DNA from: Bacillus solitudinis
GTDB taxonomy: Bacteria; Bacillota; Bacilli; Bacillales; Bacillaceae_D
DNA: 64,000 nucleotides
NCBI RefSeq assembly: GCF_002797395.1
Contig: NZ_KZ454943.1
Coordinates: 2,548,211 to 2,612,210 of the forward strand
Direction: 5' to 3'
Under the pieces are notes generated by a model. That model worked only from the letters and a program-made list of their open reading frames with translations, had not been told where the DNA came from and searched no databases. The position numbers and the translations under genes were made by a program. Shown here in pieces: positions 1-64,000 of this stretch (position 1 is its first letter; each line of letters opens with the position of its first letter).

Positions 1-284
1 TCCTGACTTCAACTCACTTTCTACCAATCTATGTACATTATCACGTATCACTCTTTACTTGTTTGAAAAATGCTTTCATAATGGGCTTAGTGAATGTTCA
101 TATTTCAATAGCGATTGTTATTAGTCAATCGGCTTTTTACTACTTAATGTTTACTTACCCAGCAGGGGCATTATTTTTCTTAGGAAGTGTACTATCGATT
201 ATTCAAATGTGGTTGGCTTTTCGTTCTTTTAATAGGATTGAAAAAAAATCTGCAACTCTTAGTACTAATAAAATATTGATATAG
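1..284 (+). CDS. C-terminal part of YesL/DUF624-like membrane protein (5' end outside window)
   Basis: The frame is open from the first base of the window to a TAA at 282-284, so this is the end of a longer gene. The visible ~93 residues contain a Tyr-rich segment followed by two hydrophobic stretches (roughly window positions 80-145 and 150-225) and a charged, Ser/Thr-rich cytoplasmic tail. The pattern resembles the C-terminus of the YesL (DUF624) family, whose genes usually sit beside sugar or oligosaccharide utilisation genes. That fits the arabinofuranosidase starting 51 bp downstream, with which it is probably co-transcribed. A TTG at 63 could be taken for a start but has no convincing ribosome site and lies inside the reading frame. 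The family call rests on a short fragment. Confidence 0.6.
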   Translation, partial: LTSTHFLPIYVHYHVSLFTCLKNAFIMGLVNVHISIAIVISQSAFYYLMFTYPAGALFFLGSVLSIIQMWLAFRSFNRIEKKSATLSTNKILI

Positions 285-332
285 GAAAATCCAAAGATCT
301 TCGTGTTCGTACACGTATAGAAAGGAAGATAA

Positions 333-1838
<1,506 letters not shown>

Positions 1839-1873
1839 AACCCCGGTTTCAAAAATATGATTAAAATTAACTT

Positions 1874-1922
1874 AGAAGAGAGTATCTTAAAAGGTGAAGA
1901 ACCTTTAGAGATACTCTCTTCT
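1874..1922 (+). terminator. long inverted repeat after abfA
   Basis: A perfect 14-bp stem (1874-1887 with 1909-1922) has an inner AAAGGT/ACCTTT extension. T-rich DNA follows about 13 bp later rather than immediately, so termination may be imperfect. Confidence 0.7.
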
Positions 1923-1996
1923 GCGTAGTGGTACTTTTTCTTTCATGAAACCTCGGGAGAATACATAACCTTTTAATAAGGATAGGAGGGATATGA

Positions 1997-3187
1997 GTGG
2001 AGGTTTCCGTCAGGCAGGGTGATAGTTTATGGTATTATAGTCAACTGTTTCAAATACCCTTTCGTTTAGTATTAGATTCAAATCTAGCTTTAAATCCGAA
2101 CCAACTAGCAATTGGTACACGTGTACAAATTCCTGGATATGTTCTAACTACTTATTTAATAACTTCAGGAGAAACATTATGGGGTATTTCAACAAAACTG
2201 GGTGTCCCCCTTGACCAAATAGTATTAACTAATCAGCAAATTCAACCACAGTTTCTACAAATTGGTCAACGAATCGTGATACCACAAAGGATAATGACTA
2301 GCTTTATTGGTGGTCAGATTATTTATGATTCGTCTAGACTTACTCGTGACTTACAGCAGCTCGCAGAAGCCTATCCATTCATTCGGCGGGAAATAATTGG
2401 GTACAGTGTTATGGGGAAACCAATTGAAGAGATCCGAATTGGATATGGAACGAAAAGAATTCATTTCAATGGTTCCATTCATGCGAATGAATGGATAACG
2501 ACGCCAATTCTCATGGAGTTTGTGAATGACTACGTAAGATCAATTACGAATCGGACGGCTATTAGAGGTCTAGAGTTGAATCGCTTCTATCAAGAGGTTC
2601 AACTTTCTGTTGTTCCAATGATTAACCCTGATGGGGTTGATGTGGTCATCAATGGTGCACCTTCCGTGGAGCCGTATCGTCGTGATGTTTTAGCAATCAA
2701 CCAAGGTAGGGAAGACTTTTCTGGATGGAAAGCAAATATTCGTGGTGTGGACTTGAATAACCAATTTCCAGCAAGGTGGGAAGAGGAAGCCCTAAGAAAA
2801 CCAAGTAGGCCAGCACCTCGTGATTTTCCTGGTTATGAACCTTTATCGGAGCCAGAATCGATTGCAATAGCGGAACTTACGAGAAGACGGGATTTCCAAC
2901 GAGCTTTAGCCTTCCACACCCAAGGAAAAGTAATTTATTGGGGGTTTGATGGATTAGAGCCGCCAGAAGCCGAAGAAATCGTAAACGAGTTTAGTCGTGT
3001 AAGTAATTATTTGCCTATCCAATATGTTGACAGTTACGCAGGGTATAAGGATTGGTTTATTCAAGAGTGGAGACGCCCGGCATACACTGTTGAATTAGGT
3101 CGAGGAGTTAATCCATTACCACTCTCTCAGTATCAAGAAATATATCAGGAAGCATTAGGAATCATGTTAGCTGGAATTTATATGTAA
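1997..3187 (+). CDS. LysM-M14 zinc carboxypeptidase (gamma-D-glutamyl-L-diamino acid endopeptidase I type)
   Basis: Predicted peptidoglycan peptidase cleaving gamma-D-Glu-meso-diaminopimelate bonds. Two LysM peptidoglycan-binding modules lie at about residues 2-47 and 52-97. An M14 metallopeptidase domain follows, with zinc ligands H162 and E165 in the HANE motif and H307 in AFHTQG, and catalytic E366 in TVELGRG. No signal peptide is visible; known LysM-M14 enzymes of this architecture (ENP1 of Lysinibacillus, YqgT of Bacillus) are associated with sporulation and muropeptide recycling. The GTG start at 1997 is preceded by a perfect AGGAGGG at 1984-1990; the ATG at 1993 is out of frame. The gene appears monocistronic, with hairpins on both sides. 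Confidence 0.85.
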   Translation: MEVSVRQGDSLWYYSQLFQIPFRLVLDSNLALNPNQLAIGTRVQIPGYVLTTYLITSGETLWGISTKLGVPLDQIVLTNQQIQPQFLQIGQRIVIPQRIMTSFIGGQIIYDSSRLTRDLQQLAEAYPFIRREIIGYSVMGKPIEEIRIGYGTKRIHFNGSIHANEWITTPILMEFVNDYVRSITNRTAIRGLELNRFYQEVQLSVVPMINPDGVDVVINGAPSVEPYRRDVLAINQGREDFSGWKANIRGVDLNNQFPARWEEEALRKPSRPAPRDFPGYEPLSEPESIAIAELTRRRDFQRALAFHTQGKVIYWGFDGLEPPEAEEIVNEFSRVSNYLPIQYVDSYAGYKDWFIQEWRRPAYTVELGRGVNPLPLSQYQEIYQEALGIMLAGIYM

Positions 3188-3192
3188 ATGTG

Positions 3193-3228
3193 ACCATGGT
3201 AGGTTCATCCTATCATGGTTATTTTGTT
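3193..3228 (+). terminator. intrinsic terminator after the LysM-M14 peptidase gene
   Basis: An 11-bp stem with one G-U pair (3193-3203 with 3209-3219) is followed by TATTTTGTT. Confidence 0.7.
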
Positions 3229-3343
3229 AAAAGAGGAGAACCTTGCAATTTAAACTGTAATAACTAGAGGTAAAGTGTAAAATGATTTATGATAAAGTAA
3301 AAAGGCGATAGACGGGTAATTGGATGTACAAATGGAGGATTAT

Positions 3344-5071
3344 ATGAAAAAAGTTATTTCTTTTCTAAAGCCATATCGATTCTTAATATGGGTTGCATTA
3401 ATTCTAATGTTTTTGGAGCTAGTTGTTGAGTTAATTCAGCCTTTGTTATTGGCAAAAATTATAGACGATGGGATTCTTGCACGTGATTTAAATGTGGTCA
3501 TAAAATGGGGACTATTAATGTTAGGTCTTTCATTTATTGCTTTTATTTCTGGAATTATTAATTCTTTTTATGCAGCAGACGTTAGTCAAAGTACTGGTTA
3601 TGATATTCGAAGTTCATTATATAAGAAAATACAAACCTTTTCCTTTTCAAGTTTGGAGCGTTTTGCGACCTCATCATTGATTACCAGAATGACAAATGAT
3701 GTCACACAAATTCAAAACACGATATTTATGGGACTTCGAATTATGCTTCGTGCACCTCTTGTTGTACTAGGAGGGACAGGAATGATTCTTACCGTCAATC
3801 TAAAAATCGGAGTGATTTTCTTATTAACAATTCCTTTTATTATGGTATTGCTCATTTGGGTAGTGAAAAAGGGAAGAGGCTTTTTTTCACAAGTTCAAGA
3901 AAAATTGGATGGAGTTAACCATATTCTCCGAGAAAATCTAATTGGTATTAGGTTAATAAAGGCGTTTGTTAGAAGAAAGCATGAAGGTGAACGCTTTTCT
4001 TTACGAAATAAAGAATTAATGGAACGAACGGTAACTGCTTTAAGGTTAATGGAAATCGCTATGCCCCTTCTTCTTTTATTGATGAATGTCGCTATTATTG
4101 CCGTGTTATGGTTTGGAAATATAAGTATTCAAACAGGTGGTGTACAGGTTGGTGAAGTAGTCGCCATTGTCAATTATGCAACAAGAATTACGGCTGCTTT
4201 CACTATATTTTCAATGATTATTGTTGTCTTTTCACGGGCAAGAGCATCAGCCGAAAGAATTAGCGAGGTGCTAGAAATGGAGGATCCTATCATATTTAAA
4301 GAGCCCTTAGTTAGGCGAACGTTGAAAAGTGGAAAGATTGAATTCAGGAATGTGTCGTTTCGCTACGCAAATAGTGAGGAGTCTGTCCTAGAAAATATAT
4401 CTTTTAAGGTGGAATCAGGTCAAACGGTCGCCATTCTTGGTGCCACAGGATCGGGAAAGTCTTCGTTATTTCAGTTAATACCAAGGTTATATGATGTAGA
4501 ACAGGGAGAAATATTAATTGATGATCAGCCTATAAATGAAATAGAAGAGAGTGAACTGCGACCTCATATTGGTTACGTCCCACAAGAAGCTCTCCTTTTT
4601 TCAGGTACAATAAAGGAAAACATTGCATGGGGAAAGGATAATTCTAGTACTGAAGAAATTATTAATGCTGTAAAGGATGCCCAAATATATGAAACGATTT
4701 CTAGCTTACCTAACGCCTTTGATACGAAGATTGGTCAAAAAGGTATTAATTTATCGGGAGGTCAAAAACAGCGGCTTTCGATTGCGAGGGCATTAATCCG
4801 TAAACCTATGATCCTACTGCTTGATGACAGTACTAGTGCATTAGATGTGAAAACAGAAGCTAGATTTATAGATGCCTTGAGTGATTATTCCTGTACGATG
4901 TTAATTATTACACAAAAGCTTTCAACAGCTACAAAGGCAGACTATATTTTGTTGTTAGATGAAGGAAAATTAATTGCTAGTGGAGAACATCAATTGCTAC
5001 TCAATGAATCATCCTTATACCGCAAATTGTATTACTCTCAATTTAGGGAGGAGGTTAAACCTCATGCTTGA
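3344..5071 (+). CDS. yheI: heterodimeric ABC exporter subunit, YheI/BmrC-like (degenerate ATPase site)
   Basis: ABC exporter half-transporter of 575 residues: six membrane helices (about residues 10-300), then a nucleotide-binding domain. Walker A is GATGSGKS at 366-373, the signature is LSGGQ at 470-474, and Walker B ends in LLLDD. The residue at the catalytic Glu position is D495. That substitution is typical of the non-hydrolytic site of heterodimeric exporters such as BmrC/BmrD. The partner follows with an 8-bp overlap. I chose the ATG at 3344 because GGAGG lies 5 bp upstream at 3334-3338; an upstream TTG at 3320 lacks a ribosome site. Likely role: multidrug or lipid-like substrate export. 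No BmrB-type leader peptide was recognised upstream. Confidence 0.85.
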   Translation: MKKVISFLKPYRFLIWVALILMFLELVVELIQPLLLAKIIDDGILARDLNVVIKWGLLMLGLSFIAFISGIINSFYAADVSQSTGYDIRSSLYKKIQTFSFSSLERFATSSLITRMTNDVTQIQNTIFMGLRIMLRAPLVVLGGTGMILTVNLKIGVIFLLTIPFIMVLLIWVVKKGRGFFSQVQEKLDGVNHILRENLIGIRLIKAFVRRKHEGERFSLRNKELMERTVTALRLMEIAMPLLLLLMNVAIIAVLWFGNISIQTGGVQVGEVVAIVNYATRITAAFTIFSMIIVVFSRARASAERISEVLEMEDPIIFKEPLVRRTLKSGKIEFRNVSFRYANSEESVLENISFKVESGQTVAILGATGSGKSSLFQLIPRLYDVEQGEILIDDQPINEIEESELRPHIGYVPQEALLFSGTIKENIAWGKDNSSTEEIINAVKDAQIYETISSLPNAFDTKIGQKGINLSGGQKQRLSIARALIRKPMILLLDDSTSALDVKTEARFIDALSDYSCTMLIITQKLSTATKADYILLLDEGKLIASGEHQLLLNESSLYRKLYYSQFREEVKPHA

Positions 5072-6872
5072 GGAACTTTTGAGACCATTCCGTTATGCGC
5101 GTATACCGCTGCCAAAAAAGACAAGCTTTAAGAAACATGGAGAAAATAGACAAAGGGCAAAGGATTGGCTAGGTACATTGAAGCGAGTTTGGACCTATTT
5201 GGCTGTTTATAAAAAGCCACTGTTCTTTGTATTGTTTATGGTAATTGCCAGCTCGTTTTTAGGATTATTAGGTCCATTTTTAATAGGAATGGCCATAGAT
5301 GATTTTCTAGTTGAGAGACAAGTAAATGGTTTAATAGAAGTATTAGTAGGATTATTAATAATCTATATTTTATACTCGGCATCATTGTGGTTACAAAATG
5401 TGACGATGATAAAAATTGCTCAGAAAACGGTGTACACGATCCGAACAAAATTATTTAAGCACTTGCACAAGCTGCCTATTCCATTTTTTGATAAAAGGCA
5501 ACATGGAGAGCTAATGAGTCGCGTAACAAATGACATTGAAAATATAAGTGCAACTCTAAATTCATCAGTCATTCAAATCTTATCAAGTGTACTCACTTTT
5601 ATTGGAATATTAGCCGTTATGCTTTGGCTAAGTCCGCTGTTGACTTTACTTACGTTAATCACTGTTCCACTTATGGTACTTGGCATGAAGTGGATTACGA
5701 GAAGAACGGAAGTCTTTTTTAAGGAACAACAAAAGCAGGTCGGTGACGTCAATGGTTTTATTGAAGAAACAATTTCTGGACAAAGAATCGTCAAAACCTT
5801 TTCGCGAGAGCAACACGTAATTGATGAATTTCTAATTAAAAATGGACGTCTAAGGAGAGCTAGTTTTTGGGCGCAAACTTATTCAGGCTTTATACCGAAA
5901 TTAATGAATGTTTTAAATAACCTTAGTTTTACGATAATTGCCGCAATTGGTGGCCTAATGGCGTTTAATGAAATGATTTCTATAGGGGTTATTGTTATAT
6001 TCGCGGAGTATTCTCGTCAATTCACAAGGCCTTTAAATGATTTGGCTAATCAATTTAATACGCTTTTATCAGCAGTAGCAGGGGCAGAACGAGTCTTCGA
6101 TATATTAGATGAACCTATTGAAAATGACAAGAAACAAGCGAGGGCTCTCTCTTCGATAAAAGGTAATGTGAGGTTCGACCATGTATCGTTCTCCTATGGA
6201 GAGGAGCAAATACTAAGGGATTTGAGTTTTGATGTATCCGCAGGTGAGACAATAGCGCTTGTTGGTCCAACTGGTGCAGGAAAGACAACGGTTATTAATC
6301 TTCTATCACGATTTTATGAAATTGATGAAGGACAAATTCTCATTGACGAATATGATATGAAAACATTAAAACGTGAAAACCTTCGTCAGCATATGGCCTT
6401 TGTTCTTCAGGATTCTTTTTTATTTGAGGGAACTGTCCGTGAAAATATTCGTTACGGAAGACTTAACGCTACAGACGAAGAAGTCGAAGAGGCGGCAAAG
6501 TTTGCTAATGCTCACTCTTTTGTTAGTAAGCTTTCAAAAGGCTATGATACATTATTACTTCAAGATGGCAGTGGAATAAGCCAAGGCCAAAAACAGCTTC
6601 TTACAATTGCGAGAGCATTACTTGCTAATCCTGCTATTTTAGTATTAGATGAGGCGACAAGTAGTGTAGATACAGTAACAGAGATTAAGATTCAAGAAGC
6701 ACTGCTACGCTTAATGAAAGGAAGAACAAGCTTTGTCATTGCTCATCGATTAAATACAATTCGACAGGCAGACCAAATCTTTGTATTAGTAGGCGGAAAG
6801 TTAATTGAAAGGGGTACTCATCACGAACTATTGGACTGTAAAGGGTACTATTACGAGATGCAAACGAACTAA
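5064..6872 (+). CDS. yheH: heterodimeric ABC exporter subunit, YheH/BmrD-like
   Basis: Second half of the heterodimeric exporter, 602 residues. A hydrophilic N-terminal extension of about 45 residues precedes six membrane helices and an ATPase domain. Walker A is GPTGAGKT at 401-408, and Walker B carries a normal catalytic Glu, E530 in VLDEATSS. The signature is non-canonical, ISQGQ at 505-509 instead of LSGGQ. Together with D495 in the partner this gives one degenerate and one competent composite ATP site, the expected arrangement for BmrC/BmrD or TM287/288. The start at 5064 (ATGCTTGA overlap with the upstream stop) has GGGAGGAGG at 5046-5054. Earlier in-frame ATG codons lie inside yheI and are less likely. 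Confidence 0.85.
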   Translation: MLEELLRPFRYARIPLPKKTSFKKHGENRQRAKDWLGTLKRVWTYLAVYKKPLFFVLFMVIASSFLGLLGPFLIGMAIDDFLVERQVNGLIEVLVGLLIIYILYSASLWLQNVTMIKIAQKTVYTIRTKLFKHLHKLPIPFFDKRQHGELMSRVTNDIENISATLNSSVIQILSSVLTFIGILAVMLWLSPLLTLLTLITVPLMVLGMKWITRRTEVFFKEQQKQVGDVNGFIEETISGQRIVKTFSREQHVIDEFLIKNGRLRRASFWAQTYSGFIPKLMNVLNNLSFTIIAAIGGLMAFNEMISIGVIVIFAEYSRQFTRPLNDLANQFNTLLSAVAGAERVFDILDEPIENDKKQARALSSIKGNVRFDHVSFSYGEEQILRDLSFDVSAGETIALVGPTGAGKTTVINLLSRFYEIDEGQILIDEYDMKTLKRENLRQHMAFVLQDSFLFEGTVRENIRYGRLNATDEEVEEAAKFANAHSFVSKLSKGYDTLLLQDGSGISQGQKQLLTIARALLANPAILVLDEATSSVDTVTEIKIQEALLRLMKGRTSFVIAHRLNTIRQADQIFVLVGGKLIERGTHHELLDCKGYYYEMQTN

Positions 6873-6946
6873 ATGTAAAACAAAGAAGGGCTTTTAAAAA
6901 CTATGTCGAATGGATATAATATCAATTTTTTTAGGAGAAAAGCTTT

Positions 6947-8212
6947 ATGGAAAAGCTAGACCTTATGGATGAGACATTCCTTTTAAATATATTAATTGTA
7001 TTGGCTCCAGTACTAATTTATAGTCTGTTATTTGACGGGAAGTCGATAATTATAAGAACCTTCTTAAATGGAGGAGCTGCACTTCTTTGTATGTTTTACT
7101 CGTTTCCTATATTTGGTTTGTATTTTGACTTACGTTATATTCCGTTATACTTAGCTTTCCTTTATGGAAACGCTCGTTCAGGCTGGATGGTATTCATAGT
7201 AATAATTATTGCCCGAACGTATCTAAATGGAGATATGCTTTTAATTGGTTACCTAACTGCAGTCATTTCGGCGCTTATTCCATTTCTTATCATGAAAAGG
7301 TTTGCCATGATAGCGGATAAATGGAAAAGAGTGCGATTTGCTACGGGTATAGCCGTTTCGGCTGGTATTGGTCAAATAGGAATTATTTTGGGCATTCTAG
7401 ACGTAAAGGGGAAAATAACCCTGGGAGAAGGAATCATTCCAGTAATGACTTATCAATTTTCTCTCATAATAGCCATGGTATTTGCTATTTTACTTCATGA
7501 GACAATTTTGGAAAGAAAGCGCTATCGGCAAGAGATGATACAAGTGGCGAAACTTCAAACGGTAAGTCAATTAGCCGCTTCAATTGCTCATGAGGTGAGA
7601 AATCCACTTACTGTCGTCAAAGGTTTTTTGCAATTAATGCAAAAGGAGAAAAATAACCAAGAAAAAGAAAGCATGTATCAATACTTGTCACTTGTGTTAA
7701 CTGAATTAAATCGTGCAGAATCAATTATTTCTGATTATTTGAATTTCTCTAAGCCTCAGTTGAAAAAGCTTGAAAAGGTAAATTTAAAACACTGTATGGA
7801 GGACACGATTGTTTTATTAACACCACTAGCTCTTAAAGAAGGTGTACAATTATCAGGGCATTTAAAATTTCCAATGCTACAAATCGAAACAGATCCTTAT
7901 CAGTTTCAACAAGCTATAATAAATTTTGTGAAAAATGCAATTGAAGCTACACCTCCAGGAGGGAATGTAACCGTTTGGATAGAACGGGAAGAATATAAAG
8001 TTGATATCATTATTTCAGATGACGGCCAAGGAATGACCAAGGAACAGTTAGCAAGGGTAGGGAATTTGTTTTATACCACGAAAGAGAAAGGAACGGGAAT
8101 TGGTACAATGGTTTCGATTGGGATTATTGAAGCGATAAATGGAAAAGTATCCTATGCAAGTGTAGTAGGAGAAGGAACTTGTGTCCGTATTACACTACCG
8201 ATATTGTTATGA
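6947..8212 (+). CDS. membrane sensor histidine kinase, KinB-like
   Basis: The 421-residue kinase has about six N-terminal membrane helices (residues 10-185) resembling the 5TM-5TMR_LYT sensor type. A HisKA dimerisation domain follows with phospho-acceptor H215 in IAHEVRNPLT. The HATPase_c domain has an N box (NFVKNAIEA), a G1 box (DDGQGM), an F box (LFYTTKEKGTGIG) and a degenerate G2 region. Size and topology resemble Bacillus KinB, a sporulation phosphorelay kinase feeding Spo0F. No response regulator is adjacent, which suits an orphan phosphorelay kinase. AGGAG lies at 6933-6937 before the ATG. The stop overlaps the next start as ATGA, so rluF is probably translated in coupling with it. KinB function is inferred from topology. 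Confidence 0.75.
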   Translation: MEKLDLMDETFLLNILIVLAPVLIYSLLFDGKSIIIRTFLNGGAALLCMFYSFPIFGLYFDLRYIPLYLAFLYGNARSGWMVFIVIIIARTYLNGDMLLIGYLTAVISALIPFLIMKRFAMIADKWKRVRFATGIAVSAGIGQIGIILGILDVKGKITLGEGIIPVMTYQFSLIIAMVFAILLHETILERKRYRQEMIQVAKLQTVSQLAASIAHEVRNPLTVVKGFLQLMQKEKNNQEKESMYQYLSLVLTELNRAESIISDYLNFSKPQLKKLEKVNLKHCMEDTIVLLTPLALKEGVQLSGHLKFPMLQIETDPYQFQQAIINFVKNAIEATPPGGNVTVWIEREEYKVDIIISDDGQGMTKEQLARVGNLFYTTKEKGTGIGTMVSIGIIEAINGKVSYASVVGEGTCVRITLPILL

Positions 8213-8913
8213 GTCGAATTCAAAAATATATTAGTGAGTATGGTTGTTTACCAAGAAGAGAAATTGAACGTATGATTGGATCAGGTCGAATTACGATTAA
8301 TGGAATCATAGCGGAACGAAATAGTGTCGTTTTAGATGGGGATATTGTTCTCATTGATGGTCAGGCATTAAAACGTAAAAAAAGAGATATTTATCTTTTG
8401 CTTAACAAACCTGTGGGTATAACGTGTACAGCTCAACCACTGATAAAAGACAATATTATTACATTTTTAGACTATCCTGAACGTGTCTTCCCTGTTGGTA
8501 GGCTTGATAAGCAATCCGAGGGCTTAATTATCATGACAAATGATGGTTCAATTGTTAATGAGATGATGCGGGAAGGCAATCATGAGAAAGAGTATATTGT
8601 CACAGTTGACCGTGTGTATACTGATCAATTTATTGAAGGAATGGCAAATGGTGTACCAATCTTAAATCAGGTAACAAAAAGGTGCTCGATTGAAAGAATC
8701 GATGAGTATCGTTTTCGCATTGTTCTAACACAAGGTTTAAACAGACAAATTCGACGAATGGCAAAATACTTTGGATATAATGTGATCCAGCTTAAGCGCG
8801 TTAGAATTATGAATTTGACCCTTAAGGGGATTTCCGTAGGTGACTGGAGGGTGATGACTGCTGAGGAGTTGAAAAAATTGAAACAGCTACTTAAAAACGA
8901 AGAATTGGATTGA
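8209..8913 (+). CDS. rluF: rRNA pseudouridine synthase, RluF type
   Basis: Predicted enzyme that isomerises uridine to pseudouridine in 23S rRNA. An N-terminal S4 RNA-binding domain (about residues 2-50) precedes the RsuA/RluB/RluF catalytic fold. The catalytic Asp is D100 in the GRLDKQSEG motif. The C-terminal LTQGLNRQIRRM and RIMN motifs are characteristic of RluF rather than RsuA. The 234-residue length is normal. The start at 8209 overlaps the kinase stop (ATGA), implying translational coupling; the frame extends further upstream but only inside the kinase gene. The last codons form the 5' arm of the terminator. Confidence 0.8.
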   Translation: MSRIQKYISEYGCLPRREIERMIGSGRITINGIIAERNSVVLDGDIVLIDGQALKRKKRDIYLLLNKPVGITCTAQPLIKDNIITFLDYPERVFPVGRLDKQSEGLIIMTNDGSIVNEMMREGNHEKEYIVTVDRVYTDQFIEGMANGVPILNQVTKRCSIERIDEYRFRIVLTQGLNRQIRRMAKYFGYNVIQLKRVRIMNLTLKGISVGDWRVMTAEELKKLKQLLKNEELD

Positions 8914-8937
8914 TAATCCGATTCTTCGTTTTTTTTA
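8894..8937. terminator. bidirectional intrinsic terminator between rluF and the EamA gene
   Basis: A GAAGAATTGGATT stem overlaps the rluF stop codon. It is followed by eight T on the plus strand and by TTTTTAA on the minus strand, so it can serve both convergent genes. Confidence 0.85.
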
Positions 8938-8987
8938 GAAGACTATTGATTTTTAGATTTTAGCGTCTAAATTCAACGTACTGCCAA

Positions 8988-9881
8988 CTAAGACAAGGAT
9001 GCGTGGGGCTGTTGCTTTACTTGTCGTTTATTTCCGATAATAATACCAACTAATATGACGATGACTCCAAACCACTGTAGTGGAGCAATATATTCAGCAA
9101 GAATGACTGCTGACATGATAATTGCTACCGGAAGCTCTGAGGAAGATAAAATCGTTCCAAGTCCAGATCCAACTCTAGGCATCCCAATAGAAAAGAGAAA
9201 TGGGGGAAGTGTAACACCAAATAACCCTAAAAATATTCCGAATGGAGCGACACCAACTAAGGTATCCACGTCAACCAGAAAGAAAGGAGGGAAAATAATG
9301 AAAACAATAAGTAAACCACCGACGGCTAACCATGAACTCTTTTGGATAGCCGGGACATGTTTTCCCACGGTACCACTTGTATAAATAAAAATAGAAAAAG
9401 ATAAGGCCGCCATGAGTCCCCAAATGGTTCCTATCCCCGAAAGAGATGAATTCGTTGTTTGGAACACACCAGCCGCAAAGATTGAACCTAAGATGAGGAT
9501 AAGAATTGATAATATTTTTGTGACGCTTGGTTTCTTACGGTCTATTATATATTCAAGTAATGAACCAAGCCAGACAAACTGAAAGAGAAATATAATTGCA
9601 AGAGATGCATCTAAAGTTTGTAAAGATTGATAATATAAAATACCTGTTAAACCCATTGGTATGCCACTTACAATTAGTTTAAAAATTTCTCGATAAGATA
9701 GATATTGTTTCTTTACAAAAGGAAGGACCACCCATAGTAGCAATGTTCCACATAGAAACTGACTACCTGAAACTACTGCGAGGGTGAACCCTTGCCCGTA
9801 AGCTAATTTAACAAAGGTTGAAAGAACCCCAAAACAACATCCTCCTAAAAAAACCAGGGCAGCATACATCCAATTTTTCAT
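8988..9881 (-). CDS. EamA/DMT family transporter
   Basis: The 297-residue protein is almost entirely hydrophobic, with about ten membrane helices in two repeats, the standard EamA (drug/metabolite transporter) layout. The substrate cannot be inferred; relatives move amino acids, metabolites or drugs. A GGAGGCAAT ribosome site precedes the ATG. The gene is preceded by an unusual 5' leader containing its own sigma-A promoter and an intrinsic terminator, which suggests regulation by transcription attenuation and so possible ligand control. It converges with rluF. Confidence 0.85.
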   Translation of the reverse strand: MKNWMYAALVFLGGCCFGVLSTFVKLAYGQGFTLAVVSGSQFLCGTLLLWVVLPFVKKQYLSYREIFKLIVSGIPMGLTGILYYQSLQTLDASLAIIFLFQFVWLGSLLEYIIDRKKPSVTKILSILILILGSIFAAGVFQTTNSSLSGIGTIWGLMAALSFSIFIYTSGTVGKHVPAIQKSSWLAVGGLLIVFIIFPPFFLVDVDTLVGVAPFGIFLGLFGVTLPPFLFSIGMPRVGSGLGTILSSSELPVAIIMSAVILAEYIAPLQWFGVIVILVGIIIGNKRQVKQQPHASLS

Positions 9882-9904
9882 ATCATTGCCTCCATTATAT
9901 ATAA

Positions 9905-10014
9905 AATAAAAAAAGCCACACAGTCTGCTATTAGCAGCTGTGTGGCGAAACTAGAGGAATTGCTCTCTAGGAAAGTCCACGACCTAAAAGGTTTTTGGTT
10001 GTTATGTAATTCCG
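9905..10014 (-). ncRNA. structured 5' leader RNA, possible riboswitch, class not recognised
   Basis: The predicted transcript of about 110 nt runs from the promoter to the leader terminator. It contains a second hairpin (CTAGAG arms at 9951-9956 and 9965-9970), a GGACTTTCC-like segment and the terminator hairpin. I could not match it to T-box, SAM, purine, lysine, FMN, TPP, cobalamin, guanidine, yybP-ykoY or preQ1 consensus elements. It may be a riboswitch, a protein-bound attenuator or a free small RNA. Confidence 0.5.
9906..9946 (-). terminator. leader terminator (attenuator) upstream of the EamA gene
   Basis: On the minus strand, a perfect 9-bp stem (9938-9946 with 9915-9923) has an upper CTGCT/AGCAG helix and is followed by a run of seven T. 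It lies between the promoter at 10021-10049 and the EamA start at 9881. Confidence 0.8.
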
Positions 10015-10020
10015 TTGTTG

Positions 10021-10049
10021 ATTTTAACGCGAAAAGTTAAGAGTGTCAA
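10021..10049 (-). promoter_or_regulatory. sigma-A promoter for the EamA leader
   Basis: On the minus strand, -35 TTGACA (10049-10044), a spacer of exactly 17 bp and -10 TAAAAT (10026-10021). Transcription would start near 10014. Confidence 0.8.
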
Positions 10050-10234
10050 GCCTTTCCCTTTTTGAACAGGCACTAAGAATGCACGCTCGGCCTATGGAAT
10101 CATTGCAAACTTTGTAAGTAATCTTTTGATTACGCTCTTTTTATATTAAATTAAGTAATTGAACTTTTGTTTTATGGGTATACATAGAAGAGGTACTAAT
10201 AATAAAACTGTAAACGGTAGAGAGGATGATAACA

Positions 10235-11644
10235 ATGTTGTGGATCGAACGCATTGTTGACGGTGGGAATACACTGTTATGGACTTATGTTCTTATAGCT
10301 TTGCTTCTTATTTTAGGTGTTTATTTCACCGTAAGAACGGGGTTTGTTCAGGTTCGTTTGTTTAAAGAAATGTTCAGATTAATCGGGGAGAAGAAAGACG
10401 GGAAAAATGGTATTTCTGCTTTTCAGGCATTCACGATTAGTACGGCATCAAGGGTAGGCACAGGGAACCTTGCTGGAGTAGCCCTTGCTATTGCTGTAGG
10501 TGGACCTGGAGCAGTTTTTTGGATGTGGGTGATAGCCTTTATAGGAATGGCCACTTCCTTTATTGAGAGTACACTTGCACAAGTGTACAAAGTAAAAGAT
10601 GGTGACCAATTTCGGGGTGGTCCTGCCTATTATATGGAAAAAGCTCTAAATGCTAGATGGTTGGGTATTATCTTTGCTGTGTTAATTACTTTATGCTTTG
10701 GGTTGATTTTTAACGCTGTACAAGCGAACACAATTACCCTTGCTTTTGAAAATGCATTTGGTGTCAACCGTCTTCTTGTTGGGGTTATTATTGCATTTAT
10801 AGCAGGACTTATTATTTTCGGGGGAGTAAAAAGAATTGCAACCGTTACTCAGTATGTTGTACCAATTATGGCTATTCTTTATTTAATCATTGCTTTCTTC
10901 GTTGTTTTAACCAATTTAACACAAATACCAGCAGTTATTCAGTTAATCGTTTCAAGTGCTTTTGGATTTAATGAGGTTGTTGGCGGGGGAATTGGAGTGG
11001 CGATTATGCAAGGTGTACGCCGTGGACTTTTCTCGAATGAAGCTGGGATGGGTAGTGTGCCAAATGCTGCGGCAACAGCCAATGTAAGTCATCCTGCTAA
11101 ACAGGGACTTGTTCAATCTTTAGGTGTGTTTGTGGATACCATGATTATCTGTTCAGCGACGGCATTTATGATTTTACTAACAGATGTATATCAATCGGGG
11201 GAATCAAATGGCATTGTTTTAACGCAGTCTGCCTTGACTCAGCATATTGGTGAATGGGCATCTAGCTTTGTTGCGATTGCAATACTTTTGTTTGCGTTTA
11301 GTTCAATTATAGGAAACTATTATTATGGCGAGACGAATATTGAATTCATTAGAGAAAATTCGATTTGGCTTATTATCTACCGCATTGCTGTTATGCTAAT
11401 GGTTGTTCTCGGGTCGGTTGCGGAAATTATGTTAGTATGGAATTTGGCCGATCTCTTTATGGGATTGATGGCTGTTCTTAACTTAGTCGTTATCTTCCTT
11501 CTTGGAAAGGTAGCATTTTCCGTCCTCCAAAATTATATTGAACAACGAAATCAAGGGAAAAACCCTATGTTTTCATCTGAAATGATACCGGAACTTAAAA
11601 ATGCAGATTGTTGGGATGGCAAGTCGGAAAAGCAACAACCATAA
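10235..11644 (+). CDS. sodium/alanine (or glutamine) symporter, AgcS family
   Basis: Amino acid:cation symporter with about ten membrane helices. Family hallmarks include FTVRTGFVQ near the N-terminus, SRVGTGNLAGVA, GGPAYYMEKAL and the SNEAGMGS motif, as in B. subtilis AlsT and archaeal AgcS. Length 469 residues. The ATG at 10235 is preferred because AGAGAGG (10219-10225) ends 9 bp upstream; the ATG at 10226 would overlap the ribosome site. The C-terminal 25 residues are hydrophilic. The gene is monocistronic, with a long terminator hairpin following. The substrate (alanine, glycine or glutamine) cannot be decided from sequence alone. Confidence 0.9.
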   Translation: MLWIERIVDGGNTLLWTYVLIALLLILGVYFTVRTGFVQVRLFKEMFRLIGEKKDGKNGISAFQAFTISTASRVGTGNLAGVALAIAVGGPGAVFWMWVIAFIGMATSFIESTLAQVYKVKDGDQFRGGPAYYMEKALNARWLGIIFAVLITLCFGLIFNAVQANTITLAFENAFGVNRLLVGVIIAFIAGLIIFGGVKRIATVTQYVVPIMAILYLIIAFFVVLTNLTQIPAVIQLIVSSAFGFNEVVGGGIGVAIMQGVRRGLFSNEAGMGSVPNAAATANVSHPAKQGLVQSLGVFVDTMIICSATAFMILLTDVYQSGESNGIVLTQSALTQHIGEWASSFVAIAILLFAFSSIIGNYYYGETNIEFIRENSIWLIIYRIAVMLMVVLGSVAEIMLVWNLADLFMGLMAVLNLVVIFLLGKVAFSVLQNYIEQRNQGKNPMFSSEMIPELKNADCWDGKSEKQQP

Positions 11645-11667
11645 ATAACTTTAGTGGAATTAGTCTT

Positions 11668-11747
11668 AAACCCTCCAAAAAAGTGAGGTCACTGAAAATG
11701 GCGAAAATCCCTTTTTTAGTGGCCTCAAAAAATTGGAGGGTTTTTCT
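11668..11747 (+). terminator. long nested terminator hairpin after the AgcS symporter gene
   Basis: The outer 11-bp stem (11668-11678 with 11733-11743) encloses an inner 9-bp stem (GAGGTCACT at 11685-11693 with 11718-11726). It ends in TTTTTCTT. The inner arm shares its core with intergenic repeats at 51148 and 63675. Confidence 0.8.
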
Positions 11748-11817
11748 TCGACTTGACCCATATTTTCTTAACTTGTCTCATATGGATAGATAAGAGAAGT
11801 GGAGAAGGAGAGAAGAT

Positions 11818-13137
11818 ATGAACCGATTTTTTCGAGGGGCCCTGCTGTTAATTGCTGCTGCATTTGTAGGAGAGTGCTTAGAATTTCTAATTAATATAAT
11901 CTTAGCTAGAGAGTTGGGAGAAGAAGGATTAGGGTTTTATATGTCAATTCTTCCGACGATCATTTTTGTGGTCGTTATTGCTAGTATAGAACTTCCTATT
12001 TCTATTTCTAAATTTGTTGCTGAAAAGGACGAAATTTATCATCGGAGTATGCTGGTTCATGCTCTTCGGTTTGCCTCAATATGTGCAGTTGCCTTTATGA
12101 TGATAGCGTTAATTGTTTTTCCTCTTATTCCTGTGTTTGAAAATTACCATCCGTGGGTTAAGTGGCTGTTAATTATATTGATCCCGACCATTGCATTTTC
12201 ATCGGTGGCACGTGGTTATTTTATGGGCGCACAAAATATGAGGAAGATTGCTATTGCAAACTTTCTAAGAAGGGCAATACAATTGGCGCTTCTTATCGTA
12301 GTCTTTACATTCTTCTCTTTTGAAACAGAACTAGCAATATTTATTTCACTTTGCACGTTAGTTGCAACTGAAATGGTGGTACTTGCTTATTTAATGATCA
12401 CCTTTCTTATACAGATGCGTGTATTAAAACATAATCCACGAGCAGAGCTACAAGGAAAAAAAGTACGCAAGGCGTTACTAGAGGTCTCTTTACCTACAAC
12501 AGGGTTAAGAATTTTTCATGCTGCCTCTTTTGCTATAAAGCCATTTCTTATTAAAGAGGCTTTAGTTAGAGCGGGTATGGTCGATACAACTGCTATGGTC
12601 CAATATGGGAAGCTTGCGGGGGTTGCCTTTACAATTGGCTTTTTTCCGGCCTTTATTGCTCATTCGTTGCTGATTGTGTTAATTCCAACCGTTTCGGAAG
12701 CTTACTCTAAGAATGAAATTAATAAACTTACAAAACTACTTAGACAAGTGATGCTCATTACAGCCGCATACGGGTTCCCTGTTATGGCTTTGTTTTATTT
12801 GTACTCAGAGCCTTTAACAAGCCTGTTTTTTGAAGACTCTCCAGCAGCATGGTATTTAAAGATATTGGTTCCTTATTTTTTATTTCATTATTTTGTTATT
12901 CCGATGCAAGCCTACTTAATTGGATTAGGATTGGTCAAAGATGCATTCTTACATTCCTTATGGGCAACAACGATTTCGTTTATCCTCATGTTTGTACTAG
13001 GTTCTATGCCTAGTTTACAAATGGATGGGATTATATTAGGAATGAACATGGGGGCAGTTCTATTAACCCTTATGCATTATTTAACAATTTGCGAGAAAAT
13101 TGGACTAACCATATTCTTAAGGAAAAAGAGATCATAA
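11818..13137 (+). CDS. MurJ/SpoVB-like oligosaccharide flippase (YkvU-like)
   Basis: MOP superfamily membrane protein of 439 residues with about 12-14 helices. The N-terminus (GECLEFLINIILARELG) resembles the polysaccharide_synt/MviN family and in particular Bacillus YkvU and SpoVB. These proteins flip lipid-linked cell wall or spore cortex precursors. AAGGAGAG precedes the ATG. It stands alone between two terminators, about 170 bp after the symporter. Assignment to YkvU rather than to another paralog (SpoVB, YtgP, YabM) is tentative. Confidence 0.75.
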   Translation: MNRFFRGALLLIAAAFVGECLEFLINIILARELGEEGLGFYMSILPTIIFVVVIASIELPISISKFVAEKDEIYHRSMLVHALRFASICAVAFMMIALIVFPLIPVFENYHPWVKWLLIILIPTIAFSSVARGYFMGAQNMRKIAIANFLRRAIQLALLIVVFTFFSFETELAIFISLCTLVATEMVVLAYLMITFLIQMRVLKHNPRAELQGKKVRKALLEVSLPTTGLRIFHAASFAIKPFLIKEALVRAGMVDTTAMVQYGKLAGVAFTIGFFPAFIAHSLLIVLIPTVSEAYSKNEINKLTKLLRQVMLITAAYGFPVMALFYLYSEPLTSLFFEDSPAAWYLKILVPYFLFHYFVIPMQAYLIGLGLVKDAFLHSLWATTISFILMFVLGSMPSLQMDGIILGMNMGAVLLTLMHYLTICEKIGLTIFLRKKRS

Positions 13138-13183
13138 AAGGTTCCCCAAAAGGTTAACATAACCTTTTGAGGAACCTTTTTTG
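13137..13183 (+). terminator. intrinsic terminator after the flippase gene
   Basis: A long stem (AAGGTTCC...AAAAGGTT with its complement) begins at the stop codon and ends in six T. Confidence 0.85.
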
Positions 13184-13239
13184 TATGTTAAGAGGTTGTT
13201 TAAAATGCTACCTACAAAATTTGCAATGAGTGAAATTAG

Positions 13240-13268
13240 TTGACTATCATGTATATACAAGTTAAAAT
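13240..13268 (+). promoter_or_regulatory. treP promoter
   Basis: -35 TTGACT (13240-13245), 17-bp spacer and -10 TAAAAT (13263-13268). TreR operator 1 lies inside the spacer. Confidence 0.75.
13250..13259. promoter_or_regulatory. TreR operator 1
   Basis: The palindrome TGTATATACA matches the known Bacillus TreR operator core and lies between -35 and -10, so a bound repressor would block RNA polymerase. An identical copy is centred 35 bp downstream. Confidence 0.8.
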
Positions 13269-13281
13269 GAAAGCGCAGACA
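13268..13281 (+). promoter_or_regulatory. candidate CcpA cre site
   Basis: TGAAAGCGCAGACA matches the cre pattern TGWAARCGYTWNCW at all but two constrained positions. It overlaps the -10 end and start point of the tre promoter, which fits catabolite repression. Confidence 0.5.
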
Positions 13282-13284
13282 GAT

Positions 13285-13294
13285 TGTATATACA
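13285..13294. promoter_or_regulatory. TreR operator 2
   Basis: Second exact TGTATATACA, about 20 bp after the -10 element. Paired operators would allow cooperative repression by TreR encoded two genes downstream. Confidence 0.8.
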
Positions 13295-13371
13295 GGTTTG
13301 AAATATCGTAAAAAAGTAAAAAGGTTGAAAGAAAAGAATTAAAAACCTTTTTATCAAGGAGGGAAAATAAG

Positions 13372-14784
13372 ATGAGTGCAATTAAGGAGTCAGCTAAGCA
13401 AATTCTAGATGCACTAGGTGGGAAAGAGAACATCGCCTCTGCAACACACTGTGTCACACGATTACGTTTAGCTTTACATGATGAAGGTAAAGTGGATAAA
13501 GGTGTCTTAGAATCTATTGATGTTGTCAAAGGTTCATTTTCTACGAATGGACAATTTCAAGTCGTTATTGGTCAAGGAACAGTAGATAAAGTGTATGCAG
13601 AATTGATTGAATTAGCTGGTCTAGCTGAAGCGACTAAGGAGGAAACTAAGTCTGCGGCAGAGAAAAATTTAAATCCCCTGCAGCGCGCTGTTAAAACTCT
13701 AGCAGATATTTTCATTCCAATATTACCAGCTATTGTAACAGCAGGTTTATTAATGGGGATTAATAATATTTTAACGGCCCCAGGTATTTTTGCAGAGCAA
13801 CCAGTTATTGAGCTTTATCCACAATGGGCTGATTTTGCAAGCATCATTCATTTAATTGCTAATACCGCCTTTGTCTTTTTACCAGGATTAATTGGTTGGT
13901 CTGCAGTGAAGCGTTTCGGTGGGAACCCGCTTCTCGGAATTGTACTAGGGTTAATGCTCGTTCACCCAGATTTACTTAATGCATGGGGATATGGAGAAGC
14001 GAAAGAAGCAGGTGAAATTCCTTACTGGAATTTATTTGGCCTAGACGTTGCGAAGGTTGGCTATCAAGGCCAAGTATTGCCTATTCTTATTGCATCTTAT
14101 GTGTTAGCTACTATTGAAATTGCTCTAAGAAAACGAATTCCTGACGCTTTTCAATTATTAATCGTTGCGCCAGTTGCTTTACTTATTACAGGCTTTCTTG
14201 CATTTATTATTATTGGTCCAATAACATTTGCAATTGGGAACGGAATTACAGCTATGTTCGTTGGGATTTTCGATAATGTACCAGCACTTGGTGGGTTGTT
14301 GTACGGAGCAATTTATGCACCACTTGTTATTACTGGTATGCATCATACATTTCTTGCAGTTGATTTACAATTAATTGGAAGTATAGGTGGGACATTCCTA
14401 TGGCCAATCTTGGCATTATCTAATATTGCACAAGGCTCAGCTGCACTTGCAATGTACTTTGTTTTAAAGGATGAGAAAGTAAAAGGTCTTTCCATGACGT
14501 CTGCAATTTCTGCGTATCTCGGGATAACGGAGCCAGCAATGTTCGGGGTAAACTTACGCTATCGCTTTCCGTTTATTTGTGCAATTATAGGTTCTGCAAT
14601 TGGGGCAGTTTGGATTACTATGAATGCGGTAATGGCGAATTCTATTGGTGTTGGTGGTCTACCGGGAATTTTTTCAATTGAAGCGGGAAAATGGCTGGTG
14701 TTCTTAGTCGGTATGGTAATTGCTATCGTTGTACCTGCTGTTTTAACCTATCTTTACGCGAAATTTAAGAAGGGTAATTTTTAA
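13372..14784 (+). CDS. treP: PTS trehalose-specific EIIBC component (TreP)
   Basis: Imports trehalose with concomitant phosphorylation to trehalose 6-phosphate. The EIIB domain (about residues 1-85) carries phosphorylated C27 in the ATHCVTRLRL motif, followed by an EIIC membrane domain (about 105-460) of the glucose superfamily. No EIIA domain is present, as usual for TreP, so phosphate probably comes from the EIIA domain of another PTS such as PtsG. AGGAGGG precedes the ATG. First gene of treP-treA-treR; two TreR operators and a cre-like site lie upstream. A hairpin separates it from treA. Confidence 0.95.
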   Translation: MSAIKESAKQILDALGGKENIASATHCVTRLRLALHDEGKVDKGVLESIDVVKGSFSTNGQFQVVIGQGTVDKVYAELIELAGLAEATKEETKSAAEKNLNPLQRAVKTLADIFIPILPAIVTAGLLMGINNILTAPGIFAEQPVIELYPQWADFASIIHLIANTAFVFLPGLIGWSAVKRFGGNPLLGIVLGLMLVHPDLLNAWGYGEAKEAGEIPYWNLFGLDVAKVGYQGQVLPILIASYVLATIEIALRKRIPDAFQLLIVAPVALLITGFLAFIIIGPITFAIGNGITAMFVGIFDNVPALGGLLYGAIYAPLVITGMHHTFLAVDLQLIGSIGGTFLWPILALSNIAQGSAALAMYFVLKDEKVKGLSMTSAISAYLGITEPAMFGVNLRYRFPFICAIIGSAIGAVWITMNAVMANSIGVGGLPGIFSIEAGKWLVFLVGMVIAIVVPAVLTYLYAKFKKGNF

Positions 14785-14798
14785 TTAAACGCTTGATT

Positions 14799-14850
14799 AA
14801 AGACCATTAGCATCAAACAGCCTAACCGTTGTAGCTAGTGGTCTTTCTTA
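14799..14850 (+). terminator. intercistronic hairpin between treP and treA
   Basis: A 13-bp stem with one G-U pair (14799-14811 with 14834-14846) is followed by TTTCTTATTT. It could act as a partial terminator or mRNA stabiliser, setting the treP/treA ratio. Confidence 0.6.
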
Positions 14851-14898
14851 TTTAGGGAAATTGAGGCAATACTTAATAAGCTGAAGGAGTGTGCGAAA

Positions 14899-16566
14899 AT
14901 GAAAGAATGGTGGAGAAAGTCAACGGTCTATCAAATATATCCAAAAAGCTTTAATGATACAACGGGTAATGGTGTAGGAGACCTTCAAGGTATAATAGAA
15001 AAGCTTGATTATCTAAATGAATTAGGAGTAGATGTTATCTGGTTAACTCCTGTTTATTCCTCGCCCCAAAAGGACAACGGCTATGACATTAGTGATTATT
15101 ACTCAATTCATGAGGAATACGGGACGATGGATGATTTTGAAGAGCTTTTAGATGAAACACATAGACGTGACATGAAATTGATTATGGACTTAGTTGTGAA
15201 TCATACATCAACTGAGCATGAGTGGTTCAAACAGTCAAAGTCGTCTAAAGAATACCGTGATTATTATATTTGGAAAGACCCAATTGACGGAGGTGAACCG
15301 ACTAATTGGGTTTCGAAATTTGGTGGTTCAGCTTGGGAGTTTGATAAGGGAACCAGCCAATATTATCTACATCTTTTTGATGTGACTCAAGCTGATTTGA
15401 ATTGGGAAAACCCTAAATTGCGTAATGAAGTATATAAAATGATGCACTTTTGGTTTGAAAAAGGGATTGATGGCTTTAGACTTGATGTTATAAACCTAAT
15501 TTCTAAAGATCAACGTTTCCCAAATGATGATGGGACAATACCACCAGGAGACGGAAGGAAATTTTATACAGATGGTCCTCGTGTTCATGAATATCTTCAA
15601 GAAATGAATGAGAAAGTATTGTCAGAGTATAACAGTATGACCGTTGGTGAAATGTCCTCCACGACGATTGACAGCTGTATTAAATACTCAAATCCAGGCC
15701 GTAATGAACTAAGCATGACTTTTAACTTTCATCATTTGAAAGTTGATTACCCCGATGGTGAGAAGTGGGCCGTTGGAGAAATGGATTTCTTAGGATTAAA
15801 GAATATTCTCTCTACATGGCAGGTAGCAATGAACAAAGGAGGCGGGTGGAACGCGTTATTCTGGTGTAATCATGACCAACCTCGTGTTGTCACACGCTAC
15901 GGTAATGATGGTACCTATCATAAAGAATCAGCAAAAATGTTAGCAACGACCATTCACATGATGCAAGGAACACCTTATATTTATCAAGGTGAGGAATTTG
16001 GGATGCCAAACCCTAAGTTCGATACCATCGAAGAGTATCGGGATATTGAGACGTTAAACGCTTATAAAGAGTTAAAAGAGAAGCAGTTATCAGAGCAAGA
16101 GGTTATGGATATTATTCAAAGAAAATCACGTGATAACTCGCGTACACCAGTTCAGTGGAACGATAAGTTGCATGCTGGATTTACTACAGGTGAGCCTTGG
16201 ATTGGAGTGAGTCGTAATTATCAAGACATTAATGCAGAGCAAGCACTAAAAGATAAAGATTCGATATTTTATCATTATAAAAAGCTGATAAATTTACGAA
16301 AAGATTTTGATATAATCACATATGGTGATTACAAATTATTAGATGAGAATGATGAACAATTATTTGTCTATTTACGTACGTGGAATAATGAACAGCTCTT
16401 AGTCATTAATAATTTCTTTGATGAGAAAGCTACTTATCGTCCATCAGAAAACTTATTAGAAAAGAACGCCACTCTTCTTCTGTCAAATTATCAGGAGCAT
16501 CAACAGATTAGCAGCCAGATGACGCTTCAGCCTTTTGAGTCTCTCGTTTATCTTTTTAGAACGTGA
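14899..16566 (+). CDS. treA: trehalose-6-phosphate hydrolase (TreA/TreC), GH13
   Basis: Cytoplasmic enzyme hydrolysing trehalose 6-phosphate to glucose and glucose 6-phosphate. The 555-residue GH13 barrel shows nucleophile D196 (GFRLDV), acid/base E251 (VGEMSS) and transition-state stabiliser D326 (NHDQPR). The oligo-1,6-glucosidase-like N-terminus WWRKSTVYQIYPKSF is typical of TreA. It lies between treP and treR, so the substrate assignment rests on context as well as on family. A GAAGGAG ribosome site precedes the ATG. Confidence 0.95.
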   Translation: MKEWWRKSTVYQIYPKSFNDTTGNGVGDLQGIIEKLDYLNELGVDVIWLTPVYSSPQKDNGYDISDYYSIHEEYGTMDDFEELLDETHRRDMKLIMDLVVNHTSTEHEWFKQSKSSKEYRDYYIWKDPIDGGEPTNWVSKFGGSAWEFDKGTSQYYLHLFDVTQADLNWENPKLRNEVYKMMHFWFEKGIDGFRLDVINLISKDQRFPNDDGTIPPGDGRKFYTDGPRVHEYLQEMNEKVLSEYNSMTVGEMSSTTIDSCIKYSNPGRNELSMTFNFHHLKVDYPDGEKWAVGEMDFLGLKNILSTWQVAMNKGGGWNALFWCNHDQPRVVTRYGNDGTYHKESAKMLATTIHMMQGTPYIYQGEEFGMPNPKFDTIEEYRDIETLNAYKELKEKQLSEQEVMDIIQRKSRDNSRTPVQWNDKLHAGFTTGEPWIGVSRNYQDINAEQALKDKDSIFYHYKKLINLRKDFDIITYGDYKLLDENDEQLFVYLRTWNNEQLLVINNFFDEKATYRPSENLLEKNATLLLSNYQEHQQISSQMTLQPFESLVYLFRT

Positions 16567-16591
16567 TAAACTTAGGGTGGGTGAATTGGGA

Positions 16592-17311
16592 ATGACTAAA
16601 AATAAATTCAAGCTTATTTACGACGATTTAGCAAAACAGATACAAGGCGGAACATTAAATGTAAATGATCTCCTTCCCTCAGAGCATGATTTGTCAATTA
16701 CGTATCAAGCTTCACGAGAAACAATTCGTAAAGCCTTAAAACTTTTGTCGGAGCATGGTTATATCCAAAAAATGCAAGGGAAGGGTTCAGTCGTTTTAGA
16801 TATGAGGAAAATTAATTTTCCGATTTCAGGATTAGTTAGTTTTAAAGAATTAGCCGAAAAAATAGGGAAACGATCAAGTACCACTGTTATTTCATTACAG
16901 GAATTCACGTCTCAAATACGAATTCTTGAAGAAATGGAGTTATCTGATCCTGAAGAGGTTTGGGAGATTATCCGTGTACGTGACATTGACCAAGAACGAA
17001 TTATTTTAGATAAAGATTATGTCATGAAAAGGGTTGTACCTTCCCTTACCAGAGAAGTGTGTGAACATTCAATATATGAGTATTTTGAAGAAAACCTGGG
17101 CTTATCGATAAGTTTTGCTAAAAAAGAAATTACGGTAGAAACACCAACAAAAGAGGATAAATTGTTACTTGATTTGGATGGCTATTCAAACATTGTTGTG
17201 GTTCGGAGTCATGTTTATTTAGAAAATGCTATGTTATTTCAATACACTGAATCACGACATCGACCTGATAAGTTCCGTTTTGTTGACTTTGCGAGGCGGG
17301 GAAAAAACTAA
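16592..17311 (+). CDS. treR: trehalose operon repressor TreR (GntR family)
   Basis: Transcriptional repressor of the tre operon, induced by trehalose 6-phosphate. A GntR winged helix lies at about residues 5-70 (PSEHDLSITYQASRETIRKAL) and a UTRA effector domain at about 90-235. Length 239 residues, matching the 238 of B. subtilis TreR. The ATG at 16592 is chosen because AGGGTGGG lies 10 bp upstream; a TTG at 16586 is possible, and longer in-frame starts fall inside treA. Two exact TreR-type operators sit in the treP promoter, consistent with autoregulation. Confidence 0.9.
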   Translation: MTKNKFKLIYDDLAKQIQGGTLNVNDLLPSEHDLSITYQASRETIRKALKLLSEHGYIQKMQGKGSVVLDMRKINFPISGLVSFKELAEKIGKRSSTTVISLQEFTSQIRILEEMELSDPEEVWEIIRVRDIDQERIILDKDYVMKRVVPSLTREVCEHSIYEYFEENLGLSISFAKKEITVETPTKEDKLLLDLDGYSNIVVVRSHVYLENAMLFQYTESRHRPDKFRFVDFARRGKN

Positions 17312-17385
17312 AGTTTATCATTCGTTTCTTTTAGCTTAGTTGGTTGTTATGAGTATAATCATTGTTGTGAGAGGTGGGGGAAAAG

Positions 17386-17865
17386 TTGTCAGTTCATGAA
17401 TACACAGTACGAACACCTAATGGAGAAGAGGTCTCGTTATCAGATTATAAGGGACAGGCACTCCTTATTGTAAATACGGCAACAAAATGTGGGCTAACTC
17501 CGCAGTTTCAAGGTCTAGAAACATTATATCAAACTTATAAGGACGAGGGTTTTGTTGTTCTAGGGTTTCCGTGCAATCAATTCATGAACCAAGAACCATT
17601 AGGAAACGAAGAAATGATAAAAACCTGTAAGTTAAATTACGGCGTTACCTTCCCTCTTTTCGAAAAGGTGCTTGTAAATGGTACAAATGCGCATCCTCTT
17701 TACCAATATTTAAAAAAAGAACAAAAAGGTATTTTAAGTAACAAAATTAAATGGAATTTCACCAAGTTTCTTGTTGATCGGAATGGTCAAGTTACCGAAC
17801 GATATGGTCCAAATGTGGAGCCTGGAAAAATTGAAGACGATATTAAAGAAGTTCTACTGAAGTAA
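17386..17865 (+). CDS. glutathione peroxidase-like thiol peroxidase (BsaA type)
   Basis: GPx-family peroxidase of 159 residues using Cys instead of selenocysteine: C35 in the NTATKCGLTPQF motif. The conserved FPCNQF and WNFTKFLVDRNG segments are present. In Bacillus such enzymes probably use thioredoxin rather than glutathione. The TTG at 17386 fits the family N-terminus (SVHEYTVRT) and has GAGGTGGGGG a few bases upstream; a GTG at 17374 would add four residues but overlaps that site. Monocistronic. Confidence 0.85.
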   Translation: MSVHEYTVRTPNGEEVSLSDYKGQALLIVNTATKCGLTPQFQGLETLYQTYKDEGFVVLGFPCNQFMNQEPLGNEEMIKTCKLNYGVTFPLFEKVLVNGTNAHPLYQYLKKEQKGILSNKIKWNFTKFLVDRNGQVTERYGPNVEPGKIEDDIKEVLLK

Positions 17866-17920
17866 GAAGTCTATTGATTTGCCTCTAATCAACTTTATGT
17901 CTTTAATAGTTAGTTGAAAT

Positions 17921-18002
17921 GCACCTCTAAAATCAAGGAAGAAAAGACTTGTATCCATTAAGGAATAATGAGTTTTTTTTCAAGCTTTTGAGGTGCTTTT
18001 TG
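17921..18002 (+). terminator. terminator-like long hairpin after the peroxidase gene
   Basis: GCACCTC (17921-17927) pairs with GAGGTGC (17990-17996), with extra A/T pairing and a large loop, and is followed by TTTTTGTTTG. Confidence 0.55.
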
Positions 18003-18129
18003 TTTGTAATAAAATGTAAAATCGATATCAAGTACTTAAACCACATCTAGTCATGTGAACATCGTGCATCCAAGGTAAGATTGCTATACAATAAGATTAA
18101 GAAATCATGTGCAAAGGACGGACGTTACG

Positions 18130-20016
18130 ATGAGTATATTGCAAGTTGAACAATTGACGAAAACCTACGGAGATAAAACACTTTTTAATAATCTTTCGTT
18201 TACAATTTCAAAGAAGCAACGGATCGGTGTCATCGGTATCAATGGAACAGGTAAATCTACATTATTAAAGGTTCTTGCAGAGATTGAGGGAATGGACAAA
18301 GGTAAGTTATCACATGCAAATGATTTTCATGTCGAATATTTATCTCAGCAACCACAACTAGAGGAAAATCTAACTGTCCTTGAGCAAATTTACTTTGGTG
18401 ATTCCTTAGTGATGCGAACAATGAGAGCTTATGAGCAAGCTATGTTGAAACTAGAGGAAGATCCTGAGAACGAAACATTACAAAAAAGCCTTTTACAGGT
18501 ACAGCAGAAAATGGATGAGGTTGCAGCTTGGGAAGCAAGTACAACTGCGAAAACTGTGTTAACTAAATTAGGAATAACCGATTTTACAGCGAAGGTTGAG
18601 AAATTATCTGGAGGTCAAAAGAAGCGGGTGGCAATTGCGAAAGCACTCATTCAACCTGCAGATCTATTATTATTAGATGAGCCGACGAACCATTTAGATA
18701 ATGAAACGATTGATTGGCTAGAAGGCTACCTCGCCCAATATCAAGGGTCTCTTATGGTCATTACTCATGACCGTTACTTTCTAAATCGAATCACGAATCA
18801 AATGTTTGAGCTTGACCGTGGGAATCTCTATCAGTATGAAGGGAATTATCAAACCTATCTTGAAAAGAAGGCCGAACGAGAAGATCAAGAAACCCTGCAA
18901 GAAGGTAAGCGGCAAAATTTGTTGCGAAGGGAGCTTGCATGGTTGCAACGTGGTGCAAAGGCAAGAAGCACAAAACAAAAAGCACGTATTCAACGAGTTG
19001 AAACGTTAAAGGATGATCAACCTTTAACAATCGTTCGAGACTTTGATTTTGCGATTGGCACAACACGGTTAGGCAACGAGGTTATTGAATTGCAAAAAGT
19101 GTCTAAATGGTATGAAGATAAATTATTATTTAAAGACCTTAGCTATTTAATTGTTCCAGGAGAAAGACTCGGAATCATTGGTCCTAATGGGAGTGGGAAA
19201 ACTACTCTATTAAACATTCTTGCTAATCGGATGTCAGTTTCAGAAGGCAATGTAAAAATTGGAGAAACAGTCAAAATTGGTTATTATACACAAGAGGATG
19301 AAGAGATTGATGGAAACTTACGTGTCGTAGAGTACATAAAAGAGATTGCTGAAGTTGTTCATACAGTGGATAAAGAGGTTATTACAGCGGAGCAAATGCT
19401 CGAACGCTTTTTATTTCCTCGGTCAATGCAATGGACATATATCCGTCGCTTATCTGGTGGAGAAAAACGCAGACTATACTTACTTAGAGTACTAATGAGT
19501 GAACCAAATGTATTGTTTCTTGATGAACCTACCAATGATTTAGATACACAAACGCTAACTGTATTAGAAGATTATCTAGAACAGTTTCCTGGGGTAGTAG
19601 TGACGGTTTCACATGATCGCTATTTCTTAGACCGTGTAGTGGACCATTTACTGACGTTTGAGGGAAATGGAACGGTTAAACGGTTTCAAGGGCATTACAG
19701 TGATTATTTGGAGCAAAGAAAACTAGAGCTAGCGGAATGGGCTAGCACTGAAAAAATAGCGAAGGTACCTGTGAAAAAGGAACAAAGAAAAAAACTATCT
19801 TATCATGAACAGGTGGAATGGGATGGAATTGAAGATAAAATAACAGAATTAGAGCTAAAGAAGGAAGAACTTGACGAGAAAATTTCAAGTGCTGGGAGTG
19901 ACTTTGGGAAAATTCAAGAGTTGATGAATGAACAGGAAGTAGTCAGTGAAACTCTTGAGAAGACGATGGAGCGTTGGGAAGAACTATCATTATTTATCGA
20001 AGAAATAAATAATTAA
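18130..20016 (+). CDS. yfmR: ABC-F ATPase, YfmR/Uup-like
   Basis: Soluble tandem-ATPase translation factor of 628 residues. NBD1 has Walker A GINGTGKS and Walker B LLLLDEPTNHLD. NBD2 has Walker A GPNGSGKT, signature LSGGEKRR and Walker B LFLDEPTNDLD. A charged coiled-coil C-terminal domain (about residues 560-628) and this length match YfmR/Uup rather than YkpA, YdiF or YfmM. Known YfmR acts at the ribosome to relieve stalling, partly redundant with EF-P. The ATG at 18130 follows AAAGGACGG; an upstream in-frame GTG at 18109 lacks a ribosome site. Monocistronic. Confidence 0.85.
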   Translation: MSILQVEQLTKTYGDKTLFNNLSFTISKKQRIGVIGINGTGKSTLLKVLAEIEGMDKGKLSHANDFHVEYLSQQPQLEENLTVLEQIYFGDSLVMRTMRAYEQAMLKLEEDPENETLQKSLLQVQQKMDEVAAWEASTTAKTVLTKLGITDFTAKVEKLSGGQKKRVAIAKALIQPADLLLLDEPTNHLDNETIDWLEGYLAQYQGSLMVITHDRYFLNRITNQMFELDRGNLYQYEGNYQTYLEKKAEREDQETLQEGKRQNLLRRELAWLQRGAKARSTKQKARIQRVETLKDDQPLTIVRDFDFAIGTTRLGNEVIELQKVSKWYEDKLLFKDLSYLIVPGERLGIIGPNGSGKTTLLNILANRMSVSEGNVKIGETVKIGYYTQEDEEIDGNLRVVEYIKEIAEVVHTVDKEVITAEQMLERFLFPRSMQWTYIRRLSGGEKRRLYLLRVLMSEPNVLFLDEPTNDLDTQTLTVLEDYLEQFPGVVVTVSHDRYFLDRVVDHLLTFEGNGTVKRFQGHYSDYLEQRKLELAEWASTEKIAKVPVKKEQRKKLSYHEQVEWDGIEDKITELELKKEELDEKISSAGSDFGKIQELMNEQEVVSETLEKTMERWEELSLFIEEINN

Positions 20017-20020
20017 TAAC

Positions 20021-20049
20021 AAACGGCGACCTTGAAAGGGTTGCCGTTT
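20021..20049 (+). terminator. intrinsic terminator after yfmR
   Basis: An 11-bp stem (AAACGGCGACC with GGTTGCCGTTT, one G-U pair) is followed by TTTAGTT. Confidence 0.75.
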
Positions 20050-20103
20050 TAGTTAAAAATACCCAAGCAAAAGAAAAAATTAAGTACTATTGAAATATTT
20101 TGA

Positions 20104-20132
20104 TTGATTTTGGTTATTTGTGATTATATACT
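20104..20132 (+). promoter_or_regulatory. fruRKA promoter
   Basis: -35 TTGATT (20104-20109), 17-bp spacer and -10 TATACT (20127-20132), about 30 bp before the fruR start. Confidence 0.6.
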
Positions 20133-20160
20133 TATTATTAAGAAATAAGAGGTGTTTCTC

Positions 20161-20916
20161 TTGCTTACTGTTGAACGTCAAGAACGTATAATTTCACTTT
20201 TGAAAGATAGGTCAATTATTAAAATTCAAGATATTGTTGAAGTAACTGGGGCATCAGAATCTACTATTCGTCGTGATTTAACAGAGTTAGAGTTAGCGAA
20301 AAGATTAAAGCGTATACATGGTGGAGCAACTTTATTAAAGAGGAAATTAGACGAACCATCAATGGCTGAGAAAACAATCAAGAACAGTCATGAAAAACAA
20401 CGAATTGCTCAAAAGGCTGCTGAATTCGTTGAGGAAGGTGATTGTATATTTCTTGATGCAGGAACGACCACTTTTGAATTAATTTCATACTTAAAGGGGA
20501 AAAATATCGTTGTTGTGACTAACGGACTAATGAATACCTCAGAGTTGATTGAAGCAGAAATTGAAACACATGTACTTGGGGGCTATGTGAAGCCCGGAAC
20601 ACGAGCATTTGTGGGACCAAGTGCGGTTCGTACGTTGGAAACATTTCGTTTTGATAAAGCATTTGTTGGTGCAAATGGTATTAGTATGGATGATGGTTGT
20701 ACGACACCTGATTCACAAGAAGCATTTATAAAGGAGCTGGCTATTAAGTTCTCGAGAGAAAGCTTTATTTTAACTGATCATACCAAATTTGGGGAGACTT
20801 CTTTTTCGAAGTTTGCTGACCTCCATGAGGCAACTGTTATTACAAGTCAACTGGTTGATCAAGAATATTTGAGAAAACTCTCAGCAAAAACAATAATTGA
20901 GGTGGTTCAAGCATGA
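20161..20916 (+). CDS. fruR: fructose operon regulator FruR (DeoR family)
   Basis: DeoR-type repressor, 251 residues. An N-terminal winged helix-turn-helix (about residues 3-57, with ASESTIRRDL) precedes a DeoRC sugar-phosphate sensor domain with the DAGTT motif. The TTG start at 20161 gives the family N-terminus (MLTVERQERI) and has AGAGGTG 7 bp upstream; a GTG at 20152 would sit on that site. First gene of fruR-fruK-fruA, overlapping fruK by four bases. The expected effector is fructose 1-phosphate. Confidence 0.9.
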   Translation: MLTVERQERIISLLKDRSIIKIQDIVEVTGASESTIRRDLTELELAKRLKRIHGGATLLKRKLDEPSMAEKTIKNSHEKQRIAQKAAEFVEEGDCIFLDAGTTTFELISYLKGKNIVVVTNGLMNTSELIEAEIETHVLGGYVKPGTRAFVGPSAVRTLETFRFDKAFVGANGISMDDGCTTPDSQEAFIKELAIKFSRESFILTDHTKFGETSFSKFADLHEATVITSQLVDQEYLRKLSAKTIIEVVQA

Positions 20917-21818
20917 TTTATACCGTGACCTTAAATCCTGCTGTTGATTATTTTGTCCATGTAGACAAATTCCAGCTTGGTCATGTTAATCGTTCAACAC
21001 ATGAAGATAAAGCTCCGGGCGGAAAAGGTATTAATGTATCTAGAGTGTTGAAGCGACTCGGCCATCAAAGTGAAGCTCTGGGGTTCATAGGCGGATTTAC
21101 AGGGGAATATGTTAAGAAAACGATTGAGACAGAAGGGATAACAACTAGCTTTATACAAGTGAACGGCGACACTCGAATAAATGTAAAGATGAAAAGTGAC
21201 ACAGAAACAGAGCTAAATGGAACTTCTCCAGTTTTAACCGAGAGTAACGTAGCTGCACTAAAGGAGCAACTTAGGGGACTCACATCAGAAGACACGCTTG
21301 TTTTAGCAGGAAGTGTCCCGAATACATTGTCAGAAGACATTTACAATGAGTTAATGTCTTCTGCAAAAGGTGTGAAAGTCTTTATGGATACAAGCGGCAT
21401 AGCTTTAAAGCATGCGGTAAAAGCAAAGCCGTCTTTTATTAAACCAAATCATCATGAGCTATCTGAGCTTTTTGATGTAGAGTTTACTTCTCCTGATGAA
21501 GCCATCCCTTATGTAAAGAAGCTTGTCGATTCTGGTATTGAGTATGTTCTCGTCTCGTTTGCTGGGGACGGAGCAGTGTTAGGCACAAAAGGTAAACTAT
21601 TGTTTGCCAATACACCTAAAGGGGTGGTTCGGAACTCAGTGGGTGCGGGAGATTCAACGGTTGCAGGGTTTCTTGCAGCAAGATTGGAAGGTATGTCACT
21701 CCCAGATTCCTTTAGATTTGCCGTTGCATCGGGAAGTGCAACAGCATTTTCAACGGATTTTTGTCAGCGCGATGAGGTTTTAAAGTTAGTAAATGAAATC
21801 ACTATAAAAGAATGGTGA
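20913..21818 (+). CDS. fruK: 1-phosphofructokinase (FruK)
   Basis: PfkB-family kinase that phosphorylates fructose 1-phosphate, the product of FruA, to fructose 1,6-bisphosphate. The N-terminal PGGKGINVSRVL and C-terminal GAGDSTVAGF motifs define the family; the catalytic base is D247. Length 301 residues. The ATG overlaps the fruR stop (ATGA), and fruA starts 14 bp downstream, so the three genes form a translationally linked operon. Confidence 0.95.
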   Translation: MIYTVTLNPAVDYFVHVDKFQLGHVNRSTHEDKAPGGKGINVSRVLKRLGHQSEALGFIGGFTGEYVKKTIETEGITTSFIQVNGDTRINVKMKSDTETELNGTSPVLTESNVAALKEQLRGLTSEDTLVLAGSVPNTLSEDIYNELMSSAKGVKVFMDTSGIALKHAVKAKPSFIKPNHHELSELFDVEFTSPDEAIPYVKKLVDSGIEYVLVSFAGDGAVLGTKGKLLFANTPKGVVRNSVGAGDSTVAGFLAARLEGMSLPDSFRFAVASGSATAFSTDFCQRDEVLKLVNEITIKEW

Positions 21819-21832
21819 AAGGGTGAGGGAAG

Positions 21833-23701
21833 ATGAGGATATCTGATTTATTAAAAAGAGATACAATGCTTTTACAATTGAAAGCATCGGAAAAAGAAGC
21901 TGTTATTGATGAGTTAGTAAATAAGTTGAATCAAGCAGGTCGTTTAAATGACCGAGGTGCATTTAAGGAAGCTATATTAAAAAGAGAAGAGCAGAGCACA
22001 ACAGGAATTGGTGAGGGGATTGCTATTCCTCATGCGAAAACGGCAGCTGTAAAAACCCCGGCAATTGCTTTTGGCCGCTCTCAAAAAGGTGTTAATTATG
22101 AAGCGTTAGATGGACAACCGAGTTATCTATTCTTTATGATTGCGGCATCTGAGGGAGCCAACAATGAACATTTGGAGACGTTATCGCGTTTATCTACATT
22201 TTTAATGGATGATGCGTTCCGAAAAACATTACTGGAAGCTCGCACAGAAGATGAAATCATTGCAGCAATTGACAGAAAAGAACTAGAGGAAGGCGAAGAA
22301 CCAGAACCGGACTTGTCGGCGCCAAACAACGGTCTTCGTATTCTTGCTGTAACAGGTTGTCCAACTGGAATTGCCCATACGTATATGGCAGCAGATGCTT
22401 TAAAGGAACAAGCCAAAAAAGTTGGTGTTGGGATTAAGGTTGAAACCAACGGTTCTGGTGGAGTGAAAAATCGTCTTACTGATGATGAAATTCAAAAGGC
22501 TGATGCTATTATCGTCGCTGCTGACACAAAAATTGAAATGGAGCGTTTTTCTGGGAAACCAGTTATTCAAGTTGGTGTAACAGATGGAATCCGTCGTCCG
22601 AAAGAATTAATAGACCAAGCGCTTGAAGGAAGAGCACCAGTTTACAATGGTGATGGTCAAAAGAGAGAAGAAGGTTCTGCTGGTAAACGGACTGGATTTT
22701 ACAAACATTTAATGAATGGTGTATCAAATATGCTTCCTTTTGTTGTCGGGGGCGGGATTTTAATTGCCATTTCATTTATGTTTGGGATTGAGGCTTTTAA
22801 TCCAGAGCATGAAAGCTACAATCCTATTGCTGAAGCATTAATGACAATTGGTGGCGGTAATGCATTTGGATTAATGATTCCAGTACTAGCTGGTTTTATT
22901 GCTATGAGTATTGCTGACCGGCCGGGATTTGCTGCCGGTATGGTTGGTGGTTTTATGGCGGCAACTGGTGGTGCAGGCTTCTTAGGCGGTTTAATTGCAG
23001 GTTTCCTAGCAGGTTACTTAGCGCTCGGGGTTAAACGAGTTCTAACGGGTTTACCGCAAACTTTAGAAGGAATTAAAACAATTCTTTTTTATCCCGTTCT
23101 AAACATTCTTCTAACGGGACTAATTATGTACTGGCTTATCGGGCCGCTTTCCGCAATGAATATCGGAATGCAAAATTGGTTAAGTGGAATGGGTACGGCA
23201 AATATGGTTGTTCTCGGACTTATCTTAGGTGGAATGATGGCAGTTGATATGGGAGGACCTATAAACAAAGCAGCATTTACATTTGGGATTGCAATGATTG
23301 ATGCGGGGAATTTGGCACCACATGCAGCTGTAATGGCAGGGGGAATGGTTCCCCCACTCGGTATTGCTCTTGCAACAACAGTCTTCAAGAAAAAATTCAC
23401 TAAACAGGAACGTGAAGCGGGAAAAACAAACTATATTCTTGGGGCATCCTTTATAACAGAAGGTGCAATTCCTTTTGCAGCGGCCGATCCAGGTCGAGTG
23501 ATACCATCAATTATCGTTGGATCCGCAGTGGCAGGTGCGTTAACAGCGATGTTTGGCATAGGATTACCGGCTCCTCATGGTGGTTTGTTCGTAGCGTTTC
23601 TTGTAGAGGGTAGTTGGATACTTTATTTATTATCTATATTAATTGGTGCAGTTATTTCTGCTTTGATGATTGGGTTATGGAAAAAGAGTGTAACAGTATA
23701 A
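21833..23701 (+). CDS. fruA: PTS fructose-specific EIIABC component (FruA)
   Basis: Fused fructose permease of 622 residues forming fructose 1-phosphate. The EIIA domain (about 1-145) has phospho-His H67 in GIAIPHAKT. The EIIB domain (about 163-260) has phospho-Cys C176 in VTGCPTGIAHTYMAADAL. The EIIC membrane domain (about 285-620) has around nine helices. The A-B-C order is typical of Bacillus FruA. A strong terminator follows. Confidence 0.95.
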   Translation: MRISDLLKRDTMLLQLKASEKEAVIDELVNKLNQAGRLNDRGAFKEAILKREEQSTTGIGEGIAIPHAKTAAVKTPAIAFGRSQKGVNYEALDGQPSYLFFMIAASEGANNEHLETLSRLSTFLMDDAFRKTLLEARTEDEIIAAIDRKELEEGEEPEPDLSAPNNGLRILAVTGCPTGIAHTYMAADALKEQAKKVGVGIKVETNGSGGVKNRLTDDEIQKADAIIVAADTKIEMERFSGKPVIQVGVTDGIRRPKELIDQALEGRAPVYNGDGQKREEGSAGKRTGFYKHLMNGVSNMLPFVVGGGILIAISFMFGIEAFNPEHESYNPIAEALMTIGGGNAFGLMIPVLAGFIAMSIADRPGFAAGMVGGFMAATGGAGFLGGLIAGFLAGYLALGVKRVLTGLPQTLEGIKTILFYPVLNILLTGLIMYWLIGPLSAMNIGMQNWLSGMGTANMVVLGLILGGMMAVDMGGPINKAAFTFGIAMIDAGNLAPHAAVMAGGMVPPLGIALATTVFKKKFTKQEREAGKTNYILGASFITEGAIPFAAADPGRVIPSIIVGSAVAGALTAMFGIGLPAPHGGLFVAFLVEGSWILYLLSILIGAVISALMIGLWKKSVTV

Positions 23702-23707
23702 TTAAAA

Positions 23708-23739
23708 GCAACGATGGATTTTTCCATCGTTGTTTTTTT
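23708..23739 (+). terminator. intrinsic terminator after fruA
   Basis: The CAACGATGGA/TCCATCGTTG stem is followed by seven T. Confidence 0.9.
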
Positions 23740-23836
23740 ACATAATATAGAAAGTTGTTTATTGAGGGCTTTTTTCGATTTCTATATCATAAACATGTTA
23801 TCCTAAAGTTAAGAGAACATTTACATCCAGTTTTAG

Positions 23837-23865
23837 TTGACAACAAATAGGGAATCACTAAAAAT
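23837..23865 (+). promoter_or_regulatory. promoter for the glutamate dehydrogenase-like gene
   Basis: -35 TTGACA (23837-23842) is followed after 16-17 bp by an A-rich -10 (TAAAAA/AAAAAT near 23859-23865). The start point would fall just before the ribosome site. Confidence 0.5.
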
Positions 23866-23895
23866 ATGAACCATTTTTCTAGGGAGGGATGTAAG

Positions 23896-25293
23896 ATGGA
23901 AAGTCAGGAAACGAGAAGCTTAATTGAAGAGGTTATGGAAGATTTATCGCAACGTCAAGGCTTTTTGGGAATTGAAGATGAAGAAAAGAGACATTATGTC
24001 TGCTCTTCTGCTAAAGAAATTTTGAAAACAACGGATAAGATTATTAAAAGCTACATACGTGTATCCACAGAAAAAAATGGACTTATGAGAATTCCTGCAT
24101 ACCGAGTGCAACATAACAACATAAGTGGCTTTTATAAAGGTGGTATTCGCTTTAGTGAGTTTGTGAATGAAGAGGAAGTAGAAAATCTGGCTATCCTAAT
24201 GACTCTGAAAAACGCACTTCATCGACTTCCATTTGGGGGAGCAAAAGGTGGGGTACATGTTGATCCAAGAAAGTTCTCCGAGAAAGAATTGAACTTAATA
24301 AGTAAAAAGTATGTCCAACGTTTTGCACGTGACATTGGTCCGAATCACGATATTCCAGCGCCAGATCTAGGAACAAACGAAAGAATTGTTGATTGGATGG
24401 TAGGTGAATATAAAACGATTCATCCTGGGCAAGTATATCTTGGTTCATTTACAGGTAAAAGTGTTGAAAATGGTGGGGCTAAAGGAAGACGTGAGTCAAC
24501 AGGCAAAGGAACATTTCTAAGTTATTCCTGGTTGCTTCAGGAGTGGGCTCAGAATAATTCAGAAGATGAGATTGTCAACCGCGGGGCGCAATGGGAAACT
24601 GTCAATAGACTACTTGAGCAAGAGAAGCAAGGTACGCCTATTCGCGTTGCAGTTCAAGGGTTTGGTAATGTCGGAAGTGTAGCCGCATCAGAGGCATATC
24701 AATATGAGAAGCTCAATCACCAAGTGGTAGCTGTTTCTGACCGATTTACCACGTTGTATCATCCAAACGGACTAGATATAGGGAAACTAACAGCATATAC
24801 AAAAAAGGGTAGAGACTTGCCAGCAAATAGTGAACAGTTAACAGAGGCTGGAATCGAAGCCGATATTATGCAAGTAAAGGATGTACTAACGATTGATACA
24901 GATGTATTAATACTAGCGGCGGTGGAGAATCAACTTGTCGTGGAAAATATGAGAGAGGTGAAAGCGAAGATCCTAGTTGAGGGGGCGAATGCGCCTATCT
25001 CTCGTGAAGCTGACGAGTATTTTGAAGACAATGGAAAAGTGGTCATTCCTGATATTTTGGCAAATGCAGGAGGGGTCATTGTCTCATATCTTGAATGGAA
25101 GCAAAGTCGCGTGACTGAGCTTTATTCAGAAGAAGATATTTTATCAGATATGTCTGCGCAAATGATTCAAACTTTAAAAGCTGTTTACGATGCGTACTTT
25201 TCGTCTGTGGAAAACACAATGAGATTTACATGCTTTTCTCTCTCTCTTGAACGGCTAGCAGGCTTGCTTTATCGTCAGGGAAAACTTTATTGA
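23896..25293 (+). CDS. Glu/Leu/Phe/Val dehydrogenase family protein with an insertion
   Basis: Predicted NAD(P)-dependent amino acid dehydrogenase; glutamate is the most likely substrate. The substrate domain carries PFGGAKGGVHVDP with the catalytic Lys, and PAPDLGTNE. The nucleotide domain has QGFGNVGS from about residue 253. The protein is 465 residues against about 425 for Bacillus GudB/RocG. About 25 extra residues (roughly 222-246, acidic and Gln-rich) lie between the GRRESTGKG helix and the dinucleotide fold. The C-terminus is also divergent. The ATG at 23896 has AGGGAGGG 7 bp upstream; the in-frame ATG at 23866 overlaps the promoter. It may be a second glutamate dehydrogenase or have another specificity. 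Confidence 0.8.
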   Translation: MESQETRSLIEEVMEDLSQRQGFLGIEDEEKRHYVCSSAKEILKTTDKIIKSYIRVSTEKNGLMRIPAYRVQHNNISGFYKGGIRFSEFVNEEEVENLAILMTLKNALHRLPFGGAKGGVHVDPRKFSEKELNLISKKYVQRFARDIGPNHDIPAPDLGTNERIVDWMVGEYKTIHPGQVYLGSFTGKSVENGGAKGRRESTGKGTFLSYSWLLQEWAQNNSEDEIVNRGAQWETVNRLLEQEKQGTPIRVAVQGFGNVGSVAASEAYQYEKLNHQVVAVSDRFTTLYHPNGLDIGKLTAYTKKGRDLPANSEQLTEAGIEADIMQVKDVLTIDTDVLILAAVENQLVVENMREVKAKILVEGANAPISREADEYFEDNGKVVIPDILANAGGVIVSYLEWKQSRVTELYSEEDILSDMSAQMIQTLKAVYDAYFSSVENTMRFTCFSLSLERLAGLLYRQGKLY

Positions 25294-25294
25294 A

Positions 25295-25326
25295 AAATAA
25301 GCTAGCCAAGCTTGGCTAGCTTATTT
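25295..25326. terminator. perfect 32-bp palindrome after the dehydrogenase gene
   Basis: Two 16-bp arms (25295-25310 and 25311-25326) are exact reverse complements with no spacer. It begins just after the stop codon and probably acts as a terminator, although no long T run follows on either strand. Confidence 0.55.
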
Positions 25327-25450
25327 AAAAGGCTGTTGCATAGCTTTTTCTATAGTATACTTAGCTTTTGATGAAGTAGAAAATGAAGAAGTTTACTGTC
25401 GCTTAGCAAAAAAAAGAAAAAAGGGCGAGTTACTGTATAAGGAGATTATT

Positions 25451-26239
25451 ATGAAGATTGCACTTTATCAAATGAACATTGTACCTGGAAAGCCAAACGA
25501 AAACCTTAAAAAGGTCGAGCGCTGGATGACCGAAACATGTAAACAGTATAATCCAGATATATTGGTTCTTCCTGAAATGTGGACGACGGCTTATACATTG
25601 CCGCAGCTTAAAGATATCATGGAAGATGAGATAGTGGACGTTGCATCATTTCTAAGTCAACAAGCAAAGCAGCATAATGTTAACATTGTGGCTGGATCGG
25701 TTGCGACAATAGAGGGTACATCAATATACAACCGTACGCTTGTGTTTAATAGAGAAGGTCTATGTGTCTATCAATATGATAAAATCCACCTTGTTCCCAT
25801 GCTAGATGAACATCTTTACTTAACAGGAGGAAAAGAGAAAGTTGCCACGTTTGAGTTGGATGGTCATAAAATGGGCGCTGTTATTTGTTATGATTTACGC
25901 TTTCCTGAGCTTGCGCGTCAGCTTGCTTTAGAAGGGGCTGAGGTATTTTTTGTCCTTGCAGAATGGCCTGAAGCCCGTGCTACACATTGGGAGGTTCTCC
26001 AGCAGGCGCGTGCAATTGAAAACCAGTTTTATGTGGTGTCATGTAACCGAGTAGGGGACTTTAATCAAGTAGAATTTGCTGGCCGGTCAATGGTAACGAG
26101 CCCATGGGGGGACGTACAAGTGAAAGGGAGTGCCAAACTTGAAGAAACACTCTTTTCGACAATCGAATTAACGGAGGTTCAACAAATTAGAGAGAATGTT
26201 CCAGTGTTTAAAAGCCGTGTGCCGCATCTTTATCAGTAA
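25451..26239 (+). CDS. nitrilase-superfamily carbon-nitrogen hydrolase (omega-amidase, MtnU-like)
   Basis: Amidase of 262 residues with the Glu-Lys-Cys triad: E42 in VLPEMWTT, K111 in YDKIHLVPM and C146 in AVICYDLRFPELAR. The LPEMWTTAYTLPQL segment resembles Bacillus MtnU (YkrU), linked to 2-oxoglutaramate or 2-oxo acid omega-amidase activity in methionine salvage. No other salvage genes lie nearby, so this is a family-level call. The ATG follows AAGGAG. The gene ends at a perfect 16-bp-stem hairpin shared with the convergent mreBH gene. Confidence 0.8.
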   Translation: MKIALYQMNIVPGKPNENLKKVERWMTETCKQYNPDILVLPEMWTTAYTLPQLKDIMEDEIVDVASFLSQQAKQHNVNIVAGSVATIEGTSIYNRTLVFNREGLCVYQYDKIHLVPMLDEHLYLTGGKEKVATFELDGHKMGAVICYDLRFPELARQLALEGAEVFFVLAEWPEARATHWEVLQQARAIENQFYVVSCNRVGDFNQVEFAGRSMVTSPWGDVQVKGSAKLEETLFSTIELTEVQQIRENVPVFKSRVPHLYQ

Positions 26240-26255
26240 GCACCTATATAAAAGT

Positions 26256-26306
26256 AGGTGTTTCAAAAAGGACGAAAATACTCAACCTTTTTGAAACACC
26301 TTTTTT
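26256..26306. terminator. shared terminator between the amidase gene and mreBH
   Basis: A perfect 16-bp stem (26256-26271 with 26286-26301) is followed by TTTTTT on the plus strand and touches the mreBH stop codon. A smaller CACCTA/TAGGTG hairpin precedes it. Confidence 0.85.
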
Positions 26307-27312
26307 AAACGGACATCTTTTGCAATTTATGGATATAATTTAATGACTTTCCAGTACCGATTGCTACAGATTCCAAAGGGTTTGGTGCTAAATGGACAGG
26401 GACGGAGATTTCACCTGATAACCACTCTTGGATACCATTTAATAAGGCCCCTCCCCCAGTAACAATCACTCCACGATCGACAATATCACCACTAAGTTCA
26501 GGAGGACAATTTTCTAGTGTGGAACGAATGACTTCTAAGAGCTGAAGAAGGGATTCGGTCAGCGCGGATTGAATTTCGGTAGAAGTTAATATAATGTTTT
26601 TAGGTAATCCATTGACTAAGTCCCGTCCTCTAACTTCTGTCTCGACTTTAGTATGTTCGATAGGGGCATAGCCAATTTCAATTTTCAATTGTTCCGCTGT
26701 GCGTTCTCCGATTATTACATTGTAATGCTTTCGGACATATTGAATAATTGTCTCATCTAATTTATCACCACCGAGACGAATCGAATTACAAGTGACGATC
26801 CCGCCAAAAGAAATAATAGCGACTTCGGTCGTTCCTCCACCAATATCGACAATGACATTAGCGATCGGTTCATCGACAGGTAAATTTGAACCTATTGCTG
26901 CAGCAACTGGTTCTTCGATAATATGTACTTGCTTTGCCCCGCAACTACGAACGGCATCTAAGATGGCACGTCTTTCAACGGATGTTGAACCAGACGGAGC
27001 GCAAACAACAACATTTGGTTTACGAAAAGTAAGACCAAGCTTTTTTGCTGCTTTCTTCATCACTTCTTTGATGAGACTCGATGTAACATCAAAGTCAGCA
27101 ATAACACCATCGCGAAGAGGTCTAATAGCGATAATATTTGTGGGGGTTTTTCCGATCATTCGTTTTGCTTCTATTCCGACAGCGAGTACCTCTCTGGTAT
27201 CAGTATTAATAGCAACGACCGATGGTTCATTTAATATAATTCCTTTATCTTTACTATAAACAATAATATTTGCTGTACCTAAATCAATACCAATTTCATG
27301 ATTTGTCCACAT
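26305..27312 (-). CDS. mreBH: MreB-like cytoskeletal protein (MreBH)
   Basis: Actin-fold ATPase that directs peripheral peptidoglycan synthesis and hydrolase placement beneath the membrane. Phosphate-binding segments [13 protein letters not shown] near the N-terminus and [11 protein letters not shown] in the middle, plus the adenosine motif TGGGALLNG near the C-terminus, define the family. Starting at 27312 gives 335 residues, the same length as B. subtilis MreBH. An in-frame TTG at 27327 overlaps the only purine-rich site, so the start is uncertain by five codons. It is a single gene, not part of mreBCD, which argues for MreBH or Mbl rather than MreB. Convergent with the amidase gene. Confidence 0.85.
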
Positions 27313-27546
27313 ATTTATGTTCACCAACCTTATTTTTAAACGTTTAAGATGTAAGTGTAACAGTCAATAAGTGAGAATTATAGAGACGATTCGCTTATCT
27401 TCTTTGTAAGAGTGTGAGAGTTTATGAGAGATGTTAAAAATTAAGAGTCGAACACGCTATTAAAGTTGAAAGCATTGTTAAAACTAGTTATTTTGTTGTG
27501 TGTGAAAAGAGGTAGATGAGTAAAGGAGTATGTGAGTAAAAGAAAA

Positions 27547-27570
27547 CGAGTAAGCATAGATGCTTACTCG
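27547..27570 (-). terminator. ptsG terminator
   Basis: The CGAGTAAGCA/TGCTTACTCG stem follows the ptsG stop on the minus strand, then TTTTCTTTT. Confidence 0.75.
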
Positions 27571-27588
27571 ATTGCTTGAGCTAGTTTC

Positions 27589-29616
27589 TTAATGACTTTC
27601 TAACTGTATTGCCTGTTTATCGCCAAGCTTTACAGGACCGCTTTTTAATATTCTAACATGCTCTCCTTCAGCAAGGTTTGTAAAAATGATTGGTGTTATT
27701 GTTGAAGGGACGCGTTCCTTAATGAAGGCTAAGTCAACACGAAGTAATTCCTGTCCTTGTTTTACCTGATCTCCTTGTTGAACAAGTGCTTCGAATCCAT
27801 CCCCTTTAAGGGTAACAGTATCAATTCCAACATGAATGAGAACTTCTTTCCCGCTTTCTGAAACAAGCCCGATAGCATGCTTTGTTGGAAATAAGTTAAC
27901 AACAGTTCCTGTAATTGGTGAAGCGATAATTCCGTTACTTGGGTTAATAGCAAAACCGTCTCCCATCATTTTCGTAGAAAATACTTGATCGGGAACGCTG
28001 CTTAATGGAAGAATTTCACCGTCTATTGGAATAGAAAAGTCAATTAAACCTGATACGGGTTGATTTGTTGTAACCTTATCTTTAGTTTGAACTGGGGTGC
28101 GTCCTTTAAGAATATCTTGAATTTGTGTTTTGATTTGGTCCGAACGAGGACCAAAGATAGCTTGAATGTTATTGCCCATTTGCATGACTCCTGATGCTCC
28201 GAGCTTCTTTAATGTATCTTTTTCAACTTGATTAACATCATGAACACTTACACGAAGACGAGTGATGCATGCATCTAAGTTCGCTAAGTTTTCTTTGCCA
28301 CCAAGCGCTTTTAATACATCATAAGGTAAATCAGAAACTGAACCAGAGTTGTGTGTTTCACTCGACTCATCGACATCTTCACGACCAGGAGTCATGAGGT
28401 TAAACCTCTTAATAGCAAATCGGAATCCAAAATAATAAATAGCTGCAAAAACAAGACCAACTGGAATGACAAGCCACCAGTCTGTTCGACCTGGCAACAC
28501 GCCATATAATAAGAAGTCAATGACACCACCTGAAAAAGTCATTCCAATTTTAACGTCAAGTAAGTGCATAATCATAAAAGATAGCCCTGCAAAAATGGTA
28601 TGAATTGCAAATAAAATAGGTGCCACAAATAGAAAACTAAATTCGAGCGGCTCGGTAATCCCTGTTAAAAAAGATGTAAGCGCAGCGGAACCCATAATAC
28701 CTGCGACCATTTTCTTTTGTGCGGGTTTGGCGCAATGATAAATGGCAAGAGCAGCAGCAGGCAATCCGAACATCATAAATGGGAATTTTCCAGTCATGAA
28801 TGTACCTGCAGTCAACTCAGCTCCGTCGCGAATTTGTGCAAAAAAGATTTGCTGATCGCCTCGAGCTACCTGACCGGCGGTATTTGTATAAGAACCAAAT
28901 TCAAACCAAAATGGTGAATAGAATATATGGTGAAGACCAAATGGAATTAATGCACGCTCAACAACACCGAAAATAAATGCTGCTAATGTCCGATTTGACT
29001 CAACCATGACATAGGATAAGTTGTTCATGCCAATTTGAATGCTTGGCCAAATAAAATGTAAGATAACGCCAAGAAATAACGCAAAGAATGCAGTAGCAAT
29101 TGGAACAAAACGCTTTCCAGCAAAGAAACCAAGGTATGAAGGCAATTCAATATTAAAGAACTTTTTGTACATATAAGAACCTAGTAATCCGGCGAGTACG
29201 CCACCGAAGACCCCGGTTCCTAAGGTAGGAATTCCTAGCACCATTTGAAAATTAGGATTCTCTGGATTGACCATATCAGCTGTTATGCCGCCAGTGACGC
29301 CCATTGTAATATTCATAATTAGATAACCTATTATAGCAGCTAAACCAGCCACACCGTCTCCATCAGAGAGGCCAATTGCAACACCGACAGCAAAGAGAAG
29401 CGGCAGATTAGCAAAGACAATATCACCTGCGCTTTGCATAATGCTTGCAAGCATGACAACCCAACTTGCTTCGAGGGCCGGAATGGTTGCTGTGATATCT
29501 GGGTTTTGGAGAGCATCACCAAATGCTAGAAGAATACCAGCTGCTGGTAAAAGGGCAACAGGAAGCATTAAAGCTTTCCCGACACGTTGCAATATTCCGA
29601 AAGATTGTTTAAACAT
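27589..29616 (-). CDS. ptsG: PTS glucose-specific EIICBA component (PtsG)
   Basis: Glucose permease of 675 residues in C-B-A order. The EIIC membrane domain spans about 1-400. The EIIB domain has phospho-Cys C450 in DACITRLRV, and the EIIA domain has phospho-His H595 in [10 protein letters not shown]. The EIIA domain could also phosphorylate other EIIBC permeases such as TreP in this window. A GlcT-type antiterminator/terminator leader lies between glcT and ptsG, so transcription is expected to depend on glucose. AGGAGGAAT precedes the ATG. Confidence 0.95.
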
Positions 29617-29670
29617 CGTACATTCCTCCTATATTTATTAATAGATTTTTGGAAATAAAGAAAATGCCAA

Positions 29671-29764
29671 CAAAAAAGGCATGAGGGAAAAGGAGGACAA
29701 CACAAAATTAGGATGAAGTCTTACTCAACCAATTAAGTGCAATCGCTTCCTTTCCTCTCATGCC
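29671..29764 (-). terminator. ptsG leader terminator controlled by GlcT
   Basis: On the minus strand GGCATGAGAGGAAAGG (about 29763-29746) pairs with CCTTTTCCCTCATGCC (29693-29678), followed by TTTTTTG. The 5' arm overlaps the antiterminator element, the standard arrangement for BglG-family control. Confidence 0.85.
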
Positions 29765-29784
29765 TGCATCACCAGTAACACGGT
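29755..29784 (-). promoter_or_regulatory. RAT (ribonucleic antiterminator) for GlcT
   Basis: The sequence CGTGTTACTGGTGATGCAGG continuing into CATGAGAGG closely follows the known B. subtilis ptsG RAT (GTGTTACTGAT...ATCAGGCATGAG). GlcT binding would prevent the downstream terminator from forming. Confidence 0.8.
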
Positions 29785-29803
29785 AAGAAATTGATGGCTT
29801 ATT

Positions 29804-30634
29804 TTATTTTTTAGATAGACGTTGAAGGTGCAATGTTAAATAAACGGCCTCTGCGTCTGGTACGGGTTTCTTTAAGGCTTGCTGCATAATCTTTATTAGT
29901 TTCCATGAAAGATTGTAGCATATAGGATATTCGGCCCGCAAGATGTTTTTTAGGGGATCTTGATTATCGATGTATTTGCCAGACTGAATGCGTTCCATTG
30001 CATGATGAAGGTGTCGTACAAGTCGCAAATAGTTTATGTCTTCGCGGTCAATACGAATTTCTAAACCTTGTTCGATGACTTGTACAAGCTTCCCAATAAG
30101 TTGGGTGTGGCGATTTACTTCTTGCAGAGAGCGTCTGGTCAATGCACTATGAATATGAAGAGCGACAAAACCAATTTCCCCCAGAGGGATGTTGATATTA
30201 AGGGATAGATTTAAATCATTAATCAACTCAGTTGCAACCCCAAACTCTTTTGGATAAGCAAGCTCAGTCTCCGAAAGAAATGGATTTTTTATATCAAGTC
30301 CTTGTTTAACGCGTTTTACTGCATAATATAAATGATCTGTTAAAGCGATATGAATATGTTCATGTAACTGAACATTAAAGCGAGTTTCCACCTTTTCAAT
30401 TAAATCATTCATGAGACCTATAAAGGATTCATCAATATAATCCAGCAGTTGTTTGTACTGTTCTTGTTCCTTTTCTTCTCTTAACACAAAGAATTTTTCT
30501 GCTGTTTCTCCAGCGATATGTTCACCGGGAGCTTTACCAAAACCAAGGCCCTTACCAATTAGAACAACTTCATGGTACTCAGGATGAGAAGCAACGACAA
30601 CATTATTATTTAATATTTTTTTGACGGTCAGCAT
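29804..30634 (-). CDS. glcT: transcription antiterminator GlcT (BglG family)
   Basis: RNA-binding antiterminator that permits ptsG expression when glucose is present. A CAT RNA-binding domain (about residues 1-57, TVKKILNNNVVVASH) is followed by PRD1 (about 65-170) and PRD2 (about 175-276). Conserved His residues occur in EHIHIALTDH and ALHIHSAL. The ATG at 30634 (MLTVKKIL) fits an AAGGA site 6 bp upstream; the ATG at 30640 touches that site, and longer in-frame starts have no support. ptsG lies directly downstream beyond the RAT/terminator. Length 276 residues, usual for GlcT. Confidence 0.9.
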   Translation of the reverse strand: MLTVKKILNNNVVVASHPEYHEVVLIGKGLGFGKAPGEHIAGETAEKFFVLREEKEQEQYKQLLDYIDESFIGLMNDLIEKVETRFNVQLHEHIHIALTDHLYYAVKRVKQGLDIKNPFLSETELAYPKEFGVATELINDLNLSLNINIPLGEIGFVALHIHSALTRRSLQEVNRHTQLIGKLVQVIEQGLEIRIDREDINYLRLVRHLHHAMERIQSGKYIDNQDPLKNILRAEYPICYNLSWKLIKIMQQALKKPVPDAEAVYLTLHLQRLSKK

Positions 30635-30910
30635 TAGCATTCCTTCTCTCTCTAGATTGAATACCAAACGATAGATAGTTTTCATCATAGCGAGAAACAA
30701 AACGAACGTCAATATTTGTAGGACATGTTAGACATAATACATTTTAAATAGTTGGTGACTGTATATATGTAGATGCCACTTAGATTAAAATAATATAACA
30801 AAAACTTCTGAAACATAATCGTTTTGAATGATTACAAGACGTGTTATCATATACTTAGAAACAAAATAGATAAACGAATAAAAATGCTTGTCTTTAGGAG
30901 GGGAACGTTT

Positions 30911-31246
30911 ATGGAAGAAAGTAAAATGCAATCGTACTTTGAAGAGCAACTGGCCGCCGCAAAACGTCAATTTGAGCGAACCATTGATTGTAAACATACA
31001 GAGTTTGATGACTTGTATCCATATATGACCGAACAACCTCAGTTTTTTTGGTATAAACGTTATGTAGCGTGGCAAGAGCTATTAACTGTTGTACGTATTG
31101 TTTCAGATTTACAATTTGATTGGAAATCTTCATTTCTTGAAAAACAAATTGCTTATATTGAATCAAGAGTATTAGATGCAAAGGTTCTGGATGATTGGTA
31201 TGAAGGACTAGAGATTGAAGCAGAGCAATCTTCTCAAAATGAGTAA
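30911..31246 (+). CDS. conserved hypothetical protein, 111 aa
   Basis: I do not recognise the family. The protein is acidic, rich in Glu, Gln, Trp and Tyr, and predicted all-helical, with no membrane segment or signal peptide. The N-terminal half contains EEQLAAAKRQFERTIDCKH and the middle an aromatic FFWYKRYVAWQELL segment. The ATG at 30911 has a perfect AGGAGGGG (30897-30904) 6-7 bp upstream, so it is very likely translated. It is divergent from glcT and ends in a strong terminator, hence monocistronic. Confidence 0.7.
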   Translation: MEESKMQSYFEEQLAAAKRQFERTIDCKHTEFDDLYPYMTEQPQFFWYKRYVAWQELLTVVRIVSDLQFDWKSSFLEKQIAYIESRVLDAKVLDDWYEGLEIEAEQSSQNE

Positions 31247-31298
31247 TGGCCAAAGGTGAATTCCTAAAAGTATATAAAGAGATGGTTCGCTACATTGT

Positions 31299-31341
31299 AA
31301 AGGGGTTGTGTCATAAGGTCTTATGACACAACCCCTTTTTA
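31299..31341 (+). terminator. intrinsic terminator after the 111-aa gene
   Basis: A perfect 17-bp stem (AAGGGGTTGTGTCATAA with its complement) around a short loop is followed by TTTTTATG. Confidence 0.9.
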
Positions 31342-31395
31342 TGATCATCCCTCTTTTAGTTGAGAGTTAGCGCTTCAAACAAATGATGCATAGCA

Positions 31396-31647
31396 TTAGT
31401 TTAATGTAATGTGAGAATCACGGTGCTGATAGATACCATCTAGTTTTTCACCAATGTCCTCTTCAATTTCCTGATTTGAAGGAAGTGAATCATAACTTTC
31501 AATAATAGTGAAGTTCTCAAGGCATAATAAGTGAAAGGGATACTTCTCACCACGGTCTTCGATAATTGCAAACAACTTATTCGTTTTGGTCGAAATTAAA
31601 TCACCGGGTTCTTTAATTGAGCGCTTTCGATTAATGGTGATATTCAT
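31396..31647 (-). CDS. small hypothetical protein, 83 aa
   Basis: A small soluble protein of unknown function with a basic N-terminus (MNITINRKRS) and an acidic C-terminus; a predicted beta-rich middle (NKLFAIIEDRGEKYPFHLL) resembles small KOW/SH3-like folds, which is only an impression. The ATG at 31647 is preceded by AGGAGGGA 6 bp upstream. Longer in-frame starts run into the adjacent terminator. Same strand as the 44-aa gene but separated from it by a hairpin. Confidence 0.6.
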   Translation of the reverse strand: MNITINRKRSIKEPGDLISTKTNKLFAIIEDRGEKYPFHLLCLENFTIIESYDSLPSNQEIEEDIGEKLDGIYQHRDSHITLN

Positions 31648-31708
31648 TCTCGTCCCTCCTATCTTTTTATCATTTTGGGAGGGTTTTCGGAGATTTATAC
31701 ATAATAAG

Positions 31709-31748
31709 GGATATCTCAAAAGTAATTCTTTTCTCGAGATATCCCTAT
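31709..31748 (-). terminator. hairpin after the 44-aa gene
   Basis: An 11-bp AGGGATATCTC/GAGATATCCCT stem lies on the minus strand directly after the stop codon, followed by TTATTATG. Confidence 0.6.
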
Positions 31749-31750
31749 TT

Positions 31751-31885
31751 TTATTTTTTCTTTTTGTTATTCGATTTATTACTACCGTTATCAATCATTT
31801 CGCTTGCCACATGTTCATTGAACATACTTTCTGTCGGTGTTTGGTTATTTGTTAGTGCTTTATTAGTTTGTTTACGTCTCGTCAT
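31751..31885 (-). CDS. small basic protein, 44 aa
   Basis: A very short gene: ATG at 31885 with an AGGAGGCAA ribosome site just upstream, stop TAA at 31753-31751. The product starts MTRRKQTNKALTNN and ends in a Lys/Asn-rich tail (NKSNNKKKK). It has no Cys or membrane segment. Size and composition recall minor acid-soluble spore proteins, but I cannot assign it to SspK-SspP. It lies upstream of the 83-aa gene on the same strand and is divergent from rnhA. Confidence 0.55.
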   Translation of the reverse strand: MTRRKQTNKALTNNQTPTESMFNEHVASEMIDNGSNKSNNKKKK

Positions 31886-31971
31886 GTAATTTGCCTCCTC
31901 TTTATTGTTTAAAAATCGATTCATTGTTACTATCTCTTTAGATAGAAAACTTATACGAAGAAGGTGCTAGT

Positions 31972-32598
31972 GTGGCTAAGAAATATTATGTTGTTTGGAA
32001 TGGGCGAAAAAAAGGGATTTTCACCACCTGGGCAGAGTGTGAAGCTCAAGTAAAGGGATTTACCGGAGCGAAGTTTAAATCATTTCCTTCAGAAAGGGAA
32101 GCAAAGAGTGCTTTTGAAGAAGGAAAGATGTTATCACCCCGTAAGAATGGAGTAACTAAAAGAAATGTTGATAATGATTCAATAATTGAAGAAGTGCAAT
32201 GGGATAGTATCTCTGTTGATGTGGGGTGCCGTGGAAATCCGGGAATTGTTGAATATAAGGGAGTCCATACAAAAACAGGAGAAATTTTGTTTTCGCATGA
32301 TGAAATCCATATTGGCACGAATAACATGGGTGAATTTTTAGCAATTGTTCACGGACTTGCATACTTGAAGAAGCAAGGTAGTGAAAAGCCGATTTATTCA
32401 GATTCAATAACTGCTATAAAATGGGTAAAGCAAAAGAAGGCAAAATCTACACTTGAAAGAAGTGAACAAACAGCGTATATCTGGTCATTAATGGATCGGG
32501 CAGAAAAATGGCTACAAACGAATACGTATTCGAATCCAGTCTTGAAATGGCAAACAGAGAAATGGGGAGAAATCAAGGCTGACTATGGTAGGAAGTAA
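31972..32598 (+). CDS. rnhA: ribonuclease HI with N-terminal hybrid-binding domain
   Basis: Cleaves RNA in RNA/DNA hybrids. The N-terminal Cauli_VI/hybrid-binding domain (residues 3-48, KYYVVWNGRKKGIFTTWAEC) is followed by the RNase H fold. The four metal ligands correspond to D83 (SVDVGCRGNPG), E121 (MGEFLA), D144 (YSDS) and D204 (IKADYGRK). The sequence is very close to the crystallised Bacillus halodurans RNase HI, including the C-terminal KWGEIKADYGRK. The start is GTG at 31972 after AAGAAGGTG. Active-site residues are complete, unlike the inactive YpeP type. Length 208 residues. Confidence 0.95.
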   Translation: MAKKYYVVWNGRKKGIFTTWAECEAQVKGFTGAKFKSFPSEREAKSAFEEGKMLSPRKNGVTKRNVDNDSIIEEVQWDSISVDVGCRGNPGIVEYKGVHTKTGEILFSHDEIHIGTNNMGEFLAIVHGLAYLKKQGSEKPIYSDSITAIKWVKQKKAKSTLERSEQTAYIWSLMDRAEKWLQTNTYSNPVLKWQTEKWGEIKADYGRK

Positions 32599-33034
32599 TG
32601 AATAACACATGATTATCATGTATACATAGCATACTAAAAATACCGGAGTGTTAAAAATAACTAGGTAGGTCATGAGCTTGGGGAAAGTTTATTAACCAAC
32701 CCATTAGCTCTATTGGTTTTTTCGGAGAACTAGAAAGTAGAAGGCGAAATTATCGATGGTTTATCCTTTGGTGAAGGCTGGATTAATAATCCAGTTTTAT
32801 TTTTATACTGAAGTTGCCGTTTGGAGGGGTTGGGGGCTGGCTCTAAGAGAGCTTTTAGACATTTTTACTGCGGAAAAGCATTCTCAACCAAACGATTGCA
32901 TTTGATAGACCTGCTATAAGATTTGCAATAAAATTACTACGAAAGATATATAAATAAACGTTTGTTTAAGTAGGGATCTCCCGAGGCGCTTGTCTTTTGG
33001 GACATCCCTTTTTTTATTTACTTTAATTGTTTAT
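32599..33034. other. gene-free interval with several hairpins
   Basis: No convincing ORF exists here. Visible features are a 15-nt palindrome (32607-32621), an AACCAA/TTGGTT hairpin followed by T6 (32694-32722), a CTGGATT/AATCCAG hairpin followed by T-rich DNA (32778-32806) and a strong terminator-like hairpin at 32972-33016. These may mark decayed genes or untranslated RNAs. Confidence 0.5.
32972..33016 (+). terminator. orphan intrinsic terminator
   Basis: AGGGAT-C-TCCC pairs with GGGA-C-ATCCCT, followed by seven T. No ORF precedes it for more than 370 bp. Confidence 0.75.
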
Positions 33035-33049
33035 TTAAAATTATTATTA
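33035..33049. promoter_or_regulatory. PerR-like box upstream of ykuV (distal)
   Basis: TTAAAATTATTATTA matches 12 of 14 fixed positions of the Per box TTATAATNATTATAA. It lies just upstream of the -35 element. The surroundings are AT-rich, so chance matches are a concern. Confidence 0.4.
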
Positions 33050-33056
33050 ATAACTA

Positions 33057-33085
33057 TTGACTTTGAAATTACTGCTATGTACAAT
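33057..33085 (+). promoter_or_regulatory. ykuV promoter
   Basis: -35 TTGACT (33057-33062), 17-bp spacer and -10 TACAAT (33080-33085). The start point would be near 33092. Confidence 0.7.
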
Positions 33086-33101
33086 AATAAACGTAATCAA
33101 C

Positions 33102-33116
33102 TAATAATAATTATAA
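33102..33116. promoter_or_regulatory. PerR-like box downstream of the ykuV start point
   Basis: TAATAATAATTATAA matches 13 of 14 fixed positions of the Per box. It is located about 10-24 bp after the predicted start point, a repressing position. Confidence 0.55.
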
Positions 33117-33171
33117 ATAAGCTATTAAAGAGGTAATGAAAAATACATATAGTATAGGAGTGGTGAAACCA

Positions 33172-33633
33172 ATGAGACTGCGTGAAGAAATGCCAGCATT
33201 AGATGGAGCAACGAAATGGTTAAATGAAGAAGTAACAAAGGGAGAGCTTCTTGCAAGTGGAAAGGCGACATTGTTTCATTTCTGGTCTGTTAGCTGCGGA
33301 CTTTGCAAAGAGGCAATGCCTGAAATTAATGAGTTTCGTGATGAATATGAAGATGAACTAAATGTGATAGCTGTACATATGCCTCGTTCAGAAAAGGATT
33401 TGGATATGGCAGTTATCGAAGCAATGGCTCAAGGTCATGATATTCTTCAACCGATTTTCGTGGATAGTGAGCATAAACTTACTGATGCTTTTGAGAATAA
33501 ATATGTTCCTGCTTATTATGTGTTCGATACTGAAGGCAAGCTCCGTCATTTTCAAGCTGGTGGTAGTGGGATGGAAATGCTCAGAAAACGCGTAAATCGT
33601 GTTTTAGAAAAAGAAACAAATTCTAATAACTAA
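33172..33633 (+). CDS. ykuV: thiol-disulfide oxidoreductase YkuV
   Basis: Cytoplasmic thioredoxin-fold protein of 153 residues, TlpA/ResA-like but lacking a signal anchor. The redox motif CGLC comprises C42 and C45 in FWSVSCGLCKEAMPE; the cis-Pro segment is KYVPAYYVFD. The sequence follows B. subtilis YkuV closely (HMPRSE, QPIFVDS and HFQAGGSGM segments). The ATG at 33172 is preferred because TAGGAG at 33155-33160 lies 11 bp upstream and the family N-terminus is MRLREEMP; an ATG at 33136 would add 12 atypical residues. Followed by the catalase gene on the same strand, with PerR-like boxes suggesting peroxide regulation. Confidence 0.9.
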   Translation: MRLREEMPALDGATKWLNEEVTKGELLASGKATLFHFWSVSCGLCKEAMPEINEFRDEYEDELNVIAVHMPRSEKDLDMAVIEAMAQGHDILQPIFVDSEHKLTDAFENKYVPAYYVFDTEGKLRHFQAGGSGMEMLRKRVNRVLEKETNSNN

Positions 33634-33668
33634 AAAAGTCAGGTAGATAATATACATTTAAATAGGGG

Positions 33669-33683
33669 TTATCTTAATCATAA
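33669..33683. promoter_or_regulatory. weak PerR-like box upstream of the catalase gene
   Basis: TTATCTTAATCATAA matches 11 of 14 fixed Per box positions and lies 44 bp before the catalase ATG. Confidence 0.4.
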
Positions 33684-33726
33684 AGTAATAGTTTGAGTGA
33701 AAACCAAATAGGGAGGATTTAATACT

Positions 33727-35181
33727 ATGAACAGATTAACTACAAATCAAGGTGTTCCAATTTCCGACAACCAAAACTCTCGTACTGCTGGTCAACGGGG
33801 GCCGACACTTCTAGAAGATTACCAACTAATTGAGAAACTAGCACATTTTGACCGTGAACGCATTCCTGAGCGTGTAGTCCATGCGCGTGGTACAGGAGCT
33901 CATGGTGTATTTAAAGTGAAAAATAGCTTAAAACGTTTTACGAAAGCGGACTTATTCCAAGAAGGAAAAGAAACACCTGTATTTGTTCGTTTTTCAACAG
34001 TTATTCATGGCCAGCATTCTCCTGAGACATTGCGTGATCCGCGCGGATTTGCAATTAAGTTCTATACAGAAGAAGGCAACTGGGACGTTGTAGGTAACAA
34101 TCTACCAGTATTCTTTATTCGTGATGCGATGAAGTTCCCTGATATGGTACATTCTCTTAAGCCGGACCCTAGTACGAATATGCAAGACCCTGATAGGTAT
34201 TGGGACTTTATGTCTTTAACACCGGAATCTACAAATATGCTTCTTCATTTATTTACCGATGAAGGTATCCCGGCGAATTACCGCCATATGAGGGGATCGA
34301 GTGTGCATGCTTTAAAGTTAATTAATGACTTTGGTAATACCGTTTACGCTAAATTCCGTTGGGTGCCTAAGCAAGGAGTTAAGAATTTGTCAATGGAAGA
34401 AGCGGCTGAAATTCAAGCTCATGATTTTAACCATGCAACGAGAGATTTAATTGAAGCGATTGATAAAGGGGATTATCCAGAATGGGATTTATTCGTTCAA
34501 ATACTAGACCCTGCTGATATGGATAACTTTGATTTTGATCCGTTAGATGCAACAAAGGATTGGTTAGAAGAGGATATTCCTTATCAGCATGTTGGAACAA
34601 TGACATTAAATAAAAATCCAGAAAATGTGTTTGCCGAAACAGAGCAGGTTGGTTTTAACCCAGGAGTAGTTGTACCAGGAATTGAACCTTCTGAGGATAA
34701 ATTATTACAAGGGCGTTTGTTCTCGTACTCAGATACTCAGCGCTATCGTGTCGGACCAAATTACTTGCAATTACCGATTAATTGCCCCTTTGCACAAGTT
34801 AATAATAATCAACGTGATGGTGCGATGGCCTTTAAGCAACAAACAGGTAGTATCAACTATGAGCCTAATAGATATGAGAATACACCAAAAGAAGATGGTG
34901 CATATATGGATCCACAAATGCCTATCACAGGAGTAGCAGGAAGACAAAAAGTCGAAAAGACAAATGATTTTGGGCAGGCAGGAAAAATTTATCGTAGCTA
35001 TACAAAAGAAGCCCAAGATGCACTTGTTAAGAATTTGACAAATGACCTTCAAGTTGTGGCTGAGCAAACGCAGCTTCTCGCTATTTGTAACTTTTATCGT
35101 GCAGATGAGGGGTTAGGAAAAAGCTTAGCAGAAGGATTGCAGCTTGATATTACACCTTATATACAACATCTAAGTAAATAA
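33727..35181 (+). CDS. heme catalase (KatX/KatA-type)
   Basis: Monofunctional heme catalase of 484 residues, small-subunit clade. The essential His is H52 in VVHARGTGAHG, the distal Asn lies in VVGNNLPVFFIRD (N124/N125), and proximal heme ligand Y334 lies in RLFSYSDTQRYR. The GNNLP and FPDMVHSLKPDP segments are closer to Bacillus KatX than to vegetative KatA, although KatX is longer. AGGGAGG precedes the ATG. A weak PerR-like box lies upstream, and the preceding ykuV has stronger ones. A terminator follows. Confidence 0.95.
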   Translation: MNRLTTNQGVPISDNQNSRTAGQRGPTLLEDYQLIEKLAHFDRERIPERVVHARGTGAHGVFKVKNSLKRFTKADLFQEGKETPVFVRFSTVIHGQHSPETLRDPRGFAIKFYTEEGNWDVVGNNLPVFFIRDAMKFPDMVHSLKPDPSTNMQDPDRYWDFMSLTPESTNMLLHLFTDEGIPANYRHMRGSSVHALKLINDFGNTVYAKFRWVPKQGVKNLSMEEAAEIQAHDFNHATRDLIEAIDKGDYPEWDLFVQILDPADMDNFDFDPLDATKDWLEEDIPYQHVGTMTLNKNPENVFAETEQVGFNPGVVVPGIEPSEDKLLQGRLFSYSDTQRYRVGPNYLQLPINCPFAQVNNNQRDGAMAFKQQTGSINYEPNRYENTPKEDGAYMDPQMPITGVAGRQKVEKTNDFGQAGKIYRSYTKEAQDALVKNLTNDLQVVAEQTQLLAICNFYRADEGLGKSLAEGLQLDITPYIQHLSK

Positions 35182-35190
35182 TAATAATAT

Positions 35191-35237
35191 AAAAATGGTG
35201 TCCCTGTGGTTTATTAACCCTTGAGACACCATTTTTT
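35191..35237. terminator. terminator between the catalase gene and ureD
   Basis: An AAAAATGGTGTC/GACACCATTTTT stem (35191-35202 with 35225-35236) has an inner GGTTTATTAACC helix. It can serve both convergent genes. Confidence 0.85.
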
Positions 35238-35263
35238 AGCAATGTGCATCGAACCATTGTATT

Positions 35264-36088
35264 TTATTTTTGGCTCTTTGAGAAAGCTTCAATGTTGATT
35301 AGTTCATAAAAAGCACTCATACTTTCCTTCACGAGACATAAATCTTTGCTTAACCACCTGGCGTGGAGTCCGACAGGATCAAGCTCTGTTACCGAAAATC
35401 GTACACCTGGAAGAACGGGCATTTGTTCTTGCAAGGAACGGAGCGAATCTATAGGGGTTGGACTAATAAACCAAGCGCTCCCAAAATAAGAACAATCATC
35501 AAGTAAGCCGAGTTGCTTTTTCGAAAACGAAGAGGGTTGAAGCTTTTGTCTATCGTAAGCAATGCAAGTCCCATTATAATCGATTTTTATCGAGGTATCG
35601 ACCATCTCATATTTAAACATTTCATCATGTTTTTCACGCCCAGGCGAAAGAATATCTGCAAAGTAAAACGTTGACGAAGGTTTTAGTGAAACTGTAATTT
35701 TTTGCTTGAATCGTGCATCTTTAAAAGGAATAGTTGTTTCGGGATGCCAATATAGACTAGCGAAATCGTCGACAGCTAAATCAATCGTCTGTTCGGTTAA
35801 ATCTCCACTTGCACGTGAAGGGTAGATTTTTGTTGATGATTGAGTAACTAAATGAGCTGTGGAGGAGGAAGCCACTTTCACTTGAATAGCGTTTCTATCT
35901 CCACTAACCATACCTCCAGAAGTATCAACTAAATAGACGGTTGCTTCCCCCTCATCGTTTAAATAGAGCACACGACTCACCCGAAGAGGGGGCGTTTGAT
36001 GACAATGTAACAGTCGTGTTTTCCCTCTTTTTAATACAAATTCCAGGTCAAGTTTACCCTGAAGTGTTTGATGCTTCACATTATTCAT
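35264..36088 (-). CDS. ureD: urease accessory protein UreD
   Basis: Scaffold of the urease maturation complex with UreF and UreG, guiding Ni delivery to the apo-enzyme. The 274-residue protein shows family segments STKIYPS near residue 85, [10 protein letters not shown], and [10 protein letters not shown]-like [14 protein letters not shown]. Last gene of ureABCEFGD; its ATG overlaps the ureG stop by four bases, so translation is coupled. Confidence 0.9.
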
Positions 36089-36717
36089 GAAAGAGGTTGT
36101 TCACTGGGTTCAAAGTCTTCAAGTAATAGCTGAGTTTGAATCCATTTGATAATCTCGTCGATGCCCGTTCCTTTTTTCTGGTTTGCAAATACGAAGGGAC
36201 GTTCCTTTCTAGCACGTGTTGCATCTGATTTCATTAAATCAAGATCGACTTCTACATAAGGAGCAAGATCTATTTTGTTGATTACTAATAAATCCGATCG
36301 TGTCACACCCGGACCGCCTTTTCTAGGAATGTCTTGACCCTCGGCAACATCGATTACATAGATGAAACCATCCACTAATTCAGGACTAAATGTAGCTGAA
36401 AGATTGTCGCCGCCACTTTCCACAAAAATAATATCTAAGTTATCAAAACGTTTTTTCAGCTCGTGAATAGCTTCAAAATTCATGGAAGCATCTTCGCGAA
36501 TAGCGGTATGGGGGCATCCTCCTGTTTCAACACCAATGATGCGTTCTGGCTCTAAAACGCCGTGCTTTGTTAAATATTGCGCATCTTCTTGTGTATAAAT
36601 ATCGTTTGTAATAACACCAAGTTCATAATTTTCGTTCATAACACGTGTTAATCTTTCAATTAGGGCTGTTTTTCCGGAACCAACAGGTCCAGCAACTCCG
36701 ATTCTAACTGGTTTCAT
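36085..36717 (-). CDS. ureG: urease accessory GTPase UreG
   Basis: SIMIBI-class GTPase that powers Ni insertion into urease. The P-loop GPVGSGKT starts near residue 11, the Ni/Zn-binding CPH motif lies in [19 protein letters not shown] follows, and the guanine-specificity motif is NKIDLAP. The ATG at 36717 is preferred because AAAGGA lies 8 bp upstream; the ATG at 36726 overlaps that site. Length 210 residues. Overlaps ureD at its 3' end. Confidence 0.95.
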
Positions 36718-36749
36718 AGCGTACATCCTTTCTATTTGTATACATTTAA

Positions 36750-37442
36750 TTATGAAATGAAAAGTCTTGTAAATAAAAATTCATGTTCCATGGAAGCAAG
36801 TTCAATTCCTATCGCTTGGTTAGCGATATCATCAATGGTTCGATTTTCAATGTCTAAGGCTACTTGCTCACAGTCTTCTAAAATCTCCTCAATTGCTTGT
36901 ACTCCTGCAGTTTGTCCTAGAGGGACAGCTCGAACTGCATTATGAATAAGATTTGCAAGCGAGGAATAGAGAAAACTGCTAATGGCAATTTGCAAAGGGA
37001 TTCCTTGGATATGGGTATAAATCCCATAAGAAACGGCCTGATGACCATGCGTCAGGTTATCATTCACCGCTGCTTTCCATTCGTGCAGAAGTGAAGAAGA
37101 ACAAAGCGGCGCAGCGGTTCCGAGGAATTGTCTTCCCATTTTGATACTGCCTTGACGGGATTCTTTTGCAAGCTTTAAGGAATGGCAAATTGCATCCAAC
37201 TCATACAGTCTCTTGAAATGAGAGGAGGTAGCTAATGTTTGCCACACTTCCTTTACAAAAATACCATCACCAAAAGCTAAGTTCTCATGGAGAAACGTTC
37301 GGCAAAAGTTTAAAAGGGTTTCTTTGTTATGAATCAAGTCTTGTTGAATATATGTTTCCATTCCAAATGAGTGCGTATAAGCCCCTATCGGAAATGCTGA
37401 ATCATTTATGTGCATGAGCTGAAGAAGTTGTTTCGTGCTCAT
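36750..37442 (-). CDS. ureF: urease accessory protein UreF
   Basis: Part of the UreDFG chaperone complex and probable regulator of UreG GTPase. The family N-terminus [19 protein letters not shown] is clear, and the protein is all-helical. The ATG at 37442 gives 230 residues and overlaps the 3' end of ureE by 41 bp. Longer in-frame starts would merely translate the ureE His-rich tail region in another frame. No good ribosome site is visible, so coupling to ureE translation is likely. Confidence 0.9.
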
Positions 37443-37890
37443 CGTGGTGGTGATGGTGGTGTCCTTTGTATTTGAAGGCTTGGTTGAATCGTGTTTCTGT
37501 TTCAACATACTCAACCCCCGTTTCATTGAAAATACCTTCTAAAGTTTTGTCATAACGTACGATGATTTCGTTGTTTTCGACAATACAAGGAGTGTGACGA
37601 TTACCAAGCTCAAAAGCCACTTTTCCCATTTCATTCATGTTTTTTGGTTTGATCACAAAGGCAGGTTCAAGCTTTGTTTGAACAACAATTGTTGTGGCCT
37701 CATCATGATATAGAATATCACCGTATTTAAGTCCTTGTTCCTCTAACACGATAGCAATTTCGCGACTACAGTCAGTTCTTTTACGGAGAATTCTTTTATT
37801 TAATTCCTCCCAATCAAGTTCAACCCACTCTATTGTGGACTTTCCGACGTTAAACGTTTCAATGTTACCGATAACTTTGTTTAATTGCAT
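37402..37890 (-). CDS. ureE: urease nickel metallochaperone UreE
   Basis: Ni-binding chaperone of 162 residues. An N-terminal peptide-binding domain and a C-terminal metal domain end in a His-rich tail ([11 protein letters not shown], then HAHK) expected to bind several Ni ions. AGGAGGATG lies before the start. The His-rich tail codons overlap the ureF start in another frame. Located between ureC and ureF as in other Bacillus urease operons. Confidence 0.95.
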   Translation of the reverse strand: MQLNKVIGNIETFNVGKSTIEWVELDWEELNKRILRKRTDCSREIAIVLEEQGLKYGDILYHDEATTIVVQTKLEPAFVIKPKNMNEMGKVAFELGNRHTPCIVENNEIIVRYDKTLEGIFNETGVEYVETETRFNQAFKYKGHHHHHHDEHETTSSAHAHK

Positions 37891-37902
37891 TGTTCATCCT
37901 CC

Positions 37903-39618
37903 TTAAAATAAGAAATAGCGCTGTGCCATTGATACAACTTCAAGTGGTTCGCATGTAACGACATTTCCATCGACTTTAACTTCATATGTTTCTGGATGAA
38001 TCTCAATTGTAGGAGTCGCATCATTTAACTTCATTGATGATTTTCCAATGTTGCGACAGTTCTTTACAACCCCTATCATTTTTTGGAGACCTAAATCCCG
38101 GTGGACACCTTTATCAAAGGCAGCTTGTGAGAGAAATGTCATCGAAGTAGAATGACGAGCTTTTCCGAAACTACCAAACATCGGGCGTTGAAACACTGGT
38201 TGTGGGGTAGGGATTGAAGCATTAGGATCGCCCATTTGAGATTGAGCAATTAATCCACCTTTAAGAATTATTTCGGGCTTTACCCCGAAAAAGCGAGGGT
38301 CCCAAATCACTAAATCAGCTAATTTTCCCACTTCGATTGACCCGACCTCATGACTAATACCATGAGTAATTGCAGGGTTTATCGTATATTTGGCGACATA
38401 CCGTTTAAGTCGGAAGTTATCATTATCGTATTCAGCGTCTTCTTTCAAAGCCCCGAACTGTTGCTTCATCTTATCGGCCGTTTGCCAAGTACGCGTAATA
38501 ACCTCACCAACTCGACCCATCGCCTGCGAGTCGGAGGAAATAATGCTAAGAATTCCCAAGTCATGAAAAATGTCCTCTGCCGCAATGGTCTCCGGACGAA
38601 TACGTGAATCGGCAAACGCAACATCTTCAGGAACACGTGGATCTAGATGGTGACAAACCATTAGCATGTCTAAATGTTCATCAATCGTATTTATCGTAAA
38701 AGGGCGAGTAGGATTCGTTGACGAAGGCAATACATTTGGGAATGCTGCAATTTTCATAATATCAGGTGCGTGACCTCCACCTGCGCCTTCTGTATGGTAT
38801 GTATGGATAACACTGTCACCTATTGCCGCAATTGTGTCTTCAACAAATCCAGCTTCGTTTAATGTGTCCGTATGGATCGCTACTTGGACATCCATTTCAT
38901 CAGCAACGTCAAGACAAGCTCGTATAGCCGCTGGAGTTGTTCCCCAATCTTCATGTAGCTTTAATCCGATAGCGCCGGCTTCAACTTGTTCTCTTAGTGG
39001 TCCAGGAGCAGAGCCATTCCCTTTTCCTAAATAACCAATATTCACAGGAAAGGAGTCTGCGGCTTCAAGCATGCGACTTATATTCCAAGAACCAGGTGTA
39101 CATGTTGTAGCTTTTGTTCCTGTTGCGGGACCGGTACCACCACCAATCATCGTTGTTAAACCGGAAGAAATCGCAGTATCAATTTGTTGCGGGCTGATGA
39201 AATGGATGTGAGCATCAATACCACCAGCGGTAATAATGTGACCTTCTCCTGCAATAGCTTCTGTCGAAGCCCCAACAATCATATTATCGTCGACTCCGTC
39301 CATCATTGTTGGATTTCCGCCTTTACCTATCCCGACAATACGACCATCTTTAATTCCGATATCAGCTTTAATGATGCCAGTGTAATCAAGGATAGTCGCA
39401 TTAGTGATAATTAAATCAAGTACACCTTCATCACGAGTATGTATGCCGCTTTGTCCCATCCCATCGCGAAGAACTTTTCCACCTCCGAATTTACACTCAT
39501 CTCCATATACTGTAAAGTCTTTTTCCACTTCAAGCCATAAGTCTGTATCCGCTAAACGAACTTTATCTCCCACAGTAGGACCATACAATGCTGCATATTG
39601 TGCACGAGTTAGTTTCAT
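37903..39618 (-). CDS. ureC: urease subunit alpha (UreC)
   Basis: Catalytic subunit hydrolysing urea to ammonia and carbamate at a di-nickel centre. The 571-residue protein has carbamylated Lys K220 in GLKLHEDWG, the Ni ligands in HIHF near residue 137 plus H249 and H275, substrate-positioning H222, and flap residues C322-H323 in MVCHHLDP. Numbering agrees with Sporosarcina pasteurii urease. The start overlaps the ureB stop by four bases. Confidence 0.97.
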
Positions 39619-39989
39619 TTCGCCTTTTCACCGCCTTTGAACTGTCGCTCTGTTACGCGTTGATTAAATAAAGTACGTAATTGTTCTAGTTCTCCATTGG
39701 TAAGACCATTTAAACCATAAATGGCTTTGCTTCCACCTACTTCAACGAGTTCCACCAATTTTTCCTCGCCTGGTTCGAACCTAACTGCTGTCCCAGCAGC
39801 AATGTTAAGTCTCATTCCATAAGCATTGGAACGCTCAAATGCCAGTTCCCGATTAACTTCTGCAAAGTGATAATGGGAACCTACTTGTATAGGCCGGTCT
39901 CCTGTATTTGCTACTCGTAAAGACTTTGTCTTTCTGCCCTCGTTTAGGATAATATCTCCTTTGGGTGTTTTAATTTCACCTGGTATCAT
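39615..39989 (-). CDS. ureB: urease subunit beta (UreB)
   Basis: Structural subunit of 124 residues; begins [20 protein letters not shown], with the conserved [19 protein letters not shown] segment. A separate ureB gene, not fused to ureA, is typical of Bacillales. Lies between ureA and ureC with a four-base overlap with ureC. Confidence 0.95.
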
Positions 39990-40000
39990 AACTATCTCTC

Positions 40001-40303
40001 CTATTGAATTGGGTCATGTATCGTTACTAACTTTGTTCCATCGGGAAAGGTTGCTTCAACCTGAATATCGTCAAGCATTTCAGGAATACCATCCATGACA
40101 TCATCTGATGAAAGCACGTGCTTTCCTTCTTTCATTAGAGTTGCCACTGTTTTTCCAGCTCGGGCACCTTCTAAAACAAAGCATGTAATCATCGCAACTG
40201 TCTCAGGGTAATTAAGTTTTAGTCCATTTGCTTTTCTTTGTTTGGCTAATTCCCCAGCCATAAATATAAACAACTTTTCTTTTTCTACTGGATTTAGTTT
40301 CAA
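40001..40303 (-). CDS. ureA: urease subunit gamma (UreA)
   Basis: Structural subunit of 100 residues, starting [14 protein letters not shown], with the conserved NYPETVAMI and [10 protein letters not shown] segments. First gene of the urease operon. A candidate promoter with -10 TATATT (minus strand, 40369-40364) and a TnrA/GlnR-type site lie upstream. Confidence 0.95.
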
Positions 40304-40363
40304 CTATTATCACCTCGTGTGCATATTAGCTTGTAGTTTATTAGAATTTAATGAACTCTCTTT

Positions 40364-40369
40364 AATATA
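40364..40369 (-). promoter_or_regulatory. candidate -10 element of the ureA promoter
   Basis: TATATT on the minus strand. The start point would be near 40357, placing the TnrA/GlnR-type site centre (40407) at about -50, the known geometry of TnrA-activated promoters. Confidence 0.5.
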
Positions 40370-40398
40370 AACTTCTCTTTAGTAATTCTCAATACATA

Positions 40399-40415
40399 TG
40401 TCAACTTTTATGACG
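40399..40415. promoter_or_regulatory. TnrA/GlnR-type site for the urease operon
   Basis: TGTCAACTTTTATGACG against the consensus TGTNANAWWWTNTNACA matches all fixed half-site bases except the last. Confidence 0.6.
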
Positions 40416-40554
40416 TGATAAGGTAAGGGAGCCTGTCAAGATTAACTAGGTAAATGAAATGGCAATTAAAACCTGTATTAAAAATACATCATTGGTGTGA
40501 GCTGTATGTGACTTATAAAGAATATTATCTTACAAACTTTGTAAGGAAGTATTT

Positions 40555-40571
40555 TGTGAGGTTTTGTAACA
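40555..40571. promoter_or_regulatory. TnrA/GlnR-type site for the urt operon
   Basis: TGTGAGGTTTTGTAACA has perfect TGTNA and TNACA half-sites with a 7-bp spacer. Its centre (40563) lies about 50 bp upstream of the start point implied by a -10-like TATTCT at 40601-40606. An alternative promoter TTGTAA-17-TAAAAA (40564-40592) would instead be blocked by the bound protein. Confidence 0.65.
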
Positions 40572-40646
40572 CCAATGCTGTTATGTTAAAAAAAAATTGG
40601 TATTCTCTGAAATGTAGAAGAAACAAAAAAACAGGGGGTAACGTAT

Positions 40647-41936
40647 TTGAAGAAATTAATAAGTAACTGGAAAATGAGTGTTGTTGGAATGTCCTTATTA
40701 GCTTTAGTGGCTTGTGGGGGAGGAGTGACTGATTCAACAAGTGGTTCCACAGAAGATTCGAATCAAGTAGAAGTTGAATCGGGTGAGGAAGTTGAAGTTG
40801 ATGAAAGTGAACAAATTGCAGTTGGTATTCTCCATTCATTAAGTGGAACGATGGCCATGAGTGAAACATCATTAAGAGATGCTGAACTTCTAGCTATTGA
40901 GGAAATTAATGCTGCTGGAGGAGTATTAGGAAAAGAACTTGTTCCCATAATTGAGGACGGTGCTTCTGATTGGCCGACTTTTACGGAACGAGCTACTAAG
41001 CTACTTCAACAAGATCAAGTAGATGTGGTTTTTGGTGGTTGGACATCAGCCAGTCGGAAGGCGATGCTACCAGTATTTGAAGAAAATAATGGTCTACTGT
41101 TCTATCCTGTGCAATATGAAGGAATGGAAGCTTCGCCAAATATATTCTACACTGGTGCTGCACCAAACCAACAAATTGTACCTGCAGTTGATTGGTTGCT
41201 GGAAAATAAAGGAACAGAGTTTTTCTTACTAGGTTCAGATTATGTTTTCCCTAGACTTGCAAATGCAATTATTAAAGCTCAACTTGAAGAAAATGGCGCG
41301 ACTTTAGTGGATGAGCAATATACGCCGATGGGCCATACAGATTACAACACAGTTATTTCGAGAATTCGCGATTCGAAGCCACAGGTTATTTTTAATACAT
41401 TAAATGGTGATAGTAATGTTGCCTTCTTTAAACAACTTTCTGATGCAGGTATTACGTCAGATGATGTGACTGTTCTATCTGTAAGTGTTGCAGAAGAAGA
41501 GATTCGTGGGATTGGTGCGGATGTATTAGAGGGACATTATGCAAGCTGGAATTACTATCAAACAACAGAAACACCTGAAAATGAAACGTTTGTAGCGAAA
41601 TATAAGGAAGTATATGGCGAGGAACGTGTGACGGGTGACCCTATAGAAGCAGCCTATCTTGCGGTGCATTTATGGGCGCTAGCTGTTGAAGCAGCGGGCA
41701 CGACAGAAGTTGATGCTGTAAAGGCTGCGGCAGCAGGTATTGAATTTGAAGGTCCAGGTGGTCCTGTAAAAGTTGATGGCGATAATCAACATATCTATAA
41801 GACGGTTCGTATTGGTGAAGTGACAGCAGAGGGACAATTTAATGAAGTGTGGGATTCTGGTGATCCGGTCAAACCAGACCCGTTCCTAGAAGGCTATGAA
41901 TGGGCAAGTGGAATTAGTAGTTCTGTAGCTCAGTAA
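40647..41936 (+). CDS. urtA: urea ABC transporter substrate-binding lipoprotein UrtA
   Basis: Binds urea outside the membrane. The lipoprotein signal peptide ends in ALVAC with lipidated C23, followed by an acidic Ser/Glu linker and a Leu/Ile/Val-type periplasmic-binding fold ([39 protein letters not shown], all characteristic of UrtA). The TTG start at 40647 has AGGGGG upstream. Length 429 residues. First gene of urtABCDE and divergent from the urease operon, linking urea uptake to its hydrolysis. Confidence 0.95.
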
Positions 41937-41950
41937 CGAAAATTGAGAAT

Positions 41951-41973
41951 AAGGGAGGGTTCTTCCTCCCTTT
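41951..41973 (+). terminator. hairpin between urtA and urtB
   Basis: AAGGGAGG/CCTCCCTTT around a short loop, followed by TATATTATT. Probably a weak terminator or 3' stabiliser that favours excess binding protein. Confidence 0.5.
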
Positions 41974-41998
41974 ATATTATTCAAAGGATGTGAACTTT

Positions 41999-42901
41999 AT
42001 GGAAGGGATGTTTATGCAAGCTTTTAATGGAATAAGCTTGGGTTCCATTCTATTACTAATTGCACTAGGGTTGGCAATAACATTTGGATTAATGAAAGTA
42101 ATCAATATGGCGCACGGTGAGCTCATTATGGTTGGTGCGTATGCAACGTATATTGTACAGCAAATCTTTTCGAACTATGTACCACCTCACCTATTTGATC
42201 TTTATTTTATCTTAGCTATTCCGTTTGCTTTTATTATTGCGGCATTAATCGGGATGTTATTGGAGTATGTGGTTATTCGTCATTTATATGGAAGACCTCT
42301 AGATAGCTTACTTGCCACATTTGGTGTTGGATTAATTTTACAACAAACGGCACGATCAATTTTTGGGGCTCCGAATGTTGGGGTAGAGAGTCCGAGCTTT
42401 TTAAAAGGGGGCATGCAGGTCATGTCACTGACTCTTCCTTATACGAGAATTTTTATTATCGCTCTAGTTATTTTATGTTTTAGTATTCTAGCAATTTATC
42501 TATATAAGACTACTAATGGAAGAAGAATTCGTGCGGTTATGCAAAATCGAGAAATGGCTATGTGTGTTGGTATTTCTTCGCGGAAAGTTGATATGGCGAC
42601 ATTTGCGATTGGGGCTGGTATTGCAGGAGTTGCAGGTGCGGCTTTAACTTTAATTGGACCGATTGGACCGACAATTGGTACGTATTACATTGTCGATGCC
42701 TTTATGGTTGTCGTTGTCGGTGGGGTAGGGATGTTGGTTGGAACGGTGGCCGGTGCAATGGGCATTGGTGTATTAAACACCGTTTTTGAGTATTGGACAG
42801 ATGCTTCAATGGGAAAAGTATTAATTTTTGCTCTTATTATTATATTTTTACAATGGCGTCCATCGGGAATGTTTTCAATGAGAACACGTTCACTTGATTA
42901 A
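41999..42901 (+). CDS. urtB: urea ABC transporter permease UrtB
   Basis: Membrane component of the HAAT-family urea importer, 300 residues with about eight helices. The signature MKVINMAHGELIMVGAY near residue 30 and the GPIGPTIGTYYIVDAF stretch are typical of LivH/UrtB. The ATG at 41999 fits AAAGGA (41983-41988); a GTG at 41990 sits on that site. It pairs with UrtC to form the pore. Confidence 0.9.
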   Translation: MEGMFMQAFNGISLGSILLLIALGLAITFGLMKVINMAHGELIMVGAYATYIVQQIFSNYVPPHLFDLYFILAIPFAFIIAALIGMLLEYVVIRHLYGRPLDSLLATFGVGLILQQTARSIFGAPNVGVESPSFLKGGMQVMSLTLPYTRIFIIALVILCFSILAIYLYKTTNGRRIRAVMQNREMAMCVGISSRKVDMATFAIGAGIAGVAGAALTLIGPIGPTIGTYYIVDAFMVVVVGGVGMLVGTVAGAMGIGVLNTVFEYWTDASMGKVLIFALIIIFLQWRPSGMFSMRTRSLD

Positions 42902-42921
42902 TGGATGGAAGGAGGATTTAA

Positions 42922-44010
42922 ATGAAATTTTCAGTTGCGAATTATCTTATAAATCGAAAATGGCTATTTTTAGTTATGATAATCATATTAGTTGCAATAC
43001 CATTTTTCTTGTCAGATTTTCGGATAAATTTATTAGGAAGATACTTAGCTTTTGCTATTCTTGTTATAGGTCTTGATTTGCTTTGGGGCTATACAGGGGT
43101 ACTAAGCTTAGGTCATGGAATCTTTTTTGGTATAGGTGCCTATATTATGGCTATTTATCTAAAAATGGAGGCATCATCAGGGGTTCCGGATTTTATGGTG
43201 TGGAATGGAATCACTGAATTACCGTGGTTCTGGGTTCTCCTAAAAAATCCACTAATTGCGATATTAGCTGGTGTAATGGTACCAATGTTTCTTGCTGCTG
43301 TTCTAGGATTTTTCACTTTCCGAAATCGTATAAAAGATGTATATTTTACAATTTTGACTCAAGCGTTAGTCATTGTAACAGTGACATTAATCGTAAGTCA
43401 ACAGGATGTGACAGGTGGAACAAACGGTTTAACTGGTTTTACGACCGTTTTTGGTTATGCTCTATCAAATCCTGCGACTCAAAAAGCTATTTATTATATA
43501 ACCATTGGCTTTTTAATTGCTGTTTTCTTCCTTTGTTACCGTTTGACGAATAGTCGTTTTGGTAAGGCGCTGGTTGCGATTCGTGATGGTGAAAACCGTC
43601 TTCGTTTCTCAGGCTATGATACTTCTATGTTTAAAGTGCTTATCTTTGCATTGTCGGCGGGTATCGCGGGACTAGCGGGTATGCTGTTTGTAATGCAAGT
43701 TGGGATAATCTCTCCAACGATGATGGGAATTGTCCCTTCGATTGAAATGATATTATGGGTAGCCATTGGGGGGAGAGGGACGCTAGTAGGGCCTATTATT
43801 GGTGCGGTATTAACAAACTTAGCAAAAACCTTCTTTAGTGAGTCTTATCCAGATATTTGGCTTTATTTCTTAGGGGGAGTGTTTGTAATTGTGGTGGTCT
43901 TTTTACCTGGTGGATTAATGAGTTTACTTGATAAATTTAAGGGAAAGGGTGACGGGAATGAGCAAAGTACAGTTGTCGCAAAGCGAGAAGTCAATCATCC
44001 TACAAGCTAA
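42922..44010 (+). CDS. urtC: urea ABC transporter permease UrtC
   Basis: Second permease, LivM-like, 362 residues with about ten helices. The GVLSLGHGIFFGIGAY motif and GGRGTLVGPIIGA near the C-terminus identify the family. GGAAGGAGG precedes the ATG. Its 3' end overlaps the urtD start by 53 bp. Confidence 0.9.
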   Translation: MKFSVANYLINRKWLFLVMIIILVAIPFFLSDFRINLLGRYLAFAILVIGLDLLWGYTGVLSLGHGIFFGIGAYIMAIYLKMEASSGVPDFMVWNGITELPWFWVLLKNPLIAILAGVMVPMFLAAVLGFFTFRNRIKDVYFTILTQALVIVTVTLIVSQQDVTGGTNGLTGFTTVFGYALSNPATQKAIYYITIGFLIAVFFLCYRLTNSRFGKALVAIRDGENRLRFSGYDTSMFKVLIFALSAGIAGLAGMLFVMQVGIISPTMMGIVPSIEMILWVAIGGRGTLVGPIIGAVLTNLAKTFFSESYPDIWLYFLGGVFVIVVVFLPGGLMSLLDKFKGKGDGNEQSTVVAKREVNHPTS

Positions 44011-44761
44011 TCAAATTTCAGTTAATTTTGGAGCCTTTTATGCAATTACTGATTTTTCCTTTGAGATTACCGATGGGGAATTACATTTTTTGATTGGACC
44101 AAATGGTGCAGGGAAAACTACATTTCTTGATGTTGTATGCGGAAAAACAAAAAATAGTAAGGGGGCAGTGACCCTTAAGGAGAAACATGATTTATCAAAG
44201 TTTAAGGAATTTCAAATTGTTAGAAAAGGAGTTGGAAGGAAATTTCAGGCCCCTTCAATCTTTAGAAACCTAACTGTGTGGGAAAATCTTGAGCTGGCAA
44301 TGAAGCAGGATAAAGGCTGGTTTAGTGTTCTTAAAGCAAAAACAACACCGGAACAAGAAAAGCAAATTCTTGAAATGCTGAACTTAATTGGGTTGACTGA
44401 AAAGAGTGAATCTCACGCGAGGTTTCTCTCTCACGGGCAGAAGCAATGGCTTGAAATTGGCATGGTAATGATGCAAAAACCTGATTTATTAATGCTTGAT
44501 GAACCGATTGCTGGAATGACTGAAGAAGAGGAAGAAAAGACAGGCGAACTTCTTCTGAAATTAAAACAAAAATGTGCAATTATTGTTGTAGAGCACGATA
44601 TGGATTTTGTAAGAAAGTATTCTGAAAAAGTTACGGTGATGCACGGTGGGCAGTTGTTGTGTGAGGGGACGATGGAAGAAGTACAAACAAATGAACGAGT
44701 AATGGAAGTCTATCTCGGTCGTAAGGGAGAGGACAAAAATGCTGCAATTAAAACAGGTTGA
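43958..44761 (+). CDS. urtD: urea ABC transporter ATP-binding protein UrtD
   Basis: LivG-type ATPase of 267 residues. Walker A is GPNGAGKTT, the signature region is LSHGQKQWLEIGM (SHGQ in place of SGGQ, common in UrtD), and Walker B is LLMLDEPIAGM. The ATG at 43958 gives MSKVQLSQSEK; an earlier in-frame start at 43928 lies deeper inside urtC. Overlaps urtE by 23 bp. Confidence 0.9.
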   Translation: MSKVQLSQSEKSIILQANQISVNFGAFYAITDFSFEITDGELHFLIGPNGAGKTTFLDVVCGKTKNSKGAVTLKEKHDLSKFKEFQIVRKGVGRKFQAPSIFRNLTVWENLELAMKQDKGWFSVLKAKTTPEQEKQILEMLNLIGLTEKSESHARFLSHGQKQWLEIGMVMMQKPDLLMLDEPIAGMTEEEEEKTGELLLKLKQKCAIIVVEHDMDFVRKYSEKVTVMHGGQLLCEGTMEEVQTNERVMEVYLGRKGEDKNAAIKTG

Positions 44762-45431
44762 GATTGCATATGACGAAAGTGTGGTCATTCGTGATGTATC
44801 GATGGAAGTAAAGCCGGGTCAGGTGGTCTGTCTGATGGGGAGAAATGGTGTAGGGAAAACGACGCTTATGAAAGCGATAATGGGGGTTTTATCAAGTAAG
44901 AACGGTCAAATTATCTATAATAATGAGGATATAACAAAAAAGAATCCGACATTTCGTGCCAAAAGAGGATTCGGTTATGTTCCGCAGGGGCGAGAAATTT
45001 TTGGTCATTTAACAGTTTATGAAAATATTTTAATTGGTTTGGAAGCAAGAAAAGATAAGAAAAAAACAATTGATCCTACAATTTATGACTACTTTCCTGT
45101 ATTACATGAAATGAAGGATCGAAATGGTGGAGACTTAAGTGGGGGGCAACAGCAGCAGTTAGCGATTGCCCGGGCCCTTGTCTCGGACCCGAAGTTCTTA
45201 TTGTTTGATGAACCGACTGAAGGAATTCAACCTAATATTGTAGCGGATATTCAAAATGTAATAAAGGATATTAAGGAGAATAAAAAAGAAACCTCGATTC
45301 TTCTGATTGAACAAAGTTTTGATTTTGCTAAGAGTGTCGCAGATTATTTTTATATTATTGACAAAGGCCGCATCGTCTATGAGGGTGAGGAATTAGTAGA
45401 AGAAGAGGTTAGTCGCTATTTAGCGGTTTAA
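44739..45431 (+). CDS. urtE: urea ABC transporter ATP-binding protein UrtE
   Basis: LivF-type ATPase of 230 residues. Walker A is GRNGVGKTT, the signature is LSGGQQQQLAIARAL and Walker B is LLFDEPTEGIQP. The start is inside the urtD end, preceded by AGGGAGAGGA. Last gene of the operon, followed by a terminator; with UrtD it forms the ATPase dimer. Confidence 0.9.
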   Translation: MLQLKQVEIAYDESVVIRDVSMEVKPGQVVCLMGRNGVGKTTLMKAIMGVLSSKNGQIIYNNEDITKKNPTFRAKRGFGYVPQGREIFGHLTVYENILIGLEARKDKKKTIDPTIYDYFPVLHEMKDRNGGDLSGGQQQQLAIARALVSDPKFLLFDEPTEGIQPNIVADIQNVIKDIKENKKETSILLIEQSFDFAKSVADYFYIIDKGRIVYEGEELVEEEVSRYLAV

Positions 45432-45437
45432 CGTAAA

Positions 45438-45470
45438 AAGAAGCTAGGATTAACTCCTTGCTTCTTCTTT
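45438..45470 (+). terminator. terminator after urtE
   Basis: A 12-bp stem with one mismatch (AAGAAGCTAGGA with TCCTTGCTTCTT) is followed by CTTTTATG. It may also serve the convergent oxidase operon. Confidence 0.75.
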
Positions 45471-45479
45471 TATGTGAGT

Positions 45480-46514
45480 TTAATGGGATGGTTCTTGCCT
45501 TAAATAGCGCTTGTCTTTCATGAAGAGACGCCAGAACCAAATGAAGATAGGAACGAGAATGGCCATGCCTACACCGTAACCGATTAATAATGAATGAAAC
45601 ATTGTTTCATTTGTAAAAGCATCATAAAGTGTCACATCGGGATAAAGAAAGTAAGGCATGTGAGCAGAACCGTAGGCAAAGCTCGCTAGCCCAAATTGAA
45701 GAGCAATGAGCAACACAGCAATTCTTGGATGACCGACACCAGATCGTTTTGAGGGCCACCAGAGGGCGCTATATCCAATTGCAAAAGCTAGCAATGATAA
45801 GGAGAATAAAAACCATTCGTTTGCCATATTTTCGAACATCCAGAATGCCTCTGGAATCAAAGTCATAATCGCAGCAACAGCGAAAGATAGCGTAATCGGT
45901 CCGAGAATAATGGCGTTGCGTCGGTAGACTAAGTAAGTCTCTTCTGAATTAGCCTCTCGTGCATAATCACTTAATAGTAAGGAGGAAAGAAACAATTCAG
46001 TACTAAGTCCAAACCCTAAATGTGTATAGAAAGTTGGACTTGAAAATAGTTGATTAACAAGCACGTATTGCCTATCCCCAACAGTTTCTATAAAGCCCCC
46101 TATGGCAGCCGGTAAAATACTGACAAGTAGCGCCGGAATAAGCAGACCGGTCACTCCTGAAATTATCACAAGCATATTTGTATATTTTTGAACCGTATAG
46201 GAGTAAACCATGAAGGCGCTACGGATCGTTAGAAGAAATAATACCAGACAAAAAGGGACTAGCATAAGAGTTCCTAAGGAAGAGGCTGCACCAGGGAAAA
46301 AACCAACCAAAGCAACAACTAATAAAACTAAAAAGACATTAGTTATTTCCCACGAAGGAGAAAGGTATCGATTTGCAACACTAGCTGCTTTTGTATCAGT
46401 TCGCTTCCTGTAATACATTGCCCAAAAGCCTGCGCCGAAATCAATTGATCCCGCCACGGCATAAATAAAGAGGAATGCCCATAGAATGGTTATTGCAATA
46501 TAAACATCACTCAT
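45480..46514 (-). CDS. ythB: cytochrome bd/bb'-type quinol oxidase subunit II
   Basis: Membrane subunit of 344 residues with about eight or nine helices, CydB/YthB family; no heme ligands are expected. The N-terminal GSIDFGAGFWAMYYR and the FLSSLLLSDY segment fit the family. Encoded 15 bp downstream of subunit I. Calling it YthB rather than CydB rests on the partner subunit, which resembles the alternative bb'-type oxidase. Confidence 0.85.
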   Translation of the reverse strand: MSDVYIAITILWAFLFIYAVAGSIDFGAGFWAMYYRKRTDTKAASVANRYLSPSWEITNVFLVLLVVALVGFFPGAASSLGTLMLVPFCLVLFLLTIRSAFMVYSYTVQKYTNMLVIISGVTGLLIPALLVSILPAAIGGFIETVGDRQYVLVNQLFSSPTFYTHLGFGLSTELFLSSLLLSDYAREANSEETYLVYRRNAIILGPITLSFAVAAIMTLIPEAFWMFENMANEWFLFSLSLLAFAIGYSALWWPSKRSGVGHPRIAVLLIALQFGLASFAYGSAHMPYFLYPDVTLYDAFTNETMFHSLLIGYGVGMAILVPIFIWFWRLFMKDKRYLRQEPSH

Positions 46515-46529
46515 TATGTATTCTCCTTT

Positions 46530-47864
46530 CTATGACAAAGTTTGTAACTCTTTTGAAACAGGATTGCGTTGGAAATAAAAATGCATCACAAGTCCTGTTA
46601 GGACAAGTAAGAAAAGGTATAAGCTCATAAATAAAAAAAGAAGCATACCTAGATTTCCTGAAGGTGTAGCAGCTTCGGATGTAAGTTGTACCCCGTGAAT
46701 GGTCCAAGGTTGTCTACCGGTACAACTAAAAATCCACCCAGTTTCAACTCCAATCATTGCTAAAGGACCGGAGCTAACAAGGATAGCGAGTAACCATTGT
46801 GGAAAAAGGACCTTTTGTTTTCTTCGAAGATACCAAAATACCCATGAAATTGCTGCTATCCCTAAAAGGGCACTACCAATGCCGACCATTACATTAAATA
46901 AGGTGTGGATGTATAAAGGGGGCCACTCCTCTCGAGGGAAGTCGTTTAGTCCTTTTATAACGCCCTCGGTTGACCCTGTTGCAATCCAGCTAAGTAGCCC
47001 TGGAATCTCAATCCCGCCGATAACGCGTCCTGCTTCAGGATCAGGGGTACCCATAATAGCTAGAGGTGCGTTGCTTTGTGTCTCAAACAGTCCTTCTGCA
47101 GCAGCTAGTTTAATTGGTATTTCTTCATGAAGCATAACAGCTGTGTCATGACCATTAAGCGCGGTGTATAAGGACATAACCAGAGCAACAGCTAGAGAAA
47201 GCATTAACCCTTTTCGGTAATAAGAGAGTTCTCTTTCACCGAGCCCACCGCGATATAGTTTATAAGCAGCCACAGCAGCTAACACGAATGCGCCTGTTAA
47301 GTAGGCGCTTGAAGTGACATGAATTGATGTGACATATACGCTTGGATTGAAGACGGCTTCTAATGGTCGAACATTACTTACTTGACCGTTAATATAATCA
47401 AACCCTCTTGGCGTGTTCATCCATGCGTGTGCGTCTGTAATTAAAACTGCAGAAGCTGTTGCTCCTAATGCGACGAAAAACACACTGATAATTCTCATTG
47501 TAGAGGTGAGTCGATCTGCAGCGTAGACATAGATAGACAGAAATAAAGCCTCTAAGAAAAAAGCAAAAATTTCAATTTGGAAAGGGAGGGCAATTACTTG
47601 TCCAACAATCTCCATGTAACCAGGCCAGAGCAAGGTTAACATGACGCCAACAATGGTTCCTGATGGAATGGCCACACCGAGGAGGATCGCAACCCCCTTC
47701 GTCCACCTTTTTGCGAGTAGACCATACTCTTCATCTTTTCGAATAACCCGCATAAGTTCGGCTAAAAAAATCATTAGAGTAATTCCAACACCTAATGTAG
47801 CGAAAATAATATGGAAAGCCATAGATGACCCGAAAAGCATACGCGCTAATAGTACATTATCCAT
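46530..47864 (-). CDS. ythA: cytochrome bd/bb'-type quinol oxidase subunit I
   Basis: Heme-bearing subunit of a terminal quinol oxidase, 444 residues. H18 in FGSSMAFHIIFATLG is the high-spin heme ligand, His in SIHVTSSAY the low-spin b ligand, and the GRQPW motif lies near the C-terminus. FQIEIFAFFLEALFL carries the conserved proton-channel Glu residues. The short Q-loop and overall length resemble YthA/cyanide-insensitive oxidases more than CydA. Only subunits I and II are present; no cydCD genes follow. The operon converges with urtABCDE. Confidence 0.85.
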   Translation of the reverse strand: MDNVLLARMLFGSSMAFHIIFATLGVGITLMIFLAELMRVIRKDEEYGLLAKRWTKGVAILLGVAIPSGTIVGVMLTLLWPGYMEIVGQVIALPFQIEIFAFFLEALFLSIYVYAADRLTSTMRIISVFFVALGATASAVLITDAHAWMNTPRGFDYINGQVSNVRPLEAVFNPSVYVTSIHVTSSAYLTGAFVLAAVAAYKLYRGGLGERELSYYRKGLMLSLAVALVMSLYTALNGHDTAVMLHEEIPIKLAAAEGLFETQSNAPLAIMGTPDPEAGRVIGGIEIPGLLSWIATGSTEGVIKGLNDFPREEWPPLYIHTLFNVMVGIGSALLGIAAISWVFWYLRRKQKVLFPQWLLAILVSSGPLAMIGVETGWIFSCTGRQPWTIHGVQLTSEAATPSGNLGMLLFLFMSLYLFLLVLTGLVMHFYFQRNPVSKELQTLS

Positions 47865-47998
47865 TCTGCACTTCCTTTCGAAAAGATTTCCATTCCAACC
47901 ATGCTTTTACTGTGCGTTAACTATAGGCATTCTATTCAAACGAAGATAAGTTTTAATATTAATCTTTCGAAGGGGAGAAGAAGGTCGAGGTGTTAACA

Positions 47999-48433
47999 AT
48001 GAGATGGGAAGATTATTCTATTCAACGTCAAATCAGAGTGAAAGCATTAGAGCGTTTACTTCAAACCGAAAGTAAAGATATACTAACTCTTGATTACTTA
48101 CTAGTTATTTCTGAAACAGAGCAAGAGCAATATTTATTAAGGCAAATAGTAAAAAGTAGAAAACAACAGTTTGATACATTAAGGAATATTTATAGGTATA
48201 TAACAAGTAACCAAGTTCAAGTGGAGCAAGAAGTTTTTCGAAAACCTGTATCTTATAAAAAGGGTCTACAGAGTCAAAGGGAAATAGTTGAACAACGACG
48301 TAATTCATTATCGGGGCTTCTTCAACAAGTGATTAACCCATATGTCATCCAATTACTGCAAGAAACTTTACATTTGAACCACTATGAAGGGATTTTATTG
48401 AGACAGCTAGAACGATATGCAGAAAAAATATAG
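47999..48433 (+). CDS. uncharacterised protein, 144 aa
   Basis: I do not recognise the family. The protein is predicted all-helical, rich in Gln, Arg, Leu and Glu, with no membrane segment or signal peptide and no Cys. The ATG at 47999 has GAGG 8 bp upstream; a GTG at 47990 would add three residues but abuts that site. The stop codon (48431-48433) is followed immediately by a perfect DnaA box. Divergent from the oxidase operon. Confidence 0.65.
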   Translation: MRWEDYSIQRQIRVKALERLLQTESKDILTLDYLLVISETEQEQYLLRQIVKSRKQQFDTLRNIYRYITSNQVQVEQEVFRKPVSYKKGLQSQREIVEQRRNSLSGLLQQVINPYVIQLLQETLHLNHYEGILLRQLERYAEKI

Positions 48434-48575
48434 TTATCCACAAGTTGATCAATTAAAAATAAAGTAATACACAGACTTATCAACATTGTCCACAGGTTGG
48501 GGATGTGTTTATACACAGGATTATAAACAAGAAAAGACTTATTTACCCACAGGTAAAATGTGAACTTGTGGGTAA
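48434..48575. promoter_or_regulatory. DnaA-box cluster
   Basis: One perfect TTATCCACA (48434-48442) and five single-mismatch boxes: TTATCAACA (48477-48485), TTGTCCACA (48486-48494, abutting the previous), TTATACACA (48509-48517), TTACCCACA (48543-48551) and its inverted copy TGTGGGTAA (48567-48575). Two-mismatch boxes lie at 48465-48473 and 48521-48529. Very AT-rich DNA follows. No dnaA or dnaN gene is adjacent. Confidence 0.75.
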
Positions 48576-48606
48576 ATATTTATTTAATAAATATGCTATT
48601 AAAGGG

Positions 48607-48636
48607 TTTACAAAGAAGTGAATAATTTGTTAAAAT
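48607..48636 (+). promoter_or_regulatory. sigma-A-like promoter downstream of the DnaA boxes
   Basis: -35 TTTACA (48607-48612), 18-bp spacer and -10 TAAAAT (48631-48636), reading toward the 48-aa gene at 48742. The surroundings are AT-rich, so this is moderate evidence. Confidence 0.5.
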
Positions 48637-48741
48637 GTTTTTAATAATAAAAAAATTAAATATGTTATTTTTATAATAAAATTGAGCGGTTGTTCAGTGG
48701 GTGCTTTAGATTTATAATCATCTTTTAGGAGGAGATTCGTG

Positions 48742-48888
48742 ATGACAGTATCAGAAAAGAAAATGATTGATGCTATGCAAAAGAAAATAGAGAAATTAAC
48801 AGTAGAATTAAATGAACTAAAAAAAGTAAATCATAATGGTTTCGAAAAAGACGAAACTAATGATTTTCTCATACAGGTATATAATTAA
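48742..48888 (+). CDS. small coiled-coil protein, 48 aa
   Basis: A short gene with an excellent AGGAGGAG ribosome site (from 48728) before ATG 48742; GTG 48739 is an alternative start. The product starts MTVSEKKMIDAMQKKIEKL. Residues 4-29 form a predicted amphipathic helix with Leu/Ile/Met spacing of a short coiled coil. The tail is acidic and then aromatic (FLIQVYN). It does not resemble Sda, although a DnaA-box cluster upstream recalls the sda promoter. A terminator follows directly. Function unknown. Confidence 0.6.
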   Translation: MTVSEKKMIDAMQKKIEKLTVELNELKKVNHNGFEKDETNDFLIQVYN

Positions 48889-48896
48889 GATGATTT

Positions 48897-48934
48897 GAGA
48901 TGGTAACTTCGGTTAGCATCTCTTTCTTTTTTTA
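48897..48934 (+). terminator. terminator after the 48-aa gene
   Basis: GAGATG-GTAAC-TTCG-GTTAG-CATCTC hairpin (one mismatch) followed by TTTCTTTTTTT. Confidence 0.85.
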
Positions 48935-48984
48935 TGTGAATATTGGTAAAATGAAGGTATGATATCGGGAAGGGGGATTTACAA

Positions 48985-49329
48985 TTGGAGAAGAAAAAAT
49001 GTCAGTCCGTTTGCACGGGCTTATGGGTTGGTGGAGTTGTAGCCTTATCTGTAGTGTTACTAAAAAAAGAGTGGCGCTCTAAGGTCTTTGAGGAAGCAGA
49101 AGACATTAAACAGCAGTCATCTGAAATGGTTTCTTTTATAAGAGAGAATAGACAAGGTATTTTCAATCAGGTAAAGACAACTGCCAGAGAGGTTTCGAAT
49201 GTGGTTCAAGACATAACAGAAGATATTAAAAAGCTTACTTCCACTGTAAAACACCTTAAAGAGAGATCTGAGGAAATTGTAAAAGCAACAAAAGAAGCGG
49301 CAGAAGAAGTAAAGCAATTAAAAAAGTAA
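48985..49329 (+). CDS. YtxH/DUF948-like membrane-anchored coiled-coil protein
   Basis: A 114-residue protein with one N-terminal membrane segment (about residues 8-26, LWVGGVVALSVVLL). A long, highly charged helix follows (about 35-114) that resembles YtxH or DUF948-type general stress and envelope proteins. The TTG start at 48985 has AAGGGGG upstream. Cys6 and Cys10 precede the membrane segment; they are not in a lipobox context. Role unknown; a loose family resemblance only. Confidence 0.6.
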   Translation: MEKKKCQSVCTGLWVGGVVALSVVLLKKEWRSKVFEEAEDIKQQSSEMVSFIRENRQGIFNQVKTTAREVSNVVQDITEDIKKLTSTVKHLKERSEEIVKATKEAAEEVKQLKK

Positions 49330-49582
49330 AATAACAGGTATATATTTATAAAGACCTAACCATAATAATGAGCGAGGAGTTAATAACTTCTCATTCACCA
49401 ATAACTTCGAGTTTGATGTTCAAACAGCAATAGGGCTATTGAGGTGATTACATTGGACAGTGCACAGGTAATTTCAAGAATGTGATGAACATGAATGAGA
49501 TGAGGTGTTTCTGAAAGAGAAAAATCGTTTCTACCCCAGATTGACTATTGAATACTAATACATTTGAAGGCTTTGGTGATGA
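49330..49582. other. intergenic interval without a recognisable gene
   Basis: No ORF with a start and ribosome site is visible. Short open stretches may be remnants. It ends in the terminator at 49583, which has no obvious gene of its own. Confidence 0.4.
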
Positions 49583-49618
49583 AGAGGTGACCACATTGTG
49601 TTGGTCACCTCTTTTTTT
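49583..49618 (+). terminator. intrinsic terminator upstream of the MATE gene
   Basis: An AGAGGTGACCA/TGGTCACCTCT stem is followed by TTTTTTTAT, about 250 bp after the previous gene. Confidence 0.8.
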
Positions 49619-49712
49619 ATGACTACGTGAAGATTTTCAGTTAGAATAGAAGAGGAATTAGAGGATTTAAGCTTAGAATGGATGAGGTTCTTAGAGAAAG
49701 AAGAGGAGTAAG

Positions 49713-51131
49713 ATGAAAACGTACGCCAATCAAATTGATTTTACAGATGGGAAAATCGCTAAAAAAATGGTTATATATTCTTGGCCGATATTTTTAAGTA
49801 ATTTATTACAAACCTCCTATCAACTCATTGATTCTTTATGGGTAGGTAATTTAATAGGTCCAAATGGTTTGGGAGCTATTGCAATTTCAGGATCCGTTAT
49901 ATTTACGATATTATCGTTTATTATTGGTGTGAATGGAGCTACACTTACGGTTTTATCACAACGTCGGGGGGCTAATGATAAGCAAGGTTTACAGGATTCT
50001 TTGAATTCCTTTGTATTTGTTCTTGGTGGTTTAGCGATAGCTTTGGGCATCATTGGTTTATTATTTTCGGGGAAAATTTTAGAGTTGTTAGGAACCCCAG
50101 AAACAATTCTGCCATTAGCGCAAACCTATTTACAAATTAACTTTGTTGGAATTCTATTTTTGTTTGGTTATAATTTTATCGGCACTGTTTTACGTGCATT
50201 AGGGGATAGTAAAACACCAATTCGTTTTATTTCGGTAGCCGTTGTTTTAAATATCATCCTGAACCCGATTTTTATTAGTGTGTTTGATTTAGGGATTAAT
50301 GGTGCAGCTTATGCAACAATTATTTCTCAAGCAACAGCGTTTTTTTATGGCTTATTTTTTTCTATTTACAAGGCTGGTGTCCCATTTACCATACCGAAAC
50401 TTCCAGAGAAGAAATATTTTCTTGTCTTATTGAAGTTGGGTTTGCCATCTGGATTATCGATGATGGCAATATCAGCTGGGGTTTTAGCAATTATGTCTGT
50501 AGTCACAGGGTTCGGGGAAGAGGTTGTAGCAGGTTTCGGAGCTGTCCAGCGATTAGATAGTCTCATTATGCTACCTGCCTTGACCTTAGGATCAGCTGTA
50601 AACAGTATGGCTGGTCAGAATATTGGTGCTAATCTTTGGCAGCGAGTTCACGATATAGCAAAACAGGGCATCATTCTAATTATAACTATTTCCTTAACCA
50701 TCAGTACTCTAATATTCATCTGGGCAGAACCACTTGTTCGAATGTTTATACAAGATCAATCAACGGTGGAATTTGGGACAACTTATGTAAGAACAATTGC
50801 TTTTTTCTATCCGTTTTTAGGAATTAACTTTGTGCTAAACGGTATTGTAAGAGCTTCAGGAGCAATGGTTCCAGTGCTAATACTTAATATTATTTCTTTT
50901 TGGATTTTAAGATTTCCACTTACATATCTTTTCTCAAATTGGTTTGGGGAAGTGGGCATCTCGTTAGGAATGGGTGCGAGTTTTGTTATAAGCAGTATTG
51001 TAGCGATGGGATATTATTTCCTCGGAAATTGGCGGAATGTTAGTGAGAAAGTTGACGAAATGACAAGAGGGAACTCAATTGGAGAAATAGCTACGACAAA
51101 TGAAGACGATGAATGTCGTAAACAGCATTAG
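49713..51131 (+). CDS. MATE family efflux transporter
   Basis: Cation-coupled multidrug/metabolite exporter of 472 residues with twelve helices in two repeats. MATE hallmarks include the PIFLSNLLQTSYQLIDSLWVG N-terminus and VLRALGDSKTPIRF after helix 4. AAGAGGAG precedes the ATG. The C-terminal ~25 residues are hydrophilic and acidic. Resembles B. subtilis YpnP/YojI; substrate unknown. Confidence 0.9.
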   Translation: MKTYANQIDFTDGKIAKKMVIYSWPIFLSNLLQTSYQLIDSLWVGNLIGPNGLGAIAISGSVIFTILSFIIGVNGATLTVLSQRRGANDKQGLQDSLNSFVFVLGGLAIALGIIGLLFSGKILELLGTPETILPLAQTYLQINFVGILFLFGYNFIGTVLRALGDSKTPIRFISVAVVLNIILNPIFISVFDLGINGAAYATIISQATAFFYGLFFSIYKAGVPFTIPKLPEKKYFLVLLKLGLPSGLSMMAISAGVLAIMSVVTGFGEEVVAGFGAVQRLDSLIMLPALTLGSAVNSMAGQNIGANLWQRVHDIAKQGIILIITISLTISTLIFIWAEPLVRMFIQDQSTVEFGTTYVRTIAFFYPFLGINFVLNGIVRASGAMVPVLILNIISFWILRFPLTYLFSNWFGEVGISLGMGASFVISSIVAMGYYFLGNWRNVSEKVDEMTRGNSIGEIATTNEDDECRKQH

Positions 51132-51147
51132 CCAATATCAATTAAAA

Positions 51148-51200
51148 GAGGGCACTGAAAAAGGTACTATGTTTTACCTATATTTCAATAGGGTCCTAAT
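51148..51200. repeat. imperfect palindromic intergenic repeat (copy 2)
   Basis: The core GAGGGCACTGAAAAAGGTA (51148-51166) is followed by an imperfect complement (TTTACCT...TTTCAATAGGGTCC). The same core occurs at 63675 (GAGGGCACTGAAATAGG) and, with changes, at 11685. It may act as the MATE gene terminator. Confidence 0.5.
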
Positions 51201-51289
51201 TAAAACCTTTATTTGTGACCGTAGTGGATATTTTTTTTGTTTCAGCGAAAAATATAAATAACCATAATGTTTCCAAGGGGGAATTTTCG

Positions 51290-52096
51290 TTGAAACGAAT
51301 GATCGCAGTGGTAGTTATGCTAATGGTAATGAGCATGTCGTTCTCAGCTTTTGCTGAAGACGGAGGAAAAAAAGAGGAGAAAAAGAAATTTACAATACCG
51401 GACTCAGTATTAAACATTTCCAAAGAAAACACCTATACGAATCCCACTCAGGACTTACCTTACTTACAACCAAGTCAACTAGCTCAAGAGTTATTAGATT
51501 CAACAGAGGTTGAAATTGAAAATCCAGACTTAATTAGAATTTTAAACGAGTCGACAATTAATAGTAGTAAGTTGGCACTTGGATTTCGAGCTTCAATTTA
51601 TTTGGGCGAATGGCCACTTGCTTATAAGTCAGATGGAACAGAAGTAAATTGGCAATTTAAAAAAGTGAATACGAATTATGTAGATAATCGAGGTGGACGA
51701 ACTCCCCAAATTCTTACGTATTCCCAGGAACAACAAAAAAAGGTGAATGGGGGTCTAACGGCAAAAATCCCAAATAGTGAAGCCGTGAAGAAAATGATGA
51801 TGATTAAAGCAGTAGAGTATACAAACTTACCGTTAGCCTTTGAAACGGTTATTGGGCAAGGGACAAAAAAAGGGCAGACGTACAATATTCCCGCTAAACA
51901 GCTGGGGTATTTGCATAGTTATGTTCCAGCAGCAAATGAGAAAGGAAAGGTTACTTACGGAGAGGTATATCTGACATTTAAGGGTAGTAAACGTAAGCTT
52001 GAAGTGAAAAATGTAACTCAGCAAGGCATTAGTGCTTGGATTCCTGTTCAAGACAATTTATCATTTTCCTTTTTTGCAGCTAATCAACCTAGATAA
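51290..52096 (+). CDS. yfkD: YfkD family protein (secreted or membrane-anchored)
   Basis: A 268-residue protein with an N-terminal signal sequence (about residues 1-23, ending SFSAFAED) and a Lys/Glu-rich linker. The conserved YfkD domain follows: IPDSVLNISKENTY, NPTQDLPYLQPS, INSSKLALGFRA and YLGEWPL. The TTG at 51290 has AAGGGGG upstream; a longer open frame from 51215 lacks a site. In B. subtilis yfkD also neighbours yfkAB. Biochemical function unknown. Confidence 0.9.
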   Translation: MKRMIAVVVMLMVMSMSFSAFAEDGGKKEEKKKFTIPDSVLNISKENTYTNPTQDLPYLQPSQLAQELLDSTEVEIENPDLIRILNESTINSSKLALGFRASIYLGEWPLAYKSDGTEVNWQFKKVNTNYVDNRGGRTPQILTYSQEQQKKVNGGLTAKIPNSEAVKKMMMIKAVEYTNLPLAFETVIGQGTKKGQTYNIPAKQLGYLHSYVPAANEKGKVTYGEVYLTFKGSKRKLEVKNVTQQGISAWIPVQDNLSFSFFAANQPR

Positions 52097-52103
52097 AAAA
52101 AAG

Positions 52104-52147
52104 GTGTACCAGAAGATTAAAATAAAACCTTCTGGTACACTTTTTTG
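52104..52147. terminator. terminator between yfkD and yfkAB
   Basis: A perfect 12-bp stem GTGTACCAGAAG/CTTCTGGTACAC is followed by TTTTTT on the plus strand and preceded by A8, so it can act in both directions. Confidence 0.85.
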
Positions 52148-52204
52148 AGTGATTAATGAAGAGCGGCTCTACGCATCGCTTAGGAAAGGCTGTTGCGCGC
52201 CTTC

Positions 52205-53320
52205 TTAAATATTACTCTTTCGTTTTGAAAAGTCAATATCTGGGTAGTACATGTCTTTAACAAGAACATTCGGACCTAAGCATTTAACACTTTCACAATG
52301 GCAAGACAATGATTTTGCAATGGCACTTTCCTTCCAAGAATCATAAGCATCTTGGAGTTTTGTCGTTTGAATATTTCCTAAAGGCGGAGTATCTCCAAAA
52401 TCAGTCACAATAATATTACCATCAAAAATATTAACGTTTAATCGTGAACGACCATCAGGATCATTTCGAACAGTGACATTTCTTTCGGATTGTAAACGCC
52501 TTTGTAGCAATAAATCTTCATCATTCATGCTGCATGGATAAAAAGGTAATGTACCAAAAAGCATCCATACATCTTTATTTCTATTATCAAGTAGCCGGTG
52601 AATTCCCTTTCGGATTTCAGGAAGGCTTGCTACTTCTATGTGGCTTGCAAAGTCACTTGGATACATAGGATGAACCTCATGTCGCTGACAGCCCATTTGA
52701 ATAATTTGCTCATGGATTTGTTCAAGATGAGGAAGGGTTCGTTTATTAATCATCGTTTCAGCGGAAATCATTACTCCCTGACTTGTCAATTCCTTTGCAT
52801 TTTCAACCATTTGCTTAAACAATTGTATTCGTCTTTCATAAGTAGGCTTTCTATCCATTACCGCAAATCCGATTTCAGCAAAGTCTTCAGGAGTTCCATA
52901 ATTATGAGAGATATGGAGAACATCAAGATAAGGAATAATTTTCTCATATCGATTAAGTTCTAGTGTGAGGTTTGAATTAATTTGTGTCCTTGCTCCACGT
53001 CCATGAGCATACTCAAGCAACGGGACCACATAATTATTAACTGACTTAAGTGAGAGCATTGGTTCCCCACCGGTTATGCTAAATGCACGAAGGTGTGGAA
53101 TCTCATCAAGACGTTTTATAATCATATCAAGAGGTAAGGGTGTGGGATCCTTCACTTGTAGTGTATAACCCACTGCACAATGTTCACAACGCATATTACA
53201 TAGAGTTGTAGTCGTTAACTCAATATTTGTTAAACGGGACTCTCCATATGTGTGAATATCTTCGTATGCTTCCCACGGGTCATTAAAGGGGGTCATTTTC
53301 GGTAAAGATGTGTGTACCAC
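52205..53320 (-). CDS. yfkAB: radical SAM protein YfkAB
   Basis: Radical SAM enzyme of 371 residues. The [4Fe-4S] motif CNMRCEHC comprises C41, C45 and C48, with SITGGEPML as the SAM-contact segment. Additional Cys residues near the C-terminus (LSCHCESVKC) suggest an auxiliary cluster (SPASM/twitch-like). Substrate unknown. AAGGAG lies before the ATG. Convergent with yfkD, conserved synteny with B. subtilis. Confidence 0.9.
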   Translation of the reverse strand: MVHTSLPKMTPFNDPWEAYEDIHTYGESRLTNIELTTTTLCNMRCEHCAVGYTLQVKDPTPLPLDMIIKRLDEIPHLRAFSITGGEPMLSLKSVNNYVVPLLEYAHGRGARTQINSNLTLELNRYEKIIPYLDVLHISHNYGTPEDFAEIGFAVMDRKPTYERRIQLFKQMVENAKELTSQGVMISAETMINKRTLPHLEQIHEQIIQMGCQRHEVHPMYPSDFASHIEVASLPEIRKGIHRLLDNRNKDVWMLFGTLPFYPCSMNDEDLLLQRRLQSERNVTVRNDPDGRSRLNVNIFDGNIIVTDFGDTPPLGNIQTTKLQDAYDSWKESAIAKSLSCHCESVKCLGPNVLVKDMYYPDIDFSKRKSNI

Positions 53321-53511
53321 AGGAATCTATCTCCTTTTTTAAGAAAGGTGCTTCATCCCATCATAACGTAAAAGTACATGCCGAAAAAGCTTTTTAATTT
53401 ACCTCTATAAAAAAAGGGTGAGAAAAAAGAAGTAAATGACGTTTATTGTGAAAAAATAGAGAATTTGTTACACTTTATACGTTAAGAGGACTGGTGAAGG
53501 AGTGGTATGAA

Positions 53512-53700
53512 TTGGGTGGACCCGTTCATAATAAAGCAGAGCAAATGAAGTATTTGCAAGGAAGATTTGAAATGTTAATGACTGTTTTAGATTCTATTGA
53601 TGCTGAAGTAGCAGGCGTTGATGAAATTGACCGTTTATTAAAGATGCTAGATGATATTGAAACAAAGTGTAAACAATTCCGCTATGACTGGGCTGAGTAG
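53512..53700 (+). CDS. small SE1561-family protein
   Basis: A 62-residue acidic helical protein resembling the SE1561 family (EQMKYLQGRFEMLMTVLDS, DEIDRLLKMLDDIE). The TTG at 53512 has AAGGAG (53497-53502) 9 bp upstream; a GTG at 53494 would add six residues but precedes that site. The phosphatase gene starts 9 bp after its stop, so they are co-transcribed. Function unknown. Confidence 0.65.
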   Translation: MGGPVHNKAEQMKYLQGRFEMLMTVLDSIDAEVAGVDEIDRLLKMLDDIETKCKQFRYDWAE

Positions 53701-53709
53701 GTGTGAGTG

Positions 53710-54351
53710 ATGAATCTTTTCTTAATACGTCACGGTGAATCGGTAGGGAATAAATTAGGGAAAATTCAAGGGTGCTTAGACTTTGAACTCTCAGACTTAG
53801 GAAAGCGGCAAGCTGAGCTCGTAGGTGAATTCTTTAAAACAACACAATTGGATTATATTTATAGTAGTGATTTAGAGCGGGCTTATCAAACAGCGTATGC
53901 TATTGCAAAAAACAAAGAGGCAAATGTCCATAAATGGGATAAAGTAAGAGAAGTTTATCTGGGTCCCTTTCAAGGCTTAAGCCGGGAAGAAATCTTTTTG
54001 CAGTACCCTGAAGCAAAGGAACGCTCAATTTTAACATCAGGAGTAATGGGAACGGAAACAACTAATACCTTAACAGAACGCTGTAGATATGTCGTTAATC
54101 AGTTACAAAGAGCTCATTCTAAACATAACGTAGCGATTGTTTCTCACGGAGGGTTTATTAGTATTTTTCTTATGTATTTAATGCTTGGTGACGCATGGAA
54201 GGATAAGCATCGCCCCTTTCAAATTGATAATACTAGTATTACCCATATTGAGTGGAAAGGTATTGGTAATTCACCACTTTTTCACTATGTTAATCGAAAT
54301 AACCATCTTATCTTTGATAAAGAGGATCAAAAAAAGGGCTACTGTAGTTAG
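53710..54351 (+). CDS. histidine phosphatase family protein
   Basis: Phosphoglycerate-mutase-like phosphatase of 213 residues. The catalytic RHGES motif (His8 in FLIRHGES) is near the N-terminus, followed by YSSDLERAYQTA, REVYLGPFQG and the second catalytic His in IVSHGGFI. Substrate unknown; relatives include PhoE/YhfR and CobC-like enzymes. The ATG at 53710 follows TAGGTG; GTG 53707 is an alternative. Confidence 0.85.
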   Translation: MNLFLIRHGESVGNKLGKIQGCLDFELSDLGKRQAELVGEFFKTTQLDYIYSSDLERAYQTAYAIAKNKEANVHKWDKVREVYLGPFQGLSREEIFLQYPEAKERSILTSGVMGTETTNTLTERCRYVVNQLQRAHSKHNVAIVSHGGFISIFLMYLMLGDAWKDKHRPFQIDNTSITHIEWKGIGNSPLFHYVNRNNHLIFDKEDQKKGYCS

Positions 54352-54356
54352 AAGCT

Positions 54357-54402
54357 GAGGGACGTAAATGGTCGGTATTGCCGCCTTTTCGTCTCTTTTT
54401 TT
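54357..54402 (+). terminator. terminator-like hairpin after the phosphatase gene
   Basis: GAG-GACG pairs with CGTCTC around a GC-rich inner region, followed by TTTTTTT. Confidence 0.65.
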
Positions 54403-54506
54403 GGGGATTTTAATCCATTGGGATAAGGACTTTCGGAATGTTTAGACTAGCAGTATAATAGAATGGAGACCCAAAAAAGATAGAACCTGAAAGGGAGATG
54501 TGAAAA

Positions 54507-56048
54507 GTGGAGAAGTTACAAGAAAGTATTTATCAGTTAATTGTTGAAACCTCAACAAATTTACCAAATGATGTTCGACGTGCGATTGCTACTGCAAAGA
54601 CAAAGGAAAATGCAGGAACACGTGCAGCGTTGTCGCTTTCGACCATTTCGGAAAATATTCATATGGCCGATGAAAAAGTTTCTCCGATTTGTCAGGATAC
54701 GGGGATGCCAACTTTTGAAATTAAAACGCCAATTGGAGTTAACCAAATAAAGTTGAAGAAAGCAATTTATGCTGCAATGGAACAAGCAACCAAAGATGGC
54801 AAACTTCGTCCCAATTCGGTTGACTCGTTAACAGGTGAAAATAGCGGTAATAATCTTGGTGCGGGAACGCCGGTCATCCACTTTTCACAATGGGAAGAAG
54901 ATGTCATTGATGTTCGTTTGATTTTAAAAGGCGGAGGCTGTGAAAATAAAAATATTCAATATAGCCTACCAGCAGAGATAGAGGGACTTGGTCGAGCTGG
55001 TCGTGATTTAGATGGTATTCGTAAATGTGTTATGCACTCAGTGTATCAAGCTCAAGGGCAAGGTTGTAGTGCAGGATTTATTGGTGTTGGTATTGGTGGG
55101 GACCGTACAACAAGTTATTCGCTTGCCAAAGAACAACTATTTCGTACAGTAGATGACGTAAACCCTGTTGAAGATTTACGTAAATTGGAAGATTACGTCT
55201 TAGTAAACGCTAACAAGCTTGGAATTGGAACAATGGGTTTCGGGGGAGAAGCAACACTACTTGGCTGTAAAGTAGGAGCAATGAACCGCTTACCGGCAAG
55301 CTTCTTTGTTTCCGTTGCTTATAATTGCTGGGCTTATCGTCGTCTGGGTGTTGTTCTTGACCAAAACACGGGTGAAATTCAAGACTGGTTATACAAAGAT
55401 GGAGAGCGTGTTGATTTAAACGATCCCTCTGAAGAAGTGGCAGCAACAGAGGAAAAGAAAGACGTTCGTGAAGTTGTTCTAGAGGCTCCAGTAACCGAAG
55501 AACAAATTCGTAAATTAAAGGTAGGGGATGTTGTTATCATTAATGGTATGATGCATACCGGTCGTGATGCAATTCATCATCACTTAATGGAGCATGAGGC
55601 ACCAATTGATTTAAACGGTCAAATCATTTATCATTGCGGTCCTGTTATGTTAAAGGATGAACAAGGTGAGTGGCATGTAAAAGCTGCAGGTCCAACAACA
55701 AGTATTCGTGAGGAGCCTTACCAAGGAGATATCATGAAAAAGTTCGGAATTCGTGCAGTGATGGGTAAAGGCGGTATGGGTCCAAAAACACTTAAAGCAC
55801 TACAAGAGCATGGAGGCGTATATCTTAATGCAATTGGTGGAGCAGCTCAATATTATGCTAATTGTATTAAAGGTGTAAAAGGTGTAGATTTAATGGAATT
55901 TGGCATACCCGAAGCTATGTGGCATCTTGAAGTAGAAGGATTTGCGGCGATTGTAACTATGGATTCCCATGGAAATAGTCTCCATGCAGACGTTGAAAAA
56001 TCATCACTTGAAAAGTTAGCAGAATTTAAAGAGCCAGTCTTCAAATAA
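54507..56048 (+). CDS. fumA: class I (iron-sulfur) fumarate hydratase
   Basis: Interconverts fumarate and malate in the TCA cycle with an oxygen-sensitive [4Fe-4S] cluster. Alpha and beta regions are fused in one 513-residue chain. Cluster Cys residues include C62 in SPICQDTG, a Cys in LKGGGCENK and a Cys in ATLLGCKVG. The beta region starts near residue 325 (VTEEQIRKLKVGD). The GTG start at 54507 has AAGGGAG upstream. B. subtilis uses class II FumC; class I enzymes occur in several other bacilli. Monocistronic. Confidence 0.93.
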   Translation: MEKLQESIYQLIVETSTNLPNDVRRAIATAKTKENAGTRAALSLSTISENIHMADEKVSPICQDTGMPTFEIKTPIGVNQIKLKKAIYAAMEQATKDGKLRPNSVDSLTGENSGNNLGAGTPVIHFSQWEEDVIDVRLILKGGGCENKNIQYSLPAEIEGLGRAGRDLDGIRKCVMHSVYQAQGQGCSAGFIGVGIGGDRTTSYSLAKEQLFRTVDDVNPVEDLRKLEDYVLVNANKLGIGTMGFGGEATLLGCKVGAMNRLPASFFVSVAYNCWAYRRLGVVLDQNTGEIQDWLYKDGERVDLNDPSEEVAATEEKKDVREVVLEAPVTEEQIRKLKVGDVVIINGMMHTGRDAIHHHLMEHEAPIDLNGQIIYHCGPVMLKDEQGEWHVKAAGPTTSIREEPYQGDIMKKFGIRAVMGKGGMGPKTLKALQEHGGVYLNAIGGAAQYYANCIKGVKGVDLMEFGIPEAMWHLEVEGFAAIVTMDSHGNSLHADVEKSSLEKLAEFKEPVFK

Positions 56049-56125
56049 AGAAAACTTTTTCTTTCGAATGGAAAAGAGGAGAGTCAGGTTCTTGTGATAG
56101 ATAGGATTCCAATAAAACTAAATTC

Positions 56126-56171
56126 AAGGTATATCAAAAGGTGCGATTCAACCTTTGATATACCTTTTTTG
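56126..56171 (+). terminator. terminator after fumA
   Basis: The AAGGTATATCAAA-A-GGT stem pairs with ACCTTTGATATACCTT, followed by TTTTG. Confidence 0.85.
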
Positions 56172-56263
56172 CGATGGATGCGAACCTTTTTTTGAAATGA
56201 AAGGCATACATAAAGAAAAAAGACAGGGATAAACTAATAAAAAAATAAGGGAGAATGATATAC

Positions 56264-57067
56264 ATGCTTAGAAAAACAACACTCCTTGCTCCATTGATTT
56301 TGATGTATTTATTTTGTTGTCTAGCTACAGATGCGTTTGGCTATGAAAATAAAACATATAATTGGAGCTTTAAACCAGAAAAAGACAATAAGCCTGTTAC
56401 AACAGAGCCACATTATTTAGAGCTACTTGAGAAACATAGTAGTTTTTTTATTGGGGACACATCAAAGAAGGAGATATATTTAACTTTCGATAATGGCTAC
56501 GAAAATGGCTATACAGAGAAGGTCCTCGATGTCCTAAAGGAAAAAGAGGTTCCCGCAACTTTTTTTGTTACCGGCCATTATTTAAATAATGCAACGGAAC
56601 TTGTCCAACGAATGGTTGAGGAAGGACATATCGTAGGAAATCATTCCTGGCATCATCCTAGTCTCCCTGAGGTAGGGGATGGTCGGTTAATTGAAGAACT
56701 TACAAAGGTGAAAGAACGGTTTACTGAAATAACGGGTGTAAAAGAAATGAACTATCTGCGTGCTCCAAGAGGACAATTTAGTGAGCGTTCACTGGCATTA
56801 TCAAATAAGATGGGGTATACAAACGTATTTTGGTCGATGGCGTATAAGGACTGGGAAATTGATAAACAAAAAGGTGGACAATACGCATATGAACAAATAA
56901 TGAAACGAATTCATCCTGGAGCCATTATGCTTATCCATTCCGTTTCTTCTGATAATGCAGAGGCTCTACCACGAGTGATAGACGATGCAAGGAAACAAGG
57001 ATATGAATTCAAAAGCCTTGATGAGATGATGCTGCAAAAAAAGCTTGAGGAGCTTCCTTTCCCATGA
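56264..57067 (+). CDS. pdaA: peptidoglycan N-acetylmuramic acid deacetylase PdaA
   Basis: NodB-fold deacetylase required for muramic delta-lactam formation in spore cortex. The signal peptide spans about residues 1-24 (cleavage near DAFG). The catalytic domain covers about 65-255, with the PdaA-type TFDNGYENGY motif (Asn replacing the second Asp of TFDDG), metal His residues in NHSWHHPSL and RAPRGQFS. The ATG at 56264 lies about 9 bp after AAGGGAG; the ATG at 56255 is closer than usual. Length 267 residues. Shares a terminator with the convergent GAF gene. Confidence 0.93.
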   Translation: MLRKTTLLAPLILMYLFCCLATDAFGYENKTYNWSFKPEKDNKPVTTEPHYLELLEKHSSFFIGDTSKKEIYLTFDNGYENGYTEKVLDVLKEKEVPATFFVTGHYLNNATELVQRMVEEGHIVGNHSWHHPSLPEVGDGRLIEELTKVKERFTEITGVKEMNYLRAPRGQFSERSLALSNKMGYTNVFWSMAYKDWEIDKQKGGQYAYEQIMKRIHPGAIMLIHSVSSDNAEALPRVIDDARKQGYEFKSLDEMMLQKKLEELPFP

Positions 57068-57072
57068 AGAAA

Positions 57073-57110
57073 GGGTGTTTGAAAAGTCATGGCAGACTTT
57101 TCAAACACCC
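57073..57110. terminator. shared terminator between pdaA and the GAF gene
   Basis: A perfect 16-bp stem (57073-57088 with 57095-57110). T-rich DNA follows only weakly on each strand. Confidence 0.75.
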
Positions 57111-57116
57111 AATTTA

Positions 57117-57479
57117 CTAGTTGGCAAAACTTTCTTGCCCAATAGCTTCTGCAATCGTTTCAAGTGTACTTACATCCGTAACATCAAATGCAATTGGTTG
57201 ACGGCTGCGAACAATCATCATGCCAATCTCTTTATTGGAAGAATTTTTAATGGGGAATTTAAGTTCGCCATTACATTCCCACCGTAAATCATCCTCCATA
57301 TTAGAGGCTGCCACCAATTTGTGGTCAAGATTTTCATACATATAAATTCCGACCCAATTAATATAAGGCACTTCTGCTACGAGACTTTCCACAGTTTTGT
57401 TAAAAATTGACTGAAGTCCTTCCTTTTTATAGACATGAGCCATTATTTGTAATGATGCAACATCGGTTGGTATAGACAA
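57117..57479 (-). CDS. GAF-domain protein
   Basis: A 120-residue protein consisting of one GAF-like domain (INWVGIYMYENLDHKLVAAS in the first half, GMMIVRSRQPIAFDVTD in the second). It lacks the Cys pattern expected of a free Met-sulfoxide reductase (YtsP), so it is more likely a small ligand sensor or a degenerate relative. The TTG at 57479 fits GAAGGAGAG about 9 bp upstream; a GTG at 57497 overlaps that site. Convergent with pdaA. Confidence 0.75.
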   Translation of the reverse strand: MSIPTDVASLQIMAHVYKKEGLQSIFNKTVESLVAEVPYINWVGIYMYENLDHKLVAASNMEDDLRWECNGELKFPIKNSSNKEIGMMIVRSRQPIAFDVTDVSTLETIAEAIGQESFAN

Positions 57480-57616
57480 AATCCATCTCTCCTTCACTGT
57501 TCGTTTCCTGCTACTATTTTAGCAGAGAATATACAGAAATATCGCTAGTAAGTTTAGGAAGAATGGCAGGAACATGCTATAATTGAGGCGCGAAATTATG
57601 GACGGAGTTGAAAAAA

Positions 57617-59020
57617 ATGAACCAAGATAAGCAAAAAAAGGGTCTGCAGCAATCGGTATCCATAGAAATTGGACAAAAGCTTCCATTAACGATAAAACGA
57701 CTTGGAATTAATGGAGAAGGTGTGGGCTATTTTAAACGTCAAGTTGTATTCGTCCCAGGAGCTTTACCGAATGAAGAAATCGTGGCAGAAATAACAAAAA
57801 CAAGTCCTCGTTTTTCAGAGGCGAAAATAGTGAAAATTAGGACCGCTTCAAAAGAGCGAATTACTCCACCTTGCCCTATTTATAACGAATGTGGAGGTTG
57901 TCAACTTCAACATTTAAATTACGAAGCGACATTGCGAGAAAAGCGAGATATTATGAAACAAGCTTTTGAAAGACATACACGATTGACTACTGAAAATTTG
58001 GATATAAGGGAAACAATAGGAATGGAGGATCCCTGGTATTATCGAAATAAAAGTCAACTTCAAGTGGCAAAGAAAGGTGAAAAGGTGTTAGCGGGTCTTT
58101 TTGCCATGAATTCTCACGAACTTATCGATCTAACAGATTGTATGGTACAACATCCAGCCTCTAATCGAGTAACAACGGTAATTAAACAAATATTGAGTGA
58201 TTTTAATATATCGATTTATAATGAACGTAAGAATAAGGGAGATGTACGAACGATCGTAACAAGAGTTGGATTCGAAAGTGGACATATTCAAGTAGTCCTT
58301 GTTACAACAAAATCGGACATACCTCGTTTAGAAGCAATTGTATCAGAGATTCAAAAAAGAATTCCAGAAGTTACTTCAATTATTCAAAACGTTAATGGTA
58401 AAAAAACATCATTAATTTTTGGCGAAGAAACAATTCATCTTGAGGGGGAAGAAGTTATTCAGGAAGTCCTTGGAGATATAACATTTCGCTTGTCAGCAAG
58501 AGCCTTTTTTCAATTGAACCCATTACAAACTGTACACCTGTATAATGAGGTAAAAGCTGCAGCTAAACTGACTGGCACCGAAAAGGTGGTTGATGCGTAT
58601 TGTGGGGTTGGGACGATTGGCCTTTGGTTAGCTAAGGAGGCAGGAGAGATACGTGGGATGGATATTATTGAAGAATCGATTATGGACGCAAGGAGGAATG
58701 CTAAAGAACAGGGTCATCAGCATATGACCTATGAAGTAGGAAAAGCTGAGAAATGGCTTCCGAAATGGGTGAAGTCTGGTTGGAAACCCGATGTTATTAT
58801 TGTAGATCCGCCGCGGTCAGGATGTGACGAAGAACTTCTCAAAACGATGATAGAGGTAAAACCGAAGCGAATTGTCTACGCTTCCTGTAATCCATCTACA
58901 CTAGCAAAAGATATTGAAAGGTTACGGAAAAATGGGTACCAGGTAAAACATATTCAACCCGTTGATATGTTTCCTTGGACAGCGCAAGTGGAGAGTGTAA
59001 CCTTGCTTACTTTAGGATAG
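57617..59020 (+). CDS. rlmCD: 23S rRNA (uracil-5-)-methyltransferase, RlmCD/RumA type
   Basis: SAM-dependent RNA m5U methyltransferase of 467 residues. A TRAM domain lies at about 15-70, followed by a [4Fe-4S] cluster with Cys residues in [13 protein letters not shown]. The catalytic domain has SAM motif [25 protein letters not shown] and the nucleophilic Cys in YASCNPSTL. In Firmicutes the single RlmCD enzyme methylates U747 and U1939. The ATG at 57617 has GGAG 10 bp upstream; a TTG at 57608 is too close. Confidence 0.9.
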
Positions 59021-59268
59021 CAAGGTTCTCTAGAACATTTGAATGGGGTTCAGTATTTTAGATGCAATACATAGAGACTTTACAGGCAAGAGATAGGATT
59101 GGAGAAATTGAGAACAGGGTACACTCTAGAAGGAGTAGTTACTCGTATTTTTAATATACTTTCTCTAAAAGTAATTTAGTAAAGGCTCTGCTTGTACTTT
59201 TTAAAGACAATAAGATTCATTCACTAGTCTGTACTAATAGAATTCTTGCAAGGTTTCCTTATTACTTG
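59021..59268. other. intergenic interval without a recognisable gene
   Basis: No ORF with a ribosome site is visible on either strand. Scattered short repeats only. It ends at the terminator at 59269, far from the rlmCD stop, so either the rlmCD transcript has a long 3' UTR or a small RNA ends there. Confidence 0.4.
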
Positions 59269-59316
59269 GAGGTTGTCTCAAAGGTTCAAAAAACCTTATG
59301 GGGCAACCTCTTTTTA
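59269..59316 (+). terminator. intrinsic terminator between rlmCD and phnD
   Basis: GAGGTTG pairs with CAACCTC, and an inner AAGGTT/AACCTT helix is separated by a short internal loop. Followed by TTTTTATG. Confidence 0.8.
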
Positions 59317-59430
59317 TGCCAAAATATTTACAATATTAATGTTTTTAAAACATAGCCTCCATATTGGCCTAACATTTGTGAGTTATAGTATTTATTGTAA
59401 TAGAATTATACATAATTTGGAGGTTATATG

Positions 59431-60351
59431 ATGTTGAGAAGAATATTGGGTGTAGGTATGACGGTAACACTTGCTGCAGGATTTTTGGTTGGATGTGGAA
59501 GTGGAAATGCAGCTAATGGGAGTTCTGTTTCTACGGTAGACGAGCTACGAGTTCAATTTGTACCATCACAAAATGCTGATACACTTGAAGCGAAAGCAAA
59601 ACCACTTGAAGATTTGTTAAGTGAAGAATTAGATATGCCAGTAAAGGTAAGTGTCTCAACAGACTATAATACAATTGTTGAAGCAATGGCTTCAAAGCAA
59701 GTAGATGTTGGATTCTTACCACCGACTGCTTACGTATTAGCGAATGAACAAGGTGCAGCAGAGGTAATACTCCAGGCTGAGCGTTTTGGTGTAAACGATG
59801 ATGGTACACCAACAGAGGAACTGGTAGATTTTTATAAATCAATGTTTATTGTAAAGGCTGATTCAGATATTAACAGTCTTAAAGATTTAAAAGGTAAGAA
59901 AATTGGATACCAAAATGTTACTTCTTCTGCAGGTTATGTTTGGCCAGCTGCTTCTTTAATGGATGTTGGTTTAGATCCGTTAAATGATGTTACACCGGTT
60001 ACATTAAAAGGCCATGACCAAGCTATCTTAGCGTTATTAAACGGAGATATTGATGTCGCTGTTACCTTTCAAGATGCTAGAAACATTGTACAAGGAGATT
60101 ATCCTAAGGTGTTTGAAGAAACAAGAGTTTTACATTTTACTGAAGCCATCCCAAATGACACAATTGCTGTTCGTGCTGACTTTGATGAAGAGCTAAATAA
60201 GAAGATTCAACAGGCATTTATTAACATTGGGAAAGATGAAGAAGGTCGTGAAATTATTCGTGATATTTATTCTCATGAAGGATATGCGGCTTCAGTTGAT
60301 AGCAATTTTGATATTGTTCGAGAGTATGGTGAAAAGGTTAAAACTGAGTAG
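59431..60351 (+). CDS. phnD: phosphonate/phosphite ABC transporter substrate-binding lipoprotein (PhnD)
   Basis: Solute-binding lipoprotein of 306 residues. The signal peptide ends in FLVGC with lipidated C22, then a flexible Gly/Asn/Ser linker. The PhnD fold shows RVQFVPSQNADTLEAKAKPL-like and VGFLPPTAYVLA segments and the TSSAGYVWPA ligand loop. The ATG at 59431 lies 7 bp after GGAGG (59419-59423); the adjacent ATG at 59428 is 4 bp away and also possible. First gene of phnDCEE. The exact substrate (phosphonate, phosphite or organophosphate) is unknown. Confidence 0.9.
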   Translation: MLRRILGVGMTVTLAAGFLVGCGSGNAANGSSVSTVDELRVQFVPSQNADTLEAKAKPLEDLLSEELDMPVKVSVSTDYNTIVEAMASKQVDVGFLPPTAYVLANEQGAAEVILQAERFGVNDDGTPTEELVDFYKSMFIVKADSDINSLKDLKGKKIGYQNVTSSAGYVWPAASLMDVGLDPLNDVTPVTLKGHDQAILALLNGDIDVAVTFQDARNIVQGDYPKVFEETRVLHFTEAIPNDTIAVRADFDEELNKKIQQAFINIGKDEEGREIIRDIYSHEGYAASVDSNFDIVREYGEKVKTE

Positions 60352-60463
60352 TAAGACCAAATTTAAAATGTGTAATGTAAATGCGGAAGGTGGCTGTGAA
60401 ATCCAAGGTTAATAGGATATTTCTCAGTCACTTTTTATCAGTAAATATTGTAGAGGAGTAGCT

Positions 60464-61234
60464 ATGATTATATTTAATAATGTCACAAAAACGTATCCTA
60501 ACGGAACAAAGGGATTAGATAATATTAATTTGACGATTGGTGAAGGGGAGTTTGTTGTAATTGTAGGACTTTCAGGTGCTGGAAAATCAACACTTCTTCG
60601 CTCTATTAACCGTCTACACGAGGTAAGTAGCGGAGAAATTATTGTTAATAATCATTCAATTACGAAAGCGCGTGGAGGAAAATTGTATCGCATACGCAGA
60701 GATATTGGGATGATATTTCAGAATTTCAATTTAGTAAAACGCTCCTCTGTGCTACGCAATGTCCTCTCTGGTCGAGTTGGGTACCATTCAACGCTACGGA
60801 TGATTTTAGGTTTATTTCCTGAAAAAGATATTAATTTGTCACTTGATGCATTAAAACGAGTCAATATTTTGGAGAAGGCATATTCTAGAGCTGATGAACT
60901 GTCAGGAGGGCAACAACAGCGGGTTTCCATTGCAAGGGCACTTGCTCAAGAAGCGAAAGTAATATTAGCTGACGAGCCTACAGCTTCTTTAGATCCGCTT
61001 ACGACAAAACAAGTAATGGATGATTTAAAAAGGATAAATGAAGAATTGGGGATTACGATGGTAGTGAATCTCCATTTTATTGATTTAGCTAAAGAATATG
61101 CGACCCGAATTATAGGATTAAGAGCTGGAGAAGTGGTTTTTGATGGGCCGGTGGCAGAAGCATCTGAAGCTATATTCGCGGAAATTTATGGTAGACCGAT
61201 CCAAAATGAAGAGTTATTAGAGGCAATGCAATGA
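60464..61234 (+). CDS. phnC: phosphonate ABC transporter ATP-binding protein (PhnC)
   Basis: ATPase of 256 residues. Walker A is GLSGAGKST, the Q-loop [20 protein letters not shown] is typical of PhnC, the signature is [15 protein letters not shown] and Walker B is [13 protein letters not shown]. Starts about 110 bp after phnD and overlaps phnE1 by four bases. AGAGGAG precedes the ATG. Confidence 0.93.
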
Positions 61235-62037
61235 AAGTTGTTGAAGTGCAGGCAGAGAAAATCTCTTCTTATCGTCGTTCAATAAAGAATAAAAAACATA
61301 TGTGGACAGCAATTTTACTAATTCTTTTTATCTACTTAAGTGGTCATCAAGTCGAATTTTCCTTTCCTAAACTTATCATCGGTTTACCGAATATGGGAGA
61401 CTTAATCGTAAAGATGATACCGCCGCACTTTGGATACTTTAGTCAAATTACACAACCCATTTTAGAAACGATTCGAATGGCTTTGTTAGGAACAACTTTT
61501 GGGGCTTTATTAGCAATTCCATTAGCTTTATGCTCGGCTCGAAACATCTTTCGGTCAAAGCTAGTCACTATTCCATCAAGGTTCTTCCTGAACTTAATTC
61601 GGACGATACCGGACTTACTTTTAGCTGCACTTTTTGTGGCCATTTTTGGTATTGGACCAGTTGCTGGTATCTTTGCTTTGACAGGCTTTTCATTAGGGAT
61701 TATAGGTAAGTTATTTTATGAATCAGTAGAAGCGATTGATAAGGGACCACTCGAAGCAATGACAGCAGTTGGTGCCAATAAAGTTAAATGGATTATGTAT
61801 GGTGTTATTCCACAGGTTTTGTCACAGTTCGCTTCCTTTGTCCTTTATACGTTAGAGGTCAATGTACGGGCAGCTGCTGTACTTGGACTAGTTGGTGCAG
61901 GAGGAATCGGTCTGTTTTATGAAAAAACTTTAGGCTTTTTTGAATATGATAAAACCTCATCTATAATTATGTTTACATTAATTGTTGTTTTGGCCATTGA
62001 TTATATTAGTACAAGGCTGCGGGAGAAGTTATTATGA
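61231..62037 (+). CDS. phnE: phosphonate ABC transporter permease (PhnE, first copy)
   Basis: Permease of 268 residues with about six helices; the [22 protein letters not shown] segment is the cytoplasmic coupling loop. Overlaps both neighbours by ATGA, so translation of phnC-phnE-phnE is coupled. Tandem, divergent phnE genes imply a heterodimeric channel. Confidence 0.9.
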
Positions 62038-62840
62038 AAAAACAAAGAAATGTACAAAAGTCAGAACAAAAAGGTAAGAGACTTGGTCAACTGACTATTT
62101 TAGCAGTTATTATTTTACTTTATGTCTGGGCTTTTCAGGGTATTCCTGCTTTGGAGTTCAAAGAAACCTCTAAACAAATCATTACTGCAATTTTTAGCGG
62201 ACTTATTTCTCCGGACTGGGAATATGTCTATGATCCTGCTGGAGAAGATTTGCTACGAGGAATTTTAGACACATTAGCAATTGCATTTTTAGGGACAATT
62301 ATTGGGGGAGTGCTATGTGTCCCCATCTCTTTTTTTGCTGCGAAAAATATAGTAGCTAATAGGGCCGTGTCAGGTTCAAGTAAAATTTCTCTTAGCTTTA
62401 TCAGGGTTTTCCCCGATATCATAATGGCTTTGCTATTTATAAAAGCGGTTGGACCAGGATCCTTCTCTGGTGTATTAGCTTTAGGAATTGGTTCTATTGG
62501 GATGCTTGGTAAATTGTTTTCTGAGGAAATTGAAAGTGTAGACTTAGGCCCGTCCGAGGCTCTCATTGCAACAGGAGCAACCCCCCTTAAAACATTATGG
62601 TTTGCGCTCATTCCGCAAATATTGCCAAGTTATGTATCGTTTATCCTCTATCGCTTTGAAATTAATGTACGAGCCGCTACGATACTTGGAGTTATTGGAG
62701 CAGGAGGGATTGGGACCCCTTTAATTTTTGCTTTAAGTGTACGTGATTGGGAACGTGTTGGGATAATACTTTTGGGTGTAATAATGATGGTAGCAATTAT
62801 TGATATAATATCTGGTAAAGCCCGTGAGCGCCTCACCTAA
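62034..62840 (+). CDS. phnE: phosphonate ABC transporter permease (PhnE, second copy)
   Basis: Second permease, also 268 residues, clearly homologous to the first but divergent. The coupling loop is EALIATGATPLKTLWFALIPQI, and the C-terminal GAGGIGTPL matches the GAGGIGLF of copy one. Last gene of the operon. No C-P lyase (phnG-M), phosphonatase or ptxD gene follows within the window. Confidence 0.9.
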   Translation: MKKQRNVQKSEQKGKRLGQLTILAVIILLYVWAFQGIPALEFKETSKQIITAIFSGLISPDWEYVYDPAGEDLLRGILDTLAIAFLGTIIGGVLCVPISFFAAKNIVANRAVSGSSKISLSFIRVFPDIIMALLFIKAVGPGSFSGVLALGIGSIGMLGKLFSEEIESVDLGPSEALIATGATPLKTLWFALIPQILPSYVSFILYRFEINVRAATILGVIGAGGIGTPLIFALSVRDWERVGIILLGVIMMVAIIDIISGKARERLT

Positions 62841-62906
62841 CAAACAATAGTCTTGAAATTACTCTTATAACCGTAAATATCTTTGCTATCAATTTATATT
62901 GAGAAA

Positions 62907-62952
62907 AGGGGATGTGCCATAATGTCTAAACTGACCTTACGGCACATCCCCT
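62907..62952. terminator. shared terminator between phnE and the small membrane gene
   Basis: A perfect 12-bp stem (AGGGGATGTGCC with GGCACATCCCCT). On the minus strand it is followed by TTTTCTC. Confidence 0.75.
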
Positions 62953-62959
62953 GCGGCTT

Positions 62960-63136
62960 TTAATCTGAATTAGCGCGGTCAGTCATCCGCCAATTAATTA
63001 CCCCTACTAGTGAAAATAAAATAAAAAGCATTGTATAGACACGAGTAGACCAATTACCGATTCCTGTAAATGCAAGAAATAACCAAAGAAGGGCAGCAAT
63101 AAATAAGATAATACTTCCGATTGGAACTTTTTTCAT
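62960..63136 (-). CDS. small two-helix membrane protein, 58 aa
   Basis: A short gene: ATG at 63136 with GGAGGGGAA just upstream, stop at 62962-62960. Two hydrophobic segments (about residues 6-25 and 33-49) flank a short GIGNWSTR turn; the C-terminus is polar (NWRMTDRANSD). Resembles the many small uncharacterised Bacillus membrane proteins; no family recognised. Confidence 0.6.
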   Translation of the reverse strand: MKKVPIGSIILFIAALLWLFLAFTGIGNWSTRVYTMLFILFSLVGVINWRMTDRANSD

Positions 63137-63351
63137 GAATTTCCCCTCCGTTAACAGCTATATTAGTAATATAAAGTATCCGCTATTAGAGGGAAATTAT
63201 GCAACAAAGACTCTGCCAGTGGATTGTGTAATTATCAAACAATTTTAAGTGTTCCTAATGTATATTTATGCTAACTAAGATAAACTTTTTATAATACCAG
63301 TTGCTAGAATGGGTCAAACTACTAAAGAAATTATAATAAAGGAGACCAGCC

Positions 63352-63597
63352 ATGAAGCAATCTAAAAAGGGATTAACACAACACGATGCCAATGTAGTAG
63401 CAGAAAACTTACACCAACCGTCCGATTTTCACAGCTCTTTAGAAGTAGAACAAGGGCTCGCAAAAACTCATGAACAAGTAAATGATACTCTTACAGAGGG
63501 AACAATTGATGGGAAAATTGATGATTATGAAGGAAATAATATTAACCTTTCTAGAGAGAACTATGGAAAAAGCAATCAATTCAAAAAAGGAAATTAA
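63352..63597 (+). CDS. YozQ-like (DUF4025) small protein
   Basis: An 81-residue hydrophilic protein without Cys or membrane segments. The GLAKTHEQVNDTLTEGTIDG segment resembles Bacillus YozQ (DUF4025). AAGGAGACC precedes the ATG. Composition (Asn, Gln, Lys, Glu-rich, low hydrophobicity) suggests a disordered, possibly spore-associated protein. Family call moderate. Confidence 0.6.
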   Translation: MKQSKKGLTQHDANVVAENLHQPSDFHSSLEVEQGLAKTHEQVNDTLTEGTIDGKIDDYEGNNINLSRENYGKSNQFKKGN

Positions 63598-63623
63598 ACA
63601 TTCGAGAGAAGATTAATCTTTTT

Positions 63624-63742
63624 GGAGAGTACTGAAAAAGTGAAATAAAGGGCCATTGAAAAAGGGAAAATTAAGAGGGCACTGAAATAGGAAAAGTACC
63701 CTTTTTCAGTGCCCTCGAAAACCGACCTTTTTTAGTTGCCTC
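63624..63742. repeat. nested palindromic intergenic repeat (copy 3)
   Basis: Three related units (GAGAGTACTGAAAAAG near 63625, AGGGCCATTGAAAAAGG near 63648, GAGGGCACTGAAATAGG at 63675) are followed by complements TTTCAGTGCCCTC (63704-63716) and CCTTTTTTAGTTGCCTC. The inner 13-bp stem is perfect (63675-63687 with 63704-63716). Relatives lie at 51148 and 11685. Confidence 0.6.
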
Positions 63743-63818
63743 TCTATTTGACAACCTTTTTTGTTTTCTTCCCTGTTTCTTCTATATTATGATAAGAAAA
63801 AAGGAAGGGGGGTCGAGT

Positions 63819-64000
63819 GTGAGAAGCATTGATGATACGTTGTTTAGCATTGTAAAGGAGCACCAACCTTTTCAATGGCAACAAGATCAGGTAAATGATG
63901 AAAAGAAAGAGTATCTCTCCTTTTACCAATTCGATGTCTCAAAGGTTACATATCATTCCGGCTATATACAGGGTAAAAATACATCGCTTTATGTTCAATC
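63819..64000 (+). CDS. unidentified protein, N-terminal part (runs off the window)
   Basis: The reading frame is open from GTG 63819 to the end of the window (60 codons plus two bases), with AAGGAAGGGGGG (63801-63812) upstream. The fragment is hydrophilic with no signal peptide and is rich in Gln, Tyr and Ser. I do not recognise the family from this fragment. Confidence 0.6.
   Translation, partial: MRSIDDTLFSIVKEHQPFQWQQDQVNDEKKEYLSFYQFDVSKVTYHSGYIQGKNTSLYVQ

Follow-up and report, generated by a model that had tools for sequence, protein, structure and literature searches.

A conserved array of DnaA boxes upstream of the promoter of a small-protein gene in Bacillus solitudinis and related Bacillaceae

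What lies between a 147-amino acid (aa) open reading frame (ORF) and the gene of a 48-aa protein in Bacillus solitudinis? The stretch of DNA analyzed here (64,000 nucleotides, hereafter the window; C1:2548211-2612210 in contig coordinates) holds at this place an array of DnaA boxes, a sigma-A-type promoter, and a leader (Table 1). The region has a G+C content of 26%; the first box begins directly 3' of the stop codon of the 147-aa ORF, and the last ends 31 bp 5' of the -35 element. A first-pass annotation of the same DNA had described an AT-rich tract followed by a sigma-A-like promoter. The promoter holds up and has a counterpart in relatives, TTTACA-N17-TAGAAT, but the tract was misplaced, because TAATAATAA starts at 48642, downstream of the -10. 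The length of 48 aa holds for a start at ATG 48742; GTG 48739 is in the same frame. In the leader, the imperfect inverted repeat is possibly a TetR-type operator. The conserved repeat, TGAGCGRNTGYTCA, has a second copy at C1:2792029 (L129), 5' of a PLP aminotransferase gene; since this is the sole other intergenic match in the genome, a FadR (fatty-acid) regulon reading of the repeat is unsupported, and we dropped it.

Table 1. Features of the locus, numbered from the first nucleotide of the window
Feature	Position	Strand	Basis and remarks
147-aa ORF, helical, upstream	47990..48433	+	No family match; missing here from several array-bearing relatives
DnaA-box array	48434..48575	.	Boxes read from sequence; kept in relatives
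Inverted box pair within 11-bp perfect inverted repeat (ATTTACCCACA ... TGTGGGTAAAT)	48541..48577	.	Sequence
Sigma-A-type promoter TTTACA-N18-TAAAAT	48607..48636	+	Sequence; kept in relatives; -35 TTTACA 48607-48612, -10 TAAAAT 48631-48636
Imperfect inverted repeat TGAGCGGTTGTTCA in leader	48683..48696	.	Conserved in family f1 as TGAGCGANTGCTCA
Shine-Dalgarno AGGAGGAG	48727..48734	+	Sequence
48-aa gene (MTVSEKKMIDAM...FLIQVYN)	48742..48888	+	ORF, homologues, structure model
YtxH-like membrane/coiled-coil ORF, downstream	48985..49329	+	ORF

How widespread is the 48-aa protein? A single-sequence search found homologues in 42 of 80 genomes, including nearly all family members. A profile search of a 348-genome sample of the order gave matches in 41 genomes, the weakest ten or so of which are probably chance, and the clear ones are confined to a few families. 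Among named carriers, alkaliphiles predominate (Halalkalibacter, Alkalihalophilus, Halalkalibacterium, Alkalicoccobacillus, Alkalihalobacterium, Anaerobacillus, and A. bogoriensis). The family consensus is MTVSEKKxIEEMQKKIERLxxELNELKKxxxxGFExLETDxFLTQAYN, with E22, F34, T39, L43, Y47, and N48 invariant. The predicted structure consists of a helix at residues 3-33 and a short, less certain C-terminal helix at 38-47 (mean pLDDT 78.5), and the sequences of solved structures that match the protein are mostly coiled coils. It has no match in Pfam or NCBIfam, and a fold search returned no significant match. Homology to Sda was considered and is not claimed: the hhalign probability is 18.6% over 9 columns (TDxFLxxAY versus SDELLIEtY), and the nine matches to the Sda family (PF08970) in this genome do not include the 48-aa protein.

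Six 9-mers with at most one mismatch to the DnaA box fall within 142 bp, at 48434, 48477, 48486, 48509, and 48543 on the plus strand and at 48567 on the minus strand. The box at 48434 is a perfect match, those at 48477 and 48486 abut each other, and two further plus-strand boxes (48465 and 48521) have two mismatches. All of these sites, including the abutting pair (48477-48494) and the inverted pair (48543/48567), had been reported by the first-pass annotation, and a sequence search found each of them again. In the whole window there are 29 such 9-mers (≤1 mismatch), and the array is their sole cluster. Dinucleotide shuffling of 48430-48590 (20,000 rounds) yielded at most three boxes, and that once; in 60 shuffles of the window, no 150-bp stretch exceeded this number. 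Genome-wide, the 9-mer (≤1 mismatch) occurs 1539 times in 4.68 Mb versus 1446 times for a reversed control pattern; it is thus hardly enriched, and the clustering is the special feature. By a Poisson estimate at the genome density, six boxes in 142 bp are expected ~1e-6 to 1e-5 times per genome.

Is the array kept in other species? Between positions -480 and -140 of the 41 orthologous upstream regions, 23 carry three to seven boxes, one carries two, and 17 carry none; Markov-shuffled control sequence averages ~0.1. The pattern is thus nearly all-or-none—a species has either an array or zero boxes, in the latter case mostly with the promoter intact—and array-bearing relatives span four family-level groups (f1, f5, f28, and f42). 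The conservation check that the first-pass annotation had called for therefore came out in favor of both the boxes and the small gene, with the exception of the 17 boxless regions. In 28 named loci, box density is 7.35/kb in the -480 to -140 interval versus 0.28/kb elsewhere, and the 500-bp bin directly 5' of the gene contains 70 boxes, while the other eleven bins contain 1-7 each. Alignments show the same focus on the boxes: identity is 85% in box columns versus 47% in spacers in Halalkalibacter, and 76% versus 43% in f5/f42 (P ~1e-7 and 6e-9, values that are indicative, since columns were treated as independent but are not so within boxes). An unbiased 6-mer count was topped by ATCCAC, TCCACA, and TATCCA, and the motif recovered without presuming DnaA is TTATCCACA. 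Variation among boxes is mostly at position 5, in agreement with the published DnaA-box consensus, TTATNCACA (PMC4447404).

The arrangement of the boxes is fixed within clades, as + 21 + 21 + 13 - 12 - in Halalkalibacter and + 12 + 9 + 55 + 21 - 14 - in the bogoriensis group. Most array-bearing relatives also have the convergent pair at the promoter-proximal end. A terminator hairpin of the upstream ORF is an unlikely source of this pair, because Halalkalibacter species keep it even though their upstream gene runs in the opposite direction. Across relatives, 18 to 83 bp separate the last box from the -35, a spread that counts against one fixed activator geometry. Gene order around the locus is fluid: the upstream neighbor of the array may be a divergent cytochrome bd oxidase gene, the 147-aa ORF, or a hydrolase/SCP2 pair, and the 48-aa gene may be followed by the YtxH-like ORF, an MBL hydrolase, or a CoA-transferase III together with an MBL hydrolase. 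In relatives, the MBL-fold hydrolase gene, sometimes with the CoA-transferase III gene, lies between the 48-aa gene and the YtxH-like ORF. What remains constant is the pairing of the array with the 48-aa promoter.

Sites resembling those of other regulators were also seen in some relatives. In f5, one Anaerobacillus, and Halalkalibacterium ligniniphilum, the DNA from array to -35 contains a perfect CcpA (cre) consensus (upstream regions L079, L082, L084, L085, L086, L089, and L091, the last without an array). The Spo0A-box sequence TGTCGAA occurs at the upstream array edge, at about -264 to -312, in several Halalkalibacter (L064, L065, L067, L070, and L071). Neither the cre nor the Spo0A-box sequence is present in the window.

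How does the array relate to oriC and to other box clusters of this genome? The dnaA gene is at C1:2022201, 574 kb from the array, consistent with the earlier remark that neither dnaA nor dnaN is close by. Here oriC is bipartite, with seven boxes upstream of dnaA and further boxes plus a DnaA-trio run (CTATTACTATTACTACTA) between dnaA and dnaN. Clusters were ranked genome-wide via pattern searches, and those named below are among the matches listed. Downstream of gcp/tsaD (C1:2322699-2323726 and on) there are about ten boxes in 290 bp, with more within 1.5 kb; as in B. subtilis, rlmH (yydA) and a 55-aa yyzF-like gene have boxes between them (C1:1990984); and six boxes occupy 126 bp (C1:1124198-1124323) in the convergent gap of a flavoprotein gene (ytfP-like) and leuS. 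We take these genes to be gcp, rlmH, yyzF, ytfP, and leuS from our reading of their translations. The ytfP-like/leuS array is on the other arm, 898 kb from dnaA. It is absent from the top B. subtilis regions of PMC4447404, a paper in which the strongest DnaA sites include gcp, yydA (rlmH), and sda. The genome has nine Sda-family loci, of which the one at C1:2974806 has a rigid three-box DnaA core (-, 75, +, 15, -); throughout the order, many sda genes are preceded by this core as well.

That DnaA binds the array is highly probable, given the identity of the sites, their degeneracy at position 5, and their resemblance to the boxes of oriC and sda. What the array is for is a less settled matter: linkage and architecture lead us to favor, with some reserve, control of the 48-aa promoter as its main selected role. 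The array has kept its place at this promoter across several families despite changes in both neighbors, which favors such control and makes it the best supported of the first-pass proposals; the protein itself is not Sda. By analogy with sda, the 48-aa gene is probably switched by the replication machinery. DnaA, probably ATP-DnaA, would load first on high-affinity boxes and then spread across the head-to-tail boxes and the promoter-proximal inverted pair, all 5' of the -35, which would stay uncovered. Transcription of the 48-aa gene would thereby be tied to the activity or level of DnaA, as at B. subtilis sda, and the upstream placement of the boxes suggests activation or modulation rather than simple blocking. 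Like every such cluster, the array would also lower the amount of free DnaA that oriC can draw on. Since 17 of the 41 promoters are boxless, most with the -35 and -10 intact, the 48-aa gene appears expressible without DnaA input. The promoter in Alkalihalophilus pseudofirmus OF4, for instance, has no boxes.

Titration is the serious rival. The array would then serve mainly to hold DnaA off oriC, and the promoter would be a bystander next to which the boxes could merely be parked. There is precedent in B. subtilis, in which deletion of all six extra-oriC clusters leads to early initiation, partly relieved when one cluster is reinserted at different locations (reviews PMC5295017 and PMC13220808). 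The array is also 556-638 kb from dnaA in the five array-bearing genomes in which this could be measured, and some orthologous promoters lack it entirely. However, two Alkalihalophilus genomes (G015 and G019) have the locus at the same distance, 561-579 kb, and no array; the array tracks one promoter through changes of neighbor on both sides; and the clade-fixed spacing and the promoter-adjacent inverted pair exceed what titration needs. We consider titration as the main role rather unlikely.

Could the boxes bind another regulator, one that recognizes a DnaA-box-like sequence? Palindromic sites are used by many regulators, and one inverted pair does lie inside an 11-bp perfect palindrome. Most boxes, however, are head-to-tail and not palindromic, the motif recovered without assuming DnaA is that given above, and the oriC, gcp, rlmH/yyzF, and sda arrays of the same genome use these same 9-mers, all of which renders this reading improbable. 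A secondary or relic replication origin, which the first-pass annotation had listed as a third, less likely option and for which a box cluster in AT-rich DNA would speak, is very unlikely: the genuine oriC, boxes, trios, and dnaA/dnaN together, is far away, no DnaA-trios were found at the array site, GC skew across the window does not switch at the array, and the TAATAATAA tract is not retained in the sister species L069. Chance clustering, to which AT-rich DNA might lend itself, is refuted by the shuffles, the conservation in relatives, and the location of the boxes just 5' of the gene. Overall, of the outcomes set beforehand as counting against the array, none of those that could be tested was observed, although some relatives have no box at all.

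If DnaA does control the promoter, what might the product do? As a long shot, we speculate that the 48-aa protein acts as a small effector whose production follows DnaA activity, a counterpart of Sda without kinship to it, and that it links replication state to carbon/acyl-CoA metabolism or sporulation in alkaliphilic Bacillaceae; in some lineages its promoter also carries CcpA (cre) or Spo0A-box-like sites. In B. subtilis, direct DnaA control is reported for only about eight gene sets (PMC8203912), and little is known of how such control evolves. The conserved, undescribed family described here is a likely DnaA target, judging from the DNA upstream of its genes. It also offers a natural series of promoters that share -35/-10 and gene, in some species with a full DnaA array and in others with none, so that the contribution of the array is directly testable.

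How does the array compare with known systems? Like datA, DARS1, and DARS2 of Escherichia coli, which tune initiation, it is a non-coding box cluster; unlike it, those loci are defined by a specific box geometry and IHF or Fis sites. Such a geometry is not expected here, because B. subtilis has neither IHF nor the datA/DARS loci (PMC13220808). As a kind of element, the array belongs, as first proposed, with the extra-oriC clusters of B. subtilis: its boxes are dense, intergenic, outside oriC, and clustered beyond chance, and the B. subtilis clusters are often at promoters. Those clusters are at sda/yqeG, ywlC, ywcI/vpr, yydA/yyzF, gcp/ydiF, and trmE. It is not the orthologue of the sda, gcp, or yydA/yyzF cluster, the three positions compared; these have arrays of their own elsewhere in the genome, and the array described here is thus additional and lineage specific. 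A close parallel is sda, a sporulation-checkpoint gene whose promoter array is DnaA-activated in B. subtilis. The two differ in the protein encoded, in spacing—that of the 48-aa array departs from the rigid core 5' of this genome's own sda—and in constancy, as the 48-aa array is missing in many relatives, while all but one of the 30 Sda loci read have boxes 5' of sda. What they share is an array of boxes in both orientations 5' of the gene of a very small helical protein, kept in relatives, separate from oriC, and placed, as at an sda-type promoter, directly 5' of a sigma-A promoter.
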